34,100 nucleotides of DNA, from contig QQSI01000034.1 of NCBI GenBank assembly GCA_003602645.1, positions 1 to 34,100 on the forward strand, written 5' to 3'. Source of the stretch: Candidatus Poseidoniales archaeon. Lineage in GTDB: Archaea > Thermoplasmatota > Poseidoniia > Poseidoniales > Poseidoniaceae. The first letter of the stretch is position 1; the number at the start of each line of letters is the position of its first letter. The notes beneath the pieces were generated by a model. The model ran no database searches. It was not told where the DNA came from and was given only the letters and a program-made list of their open reading frames with translations. This document shows positions 1 through 34,100 of this stretch, one piece after another. The translations under genes and the position numbers were made by a program.

Positions 1-92
1 ACGATTTCACCAAATGCAACAGGTTCGGTCTTGTTCAAAAAGACCAGAGGTCCTTTCACGTCGGTAATGGTTCGGTATTCTTTTCCAGTCAT
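1..92 (-). CDS. atpB: A-type ATP synthase subunit B, N-terminal fragment (runs off left edge)
   Basis: About 30 codons are visible, starting [18 protein letters not shown] and continuing to a segment close to EPVAFGEIV. This matches the N-terminal beta-barrel of the non-catalytic B subunit of archaeal A/V-ATPases. The ATG lies 13 bases past the atpA stop, and a GAGGAGAGG ribosome binding site overlaps that stop, so the two genes are co-translated. The rest of the gene, and probably subunit D, lie beyond the window. The identification rests on a short stretch, but the position right after atpA is the family's usual order. Confidence 0.9.
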
Positions 93-105
93 GATATTCC
101 TCTCC

Positions 106-1845
<1,740 letters not shown>

Positions 1846-1873
1846 TTTTATTTCCTCCATTTTGGTTGGAACA

Positions 1874-2173
1874 TTACTTCCAAAGGTCGACTCCTATTGC
1901 CTTGCGAATTGTGTCTCGCAGAGCGGTGTCTTCTTCCGTTCCGATGCCAAGCACGGTCGGAGAGACGGATGCCGAGAGTTGGTCACGAAGACGCTCTGGC
2001 AGTGCGGCAAGGATTGCGGAGTCAACCACGACAATCCCGACGCTTTTGTTGCTGAGTAGTGATTTGAAGGTGGCGACCATTGCGTCTTCACCTTCAGGGT
2101 TGTGCAGATGATCGACACCTGCAAGTTGGAAACCGAGGGTGAATTCCGGCGTACCCACAACTGCGATATCCAT
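1874..2173 (-). CDS. atpF: A-type ATP synthase subunit F
   Basis: Small 99-residue subunit of the central rotor stalk. The N-terminus [20 protein letters not shown] is the typical F-subunit opening (a Rossmann-like fold), followed by a VGIVVVDS strand and a C-terminal helical tail. It sits between subunits C and A as in most euryarchaeal operons. A clear GAGGTGAG ribosome binding site lies 7-8 bases upstream of the ATG. The distance to the atpC stop is only 10 bases, so translation is probably coupled. Confidence 0.95.
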
Positions 2174-2183
2174 TCATCTCACC

Positions 2184-3227
2184 TCAATTTAGTATGTGTG
2201 CTTCGAGCACATCCGTAGGCAAGCCCGCAAGGCGGCCTCGCACAATAAGTCGCAAGTCATCCACTTCTTGCACCTTCATGGCGATGTAGTGGATGACTGG
2301 AAGAGCAGAGACCGGGTGCAAGAAACTCATTCGAGCCATCATCTTGTGTTCCCGCTCTTTTAGCCAGGTGACCACAGCGTCAAGGCTGCGGGTTTCTGCC
2401 GAGGCTGCTAATGCTTCATCAAAGGAAGCACCATCAAAGCGTGCCGCGTTACGAAGAAGATCGAGTAAGGCGTCCTTTCCACCGGTAGCAATGGCGGAAA
2501 AAGCGCGCTTAGGTACGACCCGTCCTCCGGGTATAAGCAGGTCAACGATTTGTTCATTTGAAAGTCCAACAGCTCCTGCTTCGAGGACGTTGAGGATGTT
2601 CCGATGATCAATTTCACTTGCGACCAAGTCCTTCAAGAAACGGACATCAGGTCCTTTTCCTGTCAAGGCTTTGAGTGCGTTAGCGAAGTAATGGCGATCT
2701 AGTGCATCTTCGTAATCGGAGAGACGTGCGTCCTCTGGCACGGCTGCGAGAGCTGAACCGAAGGATTTTCGCCTCATCTGAGTCGATGCTGAACGTAGGT
2801 CATCAGCGCTTTCGATAATTTTAATCCAAGGCGTATTGATATCGTTTAATTCTGGAAGAATGGAATGAGTGATTTTCTCCATTTCCACATCGTTAGCCAC
2901 AGACCGCAACACAACTTTTGCGTTGTGGTATTGGTAGCGTGAGGTGTAGATTTCAACCATGGCACGGATTTTTCCGTTGCACAGGCCGACCATCTTGTCC
3001 AGTTCGTGTTCGAGGTTGTGAGTCAGGGCTGCTTCGACCAAATCGCCACCGGTCAAGCGACCGGCGTACATGTCCATTTCAGCACGATAACCAATGTCGC
3101 CGATGGCGACGGTCAACTGATCTGGAGATTGGCTAATGAGTTGGCGCAGACGGGCACGGTCCGCAAGTTTCTGCCGACGGGACTTTGCCCGGGCAGCAAC
3201 GTAGGGTGTGTTTCCTGTCATTACCAT
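2184..3227 (-). CDS. atpC: A-type ATP synthase subunit C
   Basis: 347-residue subunit of the V-ATPase d/AC39 family, the funnel-shaped socket that joins the central stalk to the membrane ring. It is almost entirely helical, with the family's repeated three-domain pattern. It is identified by its length, its helical composition and its position between subunits E and F. Two in-frame ATGs (codons 1 and 3) are possible. The GAGG that overlaps the atpE stop is eight bases before the first, so that one was chosen. The sequence is divergent, so the call leans partly on context. Confidence 0.93.
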   Translation of the reverse strand: MVMTGNTPYVAARAKSRRQKLADRARLRQLISQSPDQLTVAIGDIGYRAEMDMYAGRLTGGDLVEAALTHNLEHELDKMVGLCNGKIRAMVEIYTSRYQYHNAKVVLRSVANDVEMEKITHSILPELNDINTPWIKIIESADDLRSASTQMRRKSFGSALAAVPEDARLSDYEDALDRHYFANALKALTGKGPDVRFLKDLVASEIDHRNILNVLEAGAVGLSNEQIVDLLIPGGRVVPKRAFSAIATGGKDALLDLLRNAARFDGASFDEALAASAETRSLDAVVTWLKEREHKMMARMSFLHPVSALPVIHYIAMKVQEVDDLRLIVRGRLAGLPTDVLEAHILN

Positions 3228-3237
3228 TTAGAATCCC

Positions 3238-3798
3238 TCATTCAAACAAAATTGCTGTGGTTGCGCTCAATTCATCTTTCCAAGATTTTTCGAGCAAGGT
3301 GTCAAAGCGCATGTCGTAAGACACTGAGCCATCAGTGGCTTCGAGAACAAAGCCTCCCAGGCCATCAACTGCATCGCCCATCGATCGCTTTCCAGCGAGT
3401 TCAGAGAGCGCCTTTCGATCCATTTCAACAGGGCGGACGCTGTAATCGCTGCCGATTTCGTCAGCCTTCGCCATCAACGATTTGAGCAAACTTGCTCGAC
3501 CCTTCATTTTCGGGCTGCTAAGTTGGGCACGTGTCATTCCAAGGGTCTCATCAAGCACCTTGCGGCGTGCGACGAGAATTTCCTTTTGGTTGGCCTGGCG
3601 TGCGCTGGCAACGACTTCGCGGGCAAGCTGAGCTGCTTCGCGTTCGGTGCGGCTGGCCGCTTCCGAGCGGATTGTTGCAGCTTTTTCGGTTGCTTCTGCC
3701 ACAACTGCATCGGCCTCTTTCTTAGCCTCTGCAATCATAGCATCGGCTTCCGCCTTTGCTGATTTTGAGATGTCTTTTGCGAGTGTTTCAAGCGTCAT
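3238..3798 (-). CDS. atpE: A-type ATP synthase subunit E
   Basis: 186-residue peripheral-stalk subunit. The first half is a long Ala/Glu/Lys-rich coiled coil that pairs with subunit H (the gene at 6619-6930) to form the stator. The second half is the globular domain that docks on the A/B head, including the run VDGLGGFVLEATDGSVSYD that is typical of subunit E. The start is supported by GGAGG seven bases upstream. It lies between K and C as expected. Confidence 0.95.
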   Translation of the reverse strand: MTLETLAKDISKSAKAEADAMIAEAKKEADAVVAEATEKAATIRSEAASRTEREAAQLAREVVASARQANQKEILVARRKVLDETLGMTRAQLSSPKMKGRASLLKSLMAKADEIGSDYSVRPVEMDRKALSELAGKRSMGDAVDGLGGFVLEATDGSVSYDMRFDTLLEKSWKDELSATTAILFE

Positions 3799-3861
3799 TG
3801 TATTTCCTCCGTAATGGTGATTTCAATTGGTCGAAGATCGACCCTTCAATCGATGGTTCCC

Positions 3862-4167
3862 TCATAGGAAGAGTGGTAGAGCACCGAGAATGACGATGGA
3901 TTCCGGCAAAGCAGTGAAAATCAATGCTGGTCCGAACTTGCTTCCGTCTTCTGCGAGCATACCGACAGCTGCGCTGCCAATGGCTGCTTGGGATAGACCT
4001 GCGCCGATAGCGGCCAGACCGAGTGCGATTCCAGCGCCAATGGCTGTGTATCCGTCACCGTCTGATGCCCCGGTTGGGTCTGCTGCTGCTGCTCCTTGAG
4101 CAACCATGGTGATGGCTGCCAAAAGGATCAATGTTCTTAGGCTCGTTTTTAGGGTGTTTGCGTTCAT
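3862..4167 (-). CDS. atpK: A-type ATP synthase proteolipid subunit K (c-ring)
   Basis: 101-residue proteolipid with one helical hairpin, so it is the single-hairpin 8-kDa type. Residues 1-29 form a hydrophobic leader ending AAAA that looks like a cleavable signal peptide. Helix 1 is Gly/Ala rich (GAGIALGLAAIGAGLSQ) and helix 2 carries the ion-binding carboxylate in the motif LPES (Glu89). A glutamine (Gln60) lies at a helix 1 position often conserved in archaeal K subunits. Whether the ring couples H+ or Na+ cannot be settled from this. GGAGG lies close upstream of the ATG. Confidence 0.96.
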   Translation of the reverse strand: MNANTLKTSLRTLILLAAITMVAQGAAAADPTGASDGDGYTAIGAGIALGLAAIGAGLSQAAIGSAAVGMLAEDGSKFGPALIFTALPESIVILGALPLFL

Positions 4168-4200
4168 ATTTGCTACCTCCGTGTTTTTTGTGTCCGTGGA

Positions 4201-6609
4201 CTATGATTGACCCTCAACGTGGAGGGAACGGCCACCGAGCGGTGCGAAAGCACGGCCGGATCCGTCGTAGAATTTGCCCATCCATTCCACAAAGTGGAGA
4301 CGGGCTGCGTGAATGGTTGGTGAAAGAATGCCCAGAGCCAAAGCGAAGACTTGGACAAAGAGGAAGATAACGAGGCAGAGCGCTGCAGTCAGGTATCCAA
4401 ATGCACCTCCAGTTTCAAGTCCGGCTAGGATGTTCTCCCAACCGAGGATAATGGAAACTTCTGCAATCTTGACACCTGCTACACCGACCGCCATGATGCG
4501 GAGGTAGGACAACGTGTTTGCCAGAAGGCCGAATGTTTCGATTGGACCCATAATGATGCCACCAGCCCAGCCAAACCCTTCATAGATGGCAAGGCCGACG
4601 ATGAGGCAGCAAATACCGCCAAGGAGGAGAAGGTTCCACAGGGGTTGAACTTCGAACAGTTCATTGTACCCCATAACGAAATTTCGGCAGACCATGAAGC
4701 CTCCAACGAGGATCATCAACCAAGAACCCTTCTCGAAGAAAGCTGCGCTGAATCCGTGAGCCTTGTTGACATTGAGGAATCCGATGATGAGACCGACTAA
4801 AATGTGGAAGACACCGAGGTAGACGGCGAGAGAGACGTATTGCTCCAGTCCGTGGCCTGCGCTTGCTCGGTGGAACGGCATCATCACGAACGGGTGGTCA
4901 GGGTCGCCAAGTCCAAGCAGAACAGCGAGTCCTTCAGGGAGGACGAACACATCATATGTCCAATCATAGATGCTGGTGAGGAAGGCAATGTCTGGGCCCC
5001 AACGGTACCCATCTTTGAGTGCCCCTGTTGCGTCATACATGCTGCCGTCCCACACAAAGCCAAAGCCTTCTGCGAAGATGATGCCCCAAATGATGCACCA
5101 AACACCCATCCAGCGGAGGACAGTCATGCCTTTTTGAGCGAGAGGATCAACGGCGAAGGGTTTGGAGCCGAGCCACAAAGAAAGAGCGACGAGCACTGCA
5201 CCATAGCCAAAGTCACCCAGGATCATTCCATAGATGAAGGGGAACGTCATCATAATCAGCATTGATGGCTCAAAGGTACCGTACTTGGGGCGACCGACAA
5301 GATCGACCAGAAGTTCGAACGGTTGAGTGGTTTTTCCATTTTGGAACTCGATTGGAGGGGCTGCTTCTTCGTGGTGCTCTTCCACTGAAGGCATAGCACG
5401 AATCATCGTGAGGGAGATATCAAGTTCGGGAAGGTTGATTTTCCCGTCGCCATCCAAATCCATTGCCTTGACAAGAGGACCGATGTCCCAAGGGGGCAAA
5501 TCGCCAATGCTTGTGGATTTGAGGGCCTGTTGGAACTCATAACTGTCAATCTTACCAGAATCATCCAAGTCAATCGATTTGAAGAATTCAAACACGGATT
5601 GCTTGGTTTTGATAAGGTAATCAGAGAGCATCACTAATTCCTTTGCGACCTCAGGCGAATCGTGAGCAGCGTCGTCGTGGCCGTGACCGTGATGTGGGTC
5701 AACATAGGCTTCGATGGAAACGTGAGAAGCGATTGCGCCGAGTTTATCTTTCACCATATCGCCTTTGGAGGTTGGAACCCACCCGTCCAAAGCAAACGCT
5801 TGGTCGCTGACTGCTACGAGGGTTGGAGAGGTGTAGATTGCATCTTCACGGGTCAGATGTTCCTCGAGCGCTACGAGTGAGCGACCGTTTCGATCGACCC
5901 AAGCGTCCAGCGCTTCCTGAGTGGACGCAATGGTGTTCTCGAGTGCGCCGATTTGCGAGAGAATGCTCGAGGCCTTTGACGCAGGTGAGCCTTCACCTGC
6001 TGGAATTTGAACCGCTTTAGCACCGAGTTCAGCGAGGCAGATTTGGACCTCTGCTGCGTGTTGAGTCTGACATGCCACCGCGACAATGCCTGGTGCGGAG
6101 TGGAGAAGAATTTCAGTTCCAAGCGCTGAGAAGACCGACTTTGCTTTGCTGGCTCTTGGGGTTTCTCCAACATAGACTTCGAGACCGTCGAATCCACCCA
6201 TTAATTCGAGAGGAATATCCAACGGAGCAAGACGTTCGAGGACCTGGTGTTGTTCCTTCAGGGAGGAAATCGAAGCTTCACTTTCCCGGATGGTATCGAG
6301 GTAGGCGAGTGCGTCATCAATTTTGGCTTCGAACCCATCCACCAATTCCTTGACTTTGCCGAGGGACACTGGTCCATCGATGTTCATTGCCTGGACGGAG
6401 GAGGAAACACCGCGAACCTTGGTGAGCAAGGCACTGGTTTTGTTCGCACCTTCTGTTGAAAGCGCCCTGCCAACACCAATTCCATCTTGGAAGTGGCCGT
6501 ATTCTTCGATGTGAACGCACGAGAGCGTAGCACACATTCGCAGAACTTCTTCCATCTTATCGACGGGAGCCGCCACGGTAAGGCGGGACATATCTGCGGT
6601 TGCGAACAT
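4201..6609 (-). CDS. atpI: A-type ATP synthase subunit I (a subunit) with inserted EF-hand pair
   Basis: 802-residue stator subunit that forms the ion half-channels against the K ring. The N-terminal cytoplasmic arm is about residues 1-300. The membrane domain begins near residue 417, with the family motifs FPFIYGMILGDFGYG, the essential arginine in NTLSYLRIMAVG, and the C-terminal ARLHFVEWMGKFYDGSGR. Between arm and membrane domain lies a segment of about 110 residues that is not part of the family. It has a His/Asp-rich stretch (305-317) and two canonical EF-hand loops (347-358 and 384-395). The protein is larger than usual archaeal AtpI (about 650-700 residues) by about the size of this insert. 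No strong ribosome binding site is visible, so Met7 is an alternative start. Confidence 0.96.
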   Translation of the reverse strand: MFATADMSRLTVAAPVDKMEEVLRMCATLSCVHIEEYGHFQDGIGVGRALSTEGANKTSALLTKVRGVSSSVQAMNIDGPVSLGKVKELVDGFEAKIDDALAYLDTIRESEASISSLKEQHQVLERLAPLDIPLELMGGFDGLEVYVGETPRASKAKSVFSALGTEILLHSAPGIVAVACQTQHAAEVQICLAELGAKAVQIPAGEGSPASKASSILSQIGALENTIASTQEALDAWVDRNGRSLVALEEHLTREDAIYTSPTLVAVSDQAFALDGWVPTSKGDMVKDKLGAIASHVSIEAYVDPHHGHGHDDAAHDSPEVAKELVMLSDYLIKTKQSVFEFFKSIDLDDSGKIDSYEFQQALKSTSIGDLPPWDIGPLVKAMDLDGDGKINLPELDISLTMIRAMPSVEEHHEEAAPPIEFQNGKTTQPFELLVDLVGRPKYGTFEPSMLIMMTFPFIYGMILGDFGYGAVLVALSLWLGSKPFAVDPLAQKGMTVLRWMGVWCIIWGIIFAEGFGFVWDGSMYDATGALKDGYRWGPDIAFLTSIYDWTYDVFVLPEGLAVLLGLGDPDHPFVMMPFHRASAGHGLEQYVSLAVYLGVFHILVGLIIGFLNVNKAHGFSAAFFEKGSWLMILVGGFMVCRNFVMGYNELFEVQPLWNLLLLGGICCLIVGLAIYEGFGWAGGIIMGPIETFGLLANTLSYLRIMAVGVAGVKIAEVSIILGWENILAGLETGGAFGYLTAALCLVIFLFVQVFALALGILSPTIHAARLHFVEWMGKFYDGSGRAFAPLGGRSLHVEGQS
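5356..5697 (-). other. EF-hand and His-rich insert within AtpI
   Basis: Codons 305-418 of atpI. Loop 1 is DLDDSGKIDSYE: Asp at loop positions 1 and 3, Ser at 5, Gly at 6, Ile at 8, Asp at 9 and Glu at 12. Loop 2 is DLDGDGKINLPE: Asp at 1, 3 and 5, Gly at 6, Ile at 8, Asn at 9 and Glu at 12. The loops start 37 residues apart, the normal spacing of a paired EF-hand, and each has helix-like flanks. The His-rich stretch that precedes them (DPHHGHGHDDAAHD) may bind transition metals. Calcium binding is inferred from the motif. Confidence 0.92.
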
Positions 6610-6618
6610 AGTAACAAC

Positions 6619-6930
6619 TCACTGAGAATTCACTTTATCGAGCAGGTGGGCAACTGCCTTATCCTTTCGATCTGCTGCAGAAGATTCGATGGCGTCAACC
6701 ACTTTTTGGCCCTCTTTGGCAACACCCTCTGCTTCTTTGTTTGCTTTCGCTCGTGCAGCGTCGAGGGTCGCTTGTGTTTCTGAGACTGAACCATCGGTTG
6801 CGTCGGCGACGATTTGAACGGATTGGCGGCGGGCTTCCGCTGCAATTTTCCCGACTTCAGCTTGGGCATCTGCAAGTTGCTTTTCGGCATCCTGTTCTGC
6901 TTGCTTGATTTTGCGAAGGACGTCAGCCAT
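6619..6930 (-). CDS. atpH: A-type ATP synthase subunit H (peripheral stalk)
   Basis: 103-residue, highly charged, almost fully coiled-coil protein starting MADVLRKIKQAEQDAEKQL. This opening is typical of archaeal subunit H (also called G), which pairs with subunit E in the peripheral stalk. It is the first gene of the ATP synthase operon, nine bases before atpI. An upstream in-frame ATG would add seven hydrophobic residues that do not fit the family, so the inner ATG was chosen. A GGTGAT lies 11-16 bases before it. I see no convincing TATA element upstream. Confidence 0.9.
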   Translation of the reverse strand: MADVLRKIKQAEQDAEKQLADAQAEVGKIAAEARRQSVQIVADATDGSVSETQATLDAARAKANKEAEGVAKEGQKVVDAIESSAADRKDKAVAHLLDKVNSQ

Positions 6931-7026
6931 ACCCAAGATAATCACCAGCAATTCGGCTGAATGGTAGGGGGTTTATGAGGCTAATGGGGGGGAATCTATG
7001 GCCAAACAAGCGACCTGCGTCGATGA

Positions 7027-7806
7027 TTATTGCTTTGGCTTCGTCCCACGGAACCGGCTCGCCATCGCAAATGGCCATAGTAAGCGTCCTTGGACGTCTT
7101 GATATCCAACTTCCTTGATCATGGCCCTGTAGTAACCATTTGTCCCGTAGTGAGAGTATGTGTTTGCAAGTCCTTTCCAAGGGTGGTTTTTGTCCTTCGT
7201 CACAATCCGTGCGAGCAATTGCACGGCGGTGGCCATCCAGAATCGCCCTGCAAGCCCATGTAACCAATTAGCTTTCCCTGCATCACAAATCACCAAGCGA
7301 CCACCAGGTTTGAGCACCCGATAAATTTCCTCGAGTCCTTTGCGTTTGTCTTGAAAATCTCTGAAGGAAAACAAACAGAACACCATGTCAAAGGTGTCAT
7401 CTGGAAGCGGGATTGATTCCGCGATGGCTTCGACATAAACAGCGGGGGGTTCGCCTCGTGAGGCACGAGATGCATCAACTCTTTTCTTGGCCACCTTCAA
7501 CATTTCAGGAGAGGGGTCAAGGCAGGTGACATCCAGACCAACTAAATCTTCGGCGAAGGACCCTGGCCCACATCCAACTTCGAGCACTTTCATACCTGGG
7601 GTTGCGTGGTTGCGAACATTTCGCCTCCAGCGTTTGTCCTGACCAAAGGTCATCAGTTTGTTGACCCGATCGTAATTAGGAATAGTCGCTTCGAGTTGAC
7701 CCTCGAGGATAGTCCACGCCTCCAAATCGATGCCGGATGGATCGTAACCACCTGTTGCTTCGCGGCTTCCCATGGTTAAGTCCCATCTGCCGACCCCTTT
7801 GGACAT
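7027..7806 (-). CDS. UbiE/MenG-like class I SAM-dependent methyltransferase
   Basis: 259 residues. Motif I VLEVGCGPG is at residues 74-82, an acidic end of strand 2 follows (CLDPSP), and the YRVLKPGGRLVICDAGK stretch comes later. The segment YDRVNKLMTFGQDKRWRRNV resembles the opening of the UbiE/MenG quinone C-methyltransferases more than generic methyltransferases. Methylation of menaquinone is therefore plausible, but no quinone genes are nearby, so the substrate is unproven. The gene lies 45 bases after the last KaiC-like gene and about 100 before atpH, all on one strand. Met12 is an alternative start. Confidence 0.82.
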   Translation of the reverse strand: MSKGVGRWDLTMGSREATGGYDPSGIDLEAWTILEGQLEATIPNYDRVNKLMTFGQDKRWRRNVRNHATPGMKVLEVGCGPGSFAEDLVGLDVTCLDPSPEMLKVAKKRVDASRASRGEPPAVYVEAIAESIPLPDDTFDMVFCLFSFRDFQDKRKGLEEIYRVLKPGGRLVICDAGKANWLHGLAGRFWMATAVQLLARIVTKDKNHPWKGLANTYSHYGTNGYYRAMIKEVGYQDVQGRLLWPFAMASRFRGTKPKQ

Positions 7807-7851
7807 GTCGCAGGGCTAGGCCGGCACGGCGCAGGTGGTTTTGGAGAGCCA

Positions 7852-8655
7852 TCAAGCGATACGTTCAACGGTTTCTGGAGTGATTCCTTCTTCTGGAGTC
7901 ACTCGGAACACGAGAATTTTCAAGTTCTCCGGAGCGTTTCGGAATTTCGAGACAACCATCGAAGTTTCAAAATCTGTACCAATGGTTCGCACATTGAAGG
8001 AGAGGACCATGTCTGCGATGGTGGACAGTTCTTGCTTGATGGCTGCATCCAACCCGTTGGTTGATACTGAAATCAACAAGAGACCTCGGTGCAGTTGCGC
8101 GTGTGCCTGGAGCATTCGAACCATGGCAACCACACGAGCAGGATCTTCTCGCTGCAGGAAGAAATCAAGGCTATCCACAACGGCCCTAAAGTAAGGACCG
8201 AGTGCCATAATTTCGTTGGTGACTTCGGTGAGGTAATCCTGATTGTTTTCATCGACGAACCGAGTTTGGGCGAGGCGTTGAATATCGGCAAGTTGGAAAC
8301 CCTCAAGGCGATAACGGCTTGCCAACAGTTCTCGTTCTAAGACGGTCGAGTTGTATTCTTCTCCGATGGTTCGGACATTGATGTCCATTGGCCAACTGTA
8401 TTTTTGGAAGATTCTGACAATCTCAGCCTGACCCTCATTTGTCGAGATATAGAGGGTGTTTTCAGATTCTTCGGCAGGGGAGGTGAATTGCTTTGCAAAC
8501 AATTCGCTTCCTGAACCCGTATCTGTGAACGCAATCAGCGTGAATCCACGTGGGATACCTCCGTGCATTTCATTGTCGAACTTTGGCACGCCGAAGGAAC
8601 CGACCTTACTGAAGAACTCCTCATCCTCGGGATCGAACTCAAATTTACGTGACAT
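7852..8655 (-). CDS. KaiC-like protein with inactivated P-loop
   Basis: 267 residues with a RecA/KaiC-like fold. The opening FGVPKFDNEMHGGIPRGFTL matches the start of KaiC domains (G-I-P-x-L-D-x-x-x-x-G-G-I-P-x-G). At the P-loop position the sequence is TDTGSGSE (44-51): the glycines are kept, but the Lys-Thr pair that binds and hydrolyses ATP is replaced by Ser-Glu. A Walker B-like strand ending AVVDS is at 158-162. The protein is probably non-catalytic, perhaps a structural or regulatory partner of the intact KaiC at 9254-10036. A good GAGGTGA ribosome binding site supports the start. It lies 11 bases after the preceding gene in the cluster. Confidence 0.85.
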   Translation of the reverse strand: MSRKFEFDPEDEEFFSKVGSFGVPKFDNEMHGGIPRGFTLIAFTDTGSGSELFAKQFTSPAEESENTLYISTNEGQAEIVRIFQKYSWPMDINVRTIGEEYNSTVLERELLASRYRLEGFQLADIQRLAQTRFVDENNQDYLTEVTNEIMALGPYFRAVVDSLDFFLQREDPARVVAMVRMLQAHAQLHRGLLLISVSTNGLDAAIKQELSTIADMVLSFNVRTIGTDFETSMVVSKFRNAPENLKILVFRVTPEEGITPETVERIA

Positions 8656-8666
8656 ACTTGTTCACC

Positions 8667-9257
8667 TCAATGAATGACGACTTGACCACGGTCGATTAAA
8701 TCGGTGCAGTACAAGTCAAGGTTGGACAATACCAATGGCGGGGTTTGATCAGGGACATTGAGCACGACAGAGAGGATTTCACGCTGGCGGAATGTGTTGA
8801 TGAAGGTGTGAAGGTACTCAGCCAGAATGCGGTCTTCATTGTAGATTGCGAGCGCATTGACGCTGTCGAGGAAGACGAAGTTTCGCACAGAGGTTGTGGT
8901 CCGGAGAATGTAAAGCGTGCGCAACAAAACAGACTCAAGCATGATTGGACTGTCGACGAAGTGAATGTTTGAGTAAGGCACATCAGTACCTCCCAAAATG
9001 CCAGATGAGACCAAATCAATGAATTGAATGTTGGAAACATCCATTCCAATGGATTCGAAGGCTTGAATGATTTCAACTGCACCTCGGTTTGCGCTAATGT
9101 ACACGCCACCCATCTCGAACATTTGCATCAGCGGTATGATGGTGCTTGCAGTGACCATAAAGGCGTTCGAGTTTCCGCAGCGAACTTGGACGGCACTGTT
9201 GAGAGCGACTTCGGTGAGTTGTTCAGCAATGCGTTGATCCAATTCGAACATAATCAT
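8667..9257 (-). CDS. Degenerate KaiC/RecA-fold protein without P-loop
   Basis: 196 residues. The alternation of strands and helices follows a KaiC core: GVYISANRGAVEIIQAF corresponds to the strand after the P-loop, and NFVFLDSVNAL (126-136) to Walker B. The P-loop region itself (about residues 28-42, NSNAFMVTASTIIPL) has no Gly-Lys-Thr motif, and the N-terminal GxxxLD entry is missing. It is therefore shorter than and more diverged from its two neighbours. Its ATG overlaps the stop of the upstream KaiC gene in an ATGA arrangement, which implies coupled translation. A non-enzymatic subunit is the likely role, but function is unknown. Confidence 0.75.
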   Translation of the reverse strand: MIMFELDQRIAEQLTEVALNSAVQVRCGNSNAFMVTASTIIPLMQMFEMGGVYISANRGAVEIIQAFESIGMDVSNIQFIDLVSSGILGGTDVPYSNIHFVDSPIMLESVLLRTLYILRTTTSVRNFVFLDSVNALAIYNEDRILAEYLHTFINTFRQREILSVVLNVPDQTPPLVLSNLDLYCTDLIDRGQVVIH

Positions 9258-10036
9258 GACCCCCAGCGCGATGTTTTATCGCTTTGTGCGCCCCATTTGA
9301 GCATCGGCGTAAGCATGACCCCAAGGGGCGTGAGTTCGATAGCGTGCTTTGCGCGGCTGTGTGCTGTGCCACGCATTTTGACCACTTGTAGAAACCTCAA
9401 AAGGTGGCCCATTCGTTCAACGTCACCCATAACTATGATGCCATCTGCGATCGCTTCTTCTACGCCGAAAGAGGACCAGTGAGCGTTTTCTGTTGCAGAA
9501 GTGATTTCCGAAATCAAAATCGTTGTGCATCCGAGCGTAGCCAGCTTCTTTCCAAGGGTGAACAGGAAATCACGAATCAATTGTTCGCTCTTGATTTTGT
9601 AACAAAGCGTGGTGACTGAATCGATGACAAGGCGAGTCACACCGATGGTGTTGACGATGTCGACAATGGCTTTGATCAATGCGTGCACGTCATCGAGTTC
9701 GAAGGACGCTTTCTCAAGACCAAGCCACGAATACAAAACGTCCATGTCAAAGACGTTGATGAGGCCTGAGTCGACCATGTTCATGTCAAAAAAGGCATAT
9801 TGGCGGATGTTTTCGAGCAACTTCACTGATGGTTCTGTCGCTGTGAAGTGGGCACATGCCTCGCCTGCGAGCGCACCACGGACAAGAAATTCCATCCCGA
9901 GGGTTGTCTTTCCTGAACCGCATGTACCTGCAGCAAGCACCGTGGAACCATAGGGGATGCCACCGCGCAAAATCTCATCCAATCCATGAATCCCTGTGAC
10001 GCATCGGTCACGGGTGTAAACGGCGGCTGGCTGCAT
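9254..10036 (-). CDS. KaiC-family ATPase with intact P-loop
   Basis: 260 residues from the chosen start. VTGIHGLDEILRGGIPYG is the KaiC domain opening, Walker A is GTCGSGKT at 37-44, and Walker B is TRLVIDS with Asp139. The TATEP segment keeps the glutamate expected after the second strand. This is a single-domain KaiC-like ATPase, a family used in archaeal signalling and in the archaellum (FlaH); no clock role is implied. Three starts are possible: TTG at 10132 overlapping the upstream stop, ATG at 10069, and ATG at 10036. The last was preferred because KaiC domains usually begin about ten residues before the GxxxLD motif. No clear ribosome binding site decides it. Confidence 0.85.
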   Translation of the reverse strand: MQPAAVYTRDRCVTGIHGLDEILRGGIPYGSTVLAAGTCGSGKTTLGMEFLVRGALAGEACAHFTATEPSVKLLENIRQYAFFDMNMVDSGLINVFDMDVLYSWLGLEKASFELDDVHALIKAIVDIVNTIGVTRLVIDSVTTLCYKIKSEQLIRDFLFTLGKKLATLGCTTILISEITSATENAHWSSFGVEEAIADGIIVMGDVERMGHLLRFLQVVKMRGTAHSRAKHAIELTPLGVMLTPMLKWGAQSDKTSRWGS

Positions 10037-10128
10037 GGGTAACAAACCGACCAGTCGGGTCGGGTTCATCAAGCAATCGCCCACAAGCCATTGGATGGGA
10101 AGGTTGCAACGCTTCGAAGCGGGAGCCG

Positions 10129-11205
10129 TCAATCATCACCCGGCGTAGGAGTTTCTTCGATGGACCACGAAGTGAGGGCTGTTGAAGTTCCATCCCACGC
10201 TAAGGATTGACCTGTGACCATGAATAAACCGGTATCACCGCCCCATTCAGACCGAAACATATCATATGGCCTCGCCTCGTCAACCTGGGTGTAACGCAAT
10301 TTCAAAACACCCGAACCATCGCTCATTCCGTTGAACATCCCCACACCCAAGAAACCCTCGACACCAAGGTCAATCACTTGAGAGGCATTTCCAACGGTTT
10401 GTGAACTTGGATCACCTGTGAACAACACGGTGGTTTTTCCTGCAATAACTCCGGATTTAAACAAGTGGTCGGAAACGATGGTTGAGGAAGTATGATTTAA
10501 CGACCAACCCCGTAAAGCAATGGCGAAGTCGTTTGGATTATAGATTTCAATCCACTCAGGACCCCCCTCTGCAGGCCGGGTCATAACCTCGGTGATTTGC
10601 AGGTCGTTATTCAGGCGCCCACCTTTGTGAACTTCAAGCACGACTTGCCACGTTTCACCGTCTTGGATAAACTGTCGATTCGCGGTGGATGAAGCGGATG
10701 CAGTTCTGCGTTCCGTTCCGCCATCAAACAGCATTGTTCCAATTCTACTTGCGTTGGTGCTTTCAACGACCTCAATGGTCAAGTGAATCGAAAATCCTTC
10801 GTCCAACCCCAGACCGTCGATCATGTCACCTTCAGTGAGATTTTGAATGGCATTTATTTTCTGGATGTTGAGCACCCCATCGCTCACCAATCCCGCCTGA
10901 ACACGGCCGTTATCAAGCGAGGGCGCCGATTGAAGATGCCAATCTGCCGTTGCGTTGTTGTAATCCATACCGTCCACACCGGCGGGGACAAACCATCCCT
11001 CATCAGAAGTCAATCGGTCTAAACCTTGCACTGCAGAGCGGTCAAGCCGATCCACAGCCGGGTCGTTGGATCCCATTTGGAGTTGAGCGAGGGACAAAAA
11101 TGCAGTGAGGATCATCAAGAATAATGCGAAGGCCGAAAGAAACTCGATGACAGCGGTGAGAGCAGTCTCGTCCCTTTCGAGTGAACGAGAGCTCCTGCTG
11201 CGCAT
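10129..11205 (-). CDS. Pilin-like N-terminus plus lamin-tail domain surface protein
   Basis: 358 residues. A basic N-terminus (SRSSRSLERDET) leads into one hydrophobic helix (about 15-42) with an internal glutamate, like archaeal type IV pilin-related proteins. Next comes a segment GVLNIQKINAIQNL...GLGL, a pattern I associate with such pilin-like proteins. A lamin-tail domain starts near residue 202: LQITEVMTRPAEGGPEWIEI, then NPNDFAIALRGWSL and KTTVLFTG. The protein is probably membrane-anchored with the rest outside the cell. It precedes the KaiC-like trio on the same strand with no gap, which suggests a shared function. It diverges from the large surface protein at 11332. Confidence 0.75.
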   Translation of the reverse strand: MRSRSSRSLERDETALTAVIEFLSAFALFLMILTAFLSLAQLQMGSNDPAVDRLDRSAVQGLDRLTSDEGWFVPAGVDGMDYNNATADWHLQSAPSLDNGRVQAGLVSDGVLNIQKINAIQNLTEGDMIDGLGLDEGFSIHLTIEVVESTNASRIGTMLFDGGTERRTASASSTANRQFIQDGETWQVVLEVHKGGRLNNDLQITEVMTRPAEGGPEWIEIYNPNDFAIALRGWSLNHTSSTIVSDHLFKSGVIAGKTTVLFTGDPSSQTVGNASQVIDLGVEGFLGVGMFNGMSDGSGVLKLRYTQVDEARPYDMFRSEWGGDTGLFMVTGQSLAWDGTSTALTSWSIEETPTPGDD

Positions 11206-11279
11206 GGTTGTGCGAGGTCTTGGGCGATTGAAGAGGTTGCCGCATGGAGCGGAAGCAGAAAGTGAAATTCACGGTCCTT

Positions 11280-11294
11280 GCCCCCTTCGGGGGC
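11280..11294. repeat. GC-rich perfect inverted repeat in divergent intergenic region
   Basis: GCCCCC, loop TTC, GGGGGC: six G-C pairs closing a three-base loop, located 38 bases before the ATG of the large surface protein gene. In its transcript this would form a very stable 5' hairpin if transcription starts upstream of it. Role unknown. Confidence 0.6.
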
Positions 11295-11331
11295 GATGAG
11301 TCTTTGAAGCCCCCATGCGAGGCGGTGGTTA

Positions 11332-14289
11332 ATGTCGAGCCGGACGCAAGGGACCAGCGGCCAAAAAACGGGCAGTCTTTCGATGGTGCTGTTGCTCCTT
11401 CTGGCGTCCTTTGCGGGGCTGGCAAGCCTGCCCATGTCCAGTGCTTCGGAAAGCGGCGATGTGGCCATTTTGGGAACCGTATCCCCAACCATCGATTCAT
11501 GGGCCTCTTCCTGGGATCCGGTCACGTTTGAAATCACTGTAGAAAACCAAGGGCTTGGCACAAGCACAAACCGAGGGACGAAGTGGTATGTTTGCCTAGG
11601 AGACATGCTCGGTCCCGTCTGTAAATCATCCCCGGATGAATCGGGTTCATTTTCCCTATCGAACATTTTCTCTGGAACCACCGTGAACATCGCTTCAGAC
11701 ACCGATTGGAACCCCGCAGGTGACGAAGGAACCTTCACCATTGTCTATGCCTTTGATCAAAATGATCAAGACTCAAGCGATGACATGCTAACCTTCAACA
11801 TCAATTTGACCCGGTCTTATGTCGACCTCGCCGTTGACCCAACCTACAATCCGTTGGACGATGTGGAAAACACCGCAATCTATGATGGCAACATTGTCCT
11901 CAATTCTGGCACACCCTATGTGCTCGACTCCAAAGGCCAAGTGACCGCATGCAGCACTTGCAATTTTGTGGCCATGCTCGGATGGCAATTATGGAGTATG
12001 GATCAGGTCCCAGTGATGATTTCTGAAGCCTACTCGAACGTATCCAATTTGCCTTCATGGGGAGGGGCAACACCGTTTACACGTGCATTACCAGCCATGA
12101 GCAGCGCCGCTGAAGGTCAATTCACACTCAAGTGGGGACTGTTCGATAGCACAGGCACCCCATACAGCGATCTTGACCCCACCAATGATGTTTCAAGTGT
12201 CGTCGTCACCTTTGATGACACCATCGATCTCCAAGCCACATCGATGACTCCTTCCCATGATTCCACTTCTGCGAGTTACTTCTATGGAGAAGACATGGTG
12301 ACTGCAACGGTTTCCAACATCGGAAATAAGACGGTGAATCTTGTCTCCGTTGCCTTCCAAGTGTACGATCCGATCGGTGAAGTGGAGTATGAAAGTTCAT
12401 GCCTCCTCACAACCTTCTTCCCAGGTGAAACCCGCACTTGTACCTTCAATGTCACAACAGTGGGGGAAGATCGAACCCTTACCATTCAAGTGCCGTCAGG
12501 CCACGATGAAGGAGATGAAGATCGATTCAGCAACAATGCATTGTCGGAAGTCACAGACCTTGTCGCTGGCGCCATTAATGCCAACATCGATCAGGCCAGC
12601 ACCACTGGTACCTACACCACTGGTGAAAATATTCAGATGTCTGCTCGGACGAGTTCAACAGCCCCAGGGCCCCTGAACTATTCATGGTGGGTTTCGGGCA
12701 TCATTTGGCTCGCCTATGGTCCAGAATTGAACGTCTCAGGTGGCAGTTTAGGCCTAGGCGACCACATCATCACCCTGCGTGTGAGCGATGTGTTTGGAGA
12801 GTTAGAATCGGTTCACAAAGACATCACGGTGTACGATTACATTTCTCTCGACAACGGTGATTTGTTCACTGGACAAGCTGTTACCCGGAGTTCTGCCTAT
12901 TTCAAGCATGAGTCCTCGCTCCCAATCCTGGGCACCTCCTACGGTATTGGTGAAGGAAAGGAACCTTTGTTGCTGCTCTCATTCGAAGTGCTTTCGACGG
13001 TTGATGATTCTCCTGAGGTCGGTATGGATTGGATGGAAATCCAGCTAAATATATCCTCTCTGCTGCCGACAAATATTCCGCTTGAAACTGTGGATGTTCG
13101 TTACCTACCGACAATGGATGATTACATTTGGACCTATCTTGATCAGTACACGGTCAATGAGGATGGCACCATTGATGTCACCCTCACCAGCAACGGTGTG
13201 ATCCTCGTCATAGGAGAATCCCCTCCTGCGAATCTCAGCACAGGCCCAATCACAAGCACACAACTTGAAGGTGGCCAATTGCAACTCAATTGGACCACTA
13301 CTGGCGACATAACCAACCCCTATGTCGGCGGATGGAACATCTACAAACTCATGGTTGTGCAACAAGCAGGTACATTGTTCCCTGACCCCGCTAACGGCGT
13401 GAACGAATTTATTTGGAAAGAACTGACCTCTGATTCCCTGGCTGCCTCGATTGACCCATCAAGCAACTCATGGATTGATCCTGAGCCACTTGCAACAGGT
13501 GATTGTGCATCCTATGCAATCATGCCAGCCAGCAGAGAAGGTTTGCCAGATTTCGAGCATATCAATGTCAGCCTTGATGAAAATGGACAAGCGACTGCCT
13601 TCTGCGGTGATGCAATCCCCCCGGTTTCAAGCATCAGTAATTTCCAGCACACATCCTCATTCACCAACGACACCGAATGCTACAAAGTCGTCAACGATTG
13701 GAACATGTGCTATGAACTCAATCTTACATGGATGTGGCCAGAAAACGAACCAAACGGACAACTCTTCTGGAACCTCTACATGATTGAACAGCAGCCAGAC
13801 GACATCGATTTGCGCTTCCTTACTCCAATCGCAAGTAACCTGATGACTGTACCCGGGGAACAAGGCCACTACAATACCTCGGGCTTAGAGGACGCCAGCA
13901 TCCGCCCATTGAGGACGTATTACTTCATTCTCGCACCTGTGGATTCAGTTGGAAATGAACAATTGATTGCAGACTACCCATCCCCGAACGTCGAGCGTGT
14001 AACAATCGAAGACGATTGGTGGGACTTTTACCAACACTTGATTCCTGAACCAGAACCTGAGCCAGAGCCACCATTGGGCGTGCCATGGCTTGGGACATTG
14101 ACGGATTACATGCAAGAAGACGAATTCACCACGACTGGGTTAGCAGCCTTGATTATGCTTGTTGTGTCCATCATCACATTGCCATTGTTGTTGCAAAGGC
14201 GAAAGCGCCTCAAGCGGATCATGGCCGCAAGAAATCGCCGAGCAGGCGTGGAAACCACTGCTGATGAGTTTGACGACTTCTTCGATTGA
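11332..14289 (+). CDS. Large secreted, C-terminally anchored surface protein
   Basis: 985 residues. A signal peptide spans about residues 1-39 (SLSMVLLLLLASFAGLASLP). The exterior part is a series of beta-sandwich-like segments: CARDB-like (FEITVENQGLG, VTATVSNIGNKTV), PKD-like (HIITLRVSDVFGE), and fibronectin III-like repeats near residues 640-900 with several N-x-S/T sites. An EPEPEPEP spacer leads to one transmembrane helix (about 935-958), followed by a basic stretch RRKRLKRIMAARNRR and an acidic tail ending DEFDDFFD. It is probably a cell-surface adhesion or envelope protein. Ligand and function are not visible. A second in-frame start (Met18) would leave a shorter signal peptide. Confidence 0.85.
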   Translation: MSSRTQGTSGQKTGSLSMVLLLLLASFAGLASLPMSSASESGDVAILGTVSPTIDSWASSWDPVTFEITVENQGLGTSTNRGTKWYVCLGDMLGPVCKSSPDESGSFSLSNIFSGTTVNIASDTDWNPAGDEGTFTIVYAFDQNDQDSSDDMLTFNINLTRSYVDLAVDPTYNPLDDVENTAIYDGNIVLNSGTPYVLDSKGQVTACSTCNFVAMLGWQLWSMDQVPVMISEAYSNVSNLPSWGGATPFTRALPAMSSAAEGQFTLKWGLFDSTGTPYSDLDPTNDVSSVVVTFDDTIDLQATSMTPSHDSTSASYFYGEDMVTATVSNIGNKTVNLVSVAFQVYDPIGEVEYESSCLLTTFFPGETRTCTFNVTTVGEDRTLTIQVPSGHDEGDEDRFSNNALSEVTDLVAGAINANIDQASTTGTYTTGENIQMSARTSSTAPGPLNYSWWVSGIIWLAYGPELNVSGGSLGLGDHIITLRVSDVFGELESVHKDITVYDYISLDNGDLFTGQAVTRSSAYFKHESSLPILGTSYGIGEGKEPLLLLSFEVLSTVDDSPEVGMDWMEIQLNISSLLPTNIPLETVDVRYLPTMDDYIWTYLDQYTVNEDGTIDVTLTSNGVILVIGESPPANLSTGPITSTQLEGGQLQLNWTTTGDITNPYVGGWNIYKLMVVQQAGTLFPDPANGVNEFIWKELTSDSLAASIDPSSNSWIDPEPLATGDCASYAIMPASREGLPDFEHINVSLDENGQATAFCGDAIPPVSSISNFQHTSSFTNDTECYKVVNDWNMCYELNLTWMWPENEPNGQLFWNLYMIEQQPDDIDLRFLTPIASNLMTVPGEQGHYNTSGLEDASIRPLRTYYFILAPVDSVGNEQLIADYPSPNVERVTIEDDWWDFYQHLIPEPEPEPEPPLGVPWLGTLTDYMQEDEFTTTGLAALIMLVVSIITLPLLLQRRKRLKRIMAARNRRAGVETTADEFDDFFD

Positions 14290-14298
14290 AGTTCGTTA

Positions 14299-14385
14299 TG
14301 GCGCGGCAGGGGAGATTTGAACTCCCGAGGTGAGACACCACTGGATTAGCAATCCAGCGCAATGGCCAGGCTATGCGACTGCCGC
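14299..14385 (-). tRNA. tRNA-Ser (anticodon GCU)
   Basis: Acceptor strands GCGGCAG and CTGCCGC pair perfectly, followed by discriminator G and an encoded CCA. The anticodon stem is CTGGA/TCCAG around the loop TTGCTAA, so the anticodon is GCT and it reads AGC/AGU. A long variable arm (GGTG TCT CACC) confirms the type II class of serine tRNAs. The T arm is GGGAG TTCAAAT CTCCC. No intron. Confidence 0.97.
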
Positions 14386-14473
14386 AGACAAAGCCGCCGA
14401 CCGATGAATCAGTCATGAACATGACGGTGCCTACTGAATGAGCAATGAGCGGATAAAATGGGCTACTGAAGGC

Positions 14474-15484
14474 TCATAATGGCCCAAGAGGACCGAGCCA
14501 GGACGCTGGTGGAACACACACCAAGACAAGGGCGAGGTGCATCCAGCCCAAGTAATACAACGAGCGGAAGAAGGATTTCGCAGCCTTCGGCATTCGGCCG
14601 TTTTCGTCCGTTGCCTCCTTCGGATCGATGTCCCAAACCGATTTTGCATACCAAATGGTCAAACCTCCGGCGAGGAAGGCCCACAACAAGGGCAAGCCTG
14701 ATTCCGGCCAAAAGCAAGGGACGCTTCCTAGAAGAAGCAAACATACACAGTACACTTTGGAGAGGAAAACCGTATGCTCTGGACCCCTCACTTCGTTCAT
14801 CATTGGGACCTTGGCTTTGGCGTATTCGCCAGAGCGATACAACGCCAACGCCCAGAAATGAGGAGGAGTCCAAAAGAAGATGAGCGCGAAGAAAAGCCAA
14901 GGCACTGGTGAGCCAAGTGCGAGAGGGTTCAGCGTGTCAAGGACGGTGTCTCCTGCTGCTGCTGCCCAACCAATAAGCGGGGGAGTTGAGCCTGCGATTC
15001 CACCGATGACGATGTTTTGAGGCGTTCTGCGCTTGAGCCAAATTGAATAAATGAGAACGTAAAAAATAACAGAAAAGAAGGACCAGAAAGCCGCCTTCCA
15101 ACTGACGATGAAAAACAGAGATGAACCGAGAACAGCGATAATGAGGCCGAAAATTAAGGCTCCCCTAGCTGAAATATGCCCTTGGGGAACTGGCCGGTTT
15201 TTGGTACGCCTCATCAGGGGGTCGATGTCTGCGTCATACCACATGTTGATTGCGTTTGAACCACCTGCAGATAACGTACCACCGATGACTGTTATGCCAA
15301 TTGTGAACAGCGTATCCATCCACGTTCGGTCACTTGGAGTGATCAAATCATGAACTAAAATAGCGCAGATGGCAGTGACTTGAAGAAGAACGATGACCCT
15401 TAATTTCATCAAACGCTGAAACACAACCAACCAACCAGGATGTGGTTCTACGGCCACTTCGTCAACGCCAAGATCCACGCTCAT
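14474..15484 (-). CDS. ctaB: Protoheme IX farnesyltransferase (heme O synthase)
   Basis: 336-residue polytopic prenyltransferase that attaches farnesyl to heme B to give heme O for heme-copper oxidases. The catalytic Asp-rich signature runs over residues 77-98 (N-x-x-x-W-Y-D-x-D-x-D then M-x-R-T-x-x-R-P). A TPQNIVIGGIAGSTPPLIGW stretch follows in the second half, with about eight hydrophobic helices overall. The ATG was chosen because it overlaps the ctaA stop (ATGA) and follows GGAGAGG. The longer open frame would add 38 residues of unlikely composition inside ctaA. Confidence 0.96.
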   Translation of the reverse strand: MSVDLGVDEVAVEPHPGWLVVFQRLMKLRVIVLLQVTAICAILVHDLITPSDRTWMDTLFTIGITVIGGTLSAGGSNAINMWYDADIDPLMRRTKNRPVPQGHISARGALIFGLIIAVLGSSLFFIVSWKAAFWSFFSVIFYVLIYSIWLKRRTPQNIVIGGIAGSTPPLIGWAAAAGDTVLDTLNPLALGSPVPWLFFALIFFWTPPHFWALALYRSGEYAKAKVPMMNEVRGPEHTVFLSKVYCVCLLLLGSVPCFWPESGLPLLWAFLAGGLTIWYAKSVWDIDPKEATDENGRMPKAAKSFFRSLYYLGWMHLALVLVCVPPASWLGPLGPL

Positions 15485-16548
15485 TCCTCTCCTTCGTGGT
15501 GATTTTGGTATGATGTTGAGATGCGAATGGAGAACAAGGCAATGGTGGCAACAAGCAATCCGGTGACACCAACAATCAGGTGAAGCAGGGAAACCCATTC
15601 AGGGAAACTATCCATTTTCGCAGCGACGATGTATGACCCACCAATCATCACATTGAGCATCCAGAAACCTGCAGTCATGTCAGTGATGCGCCCAAATTTA
15701 GGCGTTGCACCGTGCTCACGAGCTTCCGAGCGCACTCGGGCAGATCCTGCGATAAGCACCAAACCAACGACAAGAGCGCCGAAACGATGGACCATTTGAA
15801 CCAAGACACCCGGGCCATCAAAGGAAGGGAAGACACTGCCATTGCATGTGGGCCAACCAGTTGGGAATCCAACAGAGCACCCTTGATTGTATTGACCCCC
15901 TGCTGTCGAGGACACCCAAGCACCCAGAATGAGAAGAGTGAACACCGACCCAACCATAGCATCGACCCGTTTTTTGTTGGCGGCGATGAAGGCCTTTGGC
16001 AACCTGTACAACGGATGGACTGACCCTTCTTTTTGTCTCATTTCCATGTGTTGATAGATGAAAGCAGAAGAAAACACACACGCCATTGAAAGGTGAAGCG
16101 CAACCGACCAGTCTGCATTGTCATAAAACACAGTGATTGCGCCAGCAGTGGCTTGTAAAATGAGCATAACACCCGCAAAAATGGAGAGGTGATAGGCTCG
16201 ATTGCCATAGACAGCTCGTTTTGATCGCAGCAGCAAGGCATTGAACAAAACGGGCAAGGCGATCACCCCCGCCATCGCCCTATGAATCCATTCAGTGAAG
16301 ATTTCGAAGGTTGTGTAGCGGTGATCTTCACCTCGTGAATCTATTTCATCGGGGTTTTCTTCCCAATATGCAGTTTGTTCATCGACGGATATATCGAAGC
16401 CCCAGGTTCCGAAGCATTGCGGCCAGTCTGGACATGATTCACCTGCGTCGTTGATTCGAATCGTACCGCCTGCAACGATAATGACAAGAGCCATCCCAAG
16501 CAAAACAAGAGGCAGGGTTGACGGGCGACGCCACCATACAGCCTCCAT
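15481..16548 (-). CDS. ctaA: Heme A synthase (COX15/CtaA family)
   Basis: 355-residue membrane enzyme that oxidises the methyl group of heme O to the formyl of heme A. Heme-ligand histidines lie in the helices EWIHR (His89), ALHLSM, MVHRFG and LLHLIVG. The exoplasmic cysteine pair CPDWPQC (39 and 45) is the one found in the cysteine-bearing CtaA types. About eight transmembrane helices form two four-helix bundles. The chosen ATG gives MEAVWWRRP; a GTG eleven codons upstream is possible but leaves only 35 bases to the divergent gene. The gene is translationally coupled to ctaB. Confidence 0.95.
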   Translation of the reverse strand: MEAVWWRRPSTLPLVLLGMALVIIVAGGTIRINDAGESCPDWPQCFGTWGFDISVDEQTAYWEENPDEIDSRGEDHRYTTFEIFTEWIHRAMAGVIALPVLFNALLLRSKRAVYGNRAYHLSIFAGVMLILQATAGAITVFYDNADWSVALHLSMACVFSSAFIYQHMEMRQKEGSVHPLYRLPKAFIAANKKRVDAMVGSVFTLLILGAWVSSTAGGQYNQGCSVGFPTGWPTCNGSVFPSFDGPGVLVQMVHRFGALVVGLVLIAGSARVRSEAREHGATPKFGRITDMTAGFWMLNVMIGGSYIVAAKMDSFPEWVSLLHLIVGVTGLLVATIALFSIRISTSYQNHHEGEE

Positions 16549-16616
16549 GGGTGAAGGTGAGAGGAGACCCCTTTTGAACACATTCCTACACCCAACAACC
16601 GTCAGGAGGGGAAAAC

Positions 16617-17504
16617 ATGCGAGGCTTTGCTCTTCTTACTGTGTTGCTCTTCACTTCGAGTTTGTTCCTGAACGGTGTTCACGCCGAGGAAAACTCTGAA
16701 CCAGAAGGAGCAACCCTCGACGTGCTCACCTTCACTGATGAATGCATCAATGACGTCAATTGCAATGGTGAGCGGCCACTTCATTTCATCGAATATTTTG
16801 GCGCAGATTGGTGTGAGCCATGCAAGGTCCTGGACAACGATTTGGATGACCTCATCGACAATGAAACATTCGTCATGCGACATCATCCCTCGCCGCAAGA
16901 TTTGTCCTACAATTCCTACTCCTATCAACGGTTTAACACGATGTATAGGCTTCTGTTCTTACCAAGTCTAATTCATAATGGTGACACACTGATGACAGGG
17001 ACAAGTCAGGCGCAAGACCTCGGGGAGGTCATGAGCAACAGCACTGCTTCGTTCGAAGGGCTCAATGAAGTGTCCATACAAAACGGAACCATCGAGTGGA
17101 ACAGCACCGCCAACGGAAGCGTCTCGATATGGCGGCTTGGACAGGTCGCTCATGAGACCGAACCGTACAACCACAACGACATGGTCATCGGTGCAATGCA
17201 TTTCAACGCTAGCGCAGGGCAAGGGAACATCAGCGATTTAATCCAGATGAATGGGACAGGACTTGTGGTCATGCTCGAAAAAGATGGAGAGAGAAAACTC
17301 ACTGTCACATCCCAAAACCCTGCAATGGGCTTTGATCTTAACGAGGATGAATCAAAAAACGGATCGCCGGAACCTGTTCAGACCTCAACGACATTCATCG
17401 CTGTAGCAACGACGGTCGTGTTGTTGTTGTTGTTGGCCCCTGCTCTTCTGATGTGGTACAGCACCGTCACGACCTCAACCTCGGCACTCAATGAGCAGGA
17501 ATAG
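16617..17504 (+). CDS. Secreted membrane-anchored thioredoxin-like protein
   Basis: 295 residues. The signal peptide is residues 1-23 (ending VHA). A thioredoxin-fold segment follows with [15 protein letters not shown], so the active-site pair is Cys66 and Cys69, and a likely cis-proline sits in FLPSLIHNG. The region after about residue 140 is Asn-rich with several N-x-S/T sites, and one transmembrane helix lies near residues 262-284. The protein should be outside the cell, tethered at its C-terminus. It is divergent from ctaA-ctaB, so a role in reducing thiols for cytochrome oxidase or cytochrome assembly is reasonable but unproven. GGAGGGG nine bases upstream supports the start. Confidence 0.85.
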
Positions 17505-17564
17505 CCCTCACCTACCTGTCAGGGCCTTGGGTTAGATTCAAGAAGAGTAGGCAAGTCGCCAAGA

Positions 17565-17579
17565 TGCGACACTGTCGCA
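17565..17579. promoter_or_regulatory. Perfect 15-bp palindrome before rpoK
   Basis: TGCGACA, centre C, TGTCGCA: seven-base arms with no mismatch, ending 11 bases before the rpoK ATG and touching its AGGTG ribosome binding site. This could be an operator or an RNA hairpin that controls translation. Regulatory role is inferred from placement only. Confidence 0.5.
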
Positions 17580-17590
17580 GGTGCACCCCT

Positions 17591-17845
17591 ATGGTCAAGC
17601 CAGCACGACTCCACACACGCTTCGAACGAGCCCGAATTATTGGTGCACGAGCACTCCAAATTGGAATGGGTGCTCCACTGTATGCCAACGAAGAAGTTCT
17701 TCGTGATGCGTTCAAGGAAGAACTTGTCTCCCTCTATGGTCTTGAAGAAGCAAATGTTCGATTCGTTCTTGATCCTCTCAAGATCGCGCTCTATGAATAC
17801 GAGCACGAACTGATTCCAATCGACATTGACCCTCACGAGGACTGA
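17591..17845 (+). CDS. rpoK: DNA-directed RNA polymerase subunit K (Rpo6)
   Basis: 84-residue homologue of eukaryotic Rpb6 and bacterial omega, which helps assemble the polymerase. The core [20 protein letters not shown] is the family signature, and [19 protein letters not shown] matches the C-terminal part. Between them lies a stretch of about 25 residues ([12 protein letters not shown]..., LEEANVRF) longer than in typical archaeal subunit K, and the usual basic end is replaced by an acidic one. A start nine codons upstream is possible, but AGGTG before the inner ATG and the family length favour this one. The 3' end overlaps the convergent dioxygenase gene by 13 bases. Confidence 0.92.
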
Positions 17846-18942
17846 GGTCGATCAGCCGTTGCAAACCCGTAATACTCGGGTGATGTTACATCACTAAGTG
17901 CGTCACGCTTGACGAGCATGGTCCGCACGGCCCACAAATCGACGAACACTCGGTACTTGGTTGTGGCATCGAGGTAATCAACACCGCTTGATCCTCCAGT
18001 CCCCATACGTCGTCCAATCATGCGCTCAACCATTCTTGCATGTGCTGAACGGAACAACAGCATGCTTTGCTCCAAGCCCACAAAAGCATCAATTAGGCGC
18101 CTTGGCCATGAAAGAAGGGGCAGTTCTGGGTAGGACTCAATGAACAACAACCCAGCTCTTGAGCGGGACACGGTACCTTCTGGCATGAGAAAGGAGGCTG
18201 CTTGAATTGCTGCAGCTTCGATGCGGGGTCGTACTTGTGCTTCCTCACCGTGACCAATCGACACAATGTGGGCAATGACCTTCTCACCATGATGTTTCAT
18301 GACTTCGAGGTGCCCTTCAACAAAGGCTGCTGTGATAGCTTCATCACCGGGTGATTCTGGAAGTGAACCATTGATTGGTGTTCGAGCCAACCAAGCGTTG
18401 AGGGCATCATTGAGCGAAGGTGCGTTAGCGGTCGCTTGAAATTCTGCGAGCACTTTAGCGCTGATCTTCCCCTCATCAGCGAGTTTCTTCATGTGCATCA
18501 ATGGGTCCATACCGCCCATTCTTTGTTCGTTCTCTAAGCCCATCAGAACTTCCAGTTCTCTCATTTGCCATGATTCAAAACCAGATGATGTCCCCAACTT
18601 ATCACGGAACGATAGAAAGTCCTGTGGGGCAAGCGTTTCCATGACCTTCCACTGGTTTGACAACAGGCGGAAAATCTCAGTAACCCGTTCGAGATGATGG
18701 ACCAACTTTGGTAGTGATTTTTCTTCAACATGATCGCTGTTCAAGATGGTATGAGATTCCTTGAGTTCCCTAAGAATCATCTTAAACCACAATTCAAAGG
18801 CCTGATGAGTGATGATAAAATGCTGTTCATCGTTGCAAGGAGCGGGTTCGTAGGCTTCCGGTCCGTCCTGTAATTCGAGCAATTCTTCCAAGCGAAGATA
18901 GCCCCCGTAGGTCATTCGCTGCTCAGGTTTTCTTTCCGCCAT
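17833..18942 (-). CDS. kynA: Tryptophan 2,3-dioxygenase
   Basis: 369-residue cytoplasmic heme enzyme that cleaves the indole ring of tryptophan to N-formylkynurenine, the first step of the kynurenine pathway. The substrate-pocket segment [20 protein letters not shown] includes the active-site histidine (His46). The likely heme ligand is His301 in [12 protein letters not shown], followed by the signature [11 protein letters not shown] at 314-324. ESWQMRELE is also conserved. The open frame extends 77 codons further, but that part overlaps the DUF3147-like gene and has no family resemblance. No other kynurenine-pathway gene is in the window. The enzyme is uncommon in archaea, so gain from bacteria is likely. 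Confidence 0.95.
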
Positions 18943-19004
18943 GATGTGACATCCCCAATGAGCCCTTGAACTCTTCACCCTTGTAGAGTACTTTCCCTTT
19001 GAGT

Positions 19005-19370
19005 TCAAGCGGGAGGGGAGGTTGCGGAGGCATGCCCCAGCAACGAAACACCAAGAAGATAACAAGCAGCAGTGAGAACCATTGAAATCAATAAGGCAAT
19101 CCAAAAATCGAAACCTCGAACAAGAAGCATAGGCAACGATATGAAAAGCACGAGAGATGGTAAAACAAGCCACATGACCTCTTTGGAAAACACAGCAATT
19201 TGCCCTGCATCACCCGTATCATGGTACATCCAAATCAAGGTCAAGATTGATGCCAATGGGAGTGAAATGATGAATGCTCCAAACAAACTGTTCCGTTTGG
19301 CCACTTCTGTTGCTGCTACGATTACACCCCCTGAGAAGAGAATTCTGAGCAAGAGATTTTGCCACAACAT
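19005..19370 (-). CDS. Small four-helix membrane protein, DUF3147-like
   Basis: 121 residues, nearly all hydrophobic: about four transmembrane helices (near 5-22, 30-50, 64-84 and 88-112). The opening LLLRILFSGGVIVAATEVAKR and the motif SLPLASILTLIWMYHDTGD resemble the DUF3147 family, whose function is unknown. It lies 62 bases upstream of the tryptophan dioxygenase gene on the same strand and may be co-transcribed with it. AAGGGT seven bases before the ATG could be the ribosome binding site. Confidence 0.7.
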   Translation of the reverse strand: MLWQNLLLRILFSGGVIVAATEVAKRNSLFGAFIISLPLASILTLIWMYHDTGDAGQIAVFSKEVMWLVLPSLVLFISLPMLLVRGFDFWIALLISMVLTAACYLLGVSLLGHASATSPPA

Positions 19371-19498
19371 GAAGTACCCTTAAGGCTGGGGGCTTGTGGT
19401 TCTTGCGGCAAACCCGAGAGGGGAACATCACTCCTTTTTTACGAAAAAACAGACTCTATGAACAGAACCCTCATAGAGCAAATACGGAACCCCTCGAC

Positions 19499-20611
19499 AT
19501 GGTCGTAGACTCCGAAACGCTGAAACATTGGCTCGCCGACTACGATTCCGACAACATCACAATCGGTGTTGTTGCTTCTCATTCATCACTGCAAATCCTG
19601 CATGGAGCCCGTATGGAGGGCTTCAAAACACTCGGTATAGCTGTTGGGGAAAACCGGCGTCGCTTCTACAAGGCGTTCCCTGGTGCCGAGCCTGATGAAT
19701 GGCTCATGCTCGAACATTACCGAGAAATGTTGGACCATGCAGAATGGTTTAGAGAGCGCAATGTGGTGATTATTCCACACGGCTCGCTTGTCGAGTACCT
19801 TGGGTCTTCAAACTTCAGAGCGCTCCAAGTACCAACATTTGGCAACCGGGGCATTCTCCATTGGGAAAGCAGTAGAGCACGGCAAAGAGAATGGCTTGAA
19901 AGCGGAGGTTGCACAATGCCAAAAGTGCTTGAAGATCCTCACGATATCGACGGACCGGTCATCGTCAAGTACGCTGGAGCAAAAGGTGGCCGTGGCTACT
20001 TCATTGCCCGAGACTACCGTGACTTCCGTCGAAACGTCGACATAGAAGAAGAATTTACCATTCAGGAATATGTGCTTGGCTGCCGTTACTACCTCCATTT
20101 CTTCTTTGACCCGACGGCCACCGATGGCTATCAAGTTCAGGGAAGAGGCAAACATGCTGGAAAAAATCTTGGTCGCCTAGAATTGATGTCGATGGACCGT
20201 CGAGATGAATCCAACGTTGATGAGTTCTACAAACTAGGCTCGCTGCGAGATCTCAGAGAGATGGCTCTTGAACCCTCATTTGTGGTCACTGGAAATCAAC
20301 CCGTTGTCATTCGTGAATCGCTGCTTCCTCGTGCATTTGAGATGGCCGAGGGAACCGTCGCTGCTTCGTTCGAACTCGAAGAAGACAGCCGGGGGATGCT
20401 TGGACCGTTCTGCTTGGAGACCATTGTGACGGACCAATTGGAATTCAAGGTGTTCGAAATCAGTGCTCGCATTGTAGCAGGTTCAAACCCGTTTGTTGGT
20501 GGATCACCCTACTCAGACATCAATGAAACTCGAATGTCAACCGGACGCCGAATCGCACGCTCGATCCGAAAGGCTGCGGACGCCAATCGCCTCCATGACA
20601 TCCTCTCTTGA
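19499..20611 (+). CDS. purP: PurP: formate-dependent FAICAR synthetase
   Basis: 370-residue archaeal ATP-grasp enzyme that formylates AICAR to FAICAR using formate and ATP in purine synthesis, in place of the folate-dependent bacterial PurH domain. The N-terminal part (ITIGVVASHSSLQILHGAR, GFKTLGIAV) binds the nucleotide. GPVIVKYAGAKGGRGYFIA is the ATP-grasp lysine and glycine-loop region. The C-terminal FEISARIVAGSNPFVGGSPY carries the metal and phosphate contacts. The start MVVDSETLKHWL was chosen; the longer frame adds 35 residues without resemblance. No strong ribosome binding site is visible. Confidence 0.95.
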   Translation: MVVDSETLKHWLADYDSDNITIGVVASHSSLQILHGARMEGFKTLGIAVGENRRRFYKAFPGAEPDEWLMLEHYREMLDHAEWFRERNVVIIPHGSLVEYLGSSNFRALQVPTFGNRGILHWESSRARQREWLESGGCTMPKVLEDPHDIDGPVIVKYAGAKGGRGYFIARDYRDFRRNVDIEEEFTIQEYVLGCRYYLHFFFDPTATDGYQVQGRGKHAGKNLGRLELMSMDRRDESNVDEFYKLGSLRDLREMALEPSFVVTGNQPVVIRESLLPRAFEMAEGTVAASFELEEDSRGMLGPFCLETIVTDQLEFKVFEISARIVAGSNPFVGGSPYSDINETRMSTGRRIARSIRKAADANRLHDILS

Positions 20612-20664
20612 AGCAATTGAGCAACGTTCAGTAATCTGATCAGCAACGGCAGCGCCTCTGTATT

Positions 20665-20685
20665 TTCGACAAAGGTTTGGTCGAA
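20665..20685. repeat. Stem-loop in convergent intergenic region
   Basis: TTCGAC, nine-base loop AAAGGTTTG, GTCGAA. It lies in the 212-base gap between the convergent purP and coiled-coil genes, which otherwise holds nothing I recognise. The outer arm GGTCGAA also matches seven of the eight bases of the tetR operator arm. It may be a termination hairpin or a chance dyad. Confidence 0.4.
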
Positions 20686-20823
20686 CCAGCCCGAACTGCA
20701 CCCGGTTTTTACTGGTGATCGAGAACATAGCAAAGAGCGAGGGACAATCCTTTCGGCTGCAATGACCCCATTCTGTTCAAAGAATGGTTTCGAGTGGTGA
20801 GACAAGGTGTTGGATGCAAGCAT

Positions 20824-22056
20824 TCAGCCTTGGTCTGAAGAACCGTCAGAAAGTTTGTCGAGGTCTGGAGCACTTGGCAAGTCAAAAGTCGATTCAGCAC
20901 CTTCGCGTTCTAGCCGCTCATTCAATTCTGAGACGAGTGCTTCGGATTGTTCAGTTTGGGGTGGTGCAGGCGGAGCCTCTGGCGTAACCACGAGCTCTTC
21001 TCCGCGCTCTAATGCTGCGATTTGATCTTCCAATTCCTTCTGCTTGCGGCGGCGCTCAGCCATGCTCGGGACCTCGAAGGTTGCAACCAGCATGATTGGG
21101 TCCCCATGAGTGAGTGCAGCCTTGTATTCCATCACATCGCCAACAGAGTTTACGATTAATTGGAACTTAGTTGGATCCCTGGAACGTCGCTTTTTGTGCT
21201 TCTTGTAGTGATGCACATAGACCTGATATTGACCTGCTGGAGCTGTGCCCTCGGGCCAGAACACATTTTCGACTGGTTTCTTTGTTTCCGGTCGAACGTT
21301 GGCGTCGACATCGAGTTCACCGCCGCACTTCGAAATCTTATTTCCACCGTGAATTCGCTCACCAGATGGGCACACAATGTGCAGATCCAAATCGTTGAAA
21401 TTGTTCCACATCAAGGACACTTGTACGTCAGATGAGCGGGCACCTTCACGCTCAAGCCGTTCCTGAAGTTCCTTCATTGCGGCTTGTGCTGCTTGCTTTG
21501 ATTGAACTGCTTCGGCTTGTCTTGCGGATTCAATCTCTTGAAGGCGAGCAGCTTCAGCTGCGTCAAGTTCGGCTTGGCGTTGGGCTTCCATTTCAGCGAT
21601 TTGAGCCATGCGTGCTTCGGCCAAACGGGCTTCTTCACGCTCTCTGCGACGGCGTTCCGCTTCGTCTTCCGCCCGTTGGGCTTCTGCATCTGCTTCTGCT
21701 TGTGCTTGAGCAATCGCAGCAAGGCGTAATCGCTCGGCTTCACGTGCTTGCTCGGCCGCTTCTTGAGCAGACCTGTTTGCAGCTTGCTTAGCGACGTTGC
21801 GCTCCGCCTCGAGTTGTGCGAGACGCCCTTGGGCAAGTTCTCTTGCGCGGCGGCGTTCTTCGACAATTGCTAATTTCGCATTGATTTGTTGTTTTGCATT
21901 CCCAAATCCTGGTTGATTACTACCGTATCGCAACCCTTCAGGGCTCATGCCTTGGCGAATGGCCAATTTCGCATCACCGCGAGCGACAATGTACCACAAA
22001 CCGATACCAAAACCGCCACCAAGGACAGCAAGCATACCCATCGATTGGGGGTCCAT
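20824..22056 (-). CDS. Membrane-tethered coiled-coil protein with YfaP/DUF2135-like domain
   Basis: 410 residues. One transmembrane helix lies at about 8-25. A very Ala/Glu/Arg-rich coiled coil spans about 58-205. A beta domain at about 210-330 starts VQVSLMWNNFNDLDLHIVCP and continues SGERIHGG, CGGELDVD and APAGQYQVYVHHY, which resembles the YfaP/DUF2135 family. A second short coil and a Pro-rich linker follow. The octapeptide ERLEREGA occurs at 199-206 and again at 380-387. Positive charges follow the helix, so the bulk is probably cytoplasmic. It is 53 bases after the permease gene on the same strand and may belong to that ABC unit. GGTGG before the ATG supports the start. Function unknown. 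Confidence 0.72.
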   Translation of the reverse strand: MDPQSMGMLAVLGGGFGIGLWYIVARGDAKLAIRQGMSPEGLRYGSNQPGFGNAKQQINAKLAIVEERRRARELAQGRLAQLEAERNVAKQAANRSAQEAAEQAREAERLRLAAIAQAQAEADAEAQRAEDEAERRRREREEARLAEARMAQIAEMEAQRQAELDAAEAARLQEIESARQAEAVQSKQAAQAAMKELQERLEREGARSSDVQVSLMWNNFNDLDLHIVCPSGERIHGGNKISKCGGELDVDANVRPETKKPVENVFWPEGTAPAGQYQVYVHHYKKHKKRRSRDPTKFQLIVNSVGDVMEYKAALTHGDPIMLVATFEVPSMAERRRKQKELEDQIAALERGEELVVTPEAPPAPPQTEQSEALVSELNERLEREGAESTFDLPSAPDLDKLSDGSSDQG

Positions 22057-22109
22057 TAACCACCGCTAAGTGGAACTTGTCTATTGTAGCATCGGTTGTT
22101 TGCCCATCC

Positions 22110-24557
22110 TTAAGCAGACAAATCCTTGACTTTTTCAACCAGATCCATTCGACGAAGACGCCATACGCCGAAAGGCGTCATTGCTACTGCAATGAGAATA
22201 ACGCCGGACATCAGTTGCCAAGCTACGCTAGGAACAATTGTTACAGGCACATAGAATTGCCAGGATGAGAACGATGCTGCAAGTCCAACCGCTCCGCCAT
22301 AGGCAAACAGAACGCCGACGATGCCACCAATAATGCCAATCAGCAAACTCTCAAACAGAAGCATGGCGCCAAGATTGCGTGTGGATGCACCAAGGACACG
22401 CAATGTGGCCAGTTCGAAATCACGTTCGGCTACATTCATAATCATGGTATTGAACATGACAACAACCGTGAACAACAATCCAAGATACATCATTGTCTGG
22501 AAAATCTGAGTCTGCTGGTCGAGCAAACTGTTGATTCCATTGAGGAGTGTCTGCCGCTCAACAATGCCCATGGATGCCTCTCCCAACGCAGAGTCAACCT
22601 CGACGCCTTGTGGAAATTCAAGGTAGACTGATGTCGCATTGACACCTAAAATCCCACTCAGATCTTCGCGCAGGAAATACATCGTTCTCGCCAATTCTGC
22701 CGTTGTTGTAGCAACGATTTCGACTTCAGTTTGAGCGCCGTTAAGACTGACTGTTTGTCGCTCTCCAATGCTCCAACCAAGGAACGTCATGCTTCCTTCA
22801 TCCATCATGACTTGAGGGACGGTTGTATTTGCCACAGGTGCATTGCCCTGCAAAAGAGAGACTGCACGCATACCTGATTCAAATGAGTCAAGGCCTACGA
22901 GCGTGAACGTTCGTTCAATTTCATCAGCATCAGCAACAGAACCAAGTGGCATTTCAATGAGCATTTCATAATTGACCGAGTTGTTTTCTGCCCAATCCAC
23001 AACCGGTTGTTCGCCATCTGGCATGATGTAGACTTGTGCATCCCAAGTTTGGTCGTCTTCAAGAGCACCGATCATTGTGTCTTGCAAACCGGCTGACATC
23101 ATTTGAATTGAACCAAACAGCATGAGGGATATACCGACGGCAACAAAAGTCATGGCTAGACGAACGGGTTTTCGAACGCTTGAACGAATAGAAAGGCCGA
23201 GCGTTGTTGGCATCCATGCGGTGAGTTTTCGCAGCAAATTTGACCCCACTCGCATCTCGTTTTGACCGCTTAACACAGCTAAAGGATCCAAACGACTTGC
23301 CTTCCATGCAGGGAAAGCACCGGAAAGGAACACAACGAGCATGGTCGAACCAATGACAGACGCAACAACTGAAGTTGGAACCGTGCGTTCCACAATCGGG
23401 ACACCAACCAAATCTTGGTAGAAATCCAACATTCCATTCATCCCACTTGGCCCTGCTAATGCCCCAAGTGCACACCCAAGCCCACCAATCGCCAATGGGG
23501 CAATGAGGTAGCCTGTCATGAGCGATGAGCGCTTAACCCCCAATGTTCGCAGCACGGCAATTTCCTTGGCTTGACTTTGGACCAAGCGTTGAAGACTAAG
23601 GACAATGGTGATCGCTGCAATTGAAGCAATCATGACGGTGAATGGGACAGTTGTTCGCTTGGTTCCTTCCAAATCCTGTCGCATGACTTCGACAGGTTCG
23701 TTCTGCCCCCGATCACGAACACGGGCGTCCAATGCTGCCTCGTCAAGAGCCGTATATACAAGGTCCTTCACTTCATTAATCTCGTCACCCTCATCCTCTC
23801 TTGTATCGGGTAAATCAAACGATGGTGTGCCTTCGACATCCAACAGGATCATGTTGCTTGTTCCGAGGCTTGCACCCGTGAGACGGGCCATTCCAGCATC
23901 GGAAAGGTAACCCACAACATACTGGCCTGGCTCGGCTGGGAACAATTCCCCTTCGGGCGCAAAAAGGACATGAAGTGGGTGATACCCCGTGCCCACAATG
24001 GTGAATTCAGCGGTCGCATTTCCTGCTCCGATGGTAACAGAATCGCCGAGGCGAAGTTCAAGCGCTTCTGTCACGTGAGCATCGATGACAATTTCATCGG
24101 CAGCTACCGCGGTTCTTCCTTCAGAATGACCCTCTGGCATCCAGACACGGTCGGCGTTAGCACCATCAGCAATACCATGCCACAGTGAGTTGATGATGTG
24201 CTGACCGGTATCGTTGCTGTGAAACAACGCGCCTTGCGTCACGGTTCGACCCTCACAGGAGTCGAGCGATTGAGACACGGATGAAGAGTCCCATGCGGTT
24301 TCCAAAGCTGTACAGAATGTGTTGACATCTTCTGGTGTCCAAAGAGCACTGCGATTGTCGATCCACAAGTCTGCGAGGTTCGCCCCGTTTTCATCGTCGG
24401 CTTGCATGGTATCGTACATGCCGCCTAAGTTGTGAGCATAGCCCCCGAAGGTGACACCAGCAAAAACACCGACAAAGACCATCAATACCACAGCCAGAAG
24501 ACGTAATTTGGTTCGCCATAGGCTTCGAGCCAAGCGTTTATTCAAAAGAGCAGACAT
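22110..24557 (-). CDS. ABC transporter permease with two FtsX domains
   Basis: 815 residues. An N-terminal helix (about 17-40) is followed by a large extracytoplasmic domain (about 45-300), then a three-helix FtsX domain (about 305-430, with the coupling motif VLRTLGVKRSSLMTGYL). A second copy of the plan follows: a helix near 466-490, another exterior domain, and a C-terminal FtsX domain (about 690-800, ATLRVLGASTRNLGAMLLFE). This tandem layout is that of the LolC/MacB-like type VII transporters, in which ATP hydrolysis in the cytoplasm moves exterior domains. Cargo is unknown. It is nine bases after the ATPase gene and forms its partner. Confidence 0.9.
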   Translation of the reverse strand: MSALLNKRLARSLWRTKLRLLAVVLMVFVGVFAGVTFGGYAHNLGGMYDTMQADDENGANLADLWIDNRSALWTPEDVNTFCTALETAWDSSSVSQSLDSCEGRTVTQGALFHSNDTGQHIINSLWHGIADGANADRVWMPEGHSEGRTAVAADEIVIDAHVTEALELRLGDSVTIGAGNATAEFTIVGTGYHPLHVLFAPEGELFPAEPGQYVVGYLSDAGMARLTGASLGTSNMILLDVEGTPSFDLPDTREDEGDEINEVKDLVYTALDEAALDARVRDRGQNEPVEVMRQDLEGTKRTTVPFTVMIASIAAITIVLSLQRLVQSQAKEIAVLRTLGVKRSSLMTGYLIAPLAIGGLGCALGALAGPSGMNGMLDFYQDLVGVPIVERTVPTSVVASVIGSTMLVVFLSGAFPAWKASRLDPLAVLSGQNEMRVGSNLLRKLTAWMPTTLGLSIRSSVRKPVRLAMTFVAVGISLMLFGSIQMMSAGLQDTMIGALEDDQTWDAQVYIMPDGEQPVVDWAENNSVNYEMLIEMPLGSVADADEIERTFTLVGLDSFESGMRAVSLLQGNAPVANTTVPQVMMDEGSMTFLGWSIGERQTVSLNGAQTEVEIVATTTAELARTMYFLREDLSGILGVNATSVYLEFPQGVEVDSALGEASMGIVERQTLLNGINSLLDQQTQIFQTMMYLGLLFTVVVMFNTMIMNVAERDFELATLRVLGASTRNLGAMLLFESLLIGIIGGIVGVLFAYGGAVGLAASFSSWQFYVPVTIVPSVAWQLMSGVILIAVAMTPFGVWRLRRMDLVEKVKDLSA

Positions 24558-24566
24558 GGTAAATCC

Positions 24567-25280
24567 TCACGCTGAAGAGTCGTTGTTCGTTAATTCGTCT
24601 GAGATAATTTTTCCACTGTCAATCCGGATGACTCGGGTTGCATACCTGACCAAGCCCTCGTCGTGTGTCACGAACACTGAGGTGATGTTTTCTTGCTTAC
24701 ATGCACTCACCAAGGCCTCCATCACTTTGTTCGAAGTTTCGGTATCGAGGTTGCCGGTGAGTTCATCGCCGAGTAAGAGGGTTGGTCGCTTAGCAATGCT
24801 TCGAGCGATGGCCACTCGCTGTTGCTGGCCACCACTGATTTCACCAGGGAAACGATCGACTTCAGCCTCTAGACCGACGAGTTTCAACAATTCCTTCGCT
24901 CGTGCCGGGTCTTTTTTACCAGCCAATTCTTGAATCAAAAGGATGTTCTCAAGCACAGTGAGGTCTTGCAGGAGATTGAAGAATTGGAAGACATAGCCAA
25001 TATTTTCTCTTCGGAAAGAGGTCATTTTCTCGGAACTATTTCGGGGAACTGCATCCAACCCCCCCGCTTGTTTGGACATGAAGGTGTACTCGCCACCCGT
25101 TGGACTGTCAAGGGCTGAAAGACAATTCAGAAGCGTGGTCTTTCCTGAACCCGACGGGCCAAGAAGAATCACGCGTTCACCTTCATGGATTTCAAAACTC
25201 ACTCCATCGAGTGCTTTGACAATGCCTGCTGGGGTTTCGTAATGCCGTTCTAGGTTTTCCATTTGTAACAATTTATTCAT
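24567..25280 (-). CDS. ABC transporter ATP-binding protein (LolD/MacB type)
   Basis: 237 residues. Walker A is GPSGSGKT at 41-48, the Q-loop is YVFQFFNLL, the signature is SGGQQQRVAIAR at 149-160, Walker B runs TLLLGDELTGNLD at 167-179, and the H-loop is His206 in VTHD. The Walker B region reads DELTG where most relatives have DEPTG, but the catalytic glutamate is kept. It drives the FtsX-type permease that follows. A GTG start overlapping the tetR stop is possible; the ATG three codons later was chosen because AGAAGGTG lies seven bases before it. Confidence 0.95.
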   Translation of the reverse strand: MNKLLQMENLERHYETPAGIVKALDGVSFEIHEGERVILLGPSGSGKTTLLNCLSALDSPTGGEYTFMSKQAGGLDAVPRNSSEKMTSFRRENIGYVFQFFNLLQDLTVLENILLIQELAGKKDPARAKELLKLVGLEAEVDRFPGEISGGQQQRVAIARSIAKRPTLLLGDELTGNLDTETSNKVMEALVSACKQENITSVFVTHDEGLVRYATRVIRIDSGKIISDELTNNDSSA

Positions 25281-25285
25281 TTTCT

Positions 25286-25909
25286 TCACCTTCTGGTTTC
25301 AAAGAGTTGCTTAAACATCTCGAAAAATTTGTTGATTGCTTGTTGTTCGCTTATGCGCCCCTCTTGCGTTTCTTGGATCAGCCATACCTCATATTCGGTG
25401 TTCATGCGAAGGAGCACGGAGAGGGGAACATCATCACGGATTGCCCCAATCTCCACCCCATGTTCGAGCACGGACATAAAGTCACCATACTCGCTCAAGC
25501 CCTCACATTCAGCGCTCAACTTACGGAAAATGGGGTGATCGGTTCCCAGGGAAACCAGTTGGCGCATGAGGGACATCAGGACCGGGTGGAGAAACACATC
25601 ATTCCACTGTTTTGAGGACAGCCCCTTGATGGAATTCCAATAGGTGATTTTGTCCTCAGTCAACGGGAATGATGCTTTTTCAAAACCAAAAATTCCTGCG
25701 ACACGTGCTTCATCAAGAAAACACGTAACAAACAAGTCTTCTTTGTTTTCGAAGTAATAGTACATTGAACCTTTTGAGATGCCAATTTTTTGAATGATCT
25801 TGTTGTACGATGCGGCTTCGAAGCCGTGGGCGGAGAATTCTTTTTTAGAAACATCAAGAATTCTCGCTTTGAGAGATTTGTCGATGGATTCATAGCGAGA
25901 AAGAGGCAT
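25286..25909 (-). CDS. TetR-family transcriptional regulator
   Basis: 207 residues. The N-terminal helix-turn-helix is at about 17-60: ILDVSKKEFSAHGFEAASYN, then KIGISKGSMYYYFENKEDLF, the classic TetR pattern. The remainder is a helical ligand and dimer domain with no recognisable specificity. It heads the operon tetR-ATPase-permease, so it probably senses a transported or toxic compound and controls its own operon. The start MPLSRYESIDKSL was chosen because the longer frame adds 37 residues that run through the promoter and its palindromes. Confidence 0.92.
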   Translation of the reverse strand: MPLSRYESIDKSLKARILDVSKKEFSAHGFEAASYNKIIQKIGISKGSMYYYFENKEDLFVTCFLDEARVAGIFGFEKASFPLTEDKITYWNSIKGLSSKQWNDVFLHPVLMSLMRQLVSLGTDHPIFRKLSAECEGLSEYGDFMSVLEHGVEIGAIRDDVPLSVLLRMNTEYEVWLIQETQEGRISEQQAINKFFEMFKQLFETRR

Positions 25910-25940
25910 TCGACCAGATGGTCCGACCAGCCGGTCGAAT
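25908..25940. promoter_or_regulatory. Nested-palindrome operator overlapping the tetR start
   Basis: The outer arms ATTCGACC (25908-25915) and GGTCGAAT (25933-25940) are perfect inverted repeats. Inside are two more dyads, GACCA-GA-TGGTC (25912-25923) and CGACC-AGCC-GGTCG (25924-25937). The site lies between the TATA-like element and the tetR ATG and includes the first bases of the gene. A bound TetR dimer or pair of dimers would block the promoter. Binding by this particular TetR is inferred. Confidence 0.75.
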
Positions 25941-25946
25941 ATTAAA
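25939..25946 (-). promoter_or_regulatory. TATA-like element of the tetR-ABC operon
   Basis: TTTAATAT on the minus strand, with its centre about 33 bases before the tetR ATG. Initiation about 25 bases downstream would give a transcript starting within about ten bases of the ATG, that is nearly leaderless. The match to the archaeal TATA consensus is fair. Confidence 0.5.
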
Positions 25947-26016
25947 CTAACCTCGCAAGGACGATTCATTTCTAACCCGAAATCGATTGACGCACACCGA
26001 AAAACATAGGGCAAGC

Positions 26017-26024
26017 ACATATAC
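26017..26024 (+). promoter_or_regulatory. TATA-like element of the HTH_10 regulator gene
   Basis: ACATATAC centred about 26 bases before the ATG at 26047. This is the spacing expected for an archaeal leaderless transcript, and no ribosome binding site precedes that ATG. Confidence 0.5.
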
Positions 26025-26046
26025 CATGCCTTCCTAATACACCATT

Positions 26047-26682
26047 ATGCGGGAGATTCACCTTCACTGGACTGCCCAAACGGTCGCATCCTCTGAATAC
26101 GCACCAATAGCCTCAATTGCTCATAATTTGGAGGTTGTGGGGCACCTCGATATTGGGGAAGAGGGTATTCGTCAACTCATTTCTCCGTCGTTTTGTGAAG
26201 GGAAGGGTCCTGAAGATCTCGATGAGGTTCCGTTTTTGAAAGTTGAATCTGTTTTAGGAGTGGGCGATGGACGCCACCTCGTGGTTTGGAATTCGCACCC
26301 GTTGTCCATTGCCGCCATCAAGTTCCCCGACATTCATATTTTGCCGCCATACACTTACGGTGGCGAGGGGATTTCCATCAAAGTTCGAGGCGTACCAAGC
26401 GGCATTTCTGACTTTTTGAAAATCGCTCGAAAAATCCTACCACCGGACATGGTCAAGGTCGTTGAAATCGAAAGCAACACCAGCACCGTCGAAAGTCTCC
26501 TCACCGAACGGCAGATTGAGTGCATGAAAGTGGCTGTCAGCTCGGGGTACTATGAGCATCCCAAGCGAATTAATTTGAGGGAACTTGCAGAGTTGATGGA
26601 AACCCCACGCTCGACCCTACAAGAGCACCTTAGCCGGGCTGAAATCTCGCTAATGCACTGGGGTGCTGACCAAATTCAGTAA
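26047..26682 (+). CDS. HTH_10 (Bat-type) transcriptional regulator
   Basis: 211 residues. The C-terminal part (about 148-202) is the bacterio-opsin-activator type helix-turn-helix: LTERQIECMKVAVSSGYYEH, then RINLRELAELMETPRSTLQE and HLSRAE. The N-terminal 145 residues are a mixed alpha/beta domain with no motif I recognise, presumably ligand sensing. The gene starts leaderless from a promoter divergent to tetR. Its stop is 48 bases before the aroA' start on the same strand, so it may regulate or be co-transcribed with the aromatic amino acid operon. Confidence 0.88.
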   Translation: MREIHLHWTAQTVASSEYAPIASIAHNLEVVGHLDIGEEGIRQLISPSFCEGKGPEDLDEVPFLKVESVLGVGDGRHLVVWNSHPLSIAAIKFPDIHILPPYTYGGEGISIKVRGVPSGISDFLKIARKILPPDMVKVVEIESNTSTVESLLTERQIECMKVAVSSGYYEHPKRINLRELAELMETPRSTLQEHLSRAEISLMHWGADQIQ

Positions 26683-26730
26683 ATTGGTCAAAGTGCGAAA
26701 CCTTGAGAATGGAGAGGGGTTGGACCAAGC

Positions 26731-27528
26731 ATGGACAAAGCCCAACGGCTTGAGAAGTTGTTGCCTCGGGGCAGAGGTGTATGGATCCCCATCGACCATG
26801 GTGCCTCTGACTTTCCAATTCCCGGACTGAGCAACACTGAGGCTATAATCCGCTCACTCGTCAATGCAGGCGTTGATGGCATTCTGGCTCAAAAAGGAGT
26901 TGTGAGCCGATACCACCATCTTTGTCAAGGAAGTCAAACTTCAATGGTCGTACACCTTTCTGTATCCACCCGCCATGCTGGCCCTGATGCTGCCAACAAA
27001 GTGCTTGTTGGTCACGCCGATGAGGTTCTTCCTAGGGGCGGCATCGGAGTTTCATGCCAAGTCAACATGGGCAGCCCAAATGAAGCAACCATGATTGAGC
27101 GTATGGGACAAATTAGTCGTGAAGCCCTCCACCATCAACTACCAATGTTTGGCATGGTGTATGCCCGTGGAGAACACCTCAACCCTGTACCTGGCGACCT
27201 TACAAACGGCAATGCACACGCAGTTCGCCTCGCCTTCGAACTTGGGTGCGATGCAGCAAAAACCGTGTGGACTGGTGATGCTGAATCATTCGCTATGATT
27301 GCTGCTGCTGCACCAATTCCAATCTTGGTCGCAGGTGGACCCTCTACCGGTGATAGCCACCAAATTCTGACGATGGTGCGCACAGCATTGGATGCTGGCG
27401 CCTCAGGCGTGTGCATGGGTCGGCAAGTGTTCGCTCACGACAACGTTGAGGGAATCGCCCGTGCTCTAGTGATGTTGGTTCATCAAAATTCAAACGTTGA
27501 AGAGGCCATGGCAGCCTGCGGATTGTGA
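26731..27528 (+). CDS. 2-amino-3,7-dideoxy-D-threo-hept-6-ulosonate synthase (AroA')
   Basis: 265-residue class I aldolase-fold enzyme. In archaea that lack DAHP synthase it condenses aspartate semialdehyde with 6-deoxy-5-ketofructose 1-phosphate, the first step of the alternative route to dehydroquinate. The motif PIDHG (20-24), the Schiff-base lysine Lys177 in CDAAKTVWTGD, and the likely catalytic tyrosine in MVYARGE (Tyr144) are all visible. Related fructose-bisphosphate aldolases share the fold, but the neighbour aroB' settles the call. GGAGAGGGG lies upstream of the ATG. First structural gene of the aro operon. Confidence 0.93.
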   Translation: MDKAQRLEKLLPRGRGVWIPIDHGASDFPIPGLSNTEAIIRSLVNAGVDGILAQKGVVSRYHHLCQGSQTSMVVHLSVSTRHAGPDAANKVLVGHADEVLPRGGIGVSCQVNMGSPNEATMIERMGQISREALHHQLPMFGMVYARGEHLNPVPGDLTNGNAHAVRLAFELGCDAAKTVWTGDAESFAMIAAAAPIPILVAGGPSTGDSHQILTMVRTALDAGASGVCMGRQVFAHDNVEGIARALVMLVHQNSNVEEAMAACGL

Positions 27529-27537
27529 GGAAGCACA

Positions 27538-28539
27538 ATGGAAATCTGGATTGATTGCCGTTCGGAAGAAGTGGATGCGCTCCCCGAAGGATTCGATCGA
27601 AGGTTGGACGAGGAGCACCTCAGCATCAAGGGAAACAAGATCATGGAGAATGGTTCCATTTTTGGAGCATACACCCACATCAAGGACAACAGTGGACAGG
27701 TCGAAGCCAAGGCGTTGATTGGAAGCGTGTCTTGGCTGCTGGTTTCATTCAATGATTGGTCCATGATTCCAATTGAGAACCTCATCGCTGCTGCTGAAGG
27801 CACCCCGACAAAAATCGCTGCACTGGTCAATGAGCCACACCAGGTTCAAGGCGTCGCTTTCGCACTCGAACAAGGGGTCGATGCAGTGGTGGTCAAATCA
27901 CAGCCAACTATGGTTGAGGCCGCCTTGATTGCAAAGGCACTCCGCTTAGAACGACAAGAACACTTTGAAACCGGCAGTGAAGTCACGCAAGATCTCACCC
28001 TTTCTCTTCTGGAAATCACTGGAGTCGAAGAAGGCGGGGTCGGGGACCGGTATTGCATCGATTTTACCTCGCTTCTTGAAAAGGGTGAAGGCATGCTCAT
28101 TGGCTCAAATGCGACCAGTTTCATGTTGGTGCATGGTGAAACAATTTCCTCTGATTTTGTTCCGGTCCGTCCATTCCGTGTCAATGCTGGAACCCCACAA
28201 TCCTACACCTTCATGGCAGACGGAACGACCAAGTACATTTCCGAATTGTCTTCTAGTGACTCGATTAGCGTCATCAATGACGCTGGAAAAACCCGAACAG
28301 TGACCATTGGAAGGATAAAAATCGAGCGCCGCCCAATGTTATTATTCCGATGGAAGGATGAAAACCATAAAGAGGGGCACATGTTCTTACAACAAGCAGA
28401 GACGGTACGAGCTGTTGGCGCAAATGGGAATCCGATATCAGTGACAACGCTGAAAATCGGGGACAAAATTCTTGGTTGCGTTGACAATGGTGCGCGACAC
28501 ATTGGAGCCGCCATCTCAAGCACTGTCAATGAGAGGTGA
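27538..28539 (+). CDS. 3-dehydroquinate synthase II (AroB')
   Basis: 333 residues. This archaeal enzyme oxidatively deaminates and cyclises the AroA' product to 3-dehydroquinate, unrelated to bacterial AroB. Family landmarks are the opening MEIWIDCRSEEV, GVGDRYCIDFTSLLEKGEGM, FVPVRPFRVNAG, and the C-terminal VTTLKIGDKILGCVDNGARH. The length is typical. GAGGAA precedes the ATG, nine bases after the aroA' stop. The 3' end overlaps the next gene by 11 bases. Confidence 0.95.
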   Translation: MEIWIDCRSEEVDALPEGFDRRLDEEHLSIKGNKIMENGSIFGAYTHIKDNSGQVEAKALIGSVSWLLVSFNDWSMIPIENLIAAAEGTPTKIAALVNEPHQVQGVAFALEQGVDAVVVKSQPTMVEAALIAKALRLERQEHFETGSEVTQDLTLSLLEITGVEEGGVGDRYCIDFTSLLEKGEGMLIGSNATSFMLVHGETISSDFVPVRPFRVNAGTPQSYTFMADGTTKYISELSSSDSISVINDAGKTRTVTIGRIKIERRPMLLFRWKDENHKEGHMFLQQAETVRAVGANGNPISVTTLKIGDKILGCVDNGARHIGAAISSTVNER

Positions 28540-29431
28540 AGATTTGGCAGTACTTGGAAACGGCAAAGCACACGGTGCTTGTAGTCTCCTTCATGCAGCA
28601 GGTCTCGGGTACGGAGCAAGCATCGCGCTCGACCTGCCTGTTGCCGTTCGGTTGCTTGATTCACCGAGCAAAAGGAGTCTTGATGATCCCGATGAATTGC
28701 TGAATCAAGTGCTTGCAGCCTGGACCGCAGCTGGCCACGAACTTCCCAACGAGCAACCTGCTGAAGCATTCCATTGGGCAGTGGCCTCTAAAATCCCCCC
28801 ACGTCAAGGTCTCAAGTCGAGCGCAGCCATCGCAGTTGCTGCTTTGCGTGCACTCGGTGATGCCACATCAACCGAGCTTGAAACCGCAGAAATCGTCGCC
28901 ATGGCTGCCCAAGCGCAAATTGATGCTGGTGTTTCTTTAACCGGTTCAATTGATGACGCATGGGCTTGTGCCGTACCTGGCTGGAAACTGATTGACTCTC
29001 AGGCTGAATCAATCCAAGAAGGCGTGCTTCTCGAGAGCGCTGGACCCCAGCCTGATGATTGGTATGTGTTGCTTGTTTGCCGTGGCGACAGAGAACACAA
29101 ACCTGAATTGGAAGATTTTGTCCCTCACGCTGGCGCTTTTCAACAAGCCCTGAGCGCTTTACAAGAAGGCAGGGAACTCGTGGCTTTGACATGGAATGGG
29201 AGAGCGATGCTCGGCGTCCTCGGCGACATTCCTGGACGAAAATTGACCAATGATGCCCTGCTCAATGGCGCAAGGGCCGCAGGCATTACTGGATCTGGCT
29301 CCGCTTTGGTCGTTGTCGCTCCGAAGGTAAGTAAACCAACTTGTGAGCGATTGAAGCGGTTTTTCGAATCACGCAACGATGGAACATCGGTGGTTGTGAC
29401 CTCGTTTCTCAGCGGTCTTGAGGACGAATGA
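28529..29431 (+). CDS. aroK: Archaeal shikimate kinase (GHMP family)
   Basis: 300 residues; phosphorylates shikimate with ATP and is unrelated to the bacterial P-loop shikimate kinase. The GHMP phosphate loop is PPRQGLKSSAA at 90-100, and the C-terminal glycine motif is AAGITGSGSALVVV. The opening VLGNGKAHGACSLLHA is also family-like. The ATG inside the end of aroB' was chosen. A TTG five codons later, preceded at ideal spacing by GAGGTGA, is a serious alternative start. DHQ dehydratase, shikimate dehydrogenase and EPSP synthase are absent from this window and must lie elsewhere. Confidence 0.92.
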   Translation: MRGEDLAVLGNGKAHGACSLLHAAGLGYGASIALDLPVAVRLLDSPSKRSLDDPDELLNQVLAAWTAAGHELPNEQPAEAFHWAVASKIPPRQGLKSSAAIAVAALRALGDATSTELETAEIVAMAAQAQIDAGVSLTGSIDDAWACAVPGWKLIDSQAESIQEGVLLESAGPQPDDWYVLLVCRGDREHKPELEDFVPHAGAFQQALSALQEGRELVALTWNGRAMLGVLGDIPGRKLTNDALLNGARAAGITGSGSALVVVAPKVSKPTCERLKRFFESRNDGTSVVVTSFLSGLEDE

Positions 29432-29491
29432 ACCACCTATGGGCCCGCACGCACCTTCTTGAGGGGGGTACGGTTGGAGAGATTGAATCTC

Positions 29492-30574
29492 ATGAATATG
29501 CACCTCGGTGAGCATCTTCGCTTGACCCTTTTTGGGACAAGCCATGGGCCAAAGGTTGGAATCACCCTTGAAGGTGTTCCAAAGGGACTTGTGGTCGATT
29601 TCGAGGGCATAAAGAGAGCCATGAACACTCGGCGTCCCGGTGGGCGTTACGCAAGCAAGAGAAAAGAGGAGGATGCTGTTCTTGTGCTGAGTGGAGTCGA
29701 ACAAGGTCGTACAACCGGCGAGGTTGTGGAATTATCGATTCTGAATCAAGATTCGAAATCCAAAGATTACAGTTTCCTTCCTGACCACCCCCGCCCGGGC
29801 CACCAAGACATGGTGATGCATAAACGCATGAACGGTCAAGCAGATCTGCGTGGTGGTGGGACGTCATCAGCGAGATTGACCGCACCCCTTGTCGCAGCGG
29901 CTGCTTTTGTTGCACCAATCCTCACCAGCCGTGGCATCAAGATTGAAGCGCATGTAGGAGCCATTGGTTCGGTTGAATCCAAACCGATGAGCTCGCAACC
30001 GGAGCGGTGGGCAAATGAAGCGTGCAAAGAAATGCGATGTCGAGACCCTGATGCTGCAAAACGGATGGTCGAAGTGGTCGAACATCATCGGATGAACCTC
30101 AACTCCATTGGGAGTCGGGTCGATGTGACGGTTCAAGGCCTCCCTCTTGGTTTAGGAGAACCATGGTTCGATGGCATTGAACCTGCAATGGCAAGGGCAA
30201 TGATGTCAATACCGGCAGCACGTGGGGTGACTTTTGGACATGGATTCGATGTGGTCGGGATGACCGGCAAAGAACATAACGATTCATGGTCGGGAACACC
30301 GGACTCACCAGTCCTCCTAGGCGACAAACCTGATGGTGTGCTTGCTGGGTTGGCCACGGGGGCTCCTATCCATTGCTCTGTTGCCTTCAAACCACCATCC
30401 AGCATAGCAGCAGAGCAGATCACACTCAACATCAACACCGGTTTGATGGAACCTCTAGTGGTCAAGGGGAGACACGACCCGGTTCTAGGTCCACGAGCGG
30501 TTGCTGTCGTGGAAGCAATGGCAATGCTCGTCTTGACTGACCTCGCCCTTCGTGGAGGTTTCATCGATGAATGA
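29492..30574 (+). CDS. aroC: Chorismate synthase
   Basis: 360-residue FMN-dependent lyase converting EPSP to chorismate, the last common step to aromatic amino acids. The opening HLGEHLRLTLFGTSHGPKVG contains the conserved FGxSHG. Later landmarks are MNTRRPGGRYASKRKEEDA, PDHPRPGHQD and VVEAMAMLVLTDL near the end. The usual signature (G-H-R-D-Y-R-G-G-G-R-S-S-A-R) appears as GQADLRGGGTSSAR, so one arginine is replaced by threonine and the Asp-Tyr pair differs. GGAGAG lies about ten bases before the chosen ATG. The longer frame begins with TTG and adds eleven residues. Confidence 0.95.
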   Translation: MNMHLGEHLRLTLFGTSHGPKVGITLEGVPKGLVVDFEGIKRAMNTRRPGGRYASKRKEEDAVLVLSGVEQGRTTGEVVELSILNQDSKSKDYSFLPDHPRPGHQDMVMHKRMNGQADLRGGGTSSARLTAPLVAAAAFVAPILTSRGIKIEAHVGAIGSVESKPMSSQPERWANEACKEMRCRDPDAAKRMVEVVEHHRMNLNSIGSRVDVTVQGLPLGLGEPWFDGIEPAMARAMMSIPAARGVTFGHGFDVVGMTGKEHNDSWSGTPDSPVLLGDKPDGVLAGLATGAPIHCSVAFKPPSSIAAEQITLNINTGLMEPLVVKGRHDPVLGPRAVAVVEAMAMLVLTDLALRGGFIDE

Positions 30575-31898
30575 CGCCATCACCATCCACAAGTTTGGTG
30601 GATCATGCCTCAGAGATTCATCCGATCTCGATCGAATCGCTGAAGTTGTTGGGCACTGGGGTGGTCAATCAATGGTGGTTGTTTCAGCCTTGTGGGGGAC
30701 CACTGATCGTTTAATGCGGGCGAGCAAGGAACCACGCTACGCAAGCCGCTTGGTCAACGACCTGTCAAGCCAGCATCTGCGTTTCGCACCAGGACTGTTG
30801 AAGAGTGAACTGGGACCTAAATTCACAAAGGTCCTCAAAGGCATTGAACAATCACTGGTTGAGTTGGCTCGACGTCCTGCACATGGAGTTGCCATCAACC
30901 GGTTGCTTGCTTCCGGCGAACGGCTTTCTGCACTTGTCGTAGCTTACCGATTGAAGGAGTACGGCATCCCCGCACACCCAGTTGGGGCGGAAGACATCGG
31001 TTTGCGGCTTGATGGGGTCAACAGAGCCCCAACCGTGGATCTCGCCGCCTCAATGGGTTTGCTGGACCGGAAAGCCCTGCATGACACCCCTGTCATCACC
31101 GGCTGGTTCGGAGAAGGGAAGGACGGACAGTTGGCCTTACTGAGTCGAGGTGGTTCAGATCACACCGCAACATCGATCGCTCGTTTGGTCGATGCAAATC
31201 GCGTCATCTTGTGGAAGGACGTGCGAGGAATTCTTCCTCTCAACCCCCGTTGGGGCATAGAAACAGAGCCTATCGCTTACCTTGGCTACGGAGAGGCAAT
31301 GGAATTGTCCAGGCTCGACACACCGATTCTGCATCCAGCGACTGTTGAACCACTCATGGACACTGGTATCCCACTGGAAATCCGTCATCTCCACGGTCCC
31401 ATGGACAAATCCGCTGCGACTGTGGTTGGTCCAAATGTATACGAAAAAAACGTCATCAAGGCCATTGGTTGCCTCCCAAGCGTCGTCTCCATTCACAGCC
31501 AAACAAAATCACTTGAACAGCAAAGCGGTCAATTGGGCGAAGTGCTTGTTCGCTTTGCTGAGGCTGAAATTTCATGTTGGCACCTTGATGCACAACCAGG
31601 TGAACTGCGTTGGATTGTCTCACAGCATGATGCGATTCATGCACAACGCCTGATCGAGGAACACTTCGGCTCGACAACCGTCGAACCGTATACAGCAATT
31701 GTCTCCCTTGTTGGTAACCGCGAAATGAATGACTGGGATGGTCTTCAGAATCAGGACCTTGAAGGATTAGAGGTCGAGGTCTTATCAGAAGCTGAACATG
31801 CCATACGACTCCTAACAAAAAGTCGAAACCTCGTTGAAGTGTTGCATGACTTAAGCCAAAAGTACGGGCTTAGGCAAAGCCTTGAGCATCAAGAGTGA
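30567..31898 (+). CDS. Aspartate kinase
   Basis: 443 residues; makes aspartyl phosphate, the precursor of aspartate semialdehyde. KFGGS at 9-13, LLSRGGSDHTATSIA for the nucleotide pocket, ILWKDVRGILPLNPR, and YGEAMELSRLDTPILHPATV are the family motifs. The last 150 residues look like a regulatory ACT-type region, though diverged. The ATG is preceded by GGAGG at eight bases and overlaps the aroC end by eight bases. Its place in the aro operon fits, because AroA' consumes aspartate semialdehyde. Homoserine or lysine synthesis genes are not nearby. Confidence 0.94.
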   Translation: MNDAITIHKFGGSCLRDSSDLDRIAEVVGHWGGQSMVVVSALWGTTDRLMRASKEPRYASRLVNDLSSQHLRFAPGLLKSELGPKFTKVLKGIEQSLVELARRPAHGVAINRLLASGERLSALVVAYRLKEYGIPAHPVGAEDIGLRLDGVNRAPTVDLAASMGLLDRKALHDTPVITGWFGEGKDGQLALLSRGGSDHTATSIARLVDANRVILWKDVRGILPLNPRWGIETEPIAYLGYGEAMELSRLDTPILHPATVEPLMDTGIPLEIRHLHGPMDKSAATVVGPNVYEKNVIKAIGCLPSVVSIHSQTKSLEQQSGQLGEVLVRFAEAEISCWHLDAQPGELRWIVSQHDAIHAQRLIEEHFGSTTVEPYTAIVSLVGNREMNDWDGLQNQDLEGLEVEVLSEAEHAIRLLTKSRNLVEVLHDLSQKYGLRQSLEHQE

Positions 31899-31907
31899 GT
31901 CTCACTC
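31893..31907. repeat. Palindrome spanning two convergent stop codons
   Basis: GAGTGAG, centre T, CTCACTC. The TGA stops of the aspartate kinase gene (plus) and of the membrane protein gene (minus) lie symmetrically inside it, only three bases apart. It may serve as a shared transcript-end hairpin, or it may follow partly from the stop-codon symmetry. Confidence 0.6.
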
Positions 31908-32825
31908 AGCTTGCTTCTCTCGGAAATTCTGCAGGTGTGTTGGAAGGTTCAAAGCGAACAATCCTCCAACCACACAGAAGACGAAGAATGTGCCAAGGGC
32001 TACACCGTAAACCGAGATGAGTTCGACGGATTCTTCCATCCGGAGTGCTGTGTCTTTGGAGAAGATACCAACGAAGAACGGAAGAATCGTGTTTGCAGAA
32101 AGCACAAGGGTTGCTAGAACCACTGCAATGACTGGATTGATAATGAGGGAGCGGTGGTACTTTCCGACAATCTTCTGAGGGTTCATCACATACACTTCAT
32201 TGGTCCGAATACTGGTGTCGAGCATGGAGTATCGCAACACACCGTTGCTCAGTTCGAAGTACATGATCAACAAAACGGCGTAAACCACAACAAGGGCAGA
32301 GAGCAAGAACTCCTTGTCTTGCAATCCAAACAAGTCGTTGGAAAGGGTGACCTTCGAAGACGCAAAGCGAAGGATGGCGAGAATGAACAGCATGTTGCTG
32401 AGCAGGCTGAAGCGTCCATCTCGTTGGAAGGTGCCCCAAAAACCGGTTCCGGTAGCAGCGACGATGAGCGTCAACTGAAGAATGGTTGCGATTCCCAAAC
32501 TTCCAGAGATCATGTACCAAATTGTACCCTCTGGAGGCGAAATGATGTAGGTGAGCATAGCCAATGCGACAAGCACGACATAAACACACAGTTGGAGGGT
32601 TTGAACCCATTTAGCCGGCGGCAAGAACTTTGTTTTTGGAACCAATGGCCCGCCAAGAAGACTTTCGATAAAGGTTGGAATTTCAACGGTTGGAATGGCA
32701 TCCTTTGGGATGTCACTTCCTGCACCAATTTGTCCTGCTGCCTTCTTTCGGGAGGGTGCGGATGATCGGACAGTTTTCCCATCGTAAAGATGGGCTGTAT
32801 CGCTGGATGGTTTGCTCACAGTCAT
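31902..32825 (-). CDS. Multi-pass membrane protein of unknown function
   Basis: 307 residues. The first 65 are hydrophilic and cytoplasm-like (TVSKPSSDTAHLYDGKT). About six transmembrane helices follow, near 75-95, 100-128, 140-158, 170-190, 225-255 and 268-295, and the C-terminus is short and charged. I recognise no family. It lies nine bases after the DUF58 gene on the same strand, so the two are probably co-expressed. DUF58 proteins often travel with MoxR-type ATPases and membrane partners, which makes an envelope-associated role likely. A GAGGTGAT precedes the ATG. Confidence 0.8.
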   Translation of the reverse strand: MTVSKPSSDTAHLYDGKTVRSSAPSRKKAAGQIGAGSDIPKDAIPTVEIPTFIESLLGGPLVPKTKFLPPAKWVQTLQLCVYVVLVALAMLTYIISPPEGTIWYMISGSLGIATILQLTLIVAATGTGFWGTFQRDGRFSLLSNMLFILAILRFASSKVTLSNDLFGLQDKEFLLSALVVVYAVLLIMYFELSNGVLRYSMLDTSIRTNEVYVMNPQKIVGKYHRSLIINPVIAVVLATLVLSANTILPFFVGIFSKDTALRMEESVELISVYGVALGTFFVFCVVGGLFALNLPTHLQNFREKQAE

Positions 32826-32834
32826 CGTATCACC

Positions 32835-34100
32835 TCAGAATCCTCGTGCTCCAGCTAGAGCGGTTGACAGGAGCATATCTGGCTCCCAATCCATGATGTT
32901 CACCCCAAGGCCACGAAGTTCGCTGATGAGCACGTCGCGCTCGGTCTTCATGACTTCATATCCAGTGCGGTCAATTCGACGTGCATCGAATTCAAACTCC
33001 AATGAAGAAGGCGTGAGAACCGTGACGTCAAAGTCTCGAGCCCTGAAGTCACGCAATGCGTTGACAATCGTAGGGTCGTCCTCGAGGTTTGAAAGGAAGA
33101 TGATTGGGCTCCCTTTGTTGATGTGTGGCAAAATTCGGTTCACTACAACCTGCAAAGGAATGTTTCCTCTAGCAACTGCACCAGCGAGTTTGGTCAAAAT
33201 AACATAGAGTTGTTTCTTGCCAGTGTCTCGGTCCACGCTGACGACCTCATCGCCGTACACGATGACACCAACGCTGTCACGACGGCCAAGGAAATACTTG
33301 GCCAGTGATGCGGCGGCTCGTGTCGAATATACGAGGGCGTTTCGTGAAACTGGTCCTGTTTCAGCAACAGATCGTGAATCAACGATGATGATGATGTCGG
33401 AAACAGCATCGCGCTCGCGCTCGTTCACCATCAACTTTCCAGATCGTGCGTATGCAGACCAGTTGATGGCTCGGAAGGAATCACCTTCGAAGTACTCACG
33501 GAGGGAGTAAAACTCCGACCCGGGACCAGGTTGTCGAATGTTGACAGCACCGGTGAAAATCTTTGGAACACGAGATTTGACGAAGGTCTCTTTGAGGTCT
33601 TCCATCTTCGGGAACACAAGGAAATCATTGTAGACATGCAATTCCTTTTCCTTGTGGAACAGACCAAACGGGTCTTGGATCCTGACAGCCACAGGACCCA
33701 CGCTGTAGAAGCCTCTTAGAGGGCATTCAACTGTGTATTCGATGAGGGTTTCACGGCGAGGGCCGAGTTCCATTAAGATGTAATTCGCACCATCTTTGAT
33801 GCGCATGACCTCAGGAACACGGTCGCGAACTTCCAAAATTTTAGCAAGAGATGAGTGGTTTTGCATCTTCAGTGTGATGTTGAGTTCACCATCTTCAAAG
33901 ATTCGAGCGCTTGAGAGCTTGCGCAGGGCAGTCACACTGCCAAGAGCGACGCCTTCTTCGCCGGTCCATTCATCTGCACGTCGCCCGCTTGAAGCGACGT
34001 CTGCGTGGCCACCAAACAAGGAAGCCCAAGTGAGGAATACGAAGATGACAACCGCAATGGTCACAAGTTGGGAATTTCGCAAGGTCAACCCAAGCAAATA
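32835..34100 (-). CDS. DUF58 domain protein, 5' end at or beyond right edge
   Basis: About 420 residues are visible. Hydrophobic helices near the start (QLVTIAVVIFVFLTWASLFG) precede a beta domain. The DUF58 core follows: PGPGSEFYSLREYFEGDSFR, then AINWSAYARSGKLMVNE, with a degenerate von Willebrand A-like fold after it (IIIIVDSRSVAETGPV, DSVGVIVYGDEVV, PIIFLSNLEDD). The frame stays open to the last base, and the first in-frame candidate start is a TTG three bases from the edge, so the true start probably lies outside. The family is linked to MoxR ATPases, but the next gene upstream is not visible. Confidence 0.9.
   Translation of the reverse strand, partial: YLLGLTLRNSQLVTIAVVIFVFLTWASLFGGHADVASSGRRADEWTGEEGVALGSVTALRKLSSARIFEDGELNITLKMQNHSSLAKILEVRDRVPEVMRIKDGANYILMELGPRRETLIEYTVECPLRGFYSVGPVAVRIQDPFGLFHKEKELHVYNDFLVFPKMEDLKETFVKSRVPKIFTGAVNIRQPGPGSEFYSLREYFEGDSFRAINWSAYARSGKLMVNERERDAVSDIIIIVDSRSVAETGPVSRNALVYSTRAAASLAKYFLGRRDSVGVIVYGDEVVSVDRDTGKKQLYVILTKLAGAVARGNIPLQVVVNRILPHINKGSPIIFLSNLEDDPTIVNALRDFRARDFDVTVLTPSSLEFEFDARRIDRTGYEVMKTERDVLISELRGLGVNIMDWEPDMLLSTALAGARGF

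Follow-up and report, generated by a model that had tools for sequence, protein, structure and literature searches.

The atpI locus

The window, that is, the whole stretch of 34,100 nucleotides analysed here, carries on its minus strand a cluster of ATP synthase genes in the order H, I, K, E, C, F, A, where the neighbours of atpI were named by reading their sequences. The atpI gene itself (4201..6609) encodes subunit I (a) of an A/V-type ATP synthase, 802 residues long, as assigned from Pfam, NCBIfam and a fold match. The open reading frame directly upstream (6619..6951) was read from its sequence and position as subunit H of the peripheral stalk, and the one directly downstream (3862..4167) as subunit K of the c-ring, a two-helix proteolipid whose sequence can be read directly. 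Apart from K, the downstream genes together span 106..3798, namely those of subunits E (3238-3798), C (2184-3227), F (1874-2173) and A (106-1860), all on the same strand and assigned from their sequences and the known operon order of archaea. Only one copy of atpI was found in the window's genome, which is a multi-contig assembly.

AtpI matches the Pfam family V_ATPase_I (PF01496, 6.5e-32) and the NCBIfam model of V-type ATP synthase subunit I (2e-103). The full-length AlphaFold model is of moderate confidence (pLDDT 71.6, pTM 0.51; pLDDT 66-75 in the insert region described below), and its top Foldseek matches are the Thermus thermophilus chains 6qum_N and 6r0z_N, the former with an E-value of 4.3e-22 and a TM-score of 0.69 by target. 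Leaving aside the EF-hand insert, AtpI is a usual subunit I in both sequence and fold.

The EF-hand pair in AtpI

The insert comprises 93 residues (319-411). Its core is a module consisting of an entering helix and two helix-loop-helix units (residues 324-404, 5398..5640 on the minus strand), as delimited by Pfam, AlphaFold and fold matches. Loop alignment gives the first EF loop, DLDDSGKIDSYE, as residues 347-358 (5536..5571, minus strand) and the second, DLDGDGKINLPE, as residues 384-395 (5425..5460, minus strand), with a spacing of 37 residues from start to start. The original prediction had proposed paired loops at 5425-5571 with this very spacing; the span is exact, and Pfam, shuffled sequences and the structural model support the pair.

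When the whole of AtpI is searched against Pfam, EF-hand_1 (1.1e-8) and the pair model EF-hand_7 (8.1e-8), together with EF-hand_6 and EF-hand_5, score above their curated cut-offs. A loop was taken as canonical if it has acidic or polar residues at positions 1, 3 and 5, glycine at 6, a hydrophobic residue at 8 and glutamate at 12. By this rule 0.0026 loops are expected per shuffled AtpI and two loops occurred in 0 of 20,000 shuffles, while both loops fit it in all 46 of the 46 AtpIs found to carry the insert. The PDB sequence matches are calmodulins, centrins and similar proteins. Matches to XopAW in NCBIfam were dismissed as mere EF-hand similarity, with 32 bits against a cut-off of 120.

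Folded alone with AlphaFold, using an alignment of 36 inserts, the insert adopts a paired EF-hand fold (pLDDT 88.3, pTM 0.78) with a strand pair between the two loops (strands 35-37 and 72-74), in line with the pairing that had been expected. EF-hand helices and short loop strands are also seen in the full-length model. The PDB matches listed by Foldseek for the isolated insert are EF-hand-containing proteins or assemblies, with weak E-values (best 0.02), as is usual for a small domain. Sequence and model together confirm that AtpI carries a calmodulin-type EF-hand pair, which is putatively calcium-binding.

Insertion site and linkers

In relatives that have no insert, the cytosolic arm leads into the first membrane helix through a short His/Asp-rich linker, for example VDDHHGHDDGHHEPTPP. 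Alignment with these proteins shows that in the window's AtpI the module splits this linker into an N-terminal part, HHGHGHDDAAHDS (residues 306-318, 5656..5694, minus strand), and a C-terminal part, HHEEAAPP (residues 412-419, 5353..5376, minus strand), both with low model confidence, for the latter at residues 406-414. With a profile built from the relatives, both flanks of the insert align to about residues 306-316 of T. thermophilus subunit I. The alignments thus place the insert after the cytosolic N-domain and ahead of the first membrane helix, which agrees with the arm-membrane junction named in the original prediction.

The arm of subunit I is cytosolic in the T. thermophilus enzyme, and the module should therefore lie in the cytosol. 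As a part of this arm the insert would meet cytosolic calcium, and the earlier suggestion of sea-water calcium as the source of the ligand does not fit such a location. The tethers on either side of the module (residues 305-320 and 406-414) have pLDDT values below 50 in the AlphaFold model. Since both are of low confidence, the model favours a domain on tethers over a part of a hinge, and the proposal of a rigid hinge that is bent by calcium to gate the enzyme is not supported. The EF-hand pair is predicted to be a domain tethered on two flexible His/Asp-rich linkers. In these archaea, both AtpI and NuoL have such linkers, whether the module is there or not (e.g. in L287); they could possibly bind metal, or simply be sites that tolerate insertions.

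Distribution and origin of the insert

We searched 171 genomes of the window's family, Poseidoniaceae (marine group IIa). The survey of the AtpI insert covers Thermoplasmatota, where genomes with a complete atpI were scored; the organism labels of the relatives are in part mis-binned (e.g. L088, Flavobacteriales). The insert is present in 46 distinct AtpI sequences and is, among the genomes scored, confined to the window's own genus (which includes MGIIa-L1, L115). Such loops are missing from the AtpIs of the remaining genera of Poseidoniaceae and from those of 11 sampled genera of the sister family. An apparent second insert in the 909-residue AtpI of L122 was ruled out, as the surplus stretch consists of consecutive Ns.

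In a tree of 109 AtpIs from which the insert columns had been removed, built by a quick method without bootstrap, the 45 carriers of the module form one clade with an SH-aLRT support of 96, and their sister group consists of seven AtpIs of the same genus that have no module. One gain and no loss explain all 45 carrier rows of this tree. Alignment and tree thus show that the insert was gained a single time, by the ancestor of one of the clades within the window's genus.

With a multi-contig genome, an assembly chimera or a mis-joined contig also has to be considered as the origin of the insert. The 46 distinct sequences with the insert come, however, from many assemblies made independently, among them the single-contig chromosome CM001443.1 (L090) and the AG-numbered assembly AG-333-I22 (L101), and a chimera is therefore rejected; the tree of the remaining protein moreover puts the carriers in one clade. 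An artefact of this kind therefore has next to no probability, and the refuting case named in the original prediction, an insert absent from all relatives, does not apply.

Selection on the insert

Among the 46 AtpIs, positions 1, 3, 5, 6 and 12 of loop 1 are invariant, as are positions 1, 5, 6 and 12 of loop 2, where position 3 is either D or N. Both of these residues are good calcium ligands. The ligand positions are kept even though the identity of the inserts falls to 47-55%, and there are also conserved residues outside the loops, namely an invariant Pro-Pro and several helix positions. Pairwise dN/dS values, calculated by the Nei-Gojobori method, are 0.049 for the insert, 0.028 for the loops, 0.070 for the N-domain and 0.064 for the membrane domain, and are rough ratios since synonymous sites are often near saturation. 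These sequence comparisons show that the predicted calcium ligands are under strong purifying selection.

These data bear on the scenario of a near-neutral insertion, in which a duplicated domain landed in a tolerant linker and persisted there without a function. The site is indeed a length-variable linker that tolerates insertions, and the insert is restricted to one clade. Such a domain would however hardly be expected to have a dN/dS of about 0.05 and invariant ligands despite large divergence, and to be retained without loss in 45 rows; a further argument against the scenario is that NuoL of another family has a second EF-hand pair at the site where NuoL of Poseidonia has its own (see below). 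Given the selection data, this scenario appears largely refuted, and we consider it very improbable.

Related modules on other proteins

Modules homologous to the AtpI insert occur elsewhere in these archaea, mostly with 53-69% identity over the full length and with a common flank, ELxMLxxYL. The matches to EF-hand_7 above the cut-off number about 8-10 per genome of these archaea, while among 14 control genomes there is only one with such matches. In the window's own genome, a further protein (L003:64-1956, minus strand) has zinc ribbons as well as two EF-hand pairs, and its middle part is very acidic.

A membrane protein that is about 660 residues long, is predicted to have 13 helices and carries a C-terminal EF-hand pair is present in all 11 genera of Poseidoniaceae, an example being L194:4288-6267 (minus strand). 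Its module is more diverged in the outer genera, and its C-terminus is cytosolic by the positive-inside rule. The protein matches no Pfam family outside the EF-hands and no PDB chain. Its identification as haem-copper oxidase subunit I was considered and rejected, as there is no Pfam COX1 match, an hhalign probability below 1% and no PDB match. Since the Pfam, hhalign and PDB profile searches came back empty, we leave the protein unnamed. In the insert-free clade of the window's genus (L197, L198, L200, L199), an extra C-terminal stretch follows its EF-hand pair; in L197 this stretch matches Pfam SAP (7.4e-8), and in L199 the protein has two EF-hand pairs.

A homologous EF-hand pair is also found in complex I, where the NuoL of Poseidonia carries it within another His/Asp-rich linker (L209:1985-4561, minus strand, and L281-L284). 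The NuoL of the window's own genome has no EF-hand module. From what is generally known of antiporter-like subunits, the NuoL loop that bears the module would face the cytosol. A diverged EF-hand pair is located at the same linker site in NuoL of the sister family (G186, G208; loci L285 and L342:2657-5614), and is possibly an independent insertion. In addition, two genera encode, between NuoJ1 and NuoK, a small protein with a C-terminal EF-hand pair (L341:2952-3533, minus strand; L342:1752-2348, plus strand). It can be read as NuoJ2, both from its place in the operon order H-I-J1-J2-K-L and from its own sequence. The modules on AtpI, NuoL and NuoJ2 imply that EF-hand pairs have repeatedly been grafted onto proton-pumping complexes.

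In the sampled genomes, which represent few lineages, the AtpI module occurs in one genus and the NuoL or NuoJ2 modules in others, and an AtpI module is never combined with one on a complex I subunit. A tree of the modules groups the copies from AtpI, NuoL and the small protein with some of those from the membrane protein (98/96). It is based on 104 columns and has many unresolved forks. The likeliest source of the module is the family-wide membrane protein of about 660 residues. Both the restriction of the AtpI module to one clade and its sharing with subunits of complex I go beyond the original prediction.

Possible function

We propose that the module is a tethered cytosolic regulator of the synthase that responds to calcium and was grafted once into the AtpI linker, a reading based on sequence and structural model whose chances we regard as about even. 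From its place in the linker between the stator arm and the membrane half of AtpI, the module would bind cytosolic calcium, and in the loaded state would open a hydrophobic face. It could then dock on a neighbour, which may be the stator arm, AtpC, the loops of the c-ring or another protein, and the docking would change the activity or the coupling of the synthase. The module would thus act as a swinging, docking domain rather than as a hinge.

Regulation of this kind is consistent with the retention of the ligands in 46 of 46 sequences, the low dN/dS, the absence of losses, the predicted paired fold, the repeated attachment to proton-motive subunits and the wealth of EF-hand_7 matches in these genomes. 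On the other hand, flexible tethers would suit a passive domain too, and the confidence of the full-length model is moderate. Since most genera of the family have no module in AtpI, it must be dispensable for the enzyme in general.

The main rival is a constitutively loaded scaffold, that is, a docking domain with structural, always-bound calcium that would link the ATP synthase, and in other lineages complex I, to one another or to a shared partner, and would not be a sensor. The presence of the same module on several membrane complexes, the flexible tethers, which suit docking, and the conservation outside the loops (the invariant Pro-Pro and the helix positions) are all compatible with such a role. 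The host protein varies by lineage, however, being AtpI in the window's genus and NuoL in Poseidonia, and this is a poor fit to one obligatory bridging role. We therefore take the scaffold to be possible but rather unlikely.

Another option considered was a local buffer of calcium or magnesium, or a metal store, which would operate near the membrane together with the His/Asp-rich linkers and would not regulate the pump directly. Although AtpI and NuoL have the linkers irrespective of the module, and these genomes encode many EF-hand proteins, two sites per AtpI amount to a tiny capacity, and the strong conservation of non-ligand positions would be superfluous for buffering. This option is improbable.

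Returning to the calcium-responsive regulator, the modules on NuoL and NuoJ2 in sister lineages suggest that one theme, a calcium input to proton-motive complexes, may underlie all these cases. The broader statement would be that a prokaryote has built-in calcium control of oxidative phosphorylation by way of EF-hand pairs grafted repeatedly onto cytosolic faces (ATP synthase subunit I, NuoL twice and NuoJ2), and we hold its chances to be a little short of even. Mitochondria are the best-known case of oxidative phosphorylation under calcium control. In the abundant archaea of the surface ocean considered here, the ATP synthase stator and complex I themselves contain fused EF-hand pairs, and the sequences suggest that these open-ocean microbes may link calcium to their energy metabolism. 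The boundary between carriers and non-carriers runs through one genus and offers a natural comparison with and without the module, and with 93 residues the insert is small enough to be expressed, which makes built-in calcium control of a rotary ATPase directly testable.

Comparison with known systems

Among the open-licence papers searched, we found none that describes EF-hands for archaeal NuoL or for a stator subunit of ATP synthase, and the view that EF-hands were unreported for rotary ATPase stators stands for the papers searched. Subunit I of T. thermophilus (VtpI; PDB 6qum chain N, 3rrk) has the same fold and domain order as AtpI, but it has no EF-hand and its linker is short (DEHHEAD, about residues 310-315). 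Pairs of the calmodulin/centrin type (PF13499) share with the AtpI module two canonical 12-residue loops and the paired helix-loop-helix fold; in AtpI, however, a single pair is fused inside a stator subunit of a rotary ATPase instead of belonging to a free protein.

The TLDc protein mEAK-7, which binds the mammalian V-ATPase, likewise brings an EF-hand-like domain to a rotary ATPase (PMC9263379). In that case the domain is part of a protein of its own, located on subunits B and E, has no acidic calcium ligands and shows no calcium response (PMC9263379), whereas the loops of the archaeal AtpI keep all their ligands. For the same archaeal order, Meheust et al. 2022 describe, in general terms, clade-specific families of Poseidoniales with calcium-binding domains, and the parts of that work consulted do not name subunits of ATP synthase or complex I (PMC9258230). 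Built-in EF-hands also occur in eukaryotic membrane enzymes that are regulated by calcium, such as the DUOX/NOX NADPH oxidases (PMC7794343, PMC9421330). There, too, cytosolic EF-hands are fused to a bioenergetic membrane protein, but the host is unrelated to AtpI, and calcium regulation is established for DUOX/NOX while it is proposed for AtpI. Subunit I and EF-hands are thus each known, and what is new is the fusion of both.
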